64,000 nucleotides of DNA from assembly GCF_000744825.1 (NCBI RefSeq), contig NZ_JQMR01000001.1, positions 434,001-498,000 of the forward strand, in the 5' to 3' direction. This document shows positions 1-64,000 of this stretch, in pieces. Position 1 is the stretch's first letter, and the number at the start of each line of letters is the position of its first letter. This DNA comes from Carnobacterium mobile DSM 4848 (GTDB lineage: Bacteria; Bacillota; Bacilli; Lactobacillales; Carnobacteriaceae). The notes under the pieces are model-generated. The model ran no database searches. It was not told the DNA's origin and was given only the letters and a program-made list of their open reading frames with translations. Both the position numbers and the translations under genes were made by a program.

Positions 1-151
1 CATGTTACTAGCTGGCGAAGAAAATATTCGTGAAGTTATTGCTTTCCCTAAAAATGGCCGTGCAGCTGATCCATTAACTAAAGCTCCTAGCTTAGTAAGC
101 GATGCACAATTAGCTGAGTTATCGATTACTACAACGACTAAAGAAGAATAA
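1..151 (+). CDS. aspS: aspartyl-tRNA synthetase, C-terminal end (partial)
   Basis: Only the last 49 codons are in the window, read in the frame starting at base 2 and ending with TAA at 149-151. The peptide contains [18 protein letters not shown] and ends in [10 protein letters not shown] plus a short polar tail. This matches the C-terminal end of bacterial AspRS, where the conserved REVIAFPK segment lies close to the end of the class II catalytic core. AspRS charges tRNA-Asp in the cytoplasm. The gene begins outside the window. A strong terminator follows directly, so this is the last gene of its transcript. Confidence 0.85.
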
Positions 152-156
152 TAACC

Positions 157-208
157 AAAAGAAACGAAATGTGAGTAGGAACAGTTATTCACATTTCGTT
201 TCTTTTTT
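157..208 (+). terminator. intrinsic terminator after aspS
   Basis: A near-perfect stem of about 17 bp, AAAGAAACGAAATGTGA paired with TCACATTTCGTTTCTTT, is followed by a T-rich tail. It ends the aspS transcript and separates it from sppA. Confidence 0.9.
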
Positions 209-312
209 AGCATCAATATTAGTTCCATACTAAAAATAATATTTCGCTTGTAATCTTTCAGTAGTTTTGTCAGAATAAAAGAGAACAATGCAAAAAAAGG
301 AGGAGTAACATA

Positions 313-1350
313 ATGACAACCAAAAGATGGACGGCTATTGGATTAGCCATTGGACTTTTTATATTATCTTTTGTTATCAGCGGTATGGCTGCCAAAGTGG
401 CTCAAACCGACAAAGCAGAAAACATATTTAGTGATGCCACAAACAGATTACTTGGGCAATCAGAATTAATAGAAACTGTGGTCACTACTGGCGATGAAGC
501 TAATCGAGTAGCCCTTCTAACAGTTGACGGTACTATTTTGGCGGGTCAATCATCTGGTTTATGGAGCACAACCGGATATGATCATAACTTTTTTCTAGAA
601 CAATTGGAAGCGGTAAAAGCAGATAAATCGGTTAAAGCCATTTTATTATCGATCAATTCACCAGGAGGAGGCACTTATGAAAGCGCCCAAATAAAAGACA
701 GTTTATTAGAATTGAAAGAAACTACCGATAAACCAATTTATGTTTCAATGGGCAATCTTGCTGCAAGCGGCGGCTATTATATTGCAGCTCCTGCAGACAA
801 AATATTTGCTGCTGAAGAAACATTGACAGGTTCTATCGGAGTTATTATGTCTAGCACCAACTTAAGTGAACTATATGAAAAGTTAGGAATTGAAGATACA
901 ACGATCAAAAGCGGTCGATTTAAAGATATTGGTTCTAACAGTAGGCCGATGACGGAAGCGGACCAAGAAATTTTACAAAAAATGGTAGATAGTTCATATG
1001 ATCGATTTGTCAAAGTGGTAGCAGAAGGAAGAAAAATGAACGAGAAACAGGTACGCGAATTAGCTGACGGACGTATCTATGACGGAGCTCAGGCTCTAGA
1101 AGCAGGTTTAGTTGATGAAATAGGTTACCAAGAAGATGCTTTGGAGGCTTTACAAGAAGATTATCAATTAAAAAACGCAGAAGTATTTCAGTATTCTACA
1201 GGAACTATTCCTTTTAGTTCGTTGATGTTTTCGAAAGCAAGTCAGCTCTTTTCTTCAAAAAATGCATCAGCTGAACTGGTAGAACAAATCACGTCTCAGT
1301 TTGGAACTTCTGCAGCACCAAAGATGCTGTATCTATATGGGGGTGAATAA
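313..1350 (+). CDS. sppA: signal peptide peptidase SppA, family S49
   Basis: Membrane-anchored serine protease that degrades cleaved signal peptides and misprocessed membrane proteins at the outer face of the membrane. The protein has 345 residues. Residues 7-27 form an N-terminal membrane anchor. The core carries the S49 motif SINSPGGG (about 113-120). The Ser/Lys dyad typical of the short Gram-positive SppA is visible: Ser152 in AASGGYY and Lys204 in SGRFKDIG, with the same 52-residue spacing as in the Bacillus enzyme. The start is well supported by AAGGAGG just upstream. The next gene begins one base after its stop, so the two are probably co-transcribed. Confidence 0.93.
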   Translation: MTTKRWTAIGLAIGLFILSFVISGMAAKVAQTDKAENIFSDATNRLLGQSELIETVVTTGDEANRVALLTVDGTILAGQSSGLWSTTGYDHNFFLEQLEAVKADKSVKAILLSINSPGGGTYESAQIKDSLLELKETTDKPIYVSMGNLAASGGYYIAAPADKIFAAEETLTGSIGVIMSSTNLSELYEKLGIEDTTIKSGRFKDIGSNSRPMTEADQEILQKMVDSSYDRFVKVVAEGRKMNEKQVRELADGRIYDGAQALEAGLVDEIGYQEDALEALQEDYQLKNAEVFQYSTGTIPFSSLMFSKASQLFSSKNASAELVEQITSQFGTSAAPKMLYLYGGE

Positions 1351-1351
1351 A

Positions 1352-2110
1352 ATGAACACACCTGAATCAAATGAAAAAGGCAACACAAAAGAATTGAATA
1401 TTGATGAGTTAAAAAAAGCATTGGCTAAAGAGGAAGCAGAAAATATGCGTAAACGACGCCTGCAGAAGTTGGATGAGCGGCAAGAGAACAAAGTAAATGA
1501 AGAGAAGGAGCAAGAACGAAAACCAGCTTCTAAAAAAATACAAAGTACTCCAAGGACACCTGAAGAGTTGCGTAGAGCACGCAGGCTTTATTGGCAAGAA
1601 AAGCAAGAACAAGAACAAGCAGAAAAAACACCTTATCACCGGTATCCCCAATTTTTTTATGCTGGTTTTTGGATTCGGTTCTTTGCCTATTTAACTGATT
1701 TAATTGTCATTAACAGTCTCACTCGTTTAATTCTAACTCCATTTTTCTTATTGATGCACCTACCAATCACAACAGAGCTATTTTCTGCTTTTTCATTAAG
1801 TAAGTTAGCCTTGTATTTAATGTATTTTATTTTATTGACTAAATTCACAAATGGACAAACGATTGGCAAAATGATTTTTGGATTACGTGTAGTTTGTTTT
1901 AAAGAAGAAAAATTAAGTTGGCTGACTGTTCTTATTCGTGAAGGTTTTGGCCGTTATATCTTAAAGACAATCAGTATTTTGTATTTAGTCATTCTTTTTA
2001 CAGAGCGCAATCAACAAATAGCAGATATCCTAAGTGACACAACGGTTATATCTGAAAAAGTTTTAGCTGCAAGTAAATGGAACCAGTTGTCTACGGCGTT
2101 TACTGAATAA
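1352..2110 (+). CDS. RDD family membrane protein
   Basis: A 252-residue protein of unknown function. I place the start at ATG 1352, preceded by GGGGGTG and one base after the sppA stop, rather than further upstream inside sppA. Residues 1-95 are highly charged (Lys, Glu, Gln) and probably a cytoplasmic coiled region. From about 105 a hydrophobic RDD domain follows, with the Arg/Asp signature [10 protein letters not shown], two or three further membrane segments, and the typical [14 protein letters not shown] loop. RDD proteins are linked to transport or envelope stress in some bacteria, but no activity can be assigned here. The coupling to sppA suggests an envelope role; that is an inference. 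Confidence 0.75.
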
Positions 2111-2222
2111 AATAAAAAGTAGAAAGTATGGAGATCCTCATTCTGTTTTTTCCATTGTTCTTTTCTGTAAACTGTCTTACAATGTAAGAAGCTTTAACGG
2201 AAAAGATTGGAGAAGAACGATT

Positions 2223-3125
2223 ATGGTATTATTAGGATCACACGTATCAATGAGCGGAAAGAAAATGCTGTTAGGATCAGCAGAGGAAGCTGCAGGCTAT
2301 AATTCTAGCACTTTTATGATTTATACAGGAGCACCGCAAAATACAAGGCGAAAAGCCATTGAAGAAATGAATATTGAAGCTGGAACAGCCCATATGAAAG
2401 AAAAAAACTTGTCTAATATTGTGGTTCACGCTCCTTATATCATTAATTTGGGAAATACATTAAAACCAGAAAATTTTGCCTTCGGAATTGAATTTCTAAA
2501 AGCTGAAATTATACGGGCAGAAGCTTTGGGAGCTAGACAAATAACCATGCACCCTGGCGCACATGTTGGCGAAGGAGCTCAATTAGCGATTGCTCAAATC
2601 ATTAAAGGGCTAAATGAAGTGCTGCATAAAGATCAAGTGGCCCAAATTGCTTTAGAGACTATGGCAGGAAAAGGAACAGAAGTTGGCAGAACTTTCGAGG
2701 AATTAGCTGAAATCATAAATGGTGTTACATTAAATGAAAAACTGTCTGTGACAATGGATACGTGCCATATTCATGATGCTGGGTACAATGTGAAAGAAGA
2801 TTTTGACGGTGTATTAGAAGAATTTGACCATGTTGTCGGCCTTGAACGTTTAAAAGTCATCCATGTCAATGATTCAAAAAATCCTCAAGGCAGCCATAAA
2901 GACCGTCATGCTAACATTGGATTTGGAACAATCGGTTTTGATGCTTTAAATGCAGTCGTTCATCATCCAAGTTTGAAAGACTTGCCAAAAATTTTAGAAA
3001 CGCCTTATGTAGGAGAAGACAAAAAGAACAAAAAAGCTCCTTACGGTTATGAAATCGATATGCTGAAAAAACAACAGTTTAATCCTGATTTATTAGAAAA
3101 TATTGCCAACCAAACAGGCTATTAA
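2223..3125 (+). CDS. nfo: endonuclease IV (AP endonuclease)
   Basis: Zinc-dependent AP endonuclease of base excision repair that cuts 5' to abasic sites. It has 300 residues, close to the family norm, and is a TIM-barrel enzyme of the Nfo family. Metal-binding motifs are visible in order: [50 protein letters not shown] and the C-terminal LETPY. The start at ATG 2223 follows a GGAGAAG Shine-Dalgarno. The gene is alone between the RDD gene and a strong terminator. Confidence 0.95.
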
Positions 3126-3135
3126 AATAAAAGAT

Positions 3136-3180
3136 CCAAGAGAAAGCACCTCATTTCTCTTGGTTTTTTTATTTTTTTTT
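3136..3180 (+). terminator. intrinsic terminator after nfo
   Basis: The 10-bp stem CCAAGAGAAA / TTTCTCTTGG is followed by a run of T residues broken by a single A. Confidence 0.92.
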
Positions 3181-3568
3181 TGGATTAAAAAATTTTCTGA
3201 TTTATTTTCTAACCCGTGAAATGTATGCATACTTAGAAAAAGAGCGTACCGAAATGGAAGAGAAGGGATGAAGAAAAAATTAGGAAGTATCCTTTTGATT
3301 ATTAAGGAAAAGAAGGAAAGAAAACGTTTTTTTCAGACCCTCTTTATGAATTTCCAGCTGACCTTACATCAGCTATCATGTTTTCTTCAACTACTTTTCA
3401 AACTAGTTTCGAAAGTAGTTTTACTAGCGATGTAAGGCAAGCAAACAGCGACATGAGCAGCAACAGCGGATTTCGATCCGGGTTCATCTAGCGGTGGATC
3501 TTGCTAGATCCACTAGCAAAGAATAAATATATTGGTATCTCTCCGACTCAAGTCCCATGTATTTTTAT
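3181..3568 (+). other. gene-poor intergenic stretch with nested inverted repeats
   Basis: No convincing gene. A short reading frame ending at TGA 3269 encodes LTREMYAYLEKERTEMEEKG, which looks like the C-terminal end of a lost protein. It overlaps the start of a 53-codon frame (3268-3429) that I do not recognise. Two hairpins stand out. One spans 3362-3439: CCTTACATC pairs with GATGTAAGG, with an inner AACTACTTT / AAAGTAGTT stem. The other spans 3488-3516: CTAGCGGTGGATC against GATCCACTAG. The stretch could be a decayed gene plus a small repeat element. Confidence 0.4.
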
Positions 3569-3596
3569 TTGTTTTAATGTAAAATTACGTTATGAT
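3569..3596 (+). promoter_or_regulatory. candidate sigma-A promoter for lemA
   Basis: A -35 of TTGTTT and a -10 of TATGAT lie 16 bases apart, about 50 bases before the lemA start. Confidence 0.5.
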
Positions 3597-3648
3597 AATG
3601 AAGAAAAGATTTTTTCTCAGATAAATTAATAGGAAGAAGGAATAGAAG

Positions 3649-4215
3649 ATGAAAAAAGGTATGAAGATCACCATAGGGATTATTGCTGCGCTAATTATTT
3701 TAGCTGTTCCCTTTATCAGTTCATATAACAATTTAGTGAAAGAAGAAAGTAATGTAGATGTAGCATGGTCACAAGTTGAATCTCAATTGCAACGTCGAAA
3801 CGATTTGATCCCAAATTTAGTTAATTCGGTTAAAGGAGCCATGAACCAAGAACAAGATGTTTTTGGAGAAATAGCTGATGCACGGGCTAAATTAGGCGGA
3901 GCGGATACTGTCGAAGAACAAATTGATGCCAATAATGATATGAGCTCCGCTTTGTCAAGATTATTAGTTGTCGTAGAAAATTATCCAGAACTGAAATCCA
4001 ATGAAAATGTTACAGCGTTAATGGATGAATTGGCAGGAACTGAAAACAGAGTGGCCGTAGAAAGACAACGCTACAATGAAGCTGTTCAAGGCTACAACAA
4101 TCGTGTGAGACGTTTTCCAGGCTCTATCATTGCTAATATGACTGGTTTTGAAAAGAAACCTTATTTTAAAGCTGTAGAAGGTGCAGAAACAGCACCGGAA
4201 GTGAATTTTGAATAA
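3649..4215 (+). CDS. lemA: LemA family membrane protein
   Basis: A 188-residue protein of the LemA family, whose biochemical role is not established. Residues 5-25 form one N-terminal membrane helix, with a short outside segment and a long helical domain rich in charged residues. The family signature AWSQVESQLQRRNDLIPNLV is present. The start ATG follows GAAGAAGGAAT. The gene pairs with a TPM-domain gene directly downstream, a common LemA-YgcG arrangement, so the two probably act together at the cell envelope. Confidence 0.88.
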   Translation: MKKGMKITIGIIAALIILAVPFISSYNNLVKEESNVDVAWSQVESQLQRRNDLIPNLVNSVKGAMNQEQDVFGEIADARAKLGGADTVEEQIDANNDMSSALSRLLVVVENYPELKSNENVTALMDELAGTENRVAVERQRYNEAVQGYNNRVRRFPGSIIANMTGFEKKPYFKAVEGAETAPEVNFE

Positions 4216-4267
4216 GGTGTTCTCTAAAAGCCGGTTAGGCATTTTATTCGTACGAGGAGGTAAATAT

Positions 4268-5116
4268 GTGAAAAAAAATTGGGAAAGCAAAACGATTTTT
4301 TATTTCTTCAGTATGATCAGTTTAGCTCTTCTTTATTTTATCCCGTTAAACGTAAACGCAGCTCCAAACTATCCTGATCCATCTAAGGCATTTTATGTCT
4401 ATGATGAAGCAAATTTACTCTCACAAGATACAGAAAAATTTATGATTGATGTAAATAAACACTATGAAGATACGACAGAACAGCCGCAAATTGTAGTGGC
4501 GACAGTAAACAGCCTTGAAGGTGATACCATTGAAAATTATAGTGAGAAACTGTTTAAAAAATGGGGTATCGGCGGAGAAAAATTAGATAATGGAGTATTG
4601 ATATTACTCTCAGCTCAAGAACGTGAAATCCGTTTTGAGGTCGGTTATGGATTGGAAGGCGCATTAACAGATAGTGGTACAGGTGATATCTTAGATCGTA
4701 ATATCGAAGATATGAAAAATAATAATTTTGATACAGCTTTAAAGAATGTTTTTACAGAAACAGCAGTAAAAGTGAATAAAGAATATCAATTTGACAATGA
4801 CGTCATCTTTTCAGGTTACCAAGTAGATGATACAGATTATGACGATGAAGAGGGAACAGGCTTTCCAGCTATCTTGATTATTTTGTTCATTTTCTTTTTT
4901 GCTAGTAGCTTTTTCGGAGGAGGCGGCGGAAGCGGAGGTCCAGGAGGACGCCGTTCTCGTAGTGTATTGCCTTTTCTCATCGGAATGTCCGGAGGAAGCC
5001 GTGGAGGACGCGGCGGATTCGGCGGTGGTGGATTCGGAGGAGGCGGCTTTGGCGGCGGCGGAGGTTTCGGCGGTGGCGGAAGCTCAGGTGGCGGCGGTTC
5101 AAGTCGCGGATTTTAG
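4268..5116 (+). CDS. TPM-domain (YgcG-like) exported protein with glycine-rich tail
   Basis: A 282-residue protein starting at GTG 4268, eight bases from CGAGGAGG. The in-frame upstream extension overlaps lemA and has no ribosome site. It has an N-terminal signal segment (about 8-32). An extracytoplasmic TPM domain contains YDEANLLS, the central IENYSEKLFKKWGIG, and FEVGYGLEGALTDSGTGDIL. A single C-terminal membrane helix (about 198-216) follows, then a cytoplasmic or exposed tail almost entirely Gly, Phe and Ser, ending in SSRGF. TPM domains have been linked to photosystem repair in plants and envelope functions in bacteria; the function here is unknown. The glycine tail also makes spurious open frames on other phases. 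Confidence 0.85.
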   Translation: MKKNWESKTIFYFFSMISLALLYFIPLNVNAAPNYPDPSKAFYVYDEANLLSQDTEKFMIDVNKHYEDTTEQPQIVVATVNSLEGDTIENYSEKLFKKWGIGGEKLDNGVLILLSAQEREIRFEVGYGLEGALTDSGTGDILDRNIEDMKNNNFDTALKNVFTETAVKVNKEYQFDNDVIFSGYQVDDTDYDDEEGTGFPAILIILFIFFFASSFFGGGGGSGGPGGRRSRSVLPFLIGMSGGSRGGRGGFGGGGFGGGGFGGGGGFGGGGSSGGGGSSRGF

Positions 5117-5141
5117 TCATTTTTAAAACATTAATTTGAGA

Positions 5142-5185
5142 AAAGGAGGCCGACCCAAAAGGGACAGCCTCCTTTCAATTTCTTA
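5142..5185. terminator. probable bidirectional terminator between the TPM gene and ppsR
   Basis: The 9-bp stem AAAGGAGGC / GCCTCCTTT (5142-5150 and 5167-5175) lies between two converging genes. The T tract is short, so confidence is moderate. Confidence 0.6.
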
Positions 5186-5242
5186 ACGATTTTCCTAAAC
5201 GTGTTTCAAAAAGCAGACTCGACGTCTGTTCTCCTCTTTTGA

Positions 5243-6073
5243 TTAAAAACTTTGTTTCTTACGATCAAGCTGTAACGTATTAACGATAATAGCTGCTGTT
5301 TCTTCAATCGATTTAGTCGCTACGTTGATCACTAAGCAATCCAGCTTTTGATACAATTCTTGTGCAAAAGCGAGTTCTTCGTCAATTCGATCAATTTTTG
5401 AATAACCAGTTTCTGGATTTAACCCATATGTGATCATTCGTTCACGTCGAATAGAATTTAAAACACTTCGATCATTTGTTAATCCTACAATTTTTTTTGG
5501 ATCTACTTTCCATAATAAATCAGGGATATGAGCTTCAGGAACAAGCGGAAGATTAGCAACTTTATAATTTTGGTTAGCTAAAAACATACTTAATGGAGTT
5601 TTTGAAGTCCTTGAAATACCAAGTAAAACAATATCTGCTTCTAAAAAACCCTTAGGATCACGACCATCATCATACTTTACAGCAAATTCAATTGCACTAA
5701 TACGATCAAAATAATTATCATTCAACTGATGGAGTATCCCTGGTTTTTTTAAAGGGTGTGTATGAGTCCGACGTTCAATTTCCTTAACTACAGGGTTTAA
5801 CACATCAAAACAAAATAAATGGTGCTCTTGACAATAATCAGCTATGATTTCACTTAAATCAGATGAAATCAGAGTATGTACAATTAAGGCATTATCTTTT
5901 TTGGCTTTCTCCAGTATTGAACGAAGAGTATCTTCCCCTCGAATAAATGGATAAGCAGAGACATTTGCCTCAACCTCTGGGAATTGTGCCATAGCCGCCT
6001 GCCCTAAAGTATTTGCGGTTCCTCCGACAGAATCGGAAATAATATATAAATTGATTTTCTCTTTTTTTTCCAT
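5243..6073 (-). CDS. ppsR: PPDK regulatory protein (bifunctional kinase/pyrophosphorylase)
   Basis: Family DUF299. Such enzymes phosphorylate and dephosphorylate a threonine of pyruvate phosphate dikinase, or PEP synthase, using ADP and phosphate. The protein has 276 residues from ATG 6073, which sits four bases after GAGGAGAT on the minus strand; ten further upstream codons have no ribosome site. Visible motifs are the N-terminal YIISDSVGGTA and the P-loop-like GISRTSKTPLSMFLAN (about 150-165). In Bacillus this gene (yqfL) lies with ccpN beside glyQS-dnaG-rpoD; here it has moved about 8 kb upstream of glyQS. No dikinase gene is in the window, so its substrate cannot be named from context. 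Confidence 0.88.
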   Translation of the reverse strand: MEKKEKINLYIISDSVGGTANTLGQAAMAQFPEVEANVSAYPFIRGEDTLRSILEKAKKDNALIVHTLISSDLSEIIADYCQEHHLFCFDVLNPVVKEIERRTHTHPLKKPGILHQLNDNYFDRISAIEFAVKYDDGRDPKGFLEADIVLLGISRTSKTPLSMFLANQNYKVANLPLVPEAHIPDLLWKVDPKKIVGLTNDRSVLNSIRRERMITYGLNPETGYSKIDRIDEELAFAQELYQKLDCLVINVATKSIEETAAIIVNTLQLDRKKQSF

Positions 6074-6203
6074 TATGATCTCCTCTTTTCTGCTACTTCT
6101 CATGTACCCACAAACAACTTATTCTTTACTCATTATTTAATTATACCTGAATCGATAAAAGAACAACAGTCAGACCAATACAAAAGCAATGAAAACGCGC
6201 TTC

Positions 6204-6233
6204 TTGCGTAATCTCTTGAAAATGAGTTATAAT
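6204..6233 (+). promoter_or_regulatory. promoter of zur
   Basis: TTGCGT and TATAAT are separated by 18 bases, about 40 bases before the zur start. Confidence 0.6.
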
Positions 6234-6272
6234 AAGTAATAGCGAATGAATTAAAGGAGACGGCAAAAAAAT

Positions 6273-6692
6273 ATGACTGCAGTTGAAAAGGCCATTAGTG
6301 TATTAAAGGATCATGGATTCAAATATACCGACAAACGAGAACAAATATTGTCTATTTTTGTAAATGAAGATCGTTATTTAACAGCAAAAGATATTCATTT
6401 ATTATTAAAAGAAAAGTTTCCGACAATCAGTTACGATACCATTTACCGAAACTTATATACATTTGTTGAGTTGGATGTCCTAGAAGAGACGGAACTAAAT
6501 GGTGAAAAAATGTTTAGGTTTGGCTGTTTGCATCAAGGACATCATCATCATTTTATTTGTACCAGTTGCGGTATGACGAAAAATATCGAAATGTGTCCAA
6601 TGGATTTTTTTGAAGAACAGCTAACAGGATGCGAAATTGATTCTCACCGTTTTGAAATTTTTGGTAAATGTGAGAATTGTGTAAAAAATTAA
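6273..6692 (+). CDS. zur: Fur-family regulator, Zur-type
   Basis: A 139-residue Fur-family repressor with an N-terminal winged helix (YDTIYRNL recognition region, about 54-61). A C-terminal metal domain holds two CxxC pairs (ICTSCG and KCENC) that build the structural zinc site. Its sequence closely follows Bacillus Zur: YKYT(N/D)KREQ, SYDTIYRNL, ELNGEKMFRF, GHHHHFIC, CGMTKNIEMCPM, and SHRFEIFGKC. PerR would have Asp after RF at the regulatory metal site; here it is Gly, which argues against peroxide sensing. Zur represses zinc uptake genes when zinc is sufficient. I see no clear Zur box in the window, so its targets lie elsewhere. Confidence 0.85.
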   Translation: MTAVEKAISVLKDHGFKYTDKREQILSIFVNEDRYLTAKDIHLLLKEKFPTISYDTIYRNLYTFVELDVLEETELNGEKMFRFGCLHQGHHHHFICTSCGMTKNIEMCPMDFFEEQLTGCEIDSHRFEIFGKCENCVKN

Positions 6693-6792
6693 AATTCAGT
6701 TATTTGTTCTTCTTATAAAGCTAAAAATCGAGGTTAAAAGCAACATTTTTCCTTAAAGAATAGATTTTTTTTTATAAAAGGCAAATCCCTTA

Positions 6793-6821
6793 TTGACGTA
6801 AAAAAATACATTCGATATAAT
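6793..6821 (+). promoter_or_regulatory. strong sigma-A promoter of rpsU
   Basis: TTGACG and TATAAT lie exactly 17 bases apart. The 5' leader to rpsU is about 85 bases and contains TATATAGTTTTTAAAGACTATATA-like complementary segments (6842-6866) that may fold. Confidence 0.85.
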
Positions 6822-6910
6822 ATAGAAGGACAGTTCTTATTTATATAGTTTTTAAAGACTATATAAGAAATAACGGTTACTTTTAAAAGCACGGAGGGAG
6901 GGAATTTACT

Positions 6911-7084
6911 ATGTCAAAAACAGTTATTAAGAAAAATGAATCTCTTGATGATGCTCTTCGTCGCTTCAAACGCTCCGTTTCTAAAACTGGTACTTTGCAA
7001 GAAGCCCGTAAACGCGAATTCTACGAAAAACCAAGTGTGAAACGTAAGAAGAAATCTGAGGCAGCTAGAAAACGTAAGTTCTAA
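6911..7084 (+). CDS. rpsU: 30S ribosomal protein bS21
   Basis: A 57-residue basic protein that binds the 30S platform near the anti-Shine-Dalgarno region. The sequence starts [20 protein letters not shown] and ends [13 protein letters not shown], the standard bS21 form. An unusually long purine-rich Shine-Dalgarno (GGAGGGAGGG) lies 8 bases before the ATG. It has its own strong promoter and is followed within 40 bases by yqeY, the usual neighbour in Firmicutes. Confidence 0.97.
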
Positions 7085-7119
7085 TCAGATAACGCTGAAG
7101 AATTGAGGGTGAGAAAGTT

Positions 7120-7563
7120 TTGTCACTTCTAACAACCATAAACGAAGATATTAAAACAGCTATGAAAGCTAAAGATAAAGAAACTTTAGCCGTTTTGCGT
7201 ATGCTAAAAGCTGCATTCCAAAATGAACAAATTAAAACTGGTAAAGAATTGAGTGAGGATGAAGAATTAACACTTCTTTCTCGCGAAATGAAACAACGTC
7301 GCGAATCTCTTGCAGAATTTCAACAGGCTGGTCGTGAAGATCTCGTTGAACAAACACAAGAGGCTATCAAAATCGTTGAAAAATATTTACCTCAACAACT
7401 TACTGAAGACGAATTGCATACAATTGTTTCTGAAGCTATTGCTAAAGTCAATGCGACATCAATGAAAGATTTTGGTAAAGTCATGGGTGTAGTTATGCCG
7501 ATGACAAAAGGTAAGGCTGATGGAAACGAAATCAATCGTCTAGTTAAAGAACAGTTAAACTGA
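7120..7563 (+). CDS. yqeY: YqeY family protein (GatB/YqeY domain)
   Basis: A 147-residue helical protein whose domain resembles the tail domain of GatB; it may act in tRNA-related metabolism, but no activity is proven. It starts at TTG 7120 after GAGGGTGAG. Motifs typical of the family are present: AMKAKDKETLAVLRMLKAA, EIVEKYLPQQL-like KIVEKYLPQQLTEDEL, and the C-terminal GKVMGVVMP...GKADGNEINRLVKEQL. It is co-transcribed with rpsU, as in many Firmicutes, and ends at a terminator. Confidence 0.92.
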   Translation: MSLLTTINEDIKTAMKAKDKETLAVLRMLKAAFQNEQIKTGKELSEDEELTLLSREMKQRRESLAEFQQAGREDLVEQTQEAIKIVEKYLPQQLTEDELHTIVSEAIAKVNATSMKDFGKVMGVVMPMTKGKADGNEINRLVKEQLN

Positions 7564-7567
7564 TTAT

Positions 7568-7612
7568 AAAAACACAAGCAAGAGCTTCAGAGCCTTTGCT
7601 TGTGTTTTTTGT
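7568..7612 (+). terminator. intrinsic terminator after yqeY
   Basis: The 13-bp stem AAAAACACAAGCA / TGCTTGTGTTTTT ends in a T run. Confidence 0.92.
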
Positions 7613-7766
7613 TCTGTTGTTATTTATCCAAAGGAAAAAGAAGGAAATGCGCAAAAAACAACTTTATTGTGTTAAAATAGGGATACACTTTAACGTAAGG
7701 TGTAGGAATAATAGGACTGCACTTATGTTATAAATTGAATTTTTCAAAAAGAGGAGTGTCGGTTGT

Positions 7767-8771
7767 TTGACCAATGAAACGAATGAAACGTATGATTTTG
7801 AATTAAAAAAAATAAACAATGCCAATAATTTATTTGGCAGTCAAGATAAACATTTGAAACTACTTGAAGATTCTTTGAATGTCGTCATTAATAGCCGTGG
7901 AACCCGTATGGAAGTTATCGGTTCTGAAAAGCAGGCTCAAACAGTAGAAAAAATATTTAATCAATTACAAGAATTAATAGACCGGGGTATTCCAATTAAT
8001 CAAACAGATGTCATATCTGCTATTAAAATGGCTCGAAATGGAACATTGGATTATTTTGTCAGTATGTATGAAGAAGAGATTGGAAAAACGTATGATGGAA
8101 AACCTATTCGCGCCAAGAATTTTGGCCAGCGTCAGTATGTCCAATCCGTTAAAAAGCACGATATTGTCTTTGGAATTGGACCTGCCGGAACGGGTAAAAC
8201 TTATTTAGCCGTAGTTATGGCCATTGCAGCTTTAAAAAAAGGAGAAGTTAAAAAAATTATTTTAACTCGTCCAGCTGTTGAAGCAGGAGAAAACTTGGGC
8301 TTTTTACCAGGTGATTTAAAAGAAAAAGTTGATCCTTATTTGAGACCTATCTACGATGCCCTATATAATCTTTTTGGGTTAGAGCATACCAATCGATTAA
8401 TGGACCGTGGAGTAATAGAAATAGCTCCACTTGCTTACATGCGTGGACGAACATTGGATGATTCTTTTGTTATTTTAGATGAAGCTCAAAATACAACCGT
8501 GTCTCAAATGAAAATGTTTCTGACTCGATTAGGATTTGGTTCAAAAATGATTGTCAATGGTGATGTAACTCAAATTGATTTGCCTCGAGGAGCTGCAAGC
8601 GGATTAATTCATGCTAAAACGGTGTTGAGCTCAGTTAAAGACATTGATTTTGTTTATTTTGATTCCCAAGATGTTGTTAGACACCCTGTTGTGGCAAGTA
8701 TTATCGAAGCTTATGATGCGGAGAAGCAAGAAGCGTTAACAGATCAAAAAAAAATGCACAACAACAAATAA
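7767..8771 (+). CDS. phoH: PhoH-like ATPase
   Basis: A 334-residue cytoplasmic protein of the PhoH family, a P-loop ATPase related to superfamily 1 helicases and linked to RNA metabolism. It starts at TTG 7767, 8 bases after GAGGAGTG. An N-terminal KH-like region is followed by the P-loop GPAGTGKTYLAV (about 138-149), VILDEAQNTT (Walker B, about 238-247) and the RLGFGSKMIVNGDVTQIDLP segment. It heads the conserved phoH-pgpH-ybeY-dgkA-cdd-era-recO block; the close link to ybeY supports a role near ribosome or RNA maturation. Confidence 0.94.
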   Translation: MTNETNETYDFELKKINNANNLFGSQDKHLKLLEDSLNVVINSRGTRMEVIGSEKQAQTVEKIFNQLQELIDRGIPINQTDVISAIKMARNGTLDYFVSMYEEEIGKTYDGKPIRAKNFGQRQYVQSVKKHDIVFGIGPAGTGKTYLAVVMAIAALKKGEVKKIILTRPAVEAGENLGFLPGDLKEKVDPYLRPIYDALYNLFGLEHTNRLMDRGVIEIAPLAYMRGRTLDDSFVILDEAQNTTVSQMKMFLTRLGFGSKMIVNGDVTQIDLPRGAASGLIHAKTVLSSVKDIDFVYFDSQDVVRHPVVASIIEAYDAEKQEALTDQKKMHNNK

Positions 8772-8799
8772 AGACAAGTTATAGTTAGGGCGTGAAGGA

Positions 8800-11025
8800 A
8801 TGAGAGAACGTTTAGCTGGTTTTCAAAAAAGGATGGGTAAGCTTTATATTCCTTTTGTACTCATTCTCTTGTCTGTCTTTCTTTTTCTCATCATGTTCAA
8901 TAGTGTTAAGCCTAAAGAATTAAAGATTCAATTGTATCAAGTAGCTAACGAAACGATTCGTGCTCAAAGAACTGTTGAAGACACAGCGAAGACAGAAGAA
9001 AACAGGCTATTAGCAGCAGAAGCTGTTTCTCCAGTATATTCTTACAATACAGATTTAAATGATATACAAACTGGTAAAATCCATTTATTGTTTGCAACAG
9101 TCGGAGAAGTAAATAAACTTGCTGAAGAACAGTACCAAGAAAAGCTGGCGAAAGAAAAAGAAGCTGTTGATTCTAAGAAAAAAGAAAACGAAACAGCTAC
9201 TAATCCTGCTCCTAGTGTCACACATTTAACACCTGAAGAAAAAAACAATCTTTTTAACGAAAAAATGACTACGATTGATGATACCGCTAAAACGTTTATT
9301 CAAGCCTTGCCTCAATGGGCAATTTTAGATTTACTGGATGCACCGGAATCAACTGCCAAACAACTTGAGAGTGCTACTGTTGAATTGGTTTCGGATGTCA
9401 TGTCAGAACCGGTTAAACTTGATGAATTAAGTAAGAAAAAACAAGAAGCTGTTGCACGGCTAGATTATTGGGATCTAGCTGCTAAATACCAGCGTATCGC
9501 TACTCTAATTATTGATAATACAGTGGTTGAAAATAATGTTTATAATAAACAGGCTACTGAAAATCAACGGGAAGAAGCAAGCGCAAACGTTCAGCCTGCA
9601 TTGATCTTACAAGGACAAGTTATTGTCCAAGAAGGGCATGTGATTGATAGCAATGCCATACATCAATTGAAACTATTAGGCTTATTAGACAATAAATCTT
9701 CCTACCAAATGATATACGGTCTGCTGTTGTTGATTTTAGCTCAAACTTCTATCTTATTTTATTTAGGAAAATCTAAAAAAGATTCTTTAAAGAAACAAGG
9801 CCATGAAATAACTTTGTATGCACTAACGATGATCAGCGCTTTATTGGTTTTAAAAGGCCTATCCTTAGTACAAAATGCTGGTATCAGCAATGTTAGTTTA
9901 TTGTACCCTGCAGCATTAGCCCCAATGTTGTTGACCGCTTTTATTTCTAGGCGCTATGGCATCGTCTCAAATGGATTTCTAGCTGCATTTTCAATTTTTA
10001 TGTTTAAAGAAAATGCCGGGACAAACTTCAGTATCGTGTTGGCTTTATTTTATTTGTTAAGTGGTATGATGGGAACGATGATTACGCGCAAAAGAATTGC
10101 CAATCAATTTTGGAATACATTTATCTGGACAACTTTATTCAATGCCTTATTTATCAGCTCACTTATTTTATATTTAAATATGTCTTACTTTACTAAAGAA
10201 ACACTTTTTATGGTCATTTTTGCTTTAGGCGGCGGAATTTTATCCTATTTTTTAGCGGTCGTTCTTTCTCCTTATGTTGAAGTGATTTTTGAAGATAATG
10301 CTGTTTTAAGGCTGATGGAATTAGAAAACCCTAATAGTCCTTTATTAAAAGAATTAATCACCAAAGCACCAGGCACTTATCACCATAGTCTGATGGTTGC
10401 TAATTTAAGTGCTAATGCAGTAGGAGCTATCGGAGGGGATTCTTTATTCGCAAGAGTAGCCTGTTACTATCATGATGTAGGTAAGCTTCGACATTCTCTT
10501 TTCTTTGTTGAAAATTTATCTTCTGGTATGGAAAATCCACATGATTTGCTAACGCCTTTTGAAAGCAGAGATATCATTTTTGGTCATGTCAGTGAAGGCA
10601 TCAAAATGTTGGAAGAAGCCAATATGCCGCAAACCATTATCGATATTTGCGCACAACACCATGGAACCACTTTAATGAAGTTTTTTTACGTCAAAGCAAA
10701 AGAACTAGATGCTGACGTAAAGGAAAGTGAGTTCAGGTACCCAGGACCAAAACCACAAACGAAAGAAGCAGCAGTCATTAGCATTGCGGATAGTGCAGAA
10801 GCGGCCATACGTTCTATGTCAAAACCGACAAAAGAAACGATTGAAAAGTTTGTCCGTCAGTTAATCAATGGACGAATTATTGACGGACAATTTGATGAAT
10901 GCTCTATCTCCATCAAAGAGCTGAAAATAGTCGAACAATCCATTTGCGAAGGATTAAACGGTACATTCCACTCAAGAATCGAGTATCCGAAACCTCAGGA
11001 AAAAGACCAACCTGTAGGGGAGTAA
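8800..11025 (+). CDS. pgpH: 7TM-HD cyclic-di-AMP phosphodiesterase
   Basis: A 741-residue membrane enzyme. The layout is an N-terminal helix (about 17-33), a large extracellular 7TMR-HDED domain (to about 295), seven membrane helices (about 305-490) and a cytoplasmic HD domain. The HD domain has paired His in APGTYHHSLMVANL and the HD pair in ACYYHDVGKL, followed by QHHGTTL and the aspartate in SIADSAEAA. PgpH in Listeria hydrolyses c-di-AMP to pApA; assignment of the same substrate here follows from family membership. It ends 45 bases before ybeY and belongs to the same transcript. The start ATG follows GTGAAGGA. Confidence 0.93.
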   Translation: MRERLAGFQKRMGKLYIPFVLILLSVFLFLIMFNSVKPKELKIQLYQVANETIRAQRTVEDTAKTEENRLLAAEAVSPVYSYNTDLNDIQTGKIHLLFATVGEVNKLAEEQYQEKLAKEKEAVDSKKKENETATNPAPSVTHLTPEEKNNLFNEKMTTIDDTAKTFIQALPQWAILDLLDAPESTAKQLESATVELVSDVMSEPVKLDELSKKKQEAVARLDYWDLAAKYQRIATLIIDNTVVENNVYNKQATENQREEASANVQPALILQGQVIVQEGHVIDSNAIHQLKLLGLLDNKSSYQMIYGLLLLILAQTSILFYLGKSKKDSLKKQGHEITLYALTMISALLVLKGLSLVQNAGISNVSLLYPAALAPMLLTAFISRRYGIVSNGFLAAFSIFMFKENAGTNFSIVLALFYLLSGMMGTMITRKRIANQFWNTFIWTTLFNALFISSLILYLNMSYFTKETLFMVIFALGGGILSYFLAVVLSPYVEVIFEDNAVLRLMELENPNSPLLKELITKAPGTYHHSLMVANLSANAVGAIGGDSLFARVACYYHDVGKLRHSLFFVENLSSGMENPHDLLTPFESRDIIFGHVSEGIKMLEEANMPQTIIDICAQHHGTTLMKFFYVKAKELDADVKESEFRYPGPKPQTKEAAVISIADSAEAAIRSMSKPTKETIEKFVRQLINGRIIDGQFDECSISIKELKIVEQSICEGLNGTFHSRIEYPKPQEKDQPVGE

Positions 11026-11070
11026 CAGTTGATGATGCTTTTTTGTCAAATTTAGGAGGAAAACCCACTT

Positions 11071-11547
11071 ATGGAAATAGATATAATTGATGAAACAAAT
11101 AAAATTACAGATGAACAACAAGAGATGGTTCGTTCTCTGCTAGAATATGCGGCTGCGTACATTCACCTAGCTGAAAATACAGAGATGTCGGTTTCGTTTG
11201 TTGATAATCAAAAGATTCAAGAAATTAATCGAGAATACCGGTTTAAAGATCAACCCACAGATGTCATCAGCTTTGCACTGAATGATGATGTGGAAGATGA
11301 TTTTATCGTGAATTTAGCAGAATTTGAAGACAGTATACCTAGAAATATAGGAGATATTCTTATTTCAATCGAAAAAACAGCAGACCAAGCAATTGAATAT
11401 GGTCATACTTTTGATCGTGAACTTGGTTTTCTTGCTCTCCATGGCTTTTTGCACTTGAACGGATACGATCATATGCAGCCAGAAGAAGAAAGCATTATGT
11501 TTGGTTTGCAGAAAGAGATATTACATGCCTATGGACTTGAAAGATAA
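11071..11547 (+). CDS. ybeY: endoribonuclease YbeY, rRNA maturation factor
   Basis: A 158-residue zinc-dependent ribonuclease involved in 16S rRNA 3' end maturation and ribosome quality control. The catalytic signature HGFLHLNGYDH with three metal-binding histidines is at residues 128-138. TDVISFALN is the other conserved block. The start ATG follows GGAGGAAAACCCACTT. The following dgkA start lies inside its 3' end. Confidence 0.95.
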   Translation: MEIDIIDETNKITDEQQEMVRSLLEYAAAYIHLAENTEMSVSFVDNQKIQEINREYRFKDQPTDVISFALNDDVEDDFIVNLAEFEDSIPRNIGDILISIEKTADQAIEYGHTFDRELGFLALHGFLHLNGYDHMQPEEESIMFGLQKEILHAYGLER

Positions 11548-11926
11548 TAAAAAAAAATGGAAAAATTTACGTTTTATTGATTCGTTTAGATATGCTTTTA
11601 AAGGCATCAAAACTGTCTTTCAAGAAGAGCGTAATATGCGGACGCATGTTACTTTAGGGCTAGTTGTCTTCCTTATTAGCAGCTTCCTTAAATTACAGCA
11701 AGAAGAATGGCTGTGGATCATTTTAAGTACTTTTTTGGTTGTGATCATGGAAGTATTAAATACAATTATTGAAAATATAGTGGATTTAATTACAGAACAT
11801 CACTATCATCCGCTTGCAAAAAAAGCAAAAGATATGGCAGCCGCGGCCGTCTTGATTACAGCCAGCTTTTCGGTTATCACAGCTATCATTATTCTTTTGC
11901 CCAAAATATGGACTATATTTTTTTAA
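11525..11926 (+). CDS. dgkA: diacylglycerol/undecaprenol kinase
   Basis: A small integral membrane kinase, three helices, about 133 residues. In Gram-positive bacteria this family mainly phosphorylates undecaprenol to recycle the lipid carrier for peptidoglycan. The active-site segment EVLNTIIENIVDL (conserved Glu and Asn) and AKDMAAAAVLI are present. I favour the start at ATG 11525, seven bases after AGAAAGAG and overlapping ybeY by 23 bases; ATG 11531, two codons later, is possible. Translation is probably coupled to ybeY. Confidence 0.9.
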   Translation: MPMDLKDNKKKWKNLRFIDSFRYAFKGIKTVFQEERNMRTHVTLGLVVFLISSFLKLQQEEWLWIILSTFLVVIMEVLNTIIENIVDLITEHHYHPLAKKAKDMAAAAVLITASFSVITAIIILLPKIWTIFF

Positions 11927-11941
11927 AAGGGAGTTAATCTT

Positions 11942-12352
11942 ATGAAGACACATCATGAAAAGACACAACAATTAATTAACGAAGCTACAAATATGTTGGA
12001 CAAAGCGTATGTTCCTTATTCTCATTTCCCAGTAGGAGCAGCATTATTAACAACTGACGGTGAAGTTTATAGCGGATGCAATATTGAAAATGCTTCTTTT
12101 GGATTAAGCAATTGCGCTGAACGTACGGCTTTTTTTAAAGCTATCTCTGAAGGAAAAAAAACATTTGAACGTTTAGTTGTTACTGGAGGAACGGATGCTC
12201 CGATTTCTCCTTGTGGCGCTTGTCGCCAAGTTATGGTAGAATTTTGTGACCCCGAAATGCCTGTATTATTAACAAATACGCATGGGGATAAATTTGAAAC
12301 TACTGTAAAAGAACTTTTACCAGGAGCGTTTCAATCGGAGGATATGGTTTAA
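11942..12352 (+). CDS. cdd: cytidine deaminase
   Basis: A 136-residue tetrameric zinc enzyme that converts cytidine and deoxycytidine to uridine and deoxyuridine in pyrimidine salvage. The zinc and proton-shuttle motifs [10 protein letters not shown] (Cys-Ala-Glu) and PCGACRQV (Cys-x-x-Cys) are intact, and NIENASFG is conserved. Start ATG after AAAGGGAG. Its stop codon shares one base with the era start (TAATG), giving translational coupling. Salvage capacity is worth noting because the pyr cluster further on looks damaged. Confidence 0.96.
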
Positions 12353-13260
12353 TGGAAAATACAACTGCATATAAATCGGGATTCGTCTCAATTGTAGGAC
12401 GTCCAAACGTCGGAAAATCTACCTTGCTTAATCGTGTCGTTGGCCAAAAGATCGCCATCATGAGTGATAAAGCTCAAACAACTCGAAATAAAATCCAAGG
12501 TATTCATACAACTGATAAAGAACAAATAATTTTTATCGATACACCAGGTATTCATAAACCCAAACACCGTTTAGGAGACTTTATGGTTGAATCAGCTTTA
12601 AGCAGTTTCAGAGGGGTAGATGTGATTCTTTTTATGGTGAATGCTGCTGAAAAGCGTGGTCCTGGAGATAACTTTATTATTGAAAAATTAAAAGAACAAA
12701 ACATTCCAGTGTTTTTATTGATTAATAAGATTGATGAAGTACACCCTGATAAATTACTGGAAATTATTGACGACTATCGGACGACAATGGAATTTGAACA
12801 AATCATTCCAATCTCTGCTACTGAAGGAAATAATGTCGATACCTTACTTTCTGAAATCAACAACTATTTATCAGAAGGACCGCAATTCTATCCGGAAGAC
12901 CAAGTGACAGACCACCCTGAATACTTTATTGTCTCAGAGTTGATTCGCGAAAAAGTTTTGCAATTAACGCGTGAAGAAGTACCGCATTCAGTTGCTGTAG
13001 TGGTTGAAAGCATGCAACGAAATGAACTTGGAAAAGTACAAGTCCATGCTGCCATTATTGTAGAACGTTCAAGTCAAAAGGGCATTATTATCGGAAAAGG
13101 CGGAAAAATGTTAAAAGATATCGGGATACGAGCTCGTCGCGATATTGAAGTTTTATTGGGAGATAAGATTTATTTAGATCTATGGGTAAAAGTGCAAAAA
13201 GACTGGCGTGACCGTCAGACAAATTTACAAGATTTTGGTTACCGTATGGATGATTATTAA
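12352..13260 (+). CDS. era: ribosome-assembly GTPase Era
   Basis: A 302-residue GTPase that binds the 3' end of 16S rRNA through a C-terminal KH domain and aids 30S assembly. G motifs: G1 GRPNVGKS (about 17-24), G3 DTPGIH, G4 NKID. The KH domain shows [14 protein letters not shown] near residue 250. It overlaps cdd by one base and has GGAG within the cdd end as its ribosome site. The cdd-era-recO order is conserved in Firmicutes. Confidence 0.97.
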
Positions 13261-13300
13261 TTCAGTTGTCTCATTGAAGTTTTCAATGTGAGGGGGCAGT

Positions 13301-14101
13301 ATGTTGGCAGAATTACAAGAAACAGAAGGTATTGTCATCTCCGTGCGTAATTATCGAGAAAACGATCGTTTAGTTAAAATCTTTACATCCCAGTATGGTA
13401 AACGAATGTTTTTTATTAAAGGATCCCGCAAGCCGAATAATAAGCTAAAAACCGCGATCCTGCCTTTTACTAATGCAACTTATATAGCCGATATTAGAGA
13501 AACAGGCCTTTGTTTTATTCGCGATGCTAAAGATCTCATTCATCTAAACCATTTGCATACAGACATTTTTTTAAATGCTTATGCAACCTATGTCTTAAAT
13601 TTAGCGGATGTTGCACTTGAAGATGGCGTACCGGATCCAACATTATTTCATACGATCCAGCAAATATTGAATGAAATCGATGAAGGGACAGATCCTGAAA
13701 TCTTAGTGAATATTTTTGAAGTTCAATTGTTGCCTTATTTTGGGGTAGCTCCTGAATGGAGAGGATGCCGAGTATGCGGAAAGACAACTGGACCGTTTGA
13801 TTACTCAGGCAGTTATGGCGGTTTGCTTTGTCAAAACCATTGGGACCTTGATCAGCATCGTTATCATGCAAGTCCGCGAGCTATTCATTTTTTAAGGCTC
13901 TTTTCAGTCATTTCGATGGATCAGTTAGGCACGATCAGCCTAAAACCTGAAACAAAGCGGGAAATTAGAACCGTTTTAGATTTGATTTACGATGAATCCG
14001 TTGGAATTAAATTAAAAAGCAAACGATTTATTGATCAAATGTACAATTGGGGAAACCTGCTTTTAGATAAAAAAAATGATGAACCAGATAAGAATAAATA
14101 A
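13301..14101 (+). CDS. recO: DNA repair protein RecO
   Basis: A 266-residue recombination mediator that anneals ssDNA and, with RecR, loads RecA on SSB-coated DNA. An N-terminal OB fold (ETEGIVISVRNYRENDRLVKIFT) is followed by a helical domain with a zinc-finger-like CRVCGK (about 153-158) and a later Cys-Gln-Asn-His. Start ATG after GTGAGGGGG. It is the last gene before the glycyl T-box leader. Confidence 0.95.
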   Translation: MLAELQETEGIVISVRNYRENDRLVKIFTSQYGKRMFFIKGSRKPNNKLKTAILPFTNATYIADIRETGLCFIRDAKDLIHLNHLHTDIFLNAYATYVLNLADVALEDGVPDPTLFHTIQQILNEIDEGTDPEILVNIFEVQLLPYFGVAPEWRGCRVCGKTTGPFDYSGSYGGLLCQNHWDLDQHRYHASPRAIHFLRLFSVISMDQLGTISLKPETKREIRTVLDLIYDESVGIKLKSKRFIDQMYNWGNLLLDKKNDEPDKNK

Positions 14102-14115
14102 TTGTTAAGAAAAGA

Positions 14116-14145
14116 TTGACAAATGAATCCTTCACAGGATATGAT
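14116..14145 (+). promoter_or_regulatory. promoter of the glyQS T-box transcript
   Basis: TTGACA and TATGAT are separated by 18 bases, just downstream of recO. Confidence 0.75.
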
Positions 14146-14154
14146 GAGTTTAAT

Positions 14155-14365
14155 AGAATAAACAGTGTGGATAGAAATAAAAGTAGATTTTCTGTATTCT
14201 TGTTTAGCGAATTTGGGATAGTGGAAGCCAGATCAAGATGGAACTTCGAAAGGCATTCTTGAGCTGTTCAAAGAAGATGCTAGTTTTTTTAACTAGAATT
14301 AGGGTGGAACCGCGATTAAAATCGTCCCTATGCTAATAACCATTAGCATAGGGACGATTTTTTAT
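14155..14365 (+). promoter_or_regulatory. glycine T-box leader with terminator
   Basis: The T-box AGGGTGGAACCGCG is at 14301-14314. It is followed by a very strong terminator: AAAATCGTCCCTATGCTAAT (14318-14337) pairs with ATTAGCATAGGGACGATTTT (14342-14361), then T residues. The T-box would pair with the terminator's left side and the acceptor end of uncharged tRNA-Gly to allow read-through into glyQ. The glycine specificity is inferred from the downstream genes; I could not fix the specifier codon by eye. Confidence 0.92.
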
Positions 14366-14411
14366 TTTATTCTACATTAAACCAAGTAAATAAATCAAAG
14401 GAGTGTAAAAA

Positions 14412-15323
14412 ATGAATGAAGAAAAATTAACTTTTCAAGAAATCATTTTAACTTTACAAAATTATTGGTCGTCAAAAGGCTGCATGTTGATGCAAGCTTA
14501 CGATACTGAAAAAGGTGCTGGAACAATGAGTCCGTATACTTTTTTACGTGCTATTGGTCCCGAACCCTGGAATGCTGCATATGTTGAACCTTCAAGACGT
14601 CCAGCTGACGGCCGCTATGGCGAAAATCCTAACCGACTATTTCAACATCACCAATTCCAAGTAGTGATGAAACCTTCTCCAGAAAATATTCAAGAACTTT
14701 ACTTAGAAAGCTTAGTTTTACTAGGAATCGATCCTTTGAAACATGACATTCGCTTCGTTGAAGACAACTGGGAAAATCCTTCTTTAGGCTGTGCCGGTTT
14801 AGGTTGGGAAGTATGGCTGGACGGAATGGAAATAACTCAATTTACCTATTTCCAACAAGTCGGAGGATTAGAATGTTATCCTGTAACCAGTGAACTTACG
14901 TATGGTTTAGAACGCTTAGCTTCTTATATTCAAGAAGTTGATAGTGTCTATGATATTGAATGGACAAAAGGGGTTAAATATGGAGAAATTTTTATTCAGC
15001 CTGAATACGAACACTCAAAATATGCGTTTGAAAACAGCAATCAAGAATTACTCTTGATGTTATTTGATGAGTATGAAAAGGAAGCTACCAGACAAATTGA
15101 AGCTGGTTTAGTCCATCCCGCTTATGACTATGTTTTAAAATGCAGTCATGCATTTAACTTGCTTGATGCAAGAGGAGCAGTATCTGTTACTGAGCGTGCT
15201 GGTTATTTAGCTAGAATTCGTAAAATGGCCCGTGCTATTGCCCGTGCATTTGTAACCGAAAGAGAGAAGCTTGGTTTTCCTTTGCTTAAAGATCATTCGA
15301 CTACAATTGAGGAGGTAAAATAA
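14412..15323 (+). CDS. glyQ: glycyl-tRNA synthetase alpha subunit
   Basis: A 303-residue catalytic subunit of the alpha2beta2 bacterial GlyRS, which charges tRNA-Gly. It has the characteristic start region [40 protein letters not shown] (motif 2 region) and [11 protein letters not shown]. Start ATG after GGAGTG. It is controlled by the T-box leader. It ends one base before glyS, whose Shine-Dalgarno GGAGG lies within the glyQ end. Confidence 0.97.
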
Positions 15324-15324
15324 A

Positions 15325-17409
15325 ATGACTAAAAATCTATTGTTAGAAATCGGTTTAGAAGAAATACCAGCACATATTGTAGGACCAAGCAGTCTGCAAT
15401 TAGTCGAAAGAACAAAGAACTTCTTAAATGAAAATAGATTGACTTATGATGAAATCGTGCCTTTTTCAACTCCGAGAAGACTAGCTGTTATCGTTAAAAA
15501 TCTAGCAGATAAACAAGCAGATATTGAAGAGTCAAGCAAAGGCCCAGCAAAAAAAATAGCATTAGATTCTGAAGGACAATGGAGTAAAGCAGCGATAGGT
15601 TTTGCGCGAGGCCAAGGGGTGTCTGTAGAAGAGATTTACTTTAAAGAGATCAAAGGAATTGACTATGTACATGTAGATAAATTTATTGCTGGAAAACCGG
15701 CTAAAGAGATCTTAGTTCATTTAGACAAAGTCATCACATCAATGAGTTTCCCAGTCAGCATGAAATGGAGCAGCTATCATTTAAACTACATTCGTCCGAT
15801 TCATTGGATAACAGCTATGTTGGATGAAGAAATCATTCCATTTAGCTTATTAGATATTCAAACGTCTAATACAACCAGAGGGCATCGTTTTTTAGGTAAA
15901 GATCTGTCTCTTTCAACTGCGCTAGACTATGAAGCTGCGTTAGAAAAAGAATTTGTTATTGCCGATAGTGCAAAACGGAAAAACAGGATTGTATCGCAAA
16001 TTCAAACGATAGCTGAAACACATCAATGGCAAATCACTATTGTCCCTGATTTATTAGAAGAAATCAATAATCTGATTGAGTACCCAACCGCCTTTTACGG
16101 TACCTTTAATAAAGAGTACTTGAACATTCCTAAAGAAATTTTAATTACTTCAATGCGAGACCACCAACGGTATATTGACGTAGCAGATCAAAAAGGTAAT
16201 TTGCTGCCTTATTTCATCTCTGTACGTAACGGGAACGCTGAATACATTGAAACAGTTGTAAAAGGGAATGAAAAAGTTTTAACTGCTCGTCTAGATGATG
16301 GAAAATTCTTCTATGAGGAAGATAAAAAAATAACTATCGAAGAGTGCGTAGAGCAATTGAAACAAGTTACTTTCCATGAACAAATTGGATCAGTTTCTGA
16401 TAAAATGCAGCGGGTTCGTTCTTTTGCCCAAGTAATCGGAACCACTGTAGGATTATCCGTTGAAGAATTAACAAGTTTGGATCGTGCCGCAGCAATTTAC
16501 AAATTTGATTTGGTTACAAATGTGGTAGGAGAATTTCCAGAACTGCAAGGTATTATGGGAGAAAAATATGCTTTGCTACAAGGAGAGTCAGCAGCAGTGG
16601 CAACGGCTATTCGGGAACATTACTTGCCAATTTCAAGTGATGGCGAATTGCCGCAAACTACAATAGGGGCTGTTTTAGCTATCGCAGACAAGTTGGAGAG
16701 TGTCATGTCTTTCTTTGCGATCGGAAAAATTCCAACGGGATCTAATGACCCTTACGCTTTGAGACGGCAAACTTTTGGAATCGTTCGAATTATAGAGAAA
16801 CAAAATTGGTTTTTCCCTTTCGGTACATTAAGAAAAGAATTGCTTCAAAGTTTGTTAACGAGTCCTAAAAATTTGGTGCGAGGCTATGAACAAAGCAGTA
16901 AAGAAGTAATTGATTTTGTAAAAGCTCGGCTTCATCAGTTATTACGGAATGAAGACATTCGATACGATGTAATTGATGCAGCACTACATTCAAACCAAGA
17001 AGATTTGATTGAAATCGTCAAAGCAAGCCGCATTTTAGAAAAACACCTTCAAGACAATACATTTAAACCAACGATCGAAGCATTGACCAGAGTCTTGAAT
17101 TTAGCTAAAAAAAATAAAGAGTTGTTAACAGATTTTTCACCTGTAGTAGATGAATCATTGTTTGAGACGCTTTCTGAAAAGCAATTAGCTGCTCATATTG
17201 AAAAAATAGAAGACCGTTTTTATCAATTAGACAGTGAAGAAAAATACCAAGCTTTAAAGAGTCTGCAGCCTGTCATTGATGCCTTTTTTGATGAAAATAT
17301 GGTAATGGCAGATAATGAAGCGATCCGAAACAATCGCTTAGCTTTATTAAAGAAAATTGCTCAATTGACTCTTTCTTTTGCAAGTGTTGACGAGTTAATC
17401 GTTAAATAA
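15325..17409 (+). CDS. glyS: glycyl-tRNA synthetase beta subunit
   Basis: A 694-residue beta subunit needed for tRNA binding and activity. It begins KNLLLEIGLEEIPAHIV as in the family. An HD-like region and the C-terminal DALR-type anticodon-binding region follow (KARLHQLLRNEDIRYDVIDA). The length is normal. It is translated with glyQ from the T-box transcript and ends at a terminator. Confidence 0.96.
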   Translation: MTKNLLLEIGLEEIPAHIVGPSSLQLVERTKNFLNENRLTYDEIVPFSTPRRLAVIVKNLADKQADIEESSKGPAKKIALDSEGQWSKAAIGFARGQGVSVEEIYFKEIKGIDYVHVDKFIAGKPAKEILVHLDKVITSMSFPVSMKWSSYHLNYIRPIHWITAMLDEEIIPFSLLDIQTSNTTRGHRFLGKDLSLSTALDYEAALEKEFVIADSAKRKNRIVSQIQTIAETHQWQITIVPDLLEEINNLIEYPTAFYGTFNKEYLNIPKEILITSMRDHQRYIDVADQKGNLLPYFISVRNGNAEYIETVVKGNEKVLTARLDDGKFFYEEDKKITIEECVEQLKQVTFHEQIGSVSDKMQRVRSFAQVIGTTVGLSVEELTSLDRAAAIYKFDLVTNVVGEFPELQGIMGEKYALLQGESAAVATAIREHYLPISSDGELPQTTIGAVLAIADKLESVMSFFAIGKIPTGSNDPYALRRQTFGIVRIIEKQNWFFPFGTLRKELLQSLLTSPKNLVRGYEQSSKEVIDFVKARLHQLLRNEDIRYDVIDAALHSNQEDLIEIVKASRILEKHLQDNTFKPTIEALTRVLNLAKKNKELLTDFSPVVDESLFETLSEKQLAAHIEKIEDRFYQLDSEEKYQALKSLQPVIDAFFDENMVMADNEAIRNNRLALLKKIAQLTLSFASVDELIVK

Positions 17410-17429
17410 AACGAATTTTTTTACTTTTT

Positions 17430-17470
17430 GTTCCACTAAGGATATTCTTTCTTTGGTGGAACTTTTATTT
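17430..17470 (+). terminator. intrinsic terminator after glyS
   Basis: The stem GTTCCAC / GTGGAAC (17430-17436 and 17456-17462), extendable through TAA/TTTG, is followed by TTTTATTTAT. Confidence 0.75.
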
Positions 17471-17502
17471 ATACCGAATAAATAGATTAGGAGGAAAAGG
17501 TT

Positions 17503-17883
17503 ATGTTGAAAATGAAACGCATTTATGAAGAAGCAGAAAAAGCAGATCATTACCGTATTTTAGTTGATCGCATCTGGCCAAGAGGAATATCCAAAGAAAG
17601 AGCTGCATTAGATGAGTGGGAAAAAGAAATTGCGCCTTCTACAGAAATACGCAAAAAATTTAATCATGATCCAGAAAAATTTGAACAGTTTAGAAAAGAT
17701 TATTTAACAGAATTGCACGAGAGTGAAAAAAGTGATGCATTCGTTGATTTGATCAAAACTCACCTAAAAAGAGGGAACGTTACTTTATTGTACTCAGCAA
17801 AAGATAAGGAAAACAATCAAGTAACAGTCTTACTCGAGTTTCTTGCTTCAAAAGGGGTTTCAGAAGCAAAAGCGATTGACTAA
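17503..17883 (+). CDS. DUF488 family protein (YeaO type)
   Basis: A 126-residue cytoplasmic protein of unknown function. The DUF488 signature RILVDRIWPRGISKERAALDEW is at about 19-40, and the C-terminal NVTLLYSAKDKENNQVTVLLEFL is also typical. It is preceded by AGGAGGAAAAGG, so expression is expected to be good. It stands alone between the glyS terminator and an ABC exporter. Relatives are found beside stress or metal genes, but nothing here fixes a role. Confidence 0.85.
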   Translation: MLKMKRIYEEAEKADHYRILVDRIWPRGISKERAALDEWEKEIAPSTEIRKKFNHDPEKFEQFRKDYLTELHESEKSDAFVDLIKTHLKRGNVTLLYSAKDKENNQVTVLLEFLASKGVSEAKAID

Positions 17884-17990
17884 ATGAAAATTTTCCTACT
17901 AAGGAACTTAGACAGACAAATAAAAGATTTGACCTTTCATTTGCCTGACAGGTTGCTTATAATAAATAACAGGATACAAAGGGGGATTTT

Positions 17991-19706
17991 ATGTTAAAAA
18001 GTTTTTTTAGTTATTATCGTCCATATAAAAAATTATTTTTACTTGATTTTTTATGTGCTATTTTGGCAGCAGTACTGGAGCTGGCCTTTCCAATCGTTGT
18101 CAATCAAGTAATAGACGATTTATTGCCGTCCGAAAACTGGACTCTGATTGTTACTGCTTCTCTTTCGCTCTTATTTTTATATATCGTTAACACTGTTCTG
18201 CAATACATCGTTGTCTATTTTGGACACAAACTTGGAGTAAATATCGAAACGGATATGCGCCGAGAACTATATGCTCATCTTCAAACACAACCATTTAGTT
18301 ATTTTGATAATAAAAAGACAGGGAAACTAATGGCTCGGTTGACGACTGATTTATTTGAAATTTCAGAAGTTGCTCATCATGGCCCAGAAGATGTTTTTAT
18401 TACCTTGATCACCTTGTTTGGAGCTTTTATTTTAATGTTAACGATTCACGTTAAATTAGCTATTGCAACTTTTATCTTGATTCCATTTATTACGATTGCT
18501 TTAGTGTTCTTCAATAAAAAAATGACGGTTGTCAATACAGAAATTTACCGCAATTTAGGAGAATTTAATGCCGGTATTGAAGCTTCAGTCAGTGGCATTC
18601 GGGAAGTACAAGCTTTTGCTAATGAAGAGTATGAAGCAACTCGCTTTGAAGGACTCAATCAAGCTTACCGTAAATCAAAAATTCTATTTTATAAAATGAT
18701 GGGAATCAGTTCTTCGTATAACTATTTTCTTATTCGTTTAATTAATTTGTTTGCTTTGTTTTTTGGAGCATTTTACACGATTCGCAATGAGATTAGTTAT
18801 GGCGAATTCGTCAGCTTTATTCTATTAGCGAATATTTTTGTACGTCCAATCGAAAAAGTGAATACGATGATTGAAAGTTATCCTAAAGGTATTGCTGGTT
18901 TTAATCGTTTTCGAGAAGAACTACACAAAAAACCGGCTATACAAAACAAGCCAGGTGCTAAAGAGTTGTCTTCTGTAAAAGGAAATATTGAATACAAACA
19001 GGTTTCTTTTTGGTATGATCAGTCTAAAAAAATATTAAATAATATTAATCTTTCGGTATCTGCTGGAGAAACAATTGCTTTTGTTGGACCTAGTGGAGCA
19101 GGTAAAACCACTATTTGCAATTTATTGCCTCGCTTTTATGAAATAAATGCAGGTGAAATCAAGATTGATGGCACGAATATTCAAGATGTCACTTTAGATT
19201 CATTAAGGACCCAGATTGGTATTGTTCAACAAGATGTCTTTTTATTTCCTGGGAGTCTTCGCGAAAACATTCTATATGGCAACCTTAATGCAAGTGAAGA
19301 AGAAATTGCACGTGCTGTACAGTTAGCACACTTGGAAAAAGTTGTTGCAGACATGCCGGAAGGGTTGGACACCATTATAGGAGAACGCGGAGTCAAACTA
19401 TCTGGCGGTCAAAAACAACGCTTATCTATTGCCCGTATGTTTTTAAAAAATCCACCTATTTTGATTTTGGACGAAGCAACATCAGCTTTAGATACGGCTA
19501 CGGAGCAAGTTATCCAAGAATCGTTAAATTCATTGGCTACAGGAAGAACGACTCTGATCATCGCTCATCGTTTAGCTACCATTAAACACGCCACACGAAT
19601 TATCGTGGTAGATGAAACAGGTATTGCTGAAGAAGGGAATCACGACGAATTGATGGCTTTGAACGGAGCTTACCGTCGTTTGTATGATGCTCAGTTTTCA
19701 AATTAA
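17991..19706 (+). CDS. ABC exporter half-transporter (membrane domain fused to ATPase)
   Basis: A 571-residue type IV ABC exporter subunit. Six membrane helices occupy about 1-300 and the nucleotide-binding domain follows: Walker A GPSGAGKTT (about 365-373), signature LSGGQKQR, Walker B ILILDEATSALD and the H-loop AHRLATI. It probably works as a homodimer, since no partner half-transporter is adjacent. The substrate cannot be read from the sequence; lipid, drug or peptide export are all possible. Start ATG after AAAGGGGG. A TATAAT lies at 17959-17964 without a clear -35. Confidence 0.88.
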   Translation: MLKSFFSYYRPYKKLFLLDFLCAILAAVLELAFPIVVNQVIDDLLPSENWTLIVTASLSLLFLYIVNTVLQYIVVYFGHKLGVNIETDMRRELYAHLQTQPFSYFDNKKTGKLMARLTTDLFEISEVAHHGPEDVFITLITLFGAFILMLTIHVKLAIATFILIPFITIALVFFNKKMTVVNTEIYRNLGEFNAGIEASVSGIREVQAFANEEYEATRFEGLNQAYRKSKILFYKMMGISSSYNYFLIRLINLFALFFGAFYTIRNEISYGEFVSFILLANIFVRPIEKVNTMIESYPKGIAGFNRFREELHKKPAIQNKPGAKELSSVKGNIEYKQVSFWYDQSKKILNNINLSVSAGETIAFVGPSGAGKTTICNLLPRFYEINAGEIKIDGTNIQDVTLDSLRTQIGIVQQDVFLFPGSLRENILYGNLNASEEEIARAVQLAHLEKVVADMPEGLDTIIGERGVKLSGGQKQRLSIARMFLKNPPILILDEATSALDTATEQVIQESLNSLATGRTTLIIAHRLATIKHATRIIVVDETGIAEEGNHDELMALNGAYRRLYDAQFSN

Positions 19707-19838
19707 AAGCCGTTTAGTAAGATGTGAAGGCGATTTATAAAAAAAGCTAGTGTTAAACAAATAAATTAGGTATAATCACCCTATATTAGTAATAGAGGAA
19801 GTTTCTTTTCTTTTTAATGGCGAACTGGAGGTTTTTTG

Positions 19839-19976
19839 ATGAATAACTATATTGTAGTAATTGGTACATTTATTTATGGATTGATGTTACTAAGTTTTTA
19901 TAGTTTTTTTATTCGTATTTTTTTAAATAAACATAAAACAATCAAGCCTAAGAAAAAGAAAGAAGCACCTAAATAA
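19839..19976 (+). CDS. small single-span membrane protein, 45 residues
   Basis: A short gene between the ABC exporter and niaR. ATG 19839 lies 7 bases after CTGGAGG. The product starts MNNYIVVIGTFIYGLMLL, has one hydrophobic helix (about 4-29) and ends in a strongly basic tail (KPKKKKEAPK). The topology, with a basic cytoplasmic C-terminus, and the good ribosome site support a real gene. I do not recognise the family. It has no obvious partner other than the upstream exporter. Confidence 0.6.
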   Translation: MNNYIVVIGTFIYGLMLLSFYSFFIRIFLNKHKTIKPKKKKEAPK

Positions 19977-20026
19977 AAAACAGTATCTTTATCCAATAGA
20001 ATAAACAGCAGAGCAGAACATTAGAC

Positions 20027-20067
20027 AAAAAATCAACATCTCCTATTGGAGTACGTTGATTTTTTGC
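20027..20067 (+). terminator. intrinsic terminator upstream of niaR
   Basis: AAAAAATCAAC (20027-20037) pairs with GTTGATTTTTT (20055-20065), with an inner CTCC/GGAG helix. Confidence 0.85.
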
Positions 20068-20122
20068 TATGTCCAAACTAGCTTTTACTAATCTGCTATC
20101 GCACAAAGAAAGGAATGAAAAC

Positions 20123-20647
20123 ATGGAACCGTCAGTAAGAAGAGAACAGATTATGTCCATTTTAAAAAAAGCAACAGCCCCTGTCAGTGCTACTGCGTTA
20201 GCAAAGTCTTTCCAGGTTAGTCGACAAATCATTGTAGGGGATATAGCCTTGATTCGGGCTACCGGGATAAATATAACAGCAACTCCTAAGGGATATGTAT
20301 TACATGGTGGTGTCTTCGCTGAGGACCGTTATACAGGTAAGCTGGCGAGTGGACATACCGCTGAGGAAACGCGAAAAGAGTTATATGCCATCGTTGACAA
20401 TGGGGGAGAAGTGATTGACGTGATTGTAGAGCACCCCATCTATGGAGAATTATCGGGACAACTGAATATCGCGTCTCGTCATGATGCCGATCAATTTCTT
20501 GAAAAAATAAAGCATACACAAGCTAATTTATTATCAGAACTAACACAAGGCGTTCACTTGCATACCGTTGCCTGCAAAGATAAGCAAACATTTGACCGCA
20601 TCTTCCAATCTTTATCCAAGTTGGGGTTATTGTATCATGATAAATAA
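20123..20647 (+). CDS. niaR: niacin-responsive repressor NiaR
   Basis: A 174-residue repressor of NAD precursor genes with niacin as co-repressor. It has an N-terminal helix-turn-helix (about 20-45, SATALAKSFQVSRQIIVGDI) and a C-terminal 3H domain with conserved histidines (about His78, His104, His145). I start it at ATG 20123 after AAAGGAATG; the longer frame runs into the preceding terminator. The next gene is a predicted membrane S component whose promoter carries a palindrome suited to NiaR, which supports the assignment. Confidence 0.88.
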   Translation: MEPSVRREQIMSILKKATAPVSATALAKSFQVSRQIIVGDIALIRATGINITATPKGYVLHGGVFAEDRYTGKLASGHTAEETRKELYAIVDNGGEVIDVIVEHPIYGELSGQLNIASRHDADQFLEKIKHTQANLLSELTQGVHLHTVACKDKQTFDRIFQSLSKLGLLYHDK

Positions 20648-20652
20648 CTGTC

Positions 20653-20680
20653 TTGACACCTCTTTTCAAACAAGTATAAT
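20653..20680 (+). promoter_or_regulatory. promoter of the niacin S-component gene
   Basis: TTGACA and TATAAT lie 16 bases apart immediately after niaR. Confidence 0.8.
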
Positions 20681-20685
20681 ATAGG

Positions 20686-20699
20686 TTGACAGGTGTCAA
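20686..20699 (+). promoter_or_regulatory. candidate NiaR operator
   Basis: The 14-bp perfect palindrome TTGACAGGTGTCAA lies just downstream of the -10 element, at the expected transcription start, where a bound repressor would block initiation. The half-site TTGACACC is repeated at the -35 (20653-20660). NiaR binding is inferred from the adjacent niaR gene and the transporter it would control. Confidence 0.7.
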
Positions 20700-20736
20700 T
20701 ACACCTTGGAACTATAAAATTATTGGAGATGTAACT

Positions 20737-21306
20737 ATGCAAACAAAACGCGTTCACAAACTGACTATTTCTGCCTTACTTGTGGCAATCGGTATCCTCA
20801 TTCCGATTATTTCACCCGTTAAAATTATTTTAGAGCCGGCTTCATTTACTTTAGGCAGCCATGTAGCTATTTTTATCGCTTTATTTATTTCACCTGTAAT
20901 AGCAATCTCTGTTTCTTTAGGAACAGCTGTTGGTTTTTTGATCAGTGGTTTTCCATTGATCATCACTTTGAGAGCATTGACTCATGTTTTATTTGCAGGC
21001 TTAGGTGCTTATTGGTTAAAGAGAACTCCCGGCCTAATGGATTCTTCTTTTAAAACACAACTTTTTTCATTCGCATTAGGTTTAATTCATGCGGTAGCTG
21101 AAGTGGCAGTTGTTTCACTTTTTTATTTTGGCGGAAACATGTCTGCATCTTACTATAACCAAGGATTTTTACAATCGGTTTTCTTAATGGTGGGAATAGG
21201 AACTGTTGTGCATAGTATGATCGACTTTGGTATCGCTCATATCATTTGGAAAGCATTGAACGCTCGAACAAGTTTTGCTGCAACTTTATTAAAAATAAAA
21301 GGGTAA
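20737..21306 (+). CDS. niaX: ECF transporter S component, probable niacin transporter NiaX
   Basis: A 189-residue membrane protein with about six helices, typical of substrate-binding S components that dock to a shared EcfAAT energising module, which is not in this window. Start ATG 20737 after GGAGATG; 17 upstream codons overlap the operator and are not translated. The family alone would not fix the substrate, but its place directly behind niaR and its NiaR-type operator make nicotinate or nicotinamide uptake likely. Confidence 0.78.
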   Translation: MQTKRVHKLTISALLVAIGILIPIISPVKIILEPASFTLGSHVAIFIALFISPVIAISVSLGTAVGFLISGFPLIITLRALTHVLFAGLGAYWLKRTPGLMDSSFKTQLFSFALGLIHAVAEVAVVSLFYFGGNMSASYYNQGFLQSVFLMVGIGTVVHSMIDFGIAHIIWKALNARTSFAATLLKIKG

Positions 21307-21336
21307 GACTAAATCCAATTAGTTGTTTACCCTTAT
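21301..21336 (+). terminator. possible weak terminator after niaX
   Basis: GGGTAA (21301-21306) pairs with TTACCC (21327-21332), with ACTAA/TTAGT inside, followed by TTATTTTC. It overlaps the -35 of the dnaG promoter, so one sequence may do both jobs. Confidence 0.5.
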
Positions 21337-21351
21337 TTTCTATGCTATAAT
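21323..21351 (+). promoter_or_regulatory. promoter of dnaG-rpoD
   Basis: TTGTTT and TATAAT lie 17 bases apart. The 5' leader of about 120 bases holds a 10-bp hairpin, GAGTCGCACT / AGTGCGACTC (21390-21399, 21409-21418), without a T run. Confidence 0.7.
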
Positions 21352-21475
21352 ACAATTTGAATAGTTCTGTCTATAGACAACGTAAAATTGAGTCGCACTT
21401 CTTTATTGAGTGCGACTCTTCATGACTTGTGCCTATAGTAGAGAGAATTTTTATTTGACTAAAGAGGTGAACGAC

Positions 21476-23338
21476 TTGGCAATAAGAATTCCGGAAGAAA
21501 CCGTCAATAAAATCAGACAAGAAACAAACATTACGGATGTTGTCAGTCAATATGTCCAGCTGAAAAAGAAAGGAAAAAACTTTTTCGGTTTTTGTCCTTT
21601 TCATGATGAGAAAACCCCATCTTTTTCTGTAACTGAAGAAAAACAAATTTTTCATTGTTTTAGTTGTGGTCGAGGCGGGAACGTTTTTACCTTTTTAATG
21701 GAAGTCGATGGATTAACCTTTCCAGAAGCAGTTATTAAAACCGCTGAAATAGAACAGATCGAGTTAGATGAAGCAGTAGTAAATGATCAAAAAAGACATT
21801 CTCAAGCACCTGATTCAAAAAAAGAAGTTTTATTTAAACTGCATGAAGAAAGCCTTGAGCTTTTCCATCACATTTTACTGAATACGACAGTTGGAGAAGA
21901 AGCTTTGTCTTATTTAACTACTCGAGGATTGACCCGCGAAGTAATTGAAACATTTGGGATTGGATTTGCTCCGCAAGAACGGACTTTACTATACCAATAT
22001 TTAGTTGAAAAAGAGTATCAGGAAGATCTTTTAAAAGAATCGGGCTTATTCGTTGAAAGAGAAAATGGTACGTTGTTAGATCGTTTTTATAATCGAATCA
22101 TTTTTCCAATTCGCAACCAACAAGGAAAGGTCGTCGCTTTTTCTGGTCGTATGTTAAAAAAAGACGATCATGAAAACAGCCCTAAGTACTTGAACAGTCC
22201 AGAAACGCTTCTCTTCAATAAACGAAACGTGTTGTTTAATTACGATAAAGCACGAGCAGCGATTCGAAGAGAAAAAGAAGTTGTTTTATTTGAAGGATTT
22301 ATGGATGTGATTGCAAGCTGGCAAGCAGGAATCCAAAATGGAGTAGCTTCAATGGGAACCAGCTTAACAAATGAGCAGATTCATATGCTCGACCGTGTAA
22401 CCGACCATGTTTTGGTTGCTTATGATGGAGACGATGCAGGGATTGAGGCAACAAAGCGTGCAACCGATCTTCTTGTTGAACAAACTGACTTTGATCTTGA
22501 AGTCCTGACTTTCTCAGAAGGCTTGGACCCTGATGAGTTCATCAAAAAAAATGGGCCAGCAAGTTTTAAAGAATTCTTGACACATGGTCGGGATACTTTA
22601 TTTGGGTTTAAAATGAGGTATTATCGTCGAAACTTGAATTTAAACAATGAAAGTCAGCGTTTAAGTTATATTGAAAAGGTCGTAACGGAGATGCTCACGA
22701 TTACGTCTGCCGTAGAACGGGAAATGTATTTTAAACAACTAGCCGATGAATTTGATTTTTCAATAGATACATTAAAAGAACAATTTCAACAACAATTTTA
22801 TGAAGAACGAAAAAAACGTTCTAAAAAAAATAAACCTCAACCACCAAACCCAGAAGTACGTTCCACAGCTTTTTCACATGTAGAGCAACAAAGAAAGAAA
22901 TTAGATTCGATTGAACGAGCAGAACAATTATTATTAAATCGCTTGTTTCATTTTGAAGAAGTCTGGATACAAATCAAAAGCTTAGCCGATGAATTTAGCT
23001 TTGTTCATGATGATTATCAAATGTTGTACCTTTTATATGAAAGCTTTTTGGAACATTCAGAAAGTCAAGCAACTACTGGAGCTTTCATTGATTTTGTGAA
23101 AGAAACGCATTTAAAGAACAAATTAGTTGAAATCGAACTTCAATCTCTTAGCGATGAAATAACCGCACAAGAAATAGAAGATTATATTGATGTGATTTCA
23201 AGAAAATCACGATTACAATCCCGATTAAAAGAAACACAAGAGGCACTATCAGAAGCATCCAAAAGAGGCGATCAGGCTCACTTGCGGACACTTATGATTG
23301 AAATAGTCAATTTATCGCGTTTGTTAAAAAATGGATGA
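21476..23338 (+). CDS. dnaG: DNA primase
   Basis: A 620-residue primase that makes RNA primers at the replication fork. Start chosen at TTG 21476, 7 bases after AAAGAGGTG; the longer frame would cross the leader hairpin. Domains in order: a zinc-binding domain with CPFHDEKTPSF and FHCFSCGRGG (Cys-His-Cys-Cys), a TOPRIM catalytic core with VVLFEGFMDVI and AYDGDDAG, and a C-terminal helicase-binding region. It is followed by rpoD as in the macromolecular-synthesis operon. Confidence 0.95.
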   Translation: MAIRIPEETVNKIRQETNITDVVSQYVQLKKKGKNFFGFCPFHDEKTPSFSVTEEKQIFHCFSCGRGGNVFTFLMEVDGLTFPEAVIKTAEIEQIELDEAVVNDQKRHSQAPDSKKEVLFKLHEESLELFHHILLNTTVGEEALSYLTTRGLTREVIETFGIGFAPQERTLLYQYLVEKEYQEDLLKESGLFVERENGTLLDRFYNRIIFPIRNQQGKVVAFSGRMLKKDDHENSPKYLNSPETLLFNKRNVLFNYDKARAAIRREKEVVLFEGFMDVIASWQAGIQNGVASMGTSLTNEQIHMLDRVTDHVLVAYDGDDAGIEATKRATDLLVEQTDFDLEVLTFSEGLDPDEFIKKNGPASFKEFLTHGRDTLFGFKMRYYRRNLNLNNESQRLSYIEKVVTEMLTITSAVEREMYFKQLADEFDFSIDTLKEQFQQQFYEERKKRSKKNKPQPPNPEVRSTAFSHVEQQRKKLDSIERAEQLLLNRLFHFEEVWIQIKSLADEFSFVHDDYQMLYLLYESFLEHSESQATTGAFIDFVKETHLKNKLVEIELQSLSDEITAQEIEDYIDVISRKSRLQSRLKETQEALSEASKRGDQAHLRTLMIEIVNLSRLLKNG

Positions 23339-23379
23339 TTGAAGGAACACTGTAAGAGCGAAAAGGGAGGCATTTTTTT

Positions 23380-24495
23380 ATGGCTGAAGAAAAAAAAGTA
23401 GTAACATTATCTTATAAAGATGCAATAAAGGCATTGATTAAAGAGTACAAAGAAAAGGGTACGATTCATTATGATGAATTAACCAATAAAATAGCTACAC
23501 CCTACACATTAGATGCAGACAAAATGGATGCTTTAATCCAAGAAGTAGAAGATGCAGGAATTGGAGTCGTAGGAGATGACGGCGGTCCAACTGTTCGCCA
23601 AATGTTAGCTAAAGAGCGTGAAGAAGAAGCTGAAAAGCCAGAAGACTTGACTGCTCCTCCCGGAGTTAAAATCAATGACCCGGTTCGCATGTACCTAAAA
23701 GAAATCGGCCGTGTAAACTTATTAACTGCTGCTGAAGAAGTCATGTTAGCTAAAAAAATAGAAGCAGGCGATCAGGAAGCAAAACAACGTTTAGCAGAAG
23801 CCAACTTACGGTTAGTAGTCAGCATCGCAAAACGTTATGTCGGACGCGGAATGCAATTTTTAGATTTGATCCAAGAAGGAAACATGGGGTTAATGAAAGC
23901 AGTTGAAAAATTCGACTACACTAAAGGGTTTAAATTCTCAACTTATGCTACTTGGTGGATTCGTCAAGCGATTACGCGGGCAATTGCAGACCAAGCACGT
24001 ACTATTCGTATCCCAGTGCATATGGTTGAAACCATCAATAAACTAATTCGGATCCAACGTCAATTGTTGCAAGATTTAGGCAGAGAACCAACTCCTGAAG
24101 AAATTGGAGCAGAAATGGATTTGCCAACAGAAAAAGTACGCGAAATTCTAAAAATCGCTCAAGAACCTGTCTCTTTAGAAACACCTATTGGAGAAGAAGA
24201 TGATTCTCATTTAGGAGACTTTATTGAAGACCACGATGCAACCAGTCCTGCAGATAATGCAGCTTATGAATTATTAAAAGAACAATTAGAAGATGTCTTG
24301 GATACCCTAACGGACAGAGAAGAAAATGTTTTGCGGTTACGTTTTGGTCTAGATGATGGACGTACGAGAACATTAGAAGAAGTTGGAAAAGTATTCGGTG
24401 TAACACGTGAACGGATTCGACAAATTGAAGCAAAAGCTTTACGGAAATTGCGTCATCCAAGTCGTTCAAAACAATTAAAAGACTTTTTAGAGTAA
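23380..24495 (+). CDS. rpoD: primary sigma factor SigA (RpoD)
   Basis: The housekeeping sigma factor, 371 residues. An acidic N-terminal region 1.1 is followed by region 1.2 ([22 protein letters not shown]), region 2 ([23 protein letters not shown] and [13 protein letters not shown] for -10 recognition), region 3, and region 4 with the helix-turn-helix [17 protein letters not shown] for -35 recognition. Start ATG after GGGAGGC. It is the second gene of the dnaG operon and ends at a strong terminator. Confidence 0.98.
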
Positions 24496-24505
24496 GTCAC
24501 TCTTT

Positions 24506-24548
24506 AGAGCCAAGCAAATGGATTCACATTTGCTTGGCTCTTTTTTTG
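24506..24548 (+). terminator. intrinsic terminator after rpoD
   Basis: The 14-bp stem AGAGCCAAGCAAAT / ATTTGCTTGGCTCT is followed by seven T residues. Confidence 0.95.
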
Positions 24549-24578
24549 TTGGAACTTAATAAAGCACACCACTAAAAA

Positions 24579-24590
24579 AACTGCTATAAT
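24579..24590 (+). promoter_or_regulatory. extended -10 promoter for the following hypothetical gene
   Basis: TGCTATAAT contains the TG extension and a perfect -10, about 35 bases before the gene; no good -35. Confidence 0.5.
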
Positions 24591-24624
24591 GAAAGAGTAT
24601 GAAAGTTTGAAGGGATGAGATAAT

Positions 24625-25083
24625 ATGTTATCGTTTGAAGAAAAAAAAGCACTATTTGACGAATATACTGAATTGACTGCAGTGCCTGTTTCATTAGATA
24701 GAATCAACTACCATTTTGAAGACAGTGCAGTAGCTAAAACAATCGTTATTCGTTTTCTGCATCCAAATGGCAATGCTTTTGTTTATGCTGGCTATTTGCC
24801 TAAAGAAGAAACCAATAAAGGTTACCTATCCATTCGTGACGCAGATAAAAAAACGATTCACGAGCTAGTAGATAAAGCACTTGCTTTTTTGAAAAAAACA
24901 GCAGATGGCTATGAAGAAGGCTATTCAGAATTGTGGTTTGATCAAAGAGGCGATGTATTGCGTTTGGTATACGATAATCCTATGTGGTCCATTAATTTAC
25001 CGAATGGCCAAATCGAAGGTGTTTTTAAAACAAAAGAAGCTGCAGAAGGCTACTTGTTAGATGAGAGTTTCTTTAAAGATTAA
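24625..25083 (+). CDS. conserved hypothetical cytoplasmic protein
   Basis: A 152-residue soluble protein that I do not recognise by name. It is acidic and aromatic-rich, without signal peptide or membrane segment. It contains ELTAVPVSLDRINYHFEDS near the N-terminus, RFLHPNGNAFVYAGYL in the middle, and ELWFDQRGDVLRLVYDNPMWSINLP near the C-terminus, suggesting a small mixed alpha/beta fold. Start ATG follows GAAGGGATGAG. It sits between rpoD and trmK, with its own probable promoter. Confidence 0.7.
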   Translation: MLSFEEKKALFDEYTELTAVPVSLDRINYHFEDSAVAKTIVIRFLHPNGNAFVYAGYLPKEETNKGYLSIRDADKKTIHELVDKALAFLKKTADGYEEGYSELWFDQRGDVLRLVYDNPMWSINLPNGQIEGVFKTKEAAEGYLLDESFFKD

Positions 25084-25127
25084 ATCCGTTCCTTTAAATT
25101 TATAATGAAAGAAGTGACAAGAGTTCA

Positions 25128-25835
25128 ATGAATACAAAGCAGTTGTCTTTGCGATTAGAAAGAGCAGCCAGTTATGTTTTACCTGGTTCGCGCTTGGCAG
25201 ATATTGGATCAGATCATGCCTACTTACCTTGTGCTTTAGCAGCTGAAGGCAGAATTGAATCTGCGGTTGCAGGAGAAGTGATTAAAGGACCTTTTGAAAT
25301 TGCTGTTAAACAAGTAAGGCGATTAGGCCTTCAAGATAAAATCAGCGTTCGTTTGGGAGACGGATTGGAAGTGATTGATCCTGTTTCAGATCAATTATCT
25401 GCGATCACCATTTGCGGAATGGGAGGAACTTTGATTGCTGCTATTTTAGACGAGGGCTATCAAGCGGGAAAACTAACCGGAAAAGAGCGGCTGGTTTTAC
25501 AACCCAATAAAGATGAATACCAACTAAGAACTTGGCTGGTCAAACACCAGTACCAAATTGTGGCAGAAGAACTAATAGAGGAAAACAAAAAATTATATGA
25601 AATTATTGTTGCAGAAAAATCAATTGACCAGCAAGTAACAGCTAGTGAAACTGACTTGGTTTTTGGTTTTCATCTTAAACAAGAACGGTCTCCTCTTTTT
25701 GTAAAGAAATGGCAAAATGAATTAAAAAAAGACAAACAAATTGCAGCAGATTTAACAAAATCAGCTACCGATCAAACAGAAAAAATAAAGGATTTTAAAT
25801 CTAAAATCGAAAAAATTGAGGAGTTGCTAAAATGA
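25128..25835 (+). CDS. trmK: tRNA (adenine22-N1)-methyltransferase
   Basis: A 235-residue SAM-dependent enzyme that methylates A22 in the D-loop of certain tRNAs. The SAM-binding motif LADIGSDHAYLPCALA is at about 24-39. The catalytic-site-like ITICGMGGTLIAAIL and LVLQPNKDE follow, as in Bacillus TrmK (YqfN). A C-terminal coiled segment (KIKDFKSKIEKIEELL) closes the protein. Its stop overlaps the start of the Nif3 gene by four bases (ATGA); this pair beside rpoD is conserved in Firmicutes. Confidence 0.93.
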   Translation: MNTKQLSLRLERAASYVLPGSRLADIGSDHAYLPCALAAEGRIESAVAGEVIKGPFEIAVKQVRRLGLQDKISVRLGDGLEVIDPVSDQLSAITICGMGGTLIAAILDEGYQAGKLTGKERLVLQPNKDEYQLRTWLVKHQYQIVAEELIEENKKLYEIIVAEKSIDQQVTASETDLVFGFHLKQERSPLFVKKWQNELKKDKQIAADLTKSATDQTEKIKDFKSKIEKIEELLK

Positions 25836-26956
25836 TTCGTATTCTTGGAAATGACTTAATTCGTAAATTTGAAGCTTTTGCACCAAAGACTTTAGCAGAA
25901 CCAGGCGATCCTGTCGGTTTAGCAGTCGGTACTTTAAATAAACCGATTAAAAAAGTATTAGTTACGTTAGACGTTCGGCCTGAAGTAGTGCAAGAAGCCA
26001 TTGAGCAACAAGCAGATTTGATATTTGCTCATCACCCGCCTATTTTTAGACCAGCCAAGAACCTCGTAACAGACGATCCGCAAAATAAAATGTATGCTGA
26101 TTTATTAAAAAATGACATTGCGGTTTATGCGGCTCATACTAATTTAGACGTAGCAACAAACGGAATGAACGCCTGGTTAGCAAAGGCTATCGGGTTAAAT
26201 AATACTGAAATCATGGCGGTTACTAAAAAAGAAAGCTATAAGAAACTAGTTGTTTTTGTTCCTTTATCGGACCAAGAAGCTATGATTGCCGCTTTAACAA
26301 AAGCTGGAGCTGGAAAAATAGGACCCAATTACCAAGATTGTTCTTACACAGTTGAAGGAACAGGACGTTTTACTCCAGTAAACCAAGCTGATCCTGCTAT
26401 CGGCCAATTAAATCAGTCAGAGAACGTAGCAGAAGCCCGGATAGAAGTAATTTTCCCTAAACGATTAACTGCTGAGATAGAGCATGCTTTATTTACGGCT
26501 CATCCTTATGAAGAACCGGTTTATGATATTTATACGATTGAAAATTATATTGATGAATATGGTCTAGGACGAGTCGGCGACTTAACTGAACCTCTTTCTG
26601 TTTTAGATTTTGCTGAAAAAGTCAAAACAATTTTTGGTGTTTCTGGCTTACGCTATCTTTCTAAAGACAACAATCAGCTGATTCAACGTGTGGCAATTTG
26701 CGGAGGCGATGCTGGAAAGTATTACCCGGCTGCACTAGAAAAAGGAGCAGAAGTCTATATTACCGGAGATGTTTACTACCATGTGGCCCATGACATGTTG
26801 GCTGAAAACTTAACGGTTATTGATCCAGGCCATCATATTGAGAGCATCTGCAAAAAAGAATTGGCTGGACTTTTTACCAAATGGAGTCAAGAAATGAATT
26901 GGGATGTAACGATCATTCAGTCAGCGATCAATACAGATCCTTATCAATTTATTTAA
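25832..26956 (+). CDS. Nif3-like dinuclear metal-centre protein (YqfO/DUF34)
   Basis: A 374-residue protein of the Nif3/YqfO family. Two halves of the Nif3 fold surround a PII-like insertion (about 130-240). Metal ligands are visible in FAHHPPIFRP, YAAHTNLD and DPGHHIESIC. A GTP cyclohydrolase I type 2 label is often attached but is not well founded. It may act in metal or cofactor handling. Translation is coupled to trmK by the ATGA overlap. Confidence 0.9.
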   Translation: MIRILGNDLIRKFEAFAPKTLAEPGDPVGLAVGTLNKPIKKVLVTLDVRPEVVQEAIEQQADLIFAHHPPIFRPAKNLVTDDPQNKMYADLLKNDIAVYAAHTNLDVATNGMNAWLAKAIGLNNTEIMAVTKKESYKKLVVFVPLSDQEAMIAALTKAGAGKIGPNYQDCSYTVEGTGRFTPVNQADPAIGQLNQSENVAEARIEVIFPKRLTAEIEHALFTAHPYEEPVYDIYTIENYIDEYGLGRVGDLTEPLSVLDFAEKVKTIFGVSGLRYLSKDNNQLIQRVAICGGDAGKYYPAALEKGAEVYITGDVYYHVAHDMLAENLTVIDPGHHIESICKKELAGLFTKWSQEMNWDVTIIQSAINTDPYQFI

Positions 26957-27033
26957 TGAGCTATTTTTTTATTTAGCTTTTATAAAAAAACATTCTGGTG
27001 TTTAAATTAACAAAATAGAAAAGGAGTTTTACT

Positions 27034-28269
27034 ATGTATAAAAATTTAGTCCCACGATTTGTTCGTTATGTCCAAACAGAAACACGTTCTGATGAAAGCA
27101 GTACGACTATTCCGTCAACTCAATCACAAGTTGCTTTCGCTAAGACTTTAATGGCGGAATTGACGGAATTAGGATTAAGTGATGTTGCGTACAATACCGA
27201 TAACGGCTATGTAACGGCTACTTTACCAAGCAACACAACTCAAGAAGTACCTACAATCGGGTTTATTGCACATATGGATACGGCTGATTTTAATGCTGAA
27301 CATGTCAATCCTCAGTTCCATGAAAATTATAATGGACAAGCGATTTTATTAAACAAAGAGCAAAATGTTGTTTTATCCCCAGAAGATTTTCCGAATTTGA
27401 AAAACTATCTAGGTCAAACCCTCATTACAACTGACGGGACTACTTTGTTAGGTGCTGATGATAAAGCAGGAATAGCAGAAATCATGACGGCAATGGAAAT
27501 TTTACTTGCTGATTCAACAATTAAGCATGGAACAGTACGGGTTGCATTTGGACCAGATGAAGAAATCGGAATAGGAGCAGACCGATTTGATGTTGCAGGT
27601 TTTAATGCGGACTTTGCCTATACGATGGATGGGGGGCCGGTCGGAGAATTAGAATACGAAAGTTTTAATGCAGCTGCTGCGATTGTGAACATCCAAGGAA
27701 AAAATGTTCATCCTGGCACAGCTAAAAATACAATGGTCAATGCATTAAAGATTGCGCTAGCTTTTGATGCTGCCTTGCCGCAAGATGAAGTTCCTGAAAA
27801 AACAGCCGGCAGAGAAGGATTTTACCATTTGCTTGGATTATCAGGTGAAGTTGAAGAAGCACGTATGGAATATATTATTCGTGATCATGACCGCACTAAA
27901 TTTGAAGACCGTAAGGCTTTTATGTTAGGAATAGCTGAAAAATTAAATGCTGATTATGGTACTGAGCGTGTAACAGTTGATCTCAACGATTCTTACTACA
28001 ATATGGGAGAAATCATCGAAAAAGATATGACGGTGATCGATCTTGCGGAACAAGCTATGAAAAACTTGTCTATTGAGCCTATCATTGAACCTATCCGAGG
28101 CGGTACAGATGGTTCGAAAATTTCATTTATGGGATTACCGACTCCTAATATTTTTGCTGGCGGTGAAAATTTCCACGGTCGTTATGAATTTGTTGCTGTT
28201 GAAAGTATGCAAAAAGCTACCGATGTCATCGTTGAAATCATTCGCTTAAATGCTGGAGAAAAAGATTAA
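27034..28269 (+). CDS. pepT: peptidase T (tripeptidase)
   Basis: A 411-residue cytoplasmic zinc aminotripeptidase of family M20B that releases the N-terminal residue from tripeptides. Metal and catalytic motifs: [10 protein letters not shown] (about 77-86), [12 protein letters not shown] (Asp ligand), [15 protein letters not shown] (catalytic Glu pair), [14 protein letters not shown], and the C-terminal [16 protein letters not shown]. Start ATG after AAAAGGAG. The DUF1294 gene follows two bases after its stop. Confidence 0.95.
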
Positions 28270-28270
28270 C

Positions 28271-28528
28271 ATGCTCTATCTCTTTAGTTATGTCGTTATC
28301 TTAAACGGTTGGCTCTTTGTTTTAATGGGAATAGATAAAAAAAAAGCTCAAAACCATCAGTGGAGGATTCCAGAGAAAACATTACTGCTGTTCGGTATAA
28401 TTGGCGGAGGTTTAGGCGGTTTACTGGGAATGCAGCTATTCCATCATAAAACGAGTAAACTGCGCTTTAAACTCAGCTACAGTTTAGGAACAGCACTAGT
28501 GGTTGGTTTATTCATTTATTTTTCCTAA
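28271..28528 (+). CDS. DUF1294 small membrane protein
   Basis: An 85-residue protein of unknown function with two to three hydrophobic segments. The typical DUF1294 features are MGIDKKKAQNHQWRIPEKTLLLFGIIGG and GMQLFHHKT. I start it at ATG 28271; GGAGAAAAAG within the end of pepT serves as ribosome site. It is translationally coupled to pepT and followed by a terminator-like hairpin. Confidence 0.8.
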   Translation: MLYLFSYVVILNGWLFVLMGIDKKKAQNHQWRIPEKTLLLFGIIGGGLGGLLGMQLFHHKTSKLRFKLSYSLGTALVVGLFIYFS

Positions 28529-28535
28529 TCATCGA

Positions 28536-28584
28536 TAAAAGACGAAACAGACTTTAGCTATAATGAGTCTATTTCGTCTTTTAT
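28536..28584 (+). terminator. intrinsic terminator after the DUF1294 gene
   Basis: AAAAGACGAAA pairs with TTTCGTCTTTT (28537-28547, 28572-28582), with an inner AGACT/AGTCT helix. Confidence 0.8.
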
Positions 28585-28700
28585 GATATATAAAATAATG
28601 GATAGTACTTTTTTTAGCAGATCATTTAAAAGAGAGCCAGTTTTTTTATGGATATGTTAAAATAAAGAAGCGAAGAACAAACAAAAGAGGTGAAGGACCG

Positions 28701-31700
28701 ATGGGATTACAATTTATTTTAGGCCGGATCAATCGAGACAAAAGAGGCGCCATGTTAGATGAAATTGCGGAAAACTTAACTAACAATAAGCAAGCAAAAG
28801 TCTTTTATTTAGTTCCAGATCATATTAAATTTGAAGCAGAAATGACCGTTTTGAAACGTCTTGGGGAAATCCCGCCTTTTAATGAAAAACCTTTAATGGG
28901 CATGATGAATCTGCAAGTCTTTAGTTTTAGCCGCCTAGCATGGTTTTGGCTGCAAGATACAGATCTATTCGTTAAACCGCAACTATCCGCTTCTGGTTTA
29001 TCTATGTTGGTAAGAAAATTATTGATCCAATATGAAGAACAATTGACTATTTATCGAGGAGAAGTTCGTAAAGCAGGATTTGTTGAGCAATTGACCGACT
29101 TATTTACTGAATTAAGAACGGGTCGTATTACTCAAGATGATTTGGCTTATTTGATTATGCAATTAGGCTCAACTCCTCAAGAAGCAGATTTTCAATTGAA
29201 ATTGAAAGACATCTCATTACTTTATCAAGCATTTGATCAAGCTTTAGCAGGAAAGTACATTGAAACTGAAGATATATTAACAGCATTGACTGAAAAAATA
29301 AATGAAATGGATTTATCTGATACAACAATTTACATTGAAAGCTTTTTTCGGTTTACTGCTCAAGAACAAGCATTAGTTGTGGCGTTAATGAAATCCGCTA
29401 AGCAAGTCACTGTGGCATTAACATTAGATAAAGGTTACCCGACAGAAAAACCGGAATTGCATGAATTATTTCAAGCAGCGGGTGAAACATATTACCAATT
29501 GTATCAAAGCGCTCGTTCAGAGAATATCCCAGTAGCTCCTGATCGAGTGATTCACCAATTGGATGCAGCTTATTGTGAGGAATTGAATCAGTTAGAAGAT
29601 TTCTGGGTAGAAACCAATAAACTTTCACCAATAAATTATCCTCCGTCTCAGCAGCAAACGACAATGGAAAACTGCATTGAAGTGTGGGCAGGAGAAAATA
29701 AACAAGCAGAAGTTGCCCATGTGGCCAAGGAAATTCGTAAACTGGTCAAAAGCGGACAATATCGTTATCAAGATATTTTGGTTTTAACGCGGAATATAGA
29801 TGATTATTTAACCATTTTAGACCCGGTTTTTAATGAAAATGGCATTGAAACGTTTATTGACAGTGCAGACGTGATGAACCAACACCCATTAGTTGAATTT
29901 TTAGATGCTTTACTGATGATCAAACGTAAAAATTGGCGTTATGCTGATGTCATGCGTTTTTTGCGTACAGAGTTGTTTATTCCTCAAACTGATATAAACT
30001 TACCAGCTGAACGCGATGTCCGTGTCCGTATCATGCAGCAACAAGTTAATGCTTTCAGAGAGCATATTGATGTAACAGAAAATGTAGTGTTAGCTTACGG
30101 GTATGAAGGATACCAATGGACGATGAAAGAGCCGTGGCATTATACTCGGTTTTATTACGAAGATACCAACTTCCAATCAGACACCGATCAGCGCATTGAA
30201 CAAATCGCTAATGAAATCCGCTTTATTTTAAAAGACACGTTGCTGCCTTTCTTTAAGCAACTCGACCAAGCAGAAACGGGGAAAGAGGCTGCTAAAATTG
30301 TCTACTTATTTTTAGAAAAAATTGGAGTCGATCGTCAATTGGTTTTCTGGCGAGATCAAGCGATAGAAAAAAACGACTTAGAAACAGCTAAAAAACAAGA
30401 ACAGACATGGCAGGCTTTTTTGGGGCTGCTAGATGAATATGTGGAAGTATTAGGCGAAGAAAGTTTTGATTTAGAAAGCTTTCAAACGATTCTGGCTGCT
30501 GGTTTTGAAACGGCTTCTTATAGTATTGTTCCGCCAAGCATTGACCAAGTTGTTTATTCAGGTCTGGAAGGAACCCGTATCGGAACTGCTAAAGTGACTT
30601 TTTTATTAGGAATGACCGATGCTCATTTGCCAGCAAGAAGTGAGAATAAAAGTATCTTAACTGAAGAAGATAGAGAGTTAGTTGCAAGCTTTTTAGATCC
30701 ATCAAAATATTTGAGACCATCTGCAGAATCATTGATGGCTACAGAACCTTTTATTGCTTATGAAGCTTTTTTAGCTTCTTCAAAAAAATTGGTTTTTACG
30801 TATCCTGTTAGCGATGACTCTAAAGACGCGCCTAAATTATCTCCATACGTATCAAGAATTGTTGAGGGATTTCACTTGCCGATTCAGTTTAAAGCTGGTG
30901 AGGTTACCTCATTGGAAAACCCTACTTCTGCTGAATTATTAGATTTTATTGGGACACGCCGGAGTACTATGAGCCAATTATTATTAGTTTTACGGAAAGA
31001 ACAAGATCAAAAAGGACAACTAGACCCTTTTTGGATCGGTATCTACCGTTACTTTAAACGCCATAAAACTATTTCTGCCACCTTTAATCATTTACTGGTC
31101 AGTTTAGTGAAAAAGAATATTCCGCACCCTTTAAAGAAAGAGATTGCTACTGCTCTGTATGGCAAAGATTTATATTTGTCTGTTTCTCGTCTCGAAACCT
31201 TTTATGCAGACCACTATGCACATTTCTTACAATATGGTCTCCGCTTAAAAGAACGAAACGTTTTTGGATTATCTCCAGCCGGAACCGGAGAGTTTTTCCA
31301 TGACGCATTAGACCAATTGTTTAAATCACTTTTAAGCCGTAATGTGAGTTTTCATGAAATAGATCAAGAAACGATCAATGGGATTACCGATGAAGTATTA
31401 ACAGCTCTTTATGGTAAAGCCAGGTTCTCGATTTTATCTGCTTCTAATCGCATGAAATTTATTCGTGAACAATTAGGTAAAACAGTCAAACGGATCGCTT
31501 GGGCACTTGGTAAACAAAGCAGAAGAACAAATATGAAAAACGTGCAGACAGAAGTTCTTTTTGGACAGTTGGCTAATCAAAAAGGAATAGAAGGGTTAGC
31601 TTTTCCTTTAAAAAATGGCGGAAACTTATTTATCCGCGGGAAAATCGATCGTGTGGATGCGCTTGAAGTCGGACAACAACATTATTTAAGTATTGTAGAT

Positions 31701-32309
31701 TACAAATCAAGTGCTCATGCCTTTAGTTATCAAGATGCTTATTACGGATTAGCTATGCAAATGATCACGTATTTAGATACCGCACTTGCAAATGCTCCGC
31801 AATTGATTGGGTATAAAGCTAAACCTGCCGGAGCTTTTTACTTGCATGTTCAAAATCCTTTTATTAAAGGAGATAAAATCATAGATGGCGACACCTATAC
31901 AAATGAACTATTAAAACAATTTAGATTAGATGGTCTTCTGCTGGAAGAAGAAGACTTATTGATGGCACTCGATCCTACAATTGAGCCTTCGACAGCTTCT
32001 TTGGTCTATCCTTTCAATCAACTTAAAAATGAAACTTTAAAATCGAACAAATTTGTAACACTTGAAGAGATGGAGGCACTAAGAAAACACAATCAAAAGT
32101 TGATTTTAGATGCCGGCAATCAAATTATGGATGGTGTGACAACTCTTAATCCTTTTTATGAAAAAAGACAGTTCATTTCTTCAGTCAATGGAGAATTACG
32201 TGCTGTATCACAATTTGATGCCATGCTCCCTGAAAATAATTACCGCAGGATGGAAAAATTATCACGTGAAGAAATTCTTAAAAAAATAAAAGAAGAAGAG
32301 GAGGAATGA
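28701..32309 (+). CDS. rexB: ATP-dependent exonuclease subunit RexB (AddB type)
   Basis: A 1,202-residue subunit of the helicase-nuclease that resects double-strand breaks for RecA. The N-terminus is helicase-like but the Walker A of Bacillus AddB (GRSGSGKT) reads GRINRDKR here. The C-terminal PD-(D/E)XK nuclease is intact: GKIDRVDA and IVDYKSS at about 978-1004. The four-cysteine iron-sulphur motif of AddB is missing: the C-terminal region (about 1155-1172) reads FISSVNGELRAVSQFD, without cysteine. Both losses fit the RexB branch of Lactobacillales. Start ATG after AAAGAGGTGAAGG. It overlaps rexA by four bases. Confidence 0.93.
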   Translation: MGLQFILGRINRDKRGAMLDEIAENLTNNKQAKVFYLVPDHIKFEAEMTVLKRLGEIPPFNEKPLMGMMNLQVFSFSRLAWFWLQDTDLFVKPQLSASGLSMLVRKLLIQYEEQLTIYRGEVRKAGFVEQLTDLFTELRTGRITQDDLAYLIMQLGSTPQEADFQLKLKDISLLYQAFDQALAGKYIETEDILTALTEKINEMDLSDTTIYIESFFRFTAQEQALVVALMKSAKQVTVALTLDKGYPTEKPELHELFQAAGETYYQLYQSARSENIPVAPDRVIHQLDAAYCEELNQLEDFWVETNKLSPINYPPSQQQTTMENCIEVWAGENKQAEVAHVAKEIRKLVKSGQYRYQDILVLTRNIDDYLTILDPVFNENGIETFIDSADVMNQHPLVEFLDALLMIKRKNWRYADVMRFLRTELFIPQTDINLPAERDVRVRIMQQQVNAFREHIDVTENVVLAYGYEGYQWTMKEPWHYTRFYYEDTNFQSDTDQRIEQIANEIRFILKDTLLPFFKQLDQAETGKEAAKIVYLFLEKIGVDRQLVFWRDQAIEKNDLETAKKQEQTWQAFLGLLDEYVEVLGEESFDLESFQTILAAGFETASYSIVPPSIDQVVYSGLEGTRIGTAKVTFLLGMTDAHLPARSENKSILTEEDRELVASFLDPSKYLRPSAESLMATEPFIAYEAFLASSKKLVFTYPVSDDSKDAPKLSPYVSRIVEGFHLPIQFKAGEVTSLENPTSAELLDFIGTRRSTMSQLLLVLRKEQDQKGQLDPFWIGIYRYFKRHKTISATFNHLLVSLVKKNIPHPLKKEIATALYGKDLYLSVSRLETFYADHYAHFLQYGLRLKERNVFGLSPAGTGEFFHDALDQLFKSLLSRNVSFHEIDQETINGITDEVLTALYGKARFSILSASNRMKFIREQLGKTVKRIAWALGKQSRRTNMKNVQTEVLFGQLANQKGIEGLAFPLKNGGNLFIRGKIDRVDALEVGQQHYLSIVDYKSSAHAFSYQDAYYGLAMQMITYLDTALANAPQLIGYKAKPAGAFYLHVQNPFIKGDKIIDGDTYTNELLKQFRLDGLLLEEEDLLMALDPTIEPSTASLVYPFNQLKNETLKSNKFVTLEEMEALRKHNQKLILDAGNQIMDGVTTLNPFYEKRQFISSVNGELRAVSQFDAMLPENNYRRMEKLSREEILKKIKEEEEE

Positions 32310-35300
32310 CTGTGATTCCAATTAAACCTCAAAATAGCCGTTTTACTGATAGTCAATGGGAAGCTGTCTATCAAGCAGGTCATAATATTTTGGTCTCTGC
32401 CTCTGCAGGATCTGGTAAAACCACTGTTTTAGTGCAACGTGTTATTGAAAAAGTTAAATCGGGTACCAATATCGATGAATTGCTAATTGTGACGTATACG
32501 GAAGCTGCCGCTAAGGAAATGAAAGAACGTATTCAAGTCGCTATTCAACAAGCCATTACAAGTGAAAGCGAGCCGGATAAAAAACGACACTTAATACGCC
32601 AATTGTCTCTCTTAACACAAGCTTCTATTAGTACACTGCATGCTTTTTGCTTGCAAGTTATTCGTCGGTATTATTACTTGATTGATCTAGATCCAGTTTT
32701 TCGCTTATTAACAGATGAAACGGAAATCCTCTTACTAAAAGAAGATGTTTGGGAAGAAGTTAGAGAAGAACTTTATGGAGAAGAAATGAGTGCGTTTAAA
32801 AACTTAGCCAGTTCTTATTCAAATGATCGCAGTGACAGCGGTTTAACAGAACTGATCTTTTCCTTGTATGAATTTTCAAGAGCCAATCCCGACCCTGATT
32901 ATTGGCTGGAACACCTTTCAGAACTGTATACGACGGATACAGAAAATTTTACAGCAGGGACGTTATTTCAAAAGTTAGTAAAGCCGCAGATTTTAGATAT
33001 TTTAGTCAGTTTGATTGAACTTGGCATCACAGCTAAACAAATCGGAGAAGGTACAGAGGAGTTGAGGCAGCAAACAGAACTCATCGGTGCGGAAGTAGTC
33101 CATTTACAAGAACTACAAGATAGAATAGCTGCTGATGACTATCAAACAGCTTATCAGTTATCTCAGTCCTTTGAGTTTAACCGTTGGAAAGCTGTAAAGA
33201 AATCAGCTGATGACAGTATAAAAGAAGCTGGAGCTGAAATGAAAACGATCCGTGATCAGATCAAAAAACGCTATAGTGAAATGCAAGGCTCCTACTTTAA
33301 TACGTCTTTAGAAAATCAAGTGGAAATTATGGGCAAAGCTGCTCCTTTAGTCGAAGAAATGGCACGTGTAACAGCTCTTTTTACTCAAGCTTATCGAGCA
33401 CGAAAAGACGAACGTAATTTGTTGGATTTTAATGATCTAGAACATTTGACGTTGCAAATATTAGCTCACTACACAGGATCAGAATGGATTCCAAGTGAAG
33501 CTTCTTATCACTATAAAGAGAAATTTAAAGAAGTCATGGTCGATGAGTACCAAGATATTAATCAATTACAAGAAAACATTTTACGCTGGCTTGTTCAAGC
33601 CGATTCGGAAAAAGGAAATTTATTTATGGTAGGGGATGTAAAACAATCCATTTATTCTTTTCGTTTGGCAGATCCCGGATTGTTTTTAACTAAATACGAA
33701 GCGTATGAACAGAAAAATGGGGGTGAGCGGATTATTTTAGCTGAAAATTTCCGTTCCCGCGGTGAAATCCTGCATTTTACTAATCTCATTTTTGAACAAC
33801 TGATGGATAAAGACGTTGGCCAAATGGACTATGACGAATCTGCACAACTGATTCAAGGATTTACAGCATTTCCAGAAACCAATCAACACGAAACAGAGAT
33901 TTTGATCTATGAAAAAGGAACAGATACAGTTGAAGAAAACGAAGAAGATGCAGTAGACTGGAACATGCGGATAGACGATAAAACAGAAGGCGAACTTTTG
34001 ATGGTCGGACAAAAAATACAACAATTGATTCAAGAAGGGTTTCAGATTTATGATAAAAAACTACAGCATAATCGGCCTATTTGTTATCAAGATATCGTCT
34101 TATTAACACCTACTAAAAAAAATAATTTAGTTTTATTAGAAATTTTCAAGCGTCTTTCAATTCCTTTACAAGTAAACGATACACAAAATTACTTTCAAAC
34201 GACTGAAATCACTATTATGATGTCCTTACTAAAAATTATCGATAACCCTTATCAAGATATTCCTTTAGCTGCTGTTTTACGTTCGCCAATCGTCGGCTTA
34301 GACGAAAATGAATTAGCTTCTATTCGAATCAGCCAAAAAACGGGTGAATATTACGAAGCACTGCAGACATTTCATGCTTCTTATCCCGGTTTTGAAAAAG
34401 CTAGCCACTTTACAACAGCTTTATACAACAAAGTGCATCTTTTTCTAGAACGGTTAGTCAAATGGCGTGAAGAAGCGCGAAGAAATCATTTAGTTAGCTT
34501 GATTTGGTCCATTTACGAAGATACACATTTTTTAGATTATGTTGGAGGAATGAGTTCAGGAAGGCAACGGAAAGCTAACTTACATGCCTTATATGAACGG
34601 GCTGCAAGTTATGAACAAACTAGTTTTAAAGGATTGTTTCAATTTGTTCGTTTTATCGAGAAGATGCAGGAAAAGGATAAAGACCTAGCTGAGCCTACAG
34701 CTCTTGCCATGGATGAGGATGCGGTTCGGGTGATGACCATTCACGCAAGTAAAGGGCTAGAATTTCCAGTTGTTTTTGTACTGGATTTAACGAAACGTTT
34801 TAATCTGCAGGATATTCGTAAAGGCTATCTTTTTAACGAGGAATATGGAGTCGGAACGGATATCAAAGATTTAGAACGGCGGATTCGTTACCAATCTTTG
34901 CCGGAAGTTGCTTTAAAAGTAGAGCAGAAAACAAAATTATTATCAGAAGAAATGCGTAAATTATACGTTGCCTTGACACGTGCTGAGGAAAAACTGTTTT
35001 TAGTTGGCTCTTATAAAAATGCAGAAGCTGCTTGGAAAGAATGGGGCATTATCAGTGCTCATCAACCAACCGTTTTACCAAATGACATTCGTTTTACAGC
35101 AAACAGTCTGATGAAATGGATTGGCTTGTCGTTGATTCGCCATCCAAATGGCCAAAATCCTTTTCTATCTGTTACTGCAAACAATCGGACAATCAGTCAA
35201 CACCCTGCAACGTTTTCTGTACATTTTTATAATGAGTCCATGATTCAAGAGCAATTGATACAAGAAGACCAAGAAATAGATGAACAATGGATTGAAAAGC

Positions 35301-36094
35301 TTAATACTGCCAGTGCAGCCAATAAACTTTCTGAACAAGCACAAACCACTTTAAATGAGGCACTAGCGTTGATGAATTATGACTATCGGTTTGAAAAAGC
35401 GACACATACTACCAGCTATCAATCAGTTTCTGAAATCAAGCGTCTCTTTGAAGAACCCGATGATGGCCAAATGGTAAAGATCGATATCAATCAACCACGA
35501 AATCAAAATCGGTATGTAGAAGACCGGCTAGCTCGTCCTAAATTTATGGCTGAAGTGACCGTTCCTACAAATGCTGAAATTGGAACAGCTACTCATCTTG
35601 TGATGCAATCGATTGATTTAACCAAACCGGTCTCTAAAGAATCTATTGAAGCTTTGATTCAGGATTTGCTTGACCGAGGCATGCTGCAAGAGAAAGTAGC
35701 CTACAAAATTGACAAAACCAATATCGTACGTTTCTTTGAAACGGAACTAGGGCGACTGATCTTATCGCATCCTCAACAAGTTACACGAGAAGCACCTTTT
35801 TCATTATTGCTAAAAGCAGAAAAGATTTTTTCTGACTTAGATCAAGCGGCTGATGATAAAATATTGGTCCACGGAATCATTGACGGTTATTTAGAAATGG
35901 GTGAAAAAGTGATTCTCTTTGATTATAAAACAGATCAGGTAGCGCATTATGGGACAGCTGCTGGTGAGAAGATGAAAGAGAAGTATCAAGGCCAATTGAA
36001 TCTTTATCGACGTGCTTTGGAATCTATCTTGGACAAACCAATAACTGCGACTTATCTTTGCTTATTAGCGAATGGAGAAGTGATTTCACTTTAG
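32306..36094 (+). CDS. rexA: ATP-dependent helicase/nuclease subunit RexA (AddA)
   Basis: A 1,262-residue UvrD-family helicase with a C-terminal nuclease. Motif I SASAGSGKTT (31-40), motif Ia EAAAKEMKERI, Walker B VDEYQDIN (about 411-418), motif III VGDVKQSIYSFR, motif V MTIHASKGLEFPVVFV and motif VI RKLYVALTRAEEKL are all visible. The nuclease motif GIIDGYLE...ILFDYKTD is at about 1189-1208. It starts at ATG 32306 inside the GAGGAGGAATGA overlap with rexB and ends before a bidirectional terminator. With rexB it forms the functional equivalent of RecBCD. Confidence 0.96.
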   Translation: MTVIPIKPQNSRFTDSQWEAVYQAGHNILVSASAGSGKTTVLVQRVIEKVKSGTNIDELLIVTYTEAAAKEMKERIQVAIQQAITSESEPDKKRHLIRQLSLLTQASISTLHAFCLQVIRRYYYLIDLDPVFRLLTDETEILLLKEDVWEEVREELYGEEMSAFKNLASSYSNDRSDSGLTELIFSLYEFSRANPDPDYWLEHLSELYTTDTENFTAGTLFQKLVKPQILDILVSLIELGITAKQIGEGTEELRQQTELIGAEVVHLQELQDRIAADDYQTAYQLSQSFEFNRWKAVKKSADDSIKEAGAEMKTIRDQIKKRYSEMQGSYFNTSLENQVEIMGKAAPLVEEMARVTALFTQAYRARKDERNLLDFNDLEHLTLQILAHYTGSEWIPSEASYHYKEKFKEVMVDEYQDINQLQENILRWLVQADSEKGNLFMVGDVKQSIYSFRLADPGLFLTKYEAYEQKNGGERIILAENFRSRGEILHFTNLIFEQLMDKDVGQMDYDESAQLIQGFTAFPETNQHETEILIYEKGTDTVEENEEDAVDWNMRIDDKTEGELLMVGQKIQQLIQEGFQIYDKKLQHNRPICYQDIVLLTPTKKNNLVLLEIFKRLSIPLQVNDTQNYFQTTEITIMMSLLKIIDNPYQDIPLAAVLRSPIVGLDENELASIRISQKTGEYYEALQTFHASYPGFEKASHFTTALYNKVHLFLERLVKWREEARRNHLVSLIWSIYEDTHFLDYVGGMSSGRQRKANLHALYERAASYEQTSFKGLFQFVRFIEKMQEKDKDLAEPTALAMDEDAVRVMTIHASKGLEFPVVFVLDLTKRFNLQDIRKGYLFNEEYGVGTDIKDLERRIRYQSLPEVALKVEQKTKLLSEEMRKLYVALTRAEEKLFLVGSYKNAEAAWKEWGIISAHQPTVLPNDIRFTANSLMKWIGLSLIRHPNGQNPFLSVTANNRTISQHPATFSVHFYNESMIQEQLIQEDQEIDEQWIEKLNTASAANKLSEQAQTTLNEALALMNYDYRFEKATHTTSYQSVSEIKRLFEEPDDGQMVKIDINQPRNQNRYVEDRLARPKFMAEVTVPTNAEIGTATHLVMQSIDLTKPVSKESIEALIQDLLDRGMLQEKVAYKIDKTNIVRFFETELGRLILSHPQQVTREAPFSLLLKAEKIFSDLDQAADDKILVHGIIDGYLEMGEKVILFDYKTDQVAHYGTAAGEKMKEKYQGQLNLYRRALESILDKPITATYLCLLANGEVISL

Positions 36095-36147
36095 GTTATA
36101 AAAGAGAGCAGAACGAATAAAAGAAACCATGAGTTTAACTGGGAAAA

Positions 36148-36200
36148 AACAACAAAAAAAGAAAGCAGTTTTTTATTCTGCTTTCTTTTTTTGTTGTTTA
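36148..36200. terminator. bidirectional terminator between rexA and the converging GH-like gene
   Basis: The 21-bp stem AACAACAAAAAAAGAAAGCAG (36148-36168) pairs with its complement at 36178-36198. A-rich and T-rich arms give a T tract on both strands. Confidence 0.9.
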
Positions 36201-37412
36201 ATTTAAGTTGTAGTTCACACCTGGAGTATAAGTATTATTGGCATCCCATAATAGGAACTCGTCTACACCTGCTTCATGTAACGCACGAATTTGGTCTTCT
36301 ACTTGTGCTGCACCGTATTCGATATAGTTGCCAGCACCCAAATAGGAAGCTGTAAAGTCTTGTAACCAAGGTCTTGATTTAGGCGGAGTTTCTAATCCTT
36401 CTAAAAGTTCATTTTCAACTTTCATATATTCCGTCACTAATTTGTAAGGTTCTAAATCAGGCTTCGAAATGCCAAAGTAAGAACCCCAGTGGCTTGGATA
36501 AATCATTGAAGAAATAACATCTACATTATTAGATATTTTACTGAAATTTTGACCAATGCCAGGAGCTTCAGGTACGGTTGCTGAATAACCAAAGATATCT
36601 ACTGAAACTTCAACTCCATACGGCCGTAGTTCTTCACGAGCGTATTCAACAAAATCTGTAACCGCTGAGACGCGTTGTTGAACTTCATCTATTTCACTAT
36701 CTTGGTAGTCGCCGCGTGAGTAAGTTAAGCTATCACTTTGCGTTTCGAACCCTTCAGGGAAACGGACATAGTCAAATTGAATTTCTTTGAATCCCATTTT
36801 AGCTGCTTGTTTAGCTACTTCAACGTTATAGTCCCACACATCTTTTGAAAATGGGTTAACAAAAGCATCGCCATTGCCATTTTTCCAAACGCTGCCATCG
36901 GCACGTTTAAATGACAATTCAGGTTTAGCTTCCGCTAATAAAGTATCTTTAAAGACTACGATCCGTCCAATCGGATAAATTTGATTTTTTTCCAAATTTT
37001 CCATCATTGTCTTAGGATCACTGACAAAGTCTTGCGTGCTTTTCTTCACCGTCTCATTGTCTGAACCGATATCCATTGTAATGTTCCCAGTATCATCTTT
37101 AACATCAATTACCATTGAATTCAAACCATTTGTTGTTACAAAATCAGATAATTCAGCCATTTTTTGTGTTCCGCCAGCTGAGTAGGCTGTAACATAAATA
37201 CCTTTAACGCCTTTTTCCGGATAGGGGATATCAATGCCGCTGTCATATGAAAATTGAGCCGGAAATTTCTTTGGAATACTTAAAAGAGGTTGACTATTGA
37301 TTTCGATGGGCTCAGCTTGCTTTTCATCTTCTGCTTGTGCAGCAAAAGGAACAGCTAGGAAGAGTGATGCACTTAAAATAAATGTACCCATCCATTTTTT
37401 AGTATGTGTCAT
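36198..37412 (-). CDS. exported glycoside-hydrolase-like protein (DUF4015)
   Basis: A 404-residue secreted protein. The N-terminal signal peptide MTHTKKWMGTFILSASLFLAVPFAAQA is followed by a TIM-barrel domain of the DUF4015 putative glycoside hydrolase family: KGIYVTAYSAGG at the first strand, MVIDVKDDTG, YPIGRIVVFKD, EIQFDYVRFPEGFE (likely catalytic acid region), VDIFGYSA and DEFLLWDANNTYTPGVNY. The polysaccharide substrate is unknown. Its start overlaps the stop of the deacetylase gene (ATGA), so the two are made together and probably act on the same wall or surface polymer. Confidence 0.85.
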   Translation of the reverse strand: MTHTKKWMGTFILSASLFLAVPFAAQAEDEKQAEPIEINSQPLLSIPKKFPAQFSYDSGIDIPYPEKGVKGIYVTAYSAGGTQKMAELSDFVTTNGLNSMVIDVKDDTGNITMDIGSDNETVKKSTQDFVSDPKTMMENLEKNQIYPIGRIVVFKDTLLAEAKPELSFKRADGSVWKNGNGDAFVNPFSKDVWDYNVEVAKQAAKMGFKEIQFDYVRFPEGFETQSDSLTYSRGDYQDSEIDEVQQRVSAVTDFVEYAREELRPYGVEVSVDIFGYSATVPEAPGIGQNFSKISNNVDVISSMIYPSHWGSYFGISKPDLEPYKLVTEYMKVENELLEGLETPPKSRPWLQDFTASYLGAGNYIEYGAAQVEDQIRALHEAGVDEFLLWDANNTYTPGVNYNLN

Positions 37413-38272
37413 TCGTTTGATCCCTCGCTTTCTGGAGATTCAATTAGAGCAGGATCGATCAGAGTATACCCTTGATCTTTTAATCCTTCTGCAATATCAA
37501 CCGCTGCTTCATTTGTCCAAGCACGGTCGTGCATTAATAAGTTAGCTCCATCACCTAGATACTCGGTATGCAACATAATATCAGTCAAGGCTGCAGCATC
37601 TTGGTATTCAGGTTCCCAGTCGTAACCATAAGTCCAATTCATAAATACCATATCTTCTTCTGCTATTACTTCAGCTGAAGTATCTGTATTTATTCCGAAT
37701 GGCGCACGGAAGAAGCGAGGTTTAACACCGATCGTTTCATAAATCAGTTCATTTGTTTTCAAAATTTCTTCACGTTGTTCTTCCGGGCTGATAGAACTTA
37801 GATCTGCATGAGTTTGTGTATGGTTTCCAATTTCGAATCCCATATCGTAAATCTCTTTTAATTTTTCTTTTCCTTCATCCGATTCAATATACATTCCATT
37901 GATGAAAAAGACTGCAGGAGCGTTGATTTCCTTCATTTTAGTAGCGATTTCAACCGCGTGCTCATCTGGAGCATCATCAAACGTCAACAAGGCAACTTTT
38001 GTATCATCTCCGTCATTTAACGGTTCAATAACGAATGTATCTGGATTCACTCGGTATGTATATTCTTGAGGTTGTGTTTCATCTTTTTTCGCTTCTGATG
38101 AATCAGCTTGCGATTCACTGCTTTCAGTGCTAGCAGACTCTGAAACGGCTTCAGAAGATTGAGTTAAAGCTGATTCTGAAGACTTTTCATCAGATTGTGC
38201 CGGGTCATTCGTTTGGCAAGCACTTAACAATAAAGCACTCATTAAAGTAAAACTTAAAACTGTTTTTTTCAT
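37409..38272 (-). CDS. polysaccharide deacetylase lipoprotein (NodB domain)
   Basis: A 287-residue lipoprotein. The lipobox LLSAC places the anchor cysteine at about residue 19. A Ser/Glu-rich linker (about 25-70) precedes a NodB catalytic domain of carbohydrate esterase family 4: LLTFDDAPDEH (catalytic Asp pair), EIGNHTQTHADL (metal His pair) and FRAPFG. Such enzymes remove N-acetyl groups from wall glycans, often giving lysozyme resistance. The usual TFDDGP has become TFDDAP. Start ATG after AAGGAGTG on the minus strand. It sits between a YkyA-like lipoprotein gene and the GH-like gene. Confidence 0.88.
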   Translation of the reverse strand: MKKTVLSFTLMSALLLSACQTNDPAQSDEKSSESALTQSSEAVSESASTESSESQADSSEAKKDETQPQEYTYRVNPDTFVIEPLNDGDDTKVALLTFDDAPDEHAVEIATKMKEINAPAVFFINGMYIESDEGKEKLKEIYDMGFEIGNHTQTHADLSSISPEEQREEILKTNELIYETIGVKPRFFRAPFGINTDTSAEVIAEEDMVFMNWTYGYDWEPEYQDAAALTDIMLHTEYLGDGANLLMHDRAWTNEAAVDIAEGLKDQGYTLIDPALIESPESEGSNE

Positions 38273-38290
38273 TATTTTACACTCCTTAAC

Positions 38291-38932
38291 TTATTTACTT
38301 GATTCTGATAATGAGTTTAATTTTTCTTCTGCTTCGGTACGTTGTTTTTTCAGCGTTTTAAATTGCTCATTCAGTTGGTTCAAAAGCTCTTTTGTTTTAG
38401 TATCTTCTTCATTCAATTTAGTAATGCCGTCTGTCAAAGTTTTATAAGTAGCTTCTTCATCAGCTAATGATTGGTAATATGTTTCTTCTTCCTTCAAGTT
38501 TTTTTCATATTGCTTCGAATAGTCATCAAGAGAAGCAGTAAGTTTTTTTATTTCTTCAGATAAGCCCTCAATTTCTTCTTTAGGTACTTTATCGCCATCG
38601 TTTTCAGCTAAACTTTTTTGTGTTTCTTTCATTTCACCAGTGGCTTTTTTTATCGCCGATATTGCTGTTTTCCGGTTCTTAACGTTTTCAAAAACAGGAG
38701 CAGTTCCATCAGAGAATTGAGTCAAACTATCGCTTTCATCCAATGTCTTTTCAAAAGTTTCCTGTAAAGCTTTTTCTTGCTTAGTCACTTTGTTTAATTC
38801 TGACAACAAGGTGTTTTCTTCAGGTTCGATTGCTTCAGTACTTTTCAAAGCATCTGCAATGCCGTCATTTGCACAGCCAGTTAAAAAGAAAGCGGCAGCT
38901 AATGCATAAACTGTTTTGGTTCTTTTTTTCAT
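38291..38932 (-). CDS. YkyA-like coiled-coil lipoprotein
   Basis: A 213-residue lipoprotein. The lipobox is FLTGC (Cys20). The rest is almost entirely charged coiled coil with repeated Glu, Lys and Leu (about 45-205), typical of the YkyA putative cell-wall-binding lipoproteins. The start is ATG 38932 with AAGGAGACTTACATA upstream; 13 further codons upstream have no ribosome site. It is the first gene of a three-gene minus-strand group with the deacetylase and the GH-like protein, all outside the cytoplasm. Function unknown; wall attachment or spacing of the cell surface is plausible. Confidence 0.75.
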   Translation of the reverse strand: MKKRTKTVYALAAAFFLTGCANDGIADALKSTEAIEPEENTLLSELNKVTKQEKALQETFEKTLDESDSLTQFSDGTAPVFENVKNRKTAISAIKKATGEMKETQKSLAENDGDKVPKEEIEGLSEEIKKLTASLDDYSKQYEKNLKEEETYYQSLADEEATYKTLTDGITKLNEEDTKTKELLNQLNEQFKTLKKQRTEAEEKLNSLSESSK

Positions 38933-39120
38933 TATGTAAGTCTCCTTTTTTTCTAAGTATCGTTCAGTCAATTCTATTTTTATCGTTCCTGATAAATAAT
39001 TTTATTCCTTCCATTACATTATATTTACTAGCAACTTTTATTAGTATAACAAAGCTGACACAATTACCCAAATGATAACAGTTGTTTTCGGACTATTATT
39101 TTTTCTCAAGAGGGAATAAT

Positions 39121-39160
39121 AAAAAAAAAAATAATCCTCATCCAGTAACTGGAGGGATTT
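39121..39160 (-). terminator. intrinsic terminator for the 79-residue minus-strand gene
   Basis: On the minus strand AATCCCTCCAGT / ACTGGATGAGGATT forms a hairpin followed by an uninterrupted T run (the A run at 39121-39131 on the plus strand). Confidence 0.8.
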
Positions 39161-39210
39161 TAAAAAGACAAATTAGACTGCAACTCTCATGGACGAATTG
39201 CTCAGTCTAA

Positions 39211-39450
39211 CTAGGCAACAGAATACAAACTTTGTTTAGCATCTTCTTTGTGAGTATAGACGACAAAATCTTCTTGATCATAACCTATTTCCATTCCTTT
39301 TTGGTAGGGTACGGAATCGGGATGAACAATAATATACCGCATTAAAACTCGGTGTGTGCTATCTTCCAAATCTAGTGCCAAATGATAATCCTCATTTTTA
39401 AACAAGAGGCCTTTAATTTGCCAAACTTTTTCAATAGTTGCTTGTTCCAT
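39211..39450 (-). CDS. small hypothetical protein
   Basis: A 79-residue soluble protein that I do not recognise. It starts MEQATIEKVWQIKGLLF and contains DYHLALDLEDSTHRVLMRYI and GMEIGYDQEDFVVYTHKEDA, suggesting a small beta-rich fold. Start ATG follows AAAGGAGATG on the minus strand, a strong ribosome site, and a terminator follows, so it is very likely a real single-gene transcript divergent from lspA. Confidence 0.65.
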   Translation of the reverse strand: MEQATIEKVWQIKGLLFKNEDYHLALDLEDSTHRVLMRYIIVHPDSVPYQKGMEIGYDQEDFVVYTHKEDAKQSLYSVA

Positions 39451-39639
39451 TTAAACATCTCCTTTCTTTATCCTTTAACTATTTTACTCTTTTTCTAATC
39501 AAAAGCCAATAAAAACGTCTTACAATATGCACTTTTTTTTCCTGCTGGTTTAAAATAAAAAGCTATCTCTTATTTCATATATCAGGTAAAATGGAAATAG
39601 ACTAGTTTCAATAGATTATGGGTAAAGAGAGGGTTACAA

Positions 39640-40107
39640 ATGTTTTTATATTATATTTTCGCAGCTGTTATTATTGGAATTGATCAATGGACAAAATATT
39701 TAACGGTTACGCATATTCCTTTACATGATGTAGTAGAAGTGGTCCCGGGTGTCTTATCGTGGATGTACCTACAGAATTCTGGCGCTGCATGGAGTATCTT
39801 AGAAGGCCAAATGTGGTTTTTTTATCTGATTACGCTTGTGGTAGTCGGCGTCATCATCTATTACTTACAAAAATATGGCAAAAACAGCCGTTTGTTGTCT
39901 ATTGCCCTGGCTTTTATTTTGGCAGGAGCAGTCGGTAATTTTATTGATCGTCTCCGAATCGAATATGTGGTAGATATGATTCGATTAGAATTTATTGATT
40001 TTCCTATTTTTAATGTAGCCGATATGTCATTATTTATTGGCGTCGCATTAATGCTGTTGTATGTCGTGCTCGATGAAACAGATAAAAAAAGAAAGAGTCA
40101 GCAATAA
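39640..40107 (+). CDS. lspA: lipoprotein signal peptidase (signal peptidase II)
   Basis: A 155-residue membrane aspartyl protease that removes signal peptides from prolipoproteins, so it would process the two lipoproteins encoded just upstream. Four membrane helices. Conserved boxes: DQWTKY (15-20), NSGAAWSIL (46-54), GNFIDRL with catalytic Asp103, and FNVADM with catalytic Asp128. Start ATG after AGAGAGGG. rluD-like and pyrR genes follow, the usual lspA-rluD-pyrR order. Confidence 0.96.
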   Translation: MFLYYIFAAVIIGIDQWTKYLTVTHIPLHDVVEVVPGVLSWMYLQNSGAAWSILEGQMWFFYLITLVVVGVIIYYLQKYGKNSRLLSIALAFILAGAVGNFIDRLRIEYVVDMIRLEFIDFPIFNVADMSLFIGVALMLLYVVLDETDKKRKSQQ

Positions 40108-40141
40108 AAGGCAGGGCCTATTATAAAAAAGGAGTTTTTAC

Positions 40142-41050
40142 ATGTCACAAACCTATCAATTTAAAATAAATCAAGAAAAAGGACGTTTAGATAAAGTTAT
40201 TGTAGAATTACTGCCGGCGATCACTCGTTCGCATATCCAACAATGGATTAAAGAAGGGGCTGTAACAGTCAACGATAAGCAAGTCAAAGCCAACTATCAC
40301 GTGCAAGCGGGAGATATGATTTACATTGAGGAGCCTGAGCTAGTTCCTTTGGATGTACAGGCAGAAAACATTCCCATTGAAGTTGTTTATGAAGATGACG
40401 ATTTGTTAGTCGTCAATAAACCGCAAGGAATGGTGGTTCATCCATCTGCTGGGCACCAAACAGGTACGCTGGTCAATGCGTTGATGTACCATACTAAAAA
40501 TTTATCTGGTATCAACGGAACCATTCGTCCTGGTATTGTTCACCGTATCGATAAAGATACCAGCGGATTATTAATGGTCGCAAAAAATGAACGTGCCCAT
40601 GAGAAGTTAGCTGCCCAGTTAAAAGACCATACTTCTTTACGTGAATACTATGCTTTAGTTCATGGAGTCATTCCTCATGATAAAGGAACGATCGATGCTC
40701 CATTGGGCCGGTCAAAAAATGATCGAAAAAAACAAGATATTATCGACGACGGTCGTTCAGCTATTACTCATTTCCAAGTGCTAGAACGCTTTAACGATTT
40801 CACACTGGTTTCTTTACAATTGGAAACTGGAAGAACCCATCAAATTAGAGTGCACATGAAATATATTGGTTACCCGCTTGCAGGTGATCCAACCTATGGA
40901 CCGCGCAAAACTCTACCAGGAAATGGTCAGTTTTTGCATGCACGCGTTCTTGGCTTCAACCATCCTACAACAGGCGAATTTTTAACTTTTGAAGCTCCGC
41001 TACCGGAAATTTTTGAAAATACTTTAACTGAATTAAGAGAAAACCGTTGA
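40142..41050 (+). CDS. rluD: RluA-family 23S rRNA pseudouridine synthase
   Basis: A 302-residue enzyme with an N-terminal S4 RNA-binding domain (about 13-70) and a catalytic domain with the RluA signature HRIDKDTSGLLMVAKN (catalytic Asp). GRTHQIRVHMKYIGYPLAGDP is the second conserved block. It probably modifies helix 69 of 23S rRNA, by analogy with RluD; paralogues in the family have other targets. Start ATG after AAAGGAG. It is co-transcribed with lspA. The pyr promoter lies across its stop codon. Confidence 0.9.
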   Translation: MSQTYQFKINQEKGRLDKVIVELLPAITRSHIQQWIKEGAVTVNDKQVKANYHVQAGDMIYIEEPELVPLDVQAENIPIEVVYEDDDLLVVNKPQGMVVHPSAGHQTGTLVNALMYHTKNLSGINGTIRPGIVHRIDKDTSGLLMVAKNERAHEKLAAQLKDHTSLREYYALVHGVIPHDKGTIDAPLGRSKNDRKKQDIIDDGRSAITHFQVLERFNDFTLVSLQLETGRTHQIRVHMKYIGYPLAGDPTYGPRKTLPGNGQFLHARVLGFNHPTTGEFLTFEAPLPEIFENTLTELRENR

Positions 41051-41075
41051 CTTTTATTTAACTGAACGGTAAAGT
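41047..41075 (+). promoter_or_regulatory. candidate pyr promoter
   Basis: TTGACT, a 17-base gap and TAAAGT overlap the stop codon of the rluD-type gene. The -10 is weak. Confidence 0.45.
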
Positions 41076-41112
41076 CGTTACTAACAAAGAGAAAAAGATA
41101 TCCTTTAATCCC

Positions 41113-41224
41113 AGTCCTGTGAGGCTACAAAGGAGCATACACGTATGAGTGGACCATTGTCAGATTATCGCCTGCAGTGGAACTCATGATGCCCTTTTGC
41201 CAAATAGGTAAAAGGGTGTTTTAA
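41113..41224 (+). promoter_or_regulatory. PyrR-binding attenuator upstream of pyrR
   Basis: AGTCCTGTGAGGCT (41113-41126) matches the PyrR RNA-binding loop (ARUCCNGNGAGGYU). A terminator follows: CCCTTTTGCC (41192-41201) pairs with GGTAAAAGGG (41207-41216), then TGTTTT. With UMP bound, PyrR would hold the anti-antiterminator and stop transcription before pyrR. Confidence 0.9.
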
Positions 41225-41255
41225 TGAAGTACAGTACTTATTCATTAGTCATTAG

Positions 41256-41822
<567 letters not shown>

Positions 41823-41842
41823 TCATTGTGAAGCTTTAATTG

Positions 41843-41962
41843 AGTCCAGAGAGACACAAAAGGTCACTACTACTATTCAGCCGTGTTAAGGTTGCCTTCG
41901 CGCGGAGTCTGAATAATGATAGAACCCAACTGTCTCAATAGACGGTGGGTTCTTTTTTTTAC
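41843..41962 (+). promoter_or_regulatory. PyrR attenuator between pyrR and pyrB
   Basis: A PyrR-like loop AGTCCAGAGAGACA (41843-41856) departs from consensus at two late positions (GAGAC A in place of GAGGY U). A strong terminator follows: GAACCCAACTGTCT (41922-41935) pairs with AGACGGTGGGTTC (41940-41952), then eight T residues. In Enterococcus such a site usually precedes pyrP; here pyrB follows directly. Confidence 0.85.
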
Positions 41963-42091
41963 CAAAAAAGGTCCTGCCATTACACCTCATCCAAGAGCTG
42001 GAGGAAAATATATTAGGTAATTGAGAAATCAGGATGCCGGGTTTTAAGTTTGGCATTTGCCATGGGTTCATACATAAAAGGAGGAGTAAAA

Positions 42092-43008
42092 ATGAAAGAA
42101 GCTATAGAGCGTACACGTTTAGATCATTTTGTTTCGGTTGAGACATTGGAAAACGAAGAGGTGACAGCATTGATTAAGCGAGCAGGCGAACTTAAGTGGG
42201 GTGCAGCTCCTCAATATGCTAGAACCAAATATGCAGTTAATCTTTTTTTGAAAGCAGTACAAGAACCCATAAAAGTTTTGAAATGGCAGAAAACAAGCTA
42301 GGGTTGAACGTAATTGATTTTGAACCTTCGACGAGTAGCCTGACAAAAGGAGAGAGTTTATACGATACAGTGTTAACAATGGCTGCTATTGGGGTCGATG
42401 TTGCCGTCATACGACATGGGTCTGAATCTTTTTATACCGAGCTGATCAATAGTCCGACTATTTCTTGCTCTATTATCAATGGCGGTGATGGAGCCGGACA
42501 GCATCCAAGTCAGTGTTTACTAGACTTGATGACCATCTATGAAGAGTTTGGTACTTTCGAAGGACTGAAAGTAGCCATTGTAGGCGATTTAACTCATTCA
42601 CGTGTTGCAAGATCCAACATGCAGATGCTGCAACGTCTAGGCGCTGAGATTTACTTTTCAGGTCCTCCAGAATGGTATAACCCATCCTTTGACCAATATG
42701 GACAATATCGGCCACTAGACGAGTTAGTTAAAATGGTTGATGTGATGATGCTACTGAGAGTGCAACATGAACGCCACGAAACGTATGGGAATTTCTCTAC
42801 AGCTTCGTATTTAGAAAAATACGGATTAACTGCTGATAGAGAACGTAACATGCTAGGTCATGCGATTATCATGCATCCTGCACCGGTTAACCACGATGTG
42901 GAATTGCAAGGTACATTAATGGAATGCCCGCGTTCTCGCATTGTGACTCAAATGCAAAATGGCGTCTATGCTAGGATGGCTATTTTAGAAGCTGTTTTAG
43001 CACATTAA
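42092..43008 (+). pseudogene. pyrB: aspartate carbamoyltransferase, frameshifted
   Basis: The enzyme for the first committed pyrimidine step. The reading frame starts at ATG 42092 after AGGAGGAG and runs KEAIERTRLDHFVSVETL as expected. At the T run 42243-42249 (seven T) the frame is lost. With eight T it would read [22 protein letters not shown], which restores the catalytic STRTHKSF loop and joins the intact remainder (about 240 residues, with the HPSQCLLD and MHPAPVN blocks). As written, translation ends at TAG 42299-42301. The restored protein would be about 305 residues, full length. This may be a real loss, transcriptional slippage on the T run, or a sequencing error. Confidence 0.9.
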
Positions 43009-43076
43009 GAAGCTGCCGGTACAAAAAGCAGTTTACAAAAAGACTAACCAAACAATAGAAGGAATGAGGGATAACA

Positions 43077-44363
43077 GTGTCATTATGGCTTAAAAATACA
43101 ACGATTATCAATCAGCAGGGGCAGCTGGAAGCAAGTGAAGTATTTCTAAATAAAGGCATCATTGAAGCTGTCGGATCTGACTTGTCTTTTCAAGGAAAAC
43201 GGGCAAATCAGATCATCGATGCTCAAGGAGCTTTACTTACGCCTGGGTTGATTGATGTACATGTTCATTTACGAGAACCGGGTTTTTCAGAAAAAGAAAC
43301 GATTAAAACGGGAACAATGGCGGCTGCTCGCGGCGGGTTTACGACTATTTGTGCAATGCCTAATGTGAAACCTGAACCAGATACCGTCGAAAAACTGAGG
43401 GCTGTACAAGAAAAAATAAGAACTGACGCTGTAGTAAAGGTTTTGCAGTATGCGCCGATTACCAAAGGGTTAAGCACTGAACCACTCACCGACCAAAAAG
43501 TATTGCTTTCAGCTGGAGCTTTTGCGTTTACAAATGACGGAGTGGGAGTACAAACTGCCGGGACAATGTACTTGGCTATGAAAGAAGCGGCTAAAAATAA
43601 AACCGTTATTGTTGCACATACAGAAGATGAGTCTTTATTATTTGGCGGAGTGATGCACGAAGGCACCCGCAATAAAGAACTGGATTTGCCCGGTATCTTA
43701 AGTGTTACTGAATCCAGTCAGATTGCGCGCGATGTATTGCTCAGCGAAGCTACAGGCGCTCATTATCATGTCTGCCATGTTTCTACTAAAGAAAGTGTTC
43801 GGATTATCCGTGATGCTAAACGAGCTGGAATTCCTGTAACAGCAGAAGTAACCCCTCATCATCTGCTATTGACAGAACAAGACATTCCCAAAGACTCAGC
43901 ACTTTATAAAATGAACCCGCCATTAAGGAGCCCGTCAGACCGTGAAGCTCTGATTGAAGGGTTGCTAGATGGTACGATTGATATGATTGCAACTGATCAT
44001 GCACCTCATACAATTGAGGAAAAAAATGGCAGTATGATGCAGGCACCCTTTGGGGTAACCGGCAGCGAAACAGCTTTCTCTTTATTGTATACGCACTTTG
44101 TTGAAAAAAATATCTTTACATTAGCTCAACTAGTAGAGTGGCTGACGATACGACCAGCAAAAGTTTTTGGTCTGAGTGCAGGTACTATGGAAATTGGACA
44201 AAAAGCTGATTTGGCTTTGTTTGATCTGCAAACTGAAAAAGAACTTCTTGCTGAAGAATACCAATCAAAAGCAATTAACACACCCTTTACCGGATGGAAA
44301 GTAAAAGGACAGACATTTATGACTATCGTTGATGGAAAAATCGTTTATACAGGAAATTGCTAA
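43077..44363 (+). CDS. pyrC: dihydroorotase
   Basis: A 428-residue zinc amidohydrolase that closes carbamoyl-aspartate to dihydroorotate. Metal motifs: DVHVHLREPGFSEKETI (about 61-77), VAHTEDESL, HVCHVSTKES and ATDHAPHT (about 302-309). Start at GTG 43077, six bases after GGAATGAGGG. The gene is intact, but the carA, carB and pyrK genes that follow pyrC in Enterococcus are absent. Confidence 0.95.
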   Translation: MSLWLKNTTIINQQGQLEASEVFLNKGIIEAVGSDLSFQGKRANQIIDAQGALLTPGLIDVHVHLREPGFSEKETIKTGTMAAARGGFTTICAMPNVKPEPDTVEKLRAVQEKIRTDAVVKVLQYAPITKGLSTEPLTDQKVLLSAGAFAFTNDGVGVQTAGTMYLAMKEAAKNKTVIVAHTEDESLLFGGVMHEGTRNKELDLPGILSVTESSQIARDVLLSEATGAHYHVCHVSTKESVRIIRDAKRAGIPVTAEVTPHHLLLTEQDIPKDSALYKMNPPLRSPSDREALIEGLLDGTIDMIATDHAPHTIEEKNGSMMQAPFGVTGSETAFSLLYTHFVEKNIFTLAQLVEWLTIRPAKVFGLSAGTMEIGQKADLALFDLQTEKELLAEEYQSKAINTPFTGWKVKGQTFMTIVDGKIVYTGNC

Positions 44364-44451
44364 AAAAGAAACGCTTATGATTATAAAAAAGCGGCACAAG
44401 GATAGATGAAAAGCAGTAAAAAAGAAAAGCAAACTTTAGGAGGCGGTTAGT

Positions 44452-45381
44452 ATCAATAAATTAAGCGTATCATTACCAGGACTGGATTTAAAAAATCCTA
44501 TCATGCCGGCAAGCGGAACTTTTGGTTTTGGCGATCTTTATACAGATCGCTACGATTATAGTATCTTAGGAGCTCTGATCATCAAATCAACAACACTTGA
44601 ATCGCGAATCGGCAATGCTGAACCATGTTACCATCATTTGGACAATGGAGTATTAAATGCCGTCGGTTTACGCAACCCTGGTGTTGATGTGATCGTTAAT
44701 GAAAAATTGCCAGCTCTAGAAAAATTTGACACGCCGATTATTGCAAGTGTAGCTGGAACAACGATTTCTGATTATGTAGAAGTAACAAAAAAACTTTGTC
44801 ACTCGCCAATTGTGAAAGCTCTTGAAATCAATCTGTCTTGTCCAAATGTAGCAGATGGAGGATTAACGTTCGGTTCAAATCCTGAAGCTGTTTATCAGAT
44901 GACCAAAGCGGTCAAATCAGTGGCTACTGTTCCAATTTATGTTAAATTAACACCTAACGTAACGGATATTACTGAGATCGCTAAAGCTGCTGAAGCTGGC
45001 GGAGCAGACGGGATCAGTGTGATCAATACACTTTTAGGCATGAGTATTGATTTAGAGACCAAACAACCTTTTTTAGCCAATAAAACGGGCGGCTTATCCG
45101 GTTCGGCTATAAAACCGATTGCCGTTCGAATGATTTACCAGGTTTCCCGGGCTGTATCGATTCCCGTCATCGGGATGGGTGGCATTTCGACAGTCGATGA
45201 AGTTCTTGAAATGCTGATGGCAGGTGCTAGCGCAGTAGCCATAGGAACAGCTAATTATAACAATCCTATGATTTGTAAAGAATTGATTGAAGCTTTACCA
45301 GGGCGAATGGATGAACTAGGAATTGCATCTATCGAATCCTTGATCAAAGAAGTAAAGGCAGGTCAGAATAGTGAATACTAA
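44452..45381 (+). CDS. pyrD: dihydroorotate dehydrogenase, class 1B catalytic subunit, with ATC at the start position
   Basis: An FMN enzyme that oxidises dihydroorotate to orotate. The class 1B pattern is clear: [19 protein letters not shown] (active-site Cys), [23 protein letters not shown]. The normal N-terminus [22 protein letters not shown] is present in the DNA, but the codon at the expected start, eight bases after AGGAGG, is ATC (44452-44454), and the same frame has TAG at 44437-44439. The first canonical start is ATG 44503, 17 codons in, with no good ribosome site and loss of the first strand. Class 1B needs the PyrK electron-transfer subunit; no pyrK is beside it. It overlaps pyrF by 11 bases. 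Confidence 0.85.
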
Positions 45382-46087
45382 ACCCATTATTGCGTTAGAT
45401 TTTTCAACAAGTGAAGAGATAAAACAGTTTTTAAGTCATTTTAAAGATGAATCGTTATTTGTCAAAGTAGGGATGGAGCTTTATTATCAAAATGGTCCTG
45501 AAATCGTTAAGTATATGAAAGAACTAGGGCATGAGATTTTTTTAGATTTGAAATTACACGATATACCGAACACGGTCAAGCGATCCATGAAAGGTCTGGC
45601 AGCTTTGGATATCGATATGATCAATGTACATGCAGCTGGAGGCAGTGAAATGATGGAAGCTGCAATGGATGGTATTCTTGCGGGCACTCCAGCCGGGAGT
45701 ACGCGGCCGGATTTAATTGCCGTTACTCAGCTGACTTCGACTACGCCCGAAGCTATGCGGAGAGAACAATTGATCGAAGTTCCTTTATTGCAAAGTGTTA
45801 TCCATTACGCTCAATTAACTCAAACAGCCGGATTAGATGGGGTCGTTTGCTCTGCTTTAGAAGCACGGCTGATCAAAAAGAATACCGCTTCGGACTTTTT
45901 ATGTGTAACTCCCGGGATCCGACCTAGCGGCGAAGAAAAAGGCGATCAGAAACGGGTCGCTACACCTACATCAGCTTATGAAGAAGGGGCCAGCCATATC
46001 GTGGTCGGTCGTCCCATTACATTGGCCCAAGACCCCGTAGCAGCTTATCATTTAATCAAAAATCAATGGAACGGAGATAAATATTAA
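45371..46087 (+). CDS. pyrF: orotidine-5'-phosphate decarboxylase
   Basis: A 238-residue TIM-barrel enzyme that makes UMP from OMP. The catalytic Lys-Asp-x-Lys-x-x-Asp region [14 protein letters not shown]-like [18 protein letters not shown] is at about 56-73, and the phosphate loop ends in VVGRPIT near residue 215. Start at GTG 45371, overlapping the end of pyrD, with AGGTCAG as ribosome site. It is intact. Confidence 0.95.
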
Positions 46088-46088
46088 A

Positions 46089-46718
46089 ATGACAGTCGAA
46101 AAAACAATAGCAAAGCACTTATTAGATATTAAAGCCGTAAGTTTAAACCCAACTAGTCCCTTTACTTGGGCAAGCGGAATGAAAAGCCCAATTTATTGCG
46201 ATAATCGTATTACGATGGGGTATCCGTCGGTTCGAAAAAAGATCGCACAGGATATGGCAGATTTGATTCGAGAAAATTATCCTGATGTAGAAGTGATCGC
46301 CGGTACGGCTACAGCGGGAATCCCACATGCGGCGTGGGTTGCGGAAGTATTAGATTTACCTATGGTCTATATCCGCAGCAAAGCAAAAGATCATGGCAAA
46401 GGCAACCAAATTGAAGGCCGGTTAATACCCGGACAGAAAATGGTCGTGATCGAAGATCTCATCTCAACAGGCGGAAGTGTCATTGAAGCTTGTGAAGCAG
46501 CAGCCAAAGAGGGGGCAGAGATCCTTGGGGTAGCTGCTATCTTCACTTATGAATTGCCAAAAGGGATAGAAAATTTTAAACAACACGACATCTCATTAAA
46601 AACATTAACGAACTACACGACTTTAATTGAAGTTGCATTAGAAACGAAAACCATCGAATCAGAAGAGGTCAGTCTATTAAAACAATGGAAAAAAGATCCG
46701 TTGAATTGGAAAAAATAA
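46089..46718 (+). CDS. pyrE: orotate phosphoribosyltransferase
   Basis: A 209-residue enzyme that joins orotate to PRPP to give OMP. The substrate region [16 protein letters not shown] and the PRPP loop [20 protein letters not shown] (about 118-137) are intact. It starts one base after pyrF with GGAGAT as ribosome site. It is the last gene of the pyr cluster and ends before a bidirectional terminator. Confidence 0.96.
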
Positions 46719-46768
46719 TGGCGTTCAGCAAACCTGTTTGCTGAACTACTGCGGTAATAGGAACAAAA

Positions 46769-46820
46769 TAAAAAAGCCTTCAAGAATAGTGTGTGAATAA
46801 TATCCTTGAAGGCCTTTTTG
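46769..46820. terminator. bidirectional terminator between pyrE and the MFS remnant
   Basis: AAAAAGCCTTCAAG pairs with CTTGAAGGCCTTTTT across a 22-base loop, with A and T tracts on both sides. Confidence 0.85.
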
Positions 46821-46830
46821 TCTTAATTTA

Positions 46831-48075
46831 CTAGTTACTAGAACTGACAAACCGATTTTTTGCAGCACCTTGACCACAAACGAAGAGCAACAGAGCTGCT
46901 CCTACTAACAGCCATAACGGACTATCCCAGCTATTCGTTACATCATGCAGATATCCAAAGAGCATAGGGCCAATTGCAGCAAGCAGGTACCCAAAAGACT
47001 GAGCCATACCGGATAATTCTGCTGCTTGATGTGCATTTTCGGTTCGTAAGCCGAAAAACATCATCGCTAGGCCAAAAGCACATCCTCCTCCAATACCAAT
47101 CAAGACAATCCATAAAATAATTAAACTCGAACCGCCATAAAGCAATCCCAAAATACCTGTTATTAGTAAAATTGATGTTATGCTGACTAATAAGCGTTGA
47201 TCAGACATACGACCAGCAACAATAGGGATAATAAAAGTAAAAGGAAGCAAAGCCAGTTGCATCATGGAAAGCAGCCATCCTGACTGATCAGAACTTATTC
47301 CTTGTTGCATCACTATTTCAGGTAACCAAGCAATTAGGACATAGAATACCAATGATTGGAGTCCCATGAATAAAGTTACTTGCCAAGGCTAATGGCGAAC
47401 GCCATAAATTGACTTTAGCCTGTGTTGGTTTGATATACGTGTCGGCTGCTTTTAGATGGTGCTGTTTTTTCATTTGCGGCATCCAAAAGAAGATGGAAAG
47501 AAAGCTTAATATTCCCCAAATTCCTAGAGCACCTTGCCAGCCATAACCTGATTTCATCATAATAGGGATGCTAATACCTGAAGCTATAGCTCCAAACAAA
47601 TTCATCGAAATAGAATACACACCAGTCATTACCCCAATTTTTCTAGGAAATTCTCGTTTAATAAGACTTGGCAGCAAGACATTACACACAGAAATAGCGA
47701 GTCCTAGCATAGCTGTTCCAATATATAAATTAGCCGTACCAGATGTAGAACGGATGAGGATACCAAAAGTCAAAAAAATAATTGCACATAAAACCATAAA
47801 CTCTATACCAAATTTCCGTCCTAACCTAGGCACAAAAGGTGAAATAAAGGCGAAAGCGAGTAGAGGGAGTGTAGTAATCATACCAGCTAATGCATTCGAT
47901 AGTTGTAATTGATCTCTAATGTGACCAACTAACGGTCTGACCGAGGTTAAAGGAGCTCGCAGATTGGTCGCTATAAAATGATTCCTAAAATCATCATCCA
48001 AGCTTTCGGTTGATTCTTAACCTCTTCGGTTGTTTTTATACGTTGGTCGATATTAAAGTATTTTGGCAAATTCAT
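46831..48075 (-). pseudogene. MFS transporter, CynX/NimT type, with two frameshifts
   Basis: Read from ATG 48075 (minus strand, seven bases after AGGAGG) the protein begins MNLPKYFNIDQRIKTTEEV and reaches ILGII, then meets TAG. One extra T near 47975-47978 would restore IFIATNLRAPLTSV, the typical start of the first membrane helix in CynX-type carriers. A second break, one surplus base at 47385-47386, separates NLWRSPLA from WQVTLFMGLQSLVFYVLIAWLPEI. With both corrected the product would be about 414 residues with twelve helices. The substrate (cyanate-like or nitroimidazole-like anions in relatives) is unknown. It could be a true pseudogene or sequence error. Confidence 0.85.
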
Positions 48076-48199
48076 CTTCATTCCTCCTGATAATTCTCAT
48101 AACTGAATAGTGCTAACTAGTTTTTCTAGCTATTATCATTCCAACAGTTACTTTCCAAACTTCTTTTTCTTTTTGTATATTGTAATAAATAAAAAAACA

Positions 48200-48214
48200 A
48201 ATACAGTATGTATT
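48200..48214. promoter_or_regulatory. palindrome upstream of the MFS gene
   Basis: AATACAGTATGTATT, two 6-bp arms around GTA, lies just downstream of a minus-strand TATAAT (48214-48219) and could be an operator for that gene. No regulator gene is adjacent. Confidence 0.35.
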
Positions 48215-48263
48215 ATACAAACGATGGGTTGTCTATTTAAATTTTTATGTTACCTAAAAAGCC

Positions 48264-48316
48264 CATAAAAAAGTAACACTCGGTTATCCAGTAGGATAGA
48301 TAATCGAGTGTTACAG
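48264..48316 (-). terminator. intrinsic terminator after rqcH
   Basis: GTAACACTCG pairs with CGAGTGTTAC (48273-48282, 48305-48314). On the minus strand the hairpin is followed by six T residues. Confidence 0.88.
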
Positions 48317-48397
48317 CTTAGGAATTGTTAGCTAATGATTTAAAAAGAATCATTCTAGATCTTCTTCATGATAATTAGAACCTTTAACAAATTAAAT

Positions 48398-50098
48398 CTA
48401 AACCTTTAATTTATCCACTAACGCTTTATCAGGCGTTACAAAAACCGTCCGTTGCCCTTCATAAATCACAAAACCTGGTTTAGCACCATTGGGTTTGCGT
48501 ATCTTTTTCACTTCTACGACGTCAACAGGAACAGAAGCTGACAGCTGTGATTTTGAAAAGTAAGCAGCGATATTAGCTGCTTCCAAAATGGTTGTTTCAG
48601 AAGGATCATTGCTTTGAATGATCACATGTGAACCAGGAATATTTTTCGTATGCAGCCAGATATCGGATTTTCTAGCTGTCTTCAAGGTCAACTGATCATT
48701 TTGTAAATTGTTTTTTCCAACCAGAATGGAATCACCGTCACTTGACACATATTTGTCAGGCGCACTGGCTTTTTGTCTTTTTTGTTTTTTCTTCGTTTTC
48801 TTTTTCAAATAGCCTTGCTGAATCAATTCTTCTTTGATCTCAGCAATGTCTTTAGGCGTTGCAAGTTCTAATTGAGTTGAGACAGAATCCAGGTAAGCAA
48901 TTTCTTCATTAGTCAATCGAATTTGTTCAGTAACAAAAATAATGGCATTTTTTAATTTTTGGTATTTCGAAAAATATTTTTGCGCATTTTGAGAAGGAGT
49001 GCTTCTTGGATTTAAAGCAATGGTCACCGGCCGATCGTCATCATAAAAATTAGCTAACGTGACTTCCGTTTGCCCTTTATGCAACTCATGCAGATAAGCA
49101 GTCAACAGTTCGCCGCGGATTCGATAATCATCTGCTAATTCTGTTTCATCCATTGTTTTTTCAAGTTTTTTTAATTTTTTAACGTTTCGCTGCAACTCAG
49201 TTTGTAACACATGGATTAAATCTGCTCCTTGCTGCTGTACGCGGTCCTTTTCCGCTTTACTTTGATAATACTGGTCTAAAAGAGTACTCAATGTGGGATA
49301 GCTTTCAGATTCTCCAGCTAAACTAAGATAAGGAACCGGTGTAAAGAACGTTTTTTTCTTTACTTGTGTTAAAGTAGGTGCAATTTTACCTTGCCGAATC
49401 GTTTCAATAAAAGATTGCAGAACTTCCGGAAGCTTATCCAATTGCTCCTCACTGCGGTAGACTAGTTCACTGGCTGTATCCGAGCCAATTCCTTGATAGG
49501 TTTGTTGGAATTTTTTAGTCAAGGAAAGCTCAACAGGATTTTCAAGCACTTCAATTAAGGTTGCATTGGTCGTTTCAAATGGATTTAATTTATCTTGATG
49601 AGGAGGCGTAACATACGTTGCACCTGGCATCACTGCTCGATAAGTATTTTGACTAGCAGGAACGTGTTTGATCGTGTCCATGATTCGCTGCGTGTCTTGT
49701 TCAACCAAGAACAAATTACTGTGTCGTCCCATCAATTCAACAATCAGCATGATATTTTGGACGTCCCCTAATTCATCACGACTTTTAAATGTAAAATGAA
49801 TCATGCGGTCATTTCCAACTTGTTGAATATTTTCTAAAACAGCACCTTCTAAATGTTTCCGCATCACCATACAAAAATTAGGCGGAGAACTTGGGTTTTC
49901 ATATGGAATCTCAGTCAACTGAATCCGAGCATAACTAGGATGCGCAGATAACAACAGCTTATGATTTTTCCCATTCGCACGTATGACTAGTATGATTTCA
50001 TTTTTATACGGTTGATGTACTTTAGATACTCGGCCGTTGCTGAGTGCATAACGTAACTCATCAACCATTGCATGGGTAAAGATACCATCAAATGACAT
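48398..50098 (-). CDS. rqcH: ribosome quality-control protein RqcH (NFACT/FbpA family)
   Basis: A 566-residue homologue of eukaryotic Rqc2/NEMF that binds stalled 50S-peptidyl-tRNA complexes and adds C-terminal alanine tails. Domains: NFACT-N (1 to about 180, with MSFDGIFTHAMVDELRYAL), two helix-hairpin-helix units and a long coiled coil (about 270-400), a basic linker KKKTKKKQKRQKAS and the NFACT-R domain with SDIWLHTKNIPGSHVII (about 478-494). It was formerly annotated as fibronectin-binding protein. Start ATG 50098 after AAAGAAGGG. It is a single-gene transcript on the minus strand. Confidence 0.94.
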   Translation of the reverse strand: MSFDGIFTHAMVDELRYALSNGRVSKVHQPYKNEIILVIRANGKNHKLLLSAHPSYARIQLTEIPYENPSSPPNFCMVMRKHLEGAVLENIQQVGNDRMIHFTFKSRDELGDVQNIMLIVELMGRHSNLFLVEQDTQRIMDTIKHVPASQNTYRAVMPGATYVTPPHQDKLNPFETTNATLIEVLENPVELSLTKKFQQTYQGIGSDTASELVYRSEEQLDKLPEVLQSFIETIRQGKIAPTLTQVKKKTFFTPVPYLSLAGESESYPTLSTLLDQYYQSKAEKDRVQQQGADLIHVLQTELQRNVKKLKKLEKTMDETELADDYRIRGELLTAYLHELHKGQTEVTLANFYDDDRPVTIALNPRSTPSQNAQKYFSKYQKLKNAIIFVTEQIRLTNEEIAYLDSVSTQLELATPKDIAEIKEELIQQGYLKKKTKKKQKRQKASAPDKYVSSDGDSILVGKNNLQNDQLTLKTARKSDIWLHTKNIPGSHVIIQSNDPSETTILEAANIAAYFSKSQLSASVPVDVVEVKKIRKPNGAKPGFVIYEGQRTVFVTPDKALVDKLKV

Positions 50099-50273
50099 AT
50101 TTTTCCCTTCTTTCTTTAGAATAGATTATTTAAACAGCTGCTTTCTTTCATTTAAAGAAAAACAACGACAATCTATCGTTATTATGATCGTATGTTTAAT
50201 TATAACATGTTTAGTAAGAATGTATATGCATCAAGGAAGCCACATAGAAATTCAACTTAAAAATACAAAACAG

Positions 50274-50303
50274 TTGAAAAAGATATTTAAAGAAAGGTAA
50301 AAT
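50274..50303 (+). promoter_or_regulatory. promoter of the carbonic anhydrase gene
   Basis: TTGAAA and TAAAAT are separated by 18 bases, about 50 bases before the start codon. Confidence 0.55.
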
Positions 50304-50356
50304 ACAACTAATGACTATTTTAGAAATAGGAAAATCTAACTTTAAAGGAGAATATA

Positions 50357-51052
50357 ATGGATTGGTATTATGAAGGAGAACGAGGACCTGAACACTGGAA
50401 AGACATCTGCCAAGCTTTCAAAACAGCAGAAGAGGGCAGTTTGCAGTCTCCCATTCAATTGAGTGAAAACGAGGTCACAAACAAAATCAGTCAACAGTCG
50501 CTAACGATTCATTACCATACGACACGTTTTGAGACATCTTTTTTTAACCATACAGTGCATTTGAGTCCCTTGGCAGGAGAAGGGTTGAATTCAGTCTTTT
50601 TTAATCATAAAAGATACATACTAGAGGATCTGCATTTTCATTTACCAAGCGAACATGAAATCAATCATGAGTCTTTTCCGTTAGAATTGCATTTGGTGCA
50701 CCGATCAAGAGAAAATGAATTACTCGTTCTAGGAATTACCGTTCTTCCAAACAAAGAACCAGCAAACCAAGAAATGGCTCGTATGGACAGTTTAGCTTTA
50801 AACCCAAGAATTTCTGGGCGCGGGCTAGAAGTTCCGATTGACTTAGCTAATATTTTACCGGCCAAACAACAATTTTTTCATTATAGCGGTTCTTTAACAA
50901 CACCGCCGACTTCCGGACCCGTAGAATGGATTGTTTTTCGACATCAAACTTATATGCGCAAAGGATTGTTGCAAGCTTTCAAAGAGAACGTTGGCAAAAC
51001 AAACCGTCCGTTGCAGCCGATCGCTAACCGGCCTATTTTTTTATCTGAATAA
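50357..51052 (+). CDS. alpha-type carbonic anhydrase, no signal peptide
   Basis: A 231-residue zinc enzyme that interconverts CO2 and bicarbonate. Zinc ligands His93 and His95 (DLHFHLPSEHE) and His112 (LELHLVH), and the substrate-pocket segment GSLTTPPTSGPVEWIVF, identify the alpha class. The usual Cys of TTPPC is Thr here. Most bacterial alpha enzymes are exported; this one begins MDWYYEGERGPEHW with no signal peptide, so it should be cytoplasmic, where it could supply bicarbonate for carboxylation. Start ATG after AAAGGAG. Confidence 0.92.
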   Translation: MDWYYEGERGPEHWKDICQAFKTAEEGSLQSPIQLSENEVTNKISQQSLTIHYHTTRFETSFFNHTVHLSPLAGEGLNSVFFNHKRYILEDLHFHLPSEHEINHESFPLELHLVHRSRENELLVLGITVLPNKEPANQEMARMDSLALNPRISGRGLEVPIDLANILPAKQQFFHYSGSLTTPPTSGPVEWIVFRHQTYMRKGLLQAFKENVGKTNRPLQPIANRPIFLSE

Positions 51053-51086
51053 AATAAAACATTCTTAAAGAAAATGATTATTTGTC

Positions 51087-51115
51087 TTGACTCTTATGAA
51101 AGCAACGAGTAAGAT
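51087..51115 (+). promoter_or_regulatory. promoter of the trpXYZ-like leader transcript
   Basis: TTGACT, 17 bases and TAAGAT precede the first leader ORF by about 40 bases. Confidence 0.7.
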
Positions 51116-51156
51116 AAATCTAATAAGTTTTTAATCAACCAAAAGGAGTGTTTGTC

Positions 51157-51219
51157 ATGAATCCATTTTTACCTATCGCTATGAATTTAAATAATCGTTG
51201 GCAAAGCCAAGATAGATAG
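51157..51219 (+). CDS. leader peptide 1 (20 residues, one Trp)
   Basis: A short ORF with a strong ribosome site (AAAGGAGTG, seven bases before ATG). It starts MNPFLPIAMNLNN and ends RWQSQDR, with a single Trp codon at 51199-51201 and TAG at 51217-51219. The first leader hairpin begins at the stop codon. Its size, position right after the promoter and the hairpins that follow are those of an attenuation leader peptide. Arg-Trp-Gln recurs in the second leader ORF. Confidence 0.7.
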   Translation: MNPFLPIAMNLNNRWQSQDR

Positions 51220-51400
51220 GTTGATTTATGAAGCTTCTTCATAGGTACAACCTTCAGGGAACACGCTGAACTTGTATCTATGTTGGTTTATTTGAACACA
51301 CGTGAAAACGACCTGCATAGAGTAAAACATTTATTCTATGTGGAGTCGTTTACTATAAACAGCTACCACAAGTACTTTTGTGGAGCTGTTTATTTTTTTA
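51218..51400 (+). promoter_or_regulatory. multi-hairpin attenuator ending in an intrinsic terminator
   Basis: Hairpins by eye. H1: AGGTTG..TATGAAG / CTTCATA..CAACCT (51218-51253). H2: GGTACAA..TTCAG / CTGAA..TTGTATC (51244-51278). H3: TATCTATGTTGGT / ACCTGCATAGAGTA (51275-51324). H4: AACGAC..CATAGA / TCTATG..GTCGTT (51307-51350). Terminator: AACAGCTACCACAA / TTGTGGAGCTGTT then TATTTTTTT (51358-51400). Each hairpin shares bases with the next. A possible antiterminator pairs TGTGG..TTTA (51339-51353) with TAAA..CCACA. Confidence 0.75.
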
Positions 51401-51442
51401 TCTTCAGTAGTCAAAATAATAGAGATAAAGGAGCAAAATAAG

Positions 51443-51496
51443 ATGTCTTTTCTTTTTATGAAACGATGGCAGTACTTGGAGAAAACAATTCAATAG
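51443..51496 (+). CDS. leader peptide 2 (17 residues, one Trp)
   Basis: A second short ORF, beyond the terminator and 41 bases before the transporter gene. AAAGGAG lies 8 bases before ATG 51443. The product is MSFLFMKRWQYLEKTIQ, with Trp at codon 9 in the same Arg-Trp-Gln context as leader peptide 1 but written with different codons (CGA TGG CAG against CGT TGG CAA). A small hairpin AACGAA/TTCGTT (51498-51512) sits between its stop and the ribosome site of the next gene. Confidence 0.6.
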   Translation: MSFLFMKRWQYLEKTIQ

Positions 51497-51537
51497 GAAC
51501 GAAAGATTCGTTAACTACTTACTTTGGAGGAAAAAAC

Positions 51538-52524
51538 ATGAAAAAAATGATTGGGTTTATCAGTGTATTAGCACTAATTTTAACATTTGCATTTTTTACC
51601 GAACAAACTAAAACAACCACTTCAACAAAAAAAGAGTTACCCATAGTAGGTGTCTTACAACTAACCAGCCATCCTGCTCTTGATAAGATTTATGAAGGTA
51701 TCATTGATGCTTTAAACGAAGAAGGATTCATCGATGGAAAAACCATGGTATTGGACTTTCAAAATGCTCAAGGCGATCAAAGCAATTTGAATTCTATGAG
51801 CGCTCGATTCGTAAGTCGGAATGCAGCAGTTATGGTGGGCATCGCCACTCCAGCTGCTCAAGCTCTAGCGAATAGTTCTCAAGAGATCCCGATTATTTTA
51901 GGAGCCGTTAGCAATCCCGAAGAAGCTGGGTTGGTTGCCAGCAATGAAAAACCTGGTGGGAATATCACCGGTGTCAGTGATCTGACTCCAATTAAAGAAC
52001 AGTTTGAATTGATCAAGGAACTTTTACCAGAAGCAAAAAAAATCGGTATTCTTTATTCATCGAGTGAAGACAATTCGCTTGTTCAAGCTGAACAAGCTGC
52101 TGAAATTGCTGCCGCTATGGGATATGAAACAACTACTTTAACTGTCTCTTCAACGAATGACGTTTCACAAGTTAGTTCTTCATTGGCTAGCCAAGTAGAT
52201 GCTATTTGGGTTCCAACAGATAATACCATAGCCAGTGCGATGAATACCGTGATTGCGGCCACTGACGCCAAACACATTCCGGTTTTTCCTGCTGTGGATA
52301 CAATGGTAGAAGAGGGCGGACTAGCAACGATCGGGTTAAACCAATACGAATTAGGAAAATTAACGGGTAAAATGACAGCAGCTGTTCTTAAAGGCGAAAG
52401 TGATCCGGCAACCACTCCGGTGCAATACCTTGAGCAAGGAGAAATAATACTCAATGAAGAAAAAGCAAAGGAATTAGGAATTTCTATTCCGCAAACCTTG
52501 TTAGACCAAATGGCAAATCACTAA
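51538..52524 (+). CDS. trpX: TrpX-type ABC transporter substrate-binding protein
   Basis: A 328-residue extracytoplasmic binding protein of the ABC_sub_bind family. Start ATG 51538 after TTTGGAGG. Residues 5-22 form an N-terminal hydrophobic anchor without a lipobox cysteine, as in streptococcal TrpX, so it is probably held by this helix. The body starts LPIVGVLQLTSHPALDKIYEGI, closely like streptococcal TrpX, with ILGAVSNPEEAGLV and GNITGVSDLTPIKEQ following. Tryptophan or a related amino acid is the likely ligand; this is inferred from the family and the Trp-containing leader. Confidence 0.85.
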   Translation: MKKMIGFISVLALILTFAFFTEQTKTTTSTKKELPIVGVLQLTSHPALDKIYEGIIDALNEEGFIDGKTMVLDFQNAQGDQSNLNSMSARFVSRNAAVMVGIATPAAQALANSSQEIPIILGAVSNPEEAGLVASNEKPGGNITGVSDLTPIKEQFELIKELLPEAKKIGILYSSSEDNSLVQAEQAAEIAAAMGYETTTLTVSSTNDVSQVSSSLASQVDAIWVPTDNTIASAMNTVIAATDAKHIPVFPAVDTMVEEGGLATIGLNQYELGKLTGKMTAAVLKGESDPATTPVQYLEQGEIILNEEKAKELGISIPQTLLDQMANH

Positions 52525-52556
52525 TTTAACTATATCTAAGAAAGAAGGTCATATCA

Positions 52557-53447
52557 ATGGATTTAATTGTAACCGCAACAGCACAAGGTTTGTTATGGGG
52601 CATAATGGCTTTAGGCATTTTTATTACTTATCGGATTCTAGATTTACCGGATATGACAGCTGAAGGCTCTTTTCCATTAGGAGCTGCTGTTTGTGCCCGT
52701 TTGATTCTTTCTGGCGTTCATCCGCTGTTGGCATCACTAACAGCCTTTGCTATCGGAGCTCTGGCAGGGCTTATCACCGGTTTTCTAATTACTAAAGCAA
52801 AAATACCAGGACTATTAGCGGGTATTTTGACTATGACGGGACTTTATTCTATCAATTTGCGTATTATGAACCGTGCAAATTTAAGCTTATTAGGCAAACA
52901 AAAAATAACGGACTCGCTAAGCCGATACAACTTGCCGCCTCAGTTTGATACTATTTTTATGGGGATCTTTCTAACGGTCTTAATTATCGCTGCGTTAGTT
53001 CTTTTCTTTAATACAGAATTAGGCCAAGCAGTGATTGCTACGGGAGATAATGAAAAAATGGCACGGTCATTAGGAATATCAACCAACCGAACAAAAATAC
53101 TGGGTTTGATGTTATCGAATGGCATTGTAGCTGCAGCAGGAGCCTTGATCGCGCAAGACAATGGTTATGCAGATATCAGTATGGGTATTGGTACCATCGT
53201 TATCGGATTAGCTTCCGTGATTATTGGAGAAGTTATTTTTGGTAATTTATCTTTTGCCAATCGATTGATTTGTGTAATCCTAGGAGCTATTATTTATCGC
53301 TTCATTATTATGTTTGTCTTGCTGGTAGGGCTTCAGCCAAATGATTTAAAATTGATCTCTGCCATTATTTTAGCTTTCTGTTTAGCTTTACCAAGTTTAA
53401 GAAATAAACTAAATTTAAACTTTTTTAATAAAAAGGAGGTTCTTTAA
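52557..53447 (+). CDS. trpY: TrpY-type ABC transporter permease
   Basis: A 296-residue membrane protein with about eight to nine helices, of the BPD_transp_2 permease family that partners ABC_sub_bind proteins. Conserved features are FITYRILDLPDMTAEGSFPLGAA near the N-terminus and NGIVAAAGALIAQDNGYADISMGIGTIV in the second half. Start ATG after AGAAAGAAGG. The ATPase gene starts immediately after its stop, so the two are tightly coupled. Confidence 0.88.
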   Translation: MDLIVTATAQGLLWGIMALGIFITYRILDLPDMTAEGSFPLGAAVCARLILSGVHPLLASLTAFAIGALAGLITGFLITKAKIPGLLAGILTMTGLYSINLRIMNRANLSLLGKQKITDSLSRYNLPPQFDTIFMGIFLTVLIIAALVLFFNTELGQAVIATGDNEKMARSLGISTNRTKILGLMLSNGIVAAAGALIAQDNGYADISMGIGTIVIGLASVIIGEVIFGNLSFANRLICVILGAIIYRFIIMFVLLVGLQPNDLKLISAIILAFCLALPSLRNKLNLNFFNKKEVL

Positions 53448-54257
53448 TTGACAACATCCTCAGTCTTATCGATTCAACATATTACTAAAACTTTTTATCC
53501 TGGAACAGCCAATCAAAATCAAGTATTAAAAGGCTTGAACCTAGAAGTCCGACAAGGTGATTTTATAACAATTATTGGGGGAAATGGTGCTGGGAAATCT
53601 ACGTTGTTGAACAGCATTTCAGGGAATTTTCTAATTGATCAAGGATCCATTAAAATCGAAGACAAAGAAATTACTAAATTAAAAGAAGAACAACGTGCAG
53701 GGATGATCGGACGGGTATTTCAAGACCCATTACTGGGGACTGCGCCGCGTATGACGGTCAGCGAAAACTTATCCATCGCTTATCGCCGCGGGAAGAGAAG
53801 AACGCTACGCAAAGGCAGTTCTCTAAAAGAAAGAGAATTCTTCAAAGAGATTTTAGCTAAATTGGGCTTGGGTCTGGAGAACCGCTTGGACAGCGAAATG
53901 GGTTTGTTGTCTGGCGGACAGCGACAAGCGATAGCCTTATTGATGGCTACTATGAAAAAGCCAAAATTACTGTTACTAGACGAGCATACTGCTGCACTTG
54001 ACCCTAAAACGGCCAAGATCGTCTTAGAATTGACAAATAAGCGAATTGCCGAAGAACAGTTAACTGCACTAATGATTACCCATAATATGCAAGATGCTTT
54101 AAATTACGGCAATCGTTTGATTATGTTGGACCAAGGAAAAGTAGTGGTGGATGTCAAAGGAGAAGAAAAAAGTAAGTTAACTGTAGCTGCTGTGTTAAAT
54201 TTATTCCAAGCTTCGACAGAAAAATCCGTCCTCTCAGATGAAATGCTTCTTGGATAA
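53448..54257 (+). CDS. trpZ: TrpZ-type ABC transporter ATPase
   Basis: A 269-residue ATP-binding subunit. Walker A GGNGAGKST (about 44-52), Q-loop RVFQDPLLG, signature LLSGGQRQAIAL, Walker B LLLLDEHTAALDPKT (His in place of the usual Pro or Ala) and H-loop MITHNMQDAL. It begins at TTG directly after the trpY stop, with AAAGGAGG upstream. With trpX and trpY it forms a complete importer. No amino acid synthesis gene is adjacent. Confidence 0.9.
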   Translation: MTTSSVLSIQHITKTFYPGTANQNQVLKGLNLEVRQGDFITIIGGNGAGKSTLLNSISGNFLIDQGSIKIEDKEITKLKEEQRAGMIGRVFQDPLLGTAPRMTVSENLSIAYRRGKRRTLRKGSSLKEREFFKEILAKLGLGLENRLDSEMGLLSGGQRQAIALLMATMKKPKLLLLDEHTAALDPKTAKIVLELTNKRIAEEQLTALMITHNMQDALNYGNRLIMLDQGKVVVDVKGEEKSKLTVAAVLNLFQASTEKSVLSDEMLLG

Positions 54258-54340
54258 TGGGCTTTTACTAAATTTCAAGAAACAATCATAAAACAATTGC
54301 AGTAAAAAGAGCATTTCCCTTGAAAAATCAAGCTTTATTC

Positions 54341-54389
54341 GCTATAGTTGCTATATGAAACAATAATGATTGCATATAGCAACTATAGC
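54341..54389. promoter_or_regulatory. perfect 17-bp inverted repeat upstream of marR
   Basis: GCTATAGTTGCTATATG (54341-54357) and CATATAGCAACTATAGC (54373-54389) are exact reverse complements with a 15-base spacer. The right arm also holds a smaller palindrome, TTGCATATAGCAA. It ends 20 bases before the marR start, so it probably overlaps the marR transcription start and serves as its operator. A role as trpZ terminator is less likely because no T run follows. Confidence 0.75.
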
Positions 54390-54408
54390 TTGGTGAAGGA
54401 GTTTTTTT

Positions 54409-54843
54409 ATGGATACCCTCATTTCTACTCATGAATTAATAAAGGAAATAGATAGTTTTCAAACTCGATATACTTCCATTGAACAATCGGTATTGAAAAA
54501 AAATCGACTTAATCGATCTGCTTTTTTTATTATGCGTCACCTTATTGAACAACCATTGACCTTAACCGAATTAACTTCTTCTTTCTCCTTAAATAAGTCT
54601 ACATTAAGTAGACAAGTAAATGACTTAGTAAAAAAAGGGTGGGTTATTAAAGATAGTGGAAAAGACAAGCGGTTCATGTACCTAGTGTTATCAAAAGAAG
54701 CTAAACAGCTTATTAATAGCGTACACTTCGAAATAGAACAACAAGTGACTCAGATTTTTAGCTCTTGGCCCAATGACGAAAAACAGTTATTCATTATTCT
54801 TCTGAGACGCATCAACCGAAGAATAGAATTAGCAACTGATTAA
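54409..54843 (+). CDS. MarR family transcriptional regulator
   Basis: A 144-residue winged-helix regulator. The DNA-binding core is LIEQPLTLTELTSSFSLNKSTLSRQVNDLVKKGWVIKDSGKDKRFMYLVL (about 45-95), with the Asp/Arg wing DKR. Flanking helices form the dimer interface. Start ATG after GGTGAAGGAG. The inverted repeat just upstream suggests autoregulation. A 104-residue protein and a DJ-1-like protein follow and may be regulated with it. Its ligand is unknown. Confidence 0.9.
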   Translation: MDTLISTHELIKEIDSFQTRYTSIEQSVLKKNRLNRSAFFIMRHLIEQPLTLTELTSSFSLNKSTLSRQVNDLVKKGWVIKDSGKDKRFMYLVLSKEAKQLINSVHFEIEQQVTQIFSSWPNDEKQLFIILLRRINRRIELATD

Positions 54844-54877
54844 AGAAGAGTTTATAAAAAAGGCAGGAGGAAATAAA

Positions 54878-55192
54878 ATGGATGAAAAGACATTAGGGGA
54901 GCTTCCCAAAGATGAGCTGATTCAATTAATCATTGAACAAAGTACTGCACTAAGCTTATTAGAAGATCAATTAGAGAGTGAGACGGAAGAAAATCGCTTT
55001 TTTAAAAGTTTAGGATTTGTAGAAGGCTATATAGATTATAGTGACTATTTCATCACTTTTTTTGAGGACGAAAGTGACGGAACAGCTAAAAAAGGCAGTA
55101 TTTTTTTAGGGCTTTTTAATGACTTCATTCAAGATTACGGTACAGATGCCGTTTTAAAACTATTAGACCAATACATGGAAGACCATATTTAA
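54878..55192 (+). CDS. hypothetical acidic protein downstream of marR
   Basis: A 104-residue acidic protein that I do not recognise. It is probably helical: ELPKDELIQLIIEQSTALSLLEDQLE looks like a short coiled coil (about 8-45), followed by an aromatic, acidic segment (EGYIDYSDYFITFFEDE). There is no signal peptide or membrane helix. Start ATG after AGGAGGAAATAAA. It lies 35 bases after marR and is likely co-transcribed. Confidence 0.65.
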   Translation: MDEKTLGELPKDELIQLIIEQSTALSLLEDQLESETEENRFFKSLGFVEGYIDYSDYFITFFEDESDGTAKKGSIFLGLFNDFIQDYGTDAVLKLLDQYMEDHI

Positions 55193-55271
55193 CCAAAATA
55201 AGCTAGAAGAGTTTACAGACTCTTCTATTAATTGGTACACTAAAGTTATTATTAGAATGGTGGTGACGGTT

Positions 55272-55802
55272 GTGACTATAGAAAATAAAAAAATCATTGC
55301 ACTGGTCAGCGACGATTTCGAAGATTTAGAGTTATGGTATCCTGTTTACCGATTAAGAGAAGCGGGTGCGACTGTAAATCTAGTCGGAGAAGAAGCAGCG
55401 AAACAATATACTGGTAAATACGGTGTTCCTGCGGTTTCTGATCTTAGTTTTAAAGAAATAAATGTAGAAGAATACGATGGAATTTTGGTTCCTGGTGGCT
55501 GGTCTCCCGATAAATTAAGACGTTATCCGGAAGTTCTTGATTTCGTGCGTCATTTTGATCAAGTAAAGAAACCAATCGGACAGATTTGTCATGCAGGATG
55601 GGTACTGATTTCAGCCGGAATTTTAGAAGGAGTTAACGTAACAAGCACACCAGGGATTAAAGATGATATGACAAATGCTGGAGCAATCTGGCATAATGTA
55701 CCAGCTCTTACAGATGGGCATATTATTTCAAGTCGTCGTCCTCCTGATCTTCCTGAATATATGAAACACTATATTGCAGCTTTTGAATCGGATAAAAAAT
55801 AA
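55272..55802 (+). CDS. DJ-1/PfpI family protein
   Basis: A 176-residue protein of the DJ-1/PfpI superfamily. The nucleophile elbow is GQICHAGW (Cys106) with His107 next to it, and the partner Glu17 is in DDFEDLEL; this is the PfpI-type Cys-His arrangement of bacterial proteases, deglycases or chaperones. The exact activity cannot be read. I favour GTG 55272, which follows ATGGTGGTG; ATG 55257 is possible but has no ribosome site. A terminator follows. Confidence 0.85.
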   Translation: MTIENKKIIALVSDDFEDLELWYPVYRLREAGATVNLVGEEAAKQYTGKYGVPAVSDLSFKEINVEEYDGILVPGGWSPDKLRRYPEVLDFVRHFDQVKKPIGQICHAGWVLISAGILEGVNVTSTPGIKDDMTNAGAIWHNVPALTDGHIISSRRPPDLPEYMKHYIAAFESDKK

Positions 55803-55815
55803 ATAAGAAAAGAAC

Positions 55816-55853
55816 AGAACAGCAATCTTTTGAACGGATTGCTGTTCTTTTAT
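55816..55853 (+). terminator. intrinsic terminator after the DJ-1-like gene
   Basis: AGAACAGCAATC pairs with GATTGCTGTTCT (55816-55827, 55837-55848), followed by TTTAT. Confidence 0.88.
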
Positions 55854-55908
55854 CTACTCTCTACGAGTAATGGAGTTAAGCTTAATTTAAGAAAGGTGTT
55901 GAGAAACT

Positions 55909-56763
55909 ATGCTTAAACCAGGTGATATGATTGGTCTAATTTGTTGTTCAAATGGAAAAAGACCATCAGAAAGACAGCTTATTGAACGATTAGTTGTTTG
56001 TTTAGAGCAAGAGTTTCAATTACAGGTTCGTCTAGCTACTACTATCTACCAAAAGAATTCAACTATTTTCAGCGGAACAGCGCAAGAACGTGGAAAAGCT
56101 TTAATGGCTCTTTATAATGATCCTGAGATCAAAATGATTTTTGACTTATCAGGCGGAGAAGTTGCTAACGAAGTTCTTCCTTATCTTGATTATACTTCCA
56201 TTAAATATGCTAAAAAACCCTTTGTCGGTTACAGCGATTTAACAGTTATGTTGAATGCTATTTATGCACAAACGGATGGCGTCGGTTATAATTTCCAATT
56301 ACTCACTATTCTAGAGGGTCAAAAACAAAAAGAGCAATTCCGAAAGGCTTTTATAAACAAACATTCTCTATTTTTTTTACGCTATGAGTGGTTAACTCCT
56401 CCAGTCAGCTTTTCAAAACCTGTTATCGGTGGAAATATACGGTGTTTTTTATAGCTTGCCGGTACGCCTTATTGCCCAAATGCAGCTGGACGTGTTTTGT
56501 TGCTGGAAGCAAGAGGAGGAAAGATAGAGCAGATGGCTGCTTATTTTGCTCAACTAGAACAAATAGGCATATTAGAAGCCTGTAGTGCCATCTTATTGGG
56601 ACAATTCACAACTATTGAAGCTGAAAACCAAACAGAAGAATTAAAAAAATTAGTCTTAAGCTACTCAAGACGTCACCATTTTGCTGTTTTAAAAACGAAT
56701 CAAATTGGTCATTCTTCAGACTCTTTACCTTTTCCAATAGGGACACCGGTAACTTTTTCTTAA
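55909..56763 (+). pseudogene. LD-carboxypeptidase (S66 family) interrupted by an in-frame TAG
   Basis: A muramoyl-tetrapeptide carboxypeptidase-like gene that would trim the terminal D-Ala of wall peptides. The frame is open from ATG 55909 (after AAAGGTG) to TAG at 56452-56454 (codon 182), and then continues in the same frame to TAA 56761-56763. Read through, the protein is 284 residues with a complete S66 triad: Ser109 (GYSDL), Glu200 (LLLEARGG) and His268 (IGHSSDS). The stop lies between GGNIRCFL and LAGTPYC, where the family has an ordinary residue. So this is a single nonsense change in an otherwise intact gene. The truncated product lacks Glu and His and would be inactive. Confidence 0.88.
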
Positions 56764-56886
56764 TTTGTCCTACTAAACGTAAACGGATTCTGTCTGCTTT
56801 TCTAAAATCATTTTGTTTTTAATGCTATTTTTTTATACTTGTTGTAAAATGAATTTATATATTTTTACATAGAAAGAAGGGTGACA

Positions 56887-57477
56887 ATGTATCAAAAAAA
56901 TAGAAAAGCTTATCGGATAGCTATTTTAGGGATCTTATCAGCTATTATTATTGTTCAAAATTTCGTACCGCTTTTAGGTTATATCCCTATTCCGCCATTA
57001 AATCCAACGATTATTCATATTACCGTTATCATTGCTGCATTAACTCTAGGTACAAAAGATGGAATGATTATCGGTGGCGTATGGGGGATCAGCCGATTTA
57101 TTAAAGCTTTTATTGCCCCAGCATCACCATTAGATTTATTATTGTTTACTAATCCGCTTATTTCTATTGTGCCGCGTATTCTTGTTGGGTTTGTTGCCGG
57201 ATATGTTTATCATTTATTTAAAAATAAAAAAGAGAAAGATTCATTGGGAATGATTCTTTCTTCTGTGTTGGCTTCGTTAACCAATACCATACTAGTTTTA
57301 TTTTTTATTTACCTCTTTTATAAAGACGATTATGCCACAGCATTAAATGTGGATGTGTCTAATTTAGCAAAAGCTTTAGGTGCAGTAGTCTTAACAAATG
57401 GACTGGCGGAAGCTATAGCTGCTGCTATTATCGCTCCAGTCGTTGCAAAAGCTTTAAAACGTTTTAAGACAACTTGA
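56887..57477 (+). CDS. ECF transporter S component, possibly pantothenate (PanT-like)
   Basis: A 196-residue membrane protein with about six helices. The N-terminal RIAILGILSAIIIVQNFVPLLGYIPI and the following HITVIIAALTLGTKDGMIIGGVWG resemble PanT-type S components, which bind pantothenate and share an EcfAAT module encoded elsewhere. Substrate assignment is by resemblance only. Start ATG 56887 after GAAGGG; GTG 56881 is a less likely alternative. It ends at a bidirectional terminator. Confidence 0.72.
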   Translation: MYQKNRKAYRIAILGILSAIIIVQNFVPLLGYIPIPPLNPTIIHITVIIAALTLGTKDGMIIGGVWGISRFIKAFIAPASPLDLLLFTNPLISIVPRILVGFVAGYVYHLFKNKKEKDSLGMILSSVLASLTNTILVLFFIYLFYKDDYATALNVDVSNLAKALGAVVLTNGLAEAIAAAIIAPVVAKALKRFKTT

Positions 57478-57500
57478 TAAAGTCAACCTTCTTCAAATAA

Positions 57501-57560
57501 AACTAAAACCCCCTTTGAAATTAGTTGTAGAAAGCTAACTTCAAAGGGGGTAGTTTATTT
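57501..57560. terminator. bidirectional terminator between the S-component gene and ddh
   Basis: CCCCCTTTGAA (57509-57519) pairs with TTCAAAGGGGG (57540-57550), extended by AACTA/TAGTT outside. Confidence 0.88.
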
Positions 57561-57573
57561 AACCGTTTTTATA

Positions 57574-58551
57574 TTACAGTAACTCTTTTCTTAATTCTTC
57601 TGCAGACTTACTTGAAAGATACGCCGGAGGAACATCTAATACACTGAAAGCGCCAGATTTTCCGTCTTCTTTAAAACGATAAGCTGCTCGTGCATAAGCT
57701 ACTAGAATAGAGGATGTAAATTCAGCGTTGCTTTCTAATTCCAGTTGAAATTCAGCTTTTTGTTTATTTCCGGTAGCTGAAGTAGCTGTCCGAATAACAA
57801 AACCACCATGAGGCATTTTTTGGTGTTCTTTAGCAAATGTTTCTTCATCAATAAAGTGAACAGTTGTATGGTAAGGTTCGAAATAATCCGGCATTGTTTT
57901 GATTTTTTTCTCAATCAATCCTTTGTCTGCATCTTCCTCAGCCACTACGTAACACACACGTTCATGTTTTTCTCGAGTGGATAAAGTAGGATTAGATCCG
58001 CTTCTAACTTCTTCAAGGGCTTTTTCAATAGGGATCGTATATTGTACTCCTGCTTTAACTCCATCAATTCGGCGGATAGCATCTGAATGTCCTTGACTTA
58101 ACCCTTTACCCCAAAACGTATAGGTTTCTCCAGCAGGCAAGACCGATTCTAAAACAGCACGATTTAGTGAAAACAAACCTGGATCCCAGCCAACCGAAAT
58201 AATGCTGACATGATCATTTGTTTTCGCCGCTAGATCCATATCTTTAAAGTATTGAGGGATATGGTTATGGTTATCATAACTATCAATTGTAGAAAAATAT
58301 TTCGCTAAGGAAGGTCCTTGTTGAGGCAAATCTGTTGCTGAGCCACCGCACAAAATTAGAACATCGATTTTATCTTGATAATCTAATATGTTATCTATAC
58401 TTACAGCTGGGAGTTTAGAAGTCAGTTCTTCTGGATTCCGTCTTGTAAATACTGCAATACCTTCCATATCTGGGAAATTATCCAGGGCTAATTCTACGCC
58501 TTTTCCTATATTTCCATAACCGACTAAGCCGATACGAATGTTTTTAGTCAT
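57574..58551 (-). CDS. ddh: meso-diaminopimelate dehydrogenase
   Basis: A 325-residue NADPH enzyme that makes meso-DAP directly from tetrahydrodipicolinate, for peptidoglycan and lysine. The N-terminal Rossmann motif is GLVGYGNIGKG (about 8-18); VSVGWDPGLFSLNR and GKGLSQGHSDAIRRIDGV are characteristic of the family. The start is ATG 58551 after GGAGTGG on the minus strand; 19 upstream codons lack a ribosome site. It supports an mDAP-type cell wall in this organism. It diverges from a LexA-box-bearing small toxin locus. Confidence 0.93.
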   Translation of the reverse strand: MTKNIRIGLVGYGNIGKGVELALDNFPDMEGIAVFTRRNPEELTSKLPAVSIDNILDYQDKIDVLILCGGSATDLPQQGPSLAKYFSTIDSYDNHNHIPQYFKDMDLAAKTNDHVSIISVGWDPGLFSLNRAVLESVLPAGETYTFWGKGLSQGHSDAIRRIDGVKAGVQYTIPIEKALEEVRSGSNPTLSTREKHERVCYVVAEEDADKGLIEKKIKTMPDYFEPYHTTVHFIDEETFAKEHQKMPHGGFVIRTATSATGNKQKAEFQLELESNAEFTSSILVAYARAAYRFKEDGKSGAFSVLDVPPAYLSSKSAEELRKELL

Positions 58552-58634
58552 ATTACCACTCCATTCATCAATTTCTTTTGGTACTTGCCTATTATAACCC
58601 AACAGCAAAAAAAAGTATTTATTTTTTTAAATCA

Positions 58635-58648
58635 CGAACATACGTTCT
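58635..58648. promoter_or_regulatory. LexA (SOS) box
   Basis: CGAACATACGTTCT matches the Gram-positive LexA consensus CGAACRNRYGTTYC at all but the last position. It lies about 30 bases upstream of an extended -10 (TGGTATGAT, 58676-58684) facing the small toxin ORF, and 84 bases upstream of the divergent ddh start. Confidence 0.75.
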
Positions 58649-58741
58649 AATTATATTTAAAAAAATAACTTAATGTGGTATGATTTAAATATAGAAATGT
58701 TTAAGGCGGTGGCTAACTCTCATTAAAAAGGGGTGATGCCT

Positions 58742-58783
58742 ATGTTTTTTTGTTTGGCTTTCCCCAGAAAGGAAAACCCATGA
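58742..58783 (+). CDS. 13-residue ORF overlapping the toxin start
   Basis: ATG 58742 follows AAGGGGTGATGCC. The product MFFCLAFPRKENP ends at TGA 58781-58783, sharing ATGA with the toxin start. This suggests coupled translation: ribosomes finishing the short ORF could restart on the toxin. Confidence 0.45.
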   Translation: MFFCLAFPRKENP

Positions 58784-58863
58784 GTATTTTCGAATCCTTA
58801 ATGTTTGCATTAGCTTTTGCAACGTTGGTTTTAAAAATCTCAACAAACAACAAAAAAAAGTAA
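58780..58863 (+). CDS. small hydrophobic peptide, TxpA/BsrG-like type I toxin candidate
   Basis: A 27-residue peptide, MSIFESLMFALAFATLVLK followed by ISTNN and three Lys. The start (Met, aromatic, Glu-Ser-Leu-Met) resembles TxpA and BsrG of Bacillus and the Hol_Tox group, and the single membrane helix with a Lys-rich end is typical. AAAGGAAAACCC precedes ATG. A hairpin with T tracts on both strands follows, as in loci with a convergent antisense RNA. Toxicity is inferred only. Confidence 0.6.
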   Translation: MSIFESLMFALAFATLVLKISTNNKKK

Positions 58864-58900
58864 CCGTCTGAACTTTAGCGAGTAGGACGATTACTTTTTG
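58855..58900. terminator. bidirectional terminator after the toxin ORF
   Basis: AAAAAGTAACCGTC pairs with GACGATTACTTTTT (one mismatch). It gives T runs on both strands, suiting a sense mRNA and a convergent antisense RNA. Segment TGGCTAAC (58710-58717) recurs as TGGCTACC (58912-58919), a possible pairing repeat. Confidence 0.7.
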
Positions 58901-58950
58901 TTTTCTCTTATTGGCTACCGTCTTTAACGGTTCTATAAAAGAGGGGAATG

Positions 58951-58980
58951 TTGACGCATTTCTCTCTTTTCTCTTATAGT
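58951..58980 (+). promoter_or_regulatory. candidate promoter of the YrrS-like gene
   Basis: TTGACG and TATAGT are separated by 18 bases, about 150 bases before the gene. Confidence 0.45.
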
Positions 58981-59129
58981 TTAACATGCGGTAACTGTTT
59001 TTTCAAATACATCTATTTTTCTTTGAAACAAGTTGTAATCATAGAGGTATAAAACTGTAATCTATTGCTAATATCCAACTGACCAATATATGCTATTATG
59101 ATATGGGAAACAGAAAGGACAGATACAAA

Positions 59130-59774
59130 ATGAAAAACTCTAATAAACCTACACGTTCTGATAAATATAGTAAAAATCGGACTATTGCTAAAGTCGCTAC
59201 ATTAATTGCAGTAGTAACGGTCTTTTTAATGTTTGTTATTTTTGGTATTTGGTTACTCGGAGAAGGAGATAATCAAGCTTCAAACGAATCTATGCAACAA
59301 TTATCTAGCAGCATCAACACCGCTTCTACTTCAAAAGAACAAGAAACAGAAAGCCAGTCAGCTTCCTCTAGCATAAACAAACAAGAAGACGAAAAAGATG
59401 AGGATGAAAAAGAAAGTGAAGATCAAGATGCTGTTGAAACTGAAGAAACAGAACCTTCAGATGATAATGTTACTTCAGCGATTACCGGCGACTGGAAACC
59501 AGTAGCAACAGAACAAGAAGGACCACATTCGACTAATTATAGTGACGGTTCTCAAGATAGGAAAGAAATCAAACAAGCAAATGCCAATGCTACTGGTATT
59601 GCGGTAGATGATATGATTGAATGGCGAGTAGAGAATGGCGGAGATCAAAAAGTAGTCGCGACCGTCTCAGATAGTCAGCAAACTAAAACTTTCCGTGTTT
59701 ATTTAACTTGGGTCGACAATGAAGGTTGGCGACCAACTAAAGTAGAGCAATTAAAAGCAAACGATAAAAGATAA
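59130..59774 (+). CDS. YrrS-like membrane protein (DUF1510)
   Basis: A 214-residue membrane-anchored protein. A basic cytoplasmic N-terminus (1-24) is followed by one membrane helix (about 26-50), a long Ser/Glu/Asp-rich spacer (about 52-120) and a C-terminal DUF1510 domain (ITGDWKPVATEQEGPH, GIAVDDMIEWRVENGG, FRVYLTWVDNEGWRP). Bacillus YrrS lies beside a penicillin-binding protein gene; here no such gene is adjacent. Start ATG after GAAAGGACAG; nine codons further upstream are unlikely. Confidence 0.85.
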   Translation: MKNSNKPTRSDKYSKNRTIAKVATLIAVVTVFLMFVIFGIWLLGEGDNQASNESMQQLSSSINTASTSKEQETESQSASSSINKQEDEKDEDEKESEDQDAVETEETEPSDDNVTSAITGDWKPVATEQEGPHSTNYSDGSQDRKEIKQANANATGIAVDDMIEWRVENGGDQKVVATVSDSQQTKTFRVYLTWVDNEGWRPTKVEQLKANDKR

Positions 59775-59793
59775 TAGCATCTAAATTGAATGA

Positions 59794-59840
59794 GAAGCTG
59801 ATACTAAAAGAGATTTTCAATTAGTATCGGCTTTTTTTCA
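59794..59840 (+). terminator. intrinsic terminator after the YrrS-like gene
   Basis: AGCTGATACTAA pairs with TTAGTATCGGCT, followed by seven T residues. Confidence 0.9.
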
Positions 59841-59945
59841 CATGTAAGGCCAATAAGCGCTTATCATTTCTATTCCTACTTAAAAAAGTGATATGATGGT
59901 TTTAAGAAACTGTAACAAAGAATATGTTGTAGGGAGGGTGAAACC

Positions 59946-60815
59946 ATGCGCTGGAAAGACAGAAGAAAAAGCAGCCATGTAGAAGACCGCAGAGGGAGCA
60001 GCATGGGAGGAAAGACATTAGTAGGGGGAGGAATCAGCGGTGTTCTCATTCTATTAGTCTTTACTTTTTTAAGCGGCGGAGATTTTGGAGATTTCTTAAA
60101 TTCAGCCTTATTGGATACGGGTACTAATACAACTACTGCTCCATATCAAGAAACTGAAACAGAAGCCGAGCGAGCTGATTTTGTTTCTGTAGTCTTGGCA
60201 GATACAGAAGATGTTTGGACGGATGTTTTTCAAGATTATGGGTATGTTTATAAAGACCCCACATTAGTCCTTTTTTCCGGTTCTGTTCAATCAGCTTGTG
60301 GCGTTGCAGGCTCTTCAACTGGTCCGTTTTATTGTCCAGGAGATGCAAACTTATATATTGATCTAAGCTTTTATGATGAATTAAGCCAGCAATTTAATGC
60401 CCCAGGTGATTTTGCAATGGCTTATGTGGTAGCCCATGAAGTAGGCCATCACGTCCAAACGCAATTAGGGTTAACAAAACAATTGGATAGTTTGCGAAAT
60501 CAATTAAGTGAAACTGAATTTAATCAATATCAAGTCCGGTTTGAACTGCAAGCAGACTACTTAGCTGGAGTTTGGGCTCATTATGCTCAAGGATTAGGCT
60601 ATTTAGAAGAAGGGGATTACGAAGAAGCTATCAATGCTGCCGGTGCAGTAGGGGATGATCGCCTTCAACAACAAGCACAAGGGTATGTGGTGCCTGAAAG
60701 TTTTACTCATGGTACTTCTGATCAAAGAATGTATTGGTTTGATCGCGGATTTAAATCTGGCAACTTAGAAGATGGCGATACATTTAATGGCGAAGCTAAG
60801 TTTAAACTTCCTTAA
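59946..60815 (+). CDS. neutral zinc metallopeptidase (YpfJ/KPN_02809 family)
   Basis: A 289-residue predicted membrane-anchored zinc peptidase. A short basic N-terminus is followed by one helix (about 24-43) and an outside catalytic domain. The HExxH motif is AHEVGHH (His164, Glu165, His168), and LQADYLAGVWAH supplies the downstream acidic ligand region. FSGSVQSACGVAGSSTGPFYCPGD contains a Cys pair that may be a disulphide. Substrate unknown. Start ATG after GGGAGGGTG. Confidence 0.9.
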   Translation: MRWKDRRKSSHVEDRRGSSMGGKTLVGGGISGVLILLVFTFLSGGDFGDFLNSALLDTGTNTTTAPYQETETEAERADFVSVVLADTEDVWTDVFQDYGYVYKDPTLVLFSGSVQSACGVAGSSTGPFYCPGDANLYIDLSFYDELSQQFNAPGDFAMAYVVAHEVGHHVQTQLGLTKQLDSLRNQLSETEFNQYQVRFELQADYLAGVWAHYAQGLGYLEEGDYEEAINAAGAVGDDRLQQQAQGYVVPESFTHGTSDQRMYWFDRGFKSGNLEDGDTFNGEAKFKLP

Positions 60816-60878
60816 AAAAATAGTTTTCCAAATGGTCCTAAGACAGCTTTATTGCAAAGCAGAATGATGGAGGTAATG

Positions 60879-62096
60879 ATGAAAAATCTTGAAAAAAATT
60901 TTAATATTGTCGAAGAAGTTTTAAATAAAACAGAAAATGAAATAAAAAAGATGAAACCAGTTAATATTTTATTAATAGGGAAAACAGGCGTTGGTAAAAG
61001 CACTTTAATCAATAATGTTTTTCGAGAAAATTTAGCAAAAACTGGGATTGGTCGTCCGATCACTAAACATTTAAGAAAAATTACAAAAGAAGGAATTCCC
61101 ATTGCTTTGTATGATACTCGAGGTTTAGAACTGAATCTTGAAGTACAAAAAGAAATCCAGAAAGAAATATTTTCTACTATTTCAGAAGGGAAAAAGCACT
61201 CAACTAATGAAGAAATTCATTTAGTTTATTATTGTATCAATGCTAATTCTTCACGAATCGAACCTCTAGAATTAGAGTTGATTAAAACCTTAAGTGCTGA
61301 AGTTCCTGTTCTAGTAGTTTTGACTCAATCAATTGGCAAACCGGCAAAGGAGCTTAAAGCCTTTATTGAAAATCTTAATTTAACTATTTATGGTGTTATC
61401 AATGTCATGGCTCAAGAATTTCCTGTTTCTGACGAAATTTCCATCCCTTCTTTTGGTTTAAAGGAATTGATTGAACGCAGTTTTGAAATTATTCCAGAGG
61501 AACAAAAAAAAGCTTTTAACAATGCCCAACAAGTAGATATTGAACGCAAAGCAAAATCTGCCCGTAGTTGGGCGTCTACCTATATCGCAACTTCATTCGG
61601 AATCGGCTTTGTTCCCATTCCGTTTTCCGATGCTTCTATTTTAGTGCCTATGCAAGTAACGCTATTGGCTCACATTACCGCTATTTTTGGCATCTCTATG
61701 GATAAAGCGACTATTACCAGTTTAGTAGCTGCGATTGGAGGAACCGGTGGAGCTACCTATGCTGGTAAGTATATTGCCTCTAACCTTGCTAAGCTGATAC
61801 CAGGAGTCGGAACTATAGTGGGCGGATTGATTAGCGGAACAACTGCTTCTATCCTTACTACAGCATTGGCAATGAGCTATATCGAGGTTATGACGGTTAT
61901 TGCAAAAGGCGAAAAAGAAGGGAAATACCCTGATTTAAATAATATTGAGCAGCTTATGCGTGAGAAATTTGAAAATCGTTTAAAAAAAGGGAAGATAGCA
62001 ACTGATAGGAAAGATCCTGATTCAGATTTACCAGTAAATGAAAATCAGCAACAAAAAACTAAAAAGAGATGGTCCTTATGGAAGAAAAAGAAGTAA
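60879..62096 (+). CDS. GTPase with DUF697 membrane-associated domain
   Basis: A 405-residue Era/TrmE-class GTPase. The P-loop GKTGVGKST is at 34-42 and the G3 motif is DTRG (79-82). The G4 position reads LTQS, not NKxD, so nucleotide specificity may be relaxed. The C-terminal part is a DUF697 domain (about 220-345) with hydrophobic, Gly-rich helices (IGGTGGATYAGKYIAS, LIPGVGTIVGGLISG) that probably insert into or bind the membrane, followed by a basic tail. Start chosen at ATG 60879, five bases after GGAGG. The thpR start overlaps its 3' end. Confidence 0.85.
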   Translation: MKNLEKNFNIVEEVLNKTENEIKKMKPVNILLIGKTGVGKSTLINNVFRENLAKTGIGRPITKHLRKITKEGIPIALYDTRGLELNLEVQKEIQKEIFSTISEGKKHSTNEEIHLVYYCINANSSRIEPLELELIKTLSAEVPVLVVLTQSIGKPAKELKAFIENLNLTIYGVINVMAQEFPVSDEISIPSFGLKELIERSFEIIPEEQKKAFNNAQQVDIERKAKSARSWASTYIATSFGIGFVPIPFSDASILVPMQVTLLAHITAIFGISMDKATITSLVAAIGGTGGATYAGKYIASNLAKLIPGVGTIVGGLISGTTASILTTALAMSYIEVMTVIAKGEKEGKYPDLNNIEQLMREKFENRLKKGKIATDRKDPDSDLPVNENQQQKTKKRWSLWKKKK

Positions 62097-62653
62097 ATAA
62101 TAAAGATTTTAGCAGACGCGTTTTTATTGGAGTAGAACTAGAAAGTATAAAAGAAGAGTTAGTCTCATTACAAAATCAATTAAAACCTTATGTTAAAAAA
62201 GGAAATTTTGTTTTTCATGACAATTTTCATCTAACGCTTCAATTTATTGGAGAAATAAATGAACAAGATTTATGCCCGTTAAAAGAAATTATCACAACAA
62301 CTGCCCAAAGTGTAAGACCCTTTGAGATCAAAGTAGATCATCTAGGACAATTTACCAAGAAAAAGAAACAAGTGGTTTGGCTGGGGCTTAAAAACAATCC
62401 ATTATTATTTGAATTATATACAACCTTACAAAAAGCTTTTCAGGAAAAAGATTATTTTGAATTAAAAAAACCAGCTTTTTTGCCTCATATCACTATTGGC
62501 CGACAAATGGTTTTGAAAGATCCTTTAGAAGAACTAGAAGGTAACTTAGATAGGCCAAATGCTAAACTACAAGTAACAAAAATTGTTTTATATGAGAGTA
62601 AGCAACTAAATGGGCGTCTTCGGTATGTACCGATTTTTCAGCAAGTGCTATAA
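62078..62653 (+). CDS. thpR: RNA 2',3'-cyclic phosphodiesterase (2'-5' RNA ligase family)
   Basis: A 191-residue two-histidine phosphoesterase. The two HxT motifs are HLTLQF (His51, Thr53) and PHITIGR (His137, Thr139), the expected spacing for ThpR. It would open 2',3'-cyclic phosphate ends of RNA; the natural role is unclear. I start it at ATG 62078, about eight bases after AAAGAG; ATG 62069, three codons upstream, is possible. It overlaps the GTPase gene by 19 bases, so the two are co-translated. Confidence 0.88.
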   Translation: MEEKEVNNKDFSRRVFIGVELESIKEELVSLQNQLKPYVKKGNFVFHDNFHLTLQFIGEINEQDLCPLKEIITTTAQSVRPFEIKVDHLGQFTKKKKQVVWLGLKNNPLLFELYTTLQKAFQEKDYFELKKPAFLPHITIGRQMVLKDPLEELEGNLDRPNAKLQVTKIVLYESKQLNGRLRYVPIFQQVL

Positions 62654-62663
62654 ATTTTTTAAA

Positions 62664-62700
62664 CAAAGAAGTACTCTAGCTTGCTACTTGTTCTTTTTAG
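62664..62700 (+). terminator. probable terminator after thpR
   Basis: AAGTA / TACTT with flanking A-rich and T-rich arms (62669-62699), ending TTCTTTTT. A second perfect hairpin, GCTCTCTTTTT / AAAAAGAGAGC, follows at 62700-62724. Confidence 0.6.
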
Positions 62701-62724
62701 CTCTCTTTTTATAAAAAAGAGAGC

Positions 62725-63849
62725 AGGGAGTAAGAGAGAAGAGGGAGGGGAGCTGAAAGTTCTAGTATTCCAAAAGAACTTCTGGCTAATTTTTTATATG
62801 GATCTTGATATACAGTAAAATAATTGTAGAAAAGAATCAAAAAGTGCTTAACTCAGTCGGTTTAAGCGCTTTTTGATTTTTTGTCTATTTTTGCTAAATT
62901 TATAATGATTAGATTAAAAAGCCCCAAAATCTTCCTCTTTTTTTGTTGAAAAATCCTAATAATTTTTATATTGATTACTATTTCTCCTATTGTAGATTTA
63001 CTAAAACCGAGTCTAAACATAAAGGAGAAGGCTATTATTCTATCAAAACCAAAAAAATTATCTAAATAAAGGGAAAAGCGCTATTTTTCCCTTTAAATAA
63101 AAGGGTTTTCTTTGTTGCTTAGAACAAGCAATTTCAATGCGTAAACCTTATTTGGTTAGCAAATAAACTAAGTTTTTGCTTCATTAAAGCTCTTTAAAGG
63201 GATTTTCATCCAAAAAAAGGTTTGTATTGCTTTAATCAGCCTGATTTTTCAAAATAACCCTTTATTCTCTAAATTATGAACATCAGCATTAAATACACTA
63301 AACAAATCCTACAGCTAAAATTCATTTTAAAAATTGAATACATTCAATTCAGTTTTTTACAGATACGATCAAGTGAATAAAAAATATTGGCTAGTCGATT
63401 TAAAAACATTTTTTATTTTCTACTGTATAAATAATTTTAGCGAGCGAATCAAAAAAACTAAAAAATAAAATATTCTAAACATCATGACCATACAGTATAA
63501 AATATTTTGCTAAAGACAATAATTTTCTATAGAGAAGTATTTTTATTTACTAAGAAACACTAAAATTGTATCTGAACGGTTAAATGATTTAAAAAATAGA
63601 AAACGAATCAGAAAGAGAGGATAATGGACAAAAGTTATGGAACCTATATAAGGTACTAATTTCAATTTTCGTTAGTTTACATAATATATATTATACGCAG
63701 TAGTATATAAACTAGAAACGTACGTTTTTTCAAAATTCGACTGTTTTTACAGACCCTTTTAAGCTCATTTCAGATTAGTTCTATGGATATTCCTATTACT
63801 TGTTCTCTAAAACGTTTTAAATGTAAGTTTCTTTTACTCATAATTGCTA
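62725..63849. other. long AT-rich stretch without genes
   Basis: More than 1.1 kb with no reading frame that has both a start and a ribosome site. It holds a terminator-like hairpin, AAAAAGTGCTTAA / TTAAGCGCTTTTT (62840-62875), and a short palindrome, AAAGGGAAAA / TTTTTCCCTTT (63068-63093). The base composition is more AT-rich than the neighbouring genes. It may be a decayed or recently rearranged region next to the intron insertion. Confidence 0.6.
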
Positions 63850-64000
63850 TCAAAACGAGTAGGAGGAACCTTACGGTTCCGACCTCTCACACCACCGTAC
63901 GTACCGTTCGGTATACGGCGGTTCAATAACTTGAGTATCTTGTTTGGGCAGACGCATACAGTTGGGATAAATCTTTTAATCCCCACTTTATGAGTCTGTC
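63850..64000 (-). mobile_element. group II intron, 3' end (partial; class C features)
   Basis: On the minus strand the maturase end is followed by a domain V hairpin (63892-63921): CCGCCGTA pairs with TACGGTGG, with a two-base CG bulge and a TACC/GGTA upper stem. The catalytic triad reads CGC, as in group IIC introns. Domain VI (63857-63888) pairs GAG.AGG..GGAACC with GGTTCC..CCT.CTC and has a bulged A at 63860, the expected branch point. The 3' splice site should lie at about 63850-63856. The 5' part is beyond the window. Confidence 0.88.
63923..64000 (-). CDS. ltrA: group II intron reverse transcriptase/maturase, C-terminal end (partial)
   Basis: The last 25 codons before TGA (63923-63925) on the minus strand read DRLIKWGLKDLSQLYASA and end in TRYSSY. 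This matches the C-terminal end of bacterial class C intron-encoded proteins, where GLKSL is followed by a Tyr/Ser-rich end just ahead of domain V. The rest of the protein lies to the right of the window. Confidence 0.85.
   Translation of the reverse strand, partial: DRLIKWGLKDLSQLYASAQTRYSSY

Follow-up and report, generated by a model that had tools for sequence, protein, structure and literature searches.

We analysed a 64,000-nucleotide stretch of DNA from Carnobacterium mobile DSM 4848 (hereafter the window). Three adjacent genes in it, trpX, trpY and trpZ (51538-54257), are predicted from their protein matches to encode a tryptophan ABC importer as an operon. They are preceded by a leader in which ORF1 (51157-51219), a hairpin array (51219-51399), ORF2 (51443-51496) and trpX (51538) follow one another:

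51087..51115, + strand: putative sigma-70 promoter, TTGACT-17-TAAGAT, 9/12 matches
51143..51150, + strand: Shine-Dalgarno (SD) sequence of ORF1, AAGGAGTG
51157..51219, + strand: ORF1, 20-codon leader peptide MNPFLPIAMNLNNRWQSQDR followed by a stop, conserved as ..LN..WQS..
51199..51201, + strand: candidate UGG sensing codon of ORF1, at the aligned position of relatives' leaders
51427..51434, + strand: SD sequence of ORF2, AAAGGAGC
51443..51496, + strand: ORF2, MSFLFMKRWQYLEKTIQ followed by a stop, 56 non-redundant homologues
51464..51470, + strand: CGATGGC, invariant core of ORF2 (CGA in 56/56, C after UGG in 56/56)
51538..52524, + strand: trpX, tryptophan ABC transporter substrate-binding protein (NF041285 equivalog, 461.9 bits against a cut-off of 390)
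52557..53447, + strand: trpY, permease (PF02653)
53448..54257, + strand: trpZ, ATP-binding protein (PF00005)

A gene for a MarR-family regulator (54409-54843, + strand) lies immediately 3' of trpZ, and no trpA was detectable in a search of this genome. Further along, a match to the Listeria sRNA rli28 of Rfam (58669-58853, + strand) adjoins a match to the RatA antitoxin RNA on the opposite strand (58895-58982, - strand). Both are above cut-off, and together they possibly represent a type I toxin-antitoxin locus. A Group II intron domain match is found close to the window end (63854-63923, - strand).

A reading of this DNA from the sequence alone (the sequence-only reading) had reported both short ORFs, their SD sequences, one Trp codon in each and a hairpin and terminator array, all of which were confirmed at the coordinates above. 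It had also named a promoter; the hexamers are plausible, yet their number is not above that in shuffled sequences (2 found versus 2.4 expected), so that they stand at chance level. T-boxes and TRAP are textbook devices in Firmicutes. Neither had been seen in this leader, and this observation held: RF00230 has no match within the window even at E <= 10, and the mtrB/TRAP gene is absent from the genome (PF02081 profile), which argues against a TRAP-controlled leader. T-box, TRAP and other Rfam families were thus rejected as assignments for the leader.

ORF1 was searched for in 110 trpX loci from the order Lactobacillales and beyond as a short ORF in which W is followed by Q, W, N or H. The search matched 96 of the 110 loci, and 3 of these 96 were thrown out as unrelated. 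ORF1 is kept in about 90 of the 110; in Lactobacillales its Trp codons, one or two in number, hold a constant position. The search itself accounts for part of the conservation seen at the residue after W, and less for that of the SD sequence, frame and position. UGG occupies the aligned position in 59/59 non-redundant leaders, a set selected for UGG; Trp is doubled as WW in 10/59 and by a second W at +3 in another 10/59. Of 86 distinct leaders, 83 have a start codon behind an SD sequence from which the Trp frame runs uninterrupted to UGG and 1 has such a start in another frame, a contrast that is partly by construction because the leaders were chosen by ORF1 itself. Related genomes enter these leader counts as non-independent samples. 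Typical peptides are LNNRWQSQDR, LNNSWQNWRR, INRWQFQH and LNGWWRS, giving a W-Q-S consensus with a variable residue preceding W. As the consensus of ORF2 is K-R-W-R, the Arg-Trp-Gln motif shared by the two peptides here is a coincidence of this strain. Both short ORFs are nevertheless kept in relatives that retain the transporter, as a conservation check proposed with the sequence-only reading had called for.

Next, we examined the RNA downstream of the ORF1 sensing position. The leader folds far more stably than shuffled sequences, with z = -6.98 (51110-51540) and the hairpin region with z = -8.0 (51220-51410). In our model, eight RNA segments form mutually exclusive hairpins:

51203..51218, + strand: segment A, 3' end of ORF1, pairs with D (pairing tests)
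51219..51233, + strand: segment B, pairs with C (pairing tests, folds, covariation)
51237..51252, + strand: segment C, left arm of hairpin P1 (with D) or 3' arm of B:C
51271..51289, + strand: segment D, right arm of P1 and antiterminator strand
51306..51326, + strand: segment E, antiterminator partner of D or 5' arm of terminator T1
51330..51351, + strand: segment F, 3' arm of T1 or anti-T2 strand
51357..51374, + strand: segment G, 5' arm of terminator T2 or partner of F
51375..51399, + strand: segment H and U-run, 3' arm of intrinsic terminator T2
51238..51357, + strand: sub-threshold match to RF04312 (trpB motif), 33.9 bits against a cut-off of 59, E = 0.0045

Predicted pairing energies were compared between cognate segments and segments swapped between species. 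Cognate pairs were the more stable for A:D (-15.3 versus -11.2 kcal/mol), B:C (-14.4 versus -9.9 kcal/mol), C:D (-17.5 versus -13.2 kcal/mol), D:E (-16.9 versus -14.2 kcal/mol, a gain of 2.7) and F:G (-12.8 versus -10.2 kcal/mol), the last being a helix that links both terminators in Carnobacteriaceae. The corresponding difference was below 1 kcal/mol for control pairs outside the model, indicating from sequence comparison that the segment pairs co-adapt across families. In a 15-sequence family alignment, paired cells and covariation exceeded those of 500/500 shuffles both for an off structure (C:D, E:F, G:H) and for an on structure (B:C, D:E, F:G). No A:D covariation was found in this alignment because the helix is nearly invariant there. 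In Liquorilactobacillus and relatives (L151, L059, L063), the loop of P1 contains repeats of CTGGCAAACAG, similar to the TGGCAA of ORF1.

The A:D helix bears on what is conserved in ORF1. Gln at codon +1 is CAA in 46/46 cases and Ser at codon +2 is AGC in 31/32, against 15% AGC among the Ser codons of trpX, and the best partner of the 21 nucleotides after UGG is mostly segment D (median shuffle p 0.03). The synonymous sites of ORF1 are thus frozen mainly because its 3' end pairs with D, and the conserved WQS would be largely a pairing strand, not an arrest peptide. Selection on the peptide, which the sequence-only reading had suspected in both ORFs, was rejected for WQS on these grounds, and in ORF2 the codon at -1 is likewise frozen (CGA in 56/56).

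We conclude, with a probability of about 0.88, that ORF1 and the RNA 3' of it constitute a ribosome-mediated transcription attenuator responsive to Trp-tRNA supply; this rests on sequence comparison and folding. ORF1, which had been placed beside an attenuator, would accordingly be part of it through its Trp codons. ORF1 can be translated and carries codons for the amino acid under regulation, and by sequence and folding the antiterminator and terminators are exclusive, with ribosome position deciding between them. With no ribosome on the leader, A:D may enclose B:C, which would make D unavailable and let the E:F and G:H terminators form (off). With ample Trp, a ribosome at the ORF1 stop codon would cover A and B, so that C:D and then both terminators form (off). 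With little Trp, a ribosome stalled at UGG would cover only A; B:C would form, D would be free, and D:E together with F:G would block both terminators so that trpXYZ is transcribed (on). We infer that tRNA-Trp charging is the signal and that stalling and termination truly take place. The same design with other sensing codons would serve Tyr/Phe and His genes elsewhere. The arrangement resembles the E. coli trpL attenuator in its Trp-codon leader peptide, competing RNA helices and readthrough upon stalling. It differs in having more segments (A to H), two terminators joined by F:G (Carnobacteriaceae), an ORF-internal segment (A) as a partner of the antiterminator strand and mostly one Trp codon, and in that a transporter is regulated, in Firmicutes.

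Folds in which a ribosome masked part of the leader were consistent with this scheme. For the window leader and relatives from several families, a stall at UGG gave B:C and D:E and a ribosome at the stop codon gave C:D; leader L073 showed no switch. These are equilibrium folds with an assumed ribosome footprint in place of kinetics, and they therefore support the logic of the switch while its kinetics remain unproven. D:E gained more than 2 pairs at UGG relative to the stop in 48 of 68 distinct leaders and the change was reversed in 6; the switch was lacking in about 20 of the 68, some of them through wrong automatic segment assignment. When the A site was scanned over all codons, the Trp codon fell within the region of high D:E (antitermination) in the commonest class (34 leaders), as did the aromatic codons of Tyr/Phe-type leaders, and other Trp leader classes were less clear. 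Without a ribosome, A:D encloses B:C in the leaders of several relatives (L010, L021, L143). The ribosome-free minimum-energy fold of the window leader is the on state, and the untranslated off state would therefore be weak in this strain. With its full 5' context the window's own leader is almost without a switch (D:E 2.1 versus 1.4); folds with automatic segments and long 5' context are noisy, and the ribosome-masked folds were preferred.

A different explanation, already proposed for the trpB motif and gbs1262, is that the leader works as a riboswitch and itself binds tryptophan or a related compound. RF04312 was put forward as a strong riboswitch candidate of over 900 members (PMC11109978), and the gbs1262 element of Streptococcus agalactiae, found upstream of a tryptophan synthase gene in Fusobacterium, as a putative riboswitch (PMC4448216). 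According to the latter paper, gbs1262 and the paralogous gbs2033 of S. agalactiae are aromatic amino acid riboswitches, with premature termination seen by RNA-seq. From position and gene context, gbs1262 would correspond to RF04312 and gbs2033 probably to RF02863. The names 'trpB motif', 'gbs1262' and 'gbs2033' occur in no other paper of the searched literature, outside of which subscription journals lie. The leader studied here shares the RNA plan of RF04312, namely a P1 hairpin, an antiterminator in its right shoulder and a terminator; its match to this family, the sole relevant one in Rfam, reaches 33.9 bits and falls below the curated cut-off of 59, which is passed by relatives belonging to other families (L111 at 68.7 and L143 at 73.9 bits). 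Strong hairpins and an antiterminator are thus present, as a riboswitch would have them. What speaks against direct ligand binding is, in part, that mutual pairing largely accounts for the conserved sequence and that the sensing codons lie in the ribosome-stall region in the commonest Trp class and in Tyr/Phe leaders. The 2024 authors themselves kept a classic attenuator open, and neither the uORF nor codon swaps are mentioned in the available part of their description (PMC11109978).

The codon swaps provide the further argument. This genome's two paralogous transporters have leaders ending LNNYFFSYFRNCL and LNNYYFSYLRCCL, and across the order such paralogues carry LNN.YFSYFR followed by a stop, with the sense-codon spacing of WQNWRR followed by a stop. 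The Tyr/Phe paralogue leaders match RF02863 ('Enterococcus sRNA 2410', 'sRNA_2410'), which is present in 158 of 295 Lactobacillales genomes and, in the loci examined, precedes a transporter or an aroE-like gene. RF02863 is similar to the leader described here, with Y/F codons and paralogous transporter or aroE-like genes behind it, but it is filed as an sRNA, whereas we read it as a 5' attenuator. At L308, L309, L310 and L313-L316, RF02863 leaders with YFSYFR uORFs are followed by shikimate dehydrogenase-like genes, some of these loci being near trpX on the same contig. In Clostridia, where no RF04312 match reaches the curated cut-off, the uORFs of the matches contain HHH to HHHHH if a hisZ-like gene follows, FFFSFFR, FFNNHFR or YYCNYYR if the gene is for a sodium symporter, and YYYYYSHYF ahead of an ABC permease. 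The weak-score RF04312 loci L113, L114, L277, L284 and L285 were set aside as they look like plain terminators or unrelated sequence. Leader peptides with a run of sensing codons are known in Firmicutes from the His leaders of hisZ/hisS in bacilli (PMC2965389). In A-site scans of the codon-swapped leaders, the sensing codons lay in the antitermination region in about half, and in others the automatic segments were wrong. The repeated uORF codons of RF04312 (W, Y, F, H) match the downstream gene, which argues against a ligand-binding RNA, as such an RNA would have no need of the match. A sensing codon that follows the downstream gene fits a codon-swappable attenuator and does not fit a riboswitch, and we regard direct ligand binding as very improbable.

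Still slightly less credible is that ORF1 is an arrest peptide sensing free tryptophan in the manner of TnaC (PMC8429421), a parallel drawn in the sequence-only reading that did not survive comparison. TnaC is itself a precedent, with a short ORF and a basic residue before Trp, and W-Q-S is conserved across families; but TnaC senses free Trp via its nascent chain with Trp about 12 residues before the end and conserved flanks, whereas the ORF1 W lies only 4-10 codons before the stop, ORF1 N-termini are not conserved, the frozen synonymous positions are explained by A:D pairing, Y/F/H runs replace W in related leaders, and ORF2 can be as short as MFKRWRP followed by a stop.

In addition to the attenuator, ORF2 appears from its conservation to be a second, separate and real element. 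We searched near trpX for any SD-preceded short ORF with K, R or Q, then R or K, then W, with no condition on codons, which yielded 56 cases after removal of redundancy, from Carnobacteriaceae, Atopococcus and Streptococcus. Every one of them has CGA immediately ahead of UGG, compared with 12% of trpX Arg codons (a small sample, n = 82), and every one has C as the next base after UGG. At AARCGATGG sites, an SD sequence and start lie in the K-R-W frame in 64 of 67, against 6 and 4 in the other frames. Other genes behind a KRW mini-ORF were dismissed upon inspection, the extra matches being N-termini of long proteins or out of frame. The ATG inside CGATGG was also rejected as an alternative trpX start, its frames relative to trpX being 20/21/18. 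In Streptococcus, whose loci do match RF00230, ORF2 stands behind a T-box, which has been shown by experiment for S. suis trpX (PMC9382623). There, Trp-tRNA charging controls trpXYZ and ORF2 follows, but the sensor is a tRNA-binding RNA with no leader ORF upstream of the terminator. As the upstream device is a T-box in streptococci, ORF2 is independent of the type of sensor ahead of it.

We asked what ORF2 might do. Slow reading of CGA has been described for the his leader of Salmonella (PMC4046918), and a programmed pause is therefore our leading guess: ORF2 would be a second stage in which a slow CGA-UGG pair tunes trpX translation or mRNA stability by Trp supply. This is held tentatively, at somewhat less than even odds. 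The conserved SD sequence, start codon and frame, the invariant CGA and its retention behind two unrelated sensors, leader peptide and T-box, are all in its favor. On the other hand, no sequence pairing in cis with the core was found on either side of it (median shuffle p 0.40 upstream and 0.58 downstream), and the invariant C after UGG is unexplained by a codon-only model. Nor does any hairpin alter access to the trpX SD sequence, predicted by folding at 0.57, 0.55 and 0.58 for different ribosome positions; an ORF2-dependent structure sequestering it was rejected on this account. A less likely reading, which we consider doubtful, takes CGATGGC as an RNA element, a site for a protein or another RNA, with translation incidental. 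Seven invariant nucleotides, synonymous sites included, would suit such an element, yet one frame is kept with its SD sequence and start, and the distance to the start varies by whole codons.

The sequence-only reading had envisaged two-stage control, by transcription and then translation. Such a succession is plausible, given that every terminator lies 5' of ORF2 and that ORF2 is kept where the sensor is a T-box, as in Streptococcus; a hairpin implementing the translational stage was not found. It is conceivable, with the odds leaning against it, that two Trp-codon sensors act independently and one after the other on trpXYZ, first a leader-peptide attenuator (T-box in streptococci) at transcription and then ORF2, post-transcriptionally. 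In that arrangement ORF2 would act through its invariant CGA-UGG-C core without a sequestering hairpin.

Cumulatively, the attenuator reading of ORF1 would imply the following: 1) attenuators of the trp type, with interchangeable sensing codons for Trp, Tyr, Phe or His, are common in Firmicutes; 2) a riboswitch-candidate class of >900 members (PMC11109978) and an Rfam sRNA that more than half of the sampled Lactobacillales genomes contain would both be given a mechanism; and 3) leader codons would predict the substrates of transporters of unknown specificity.
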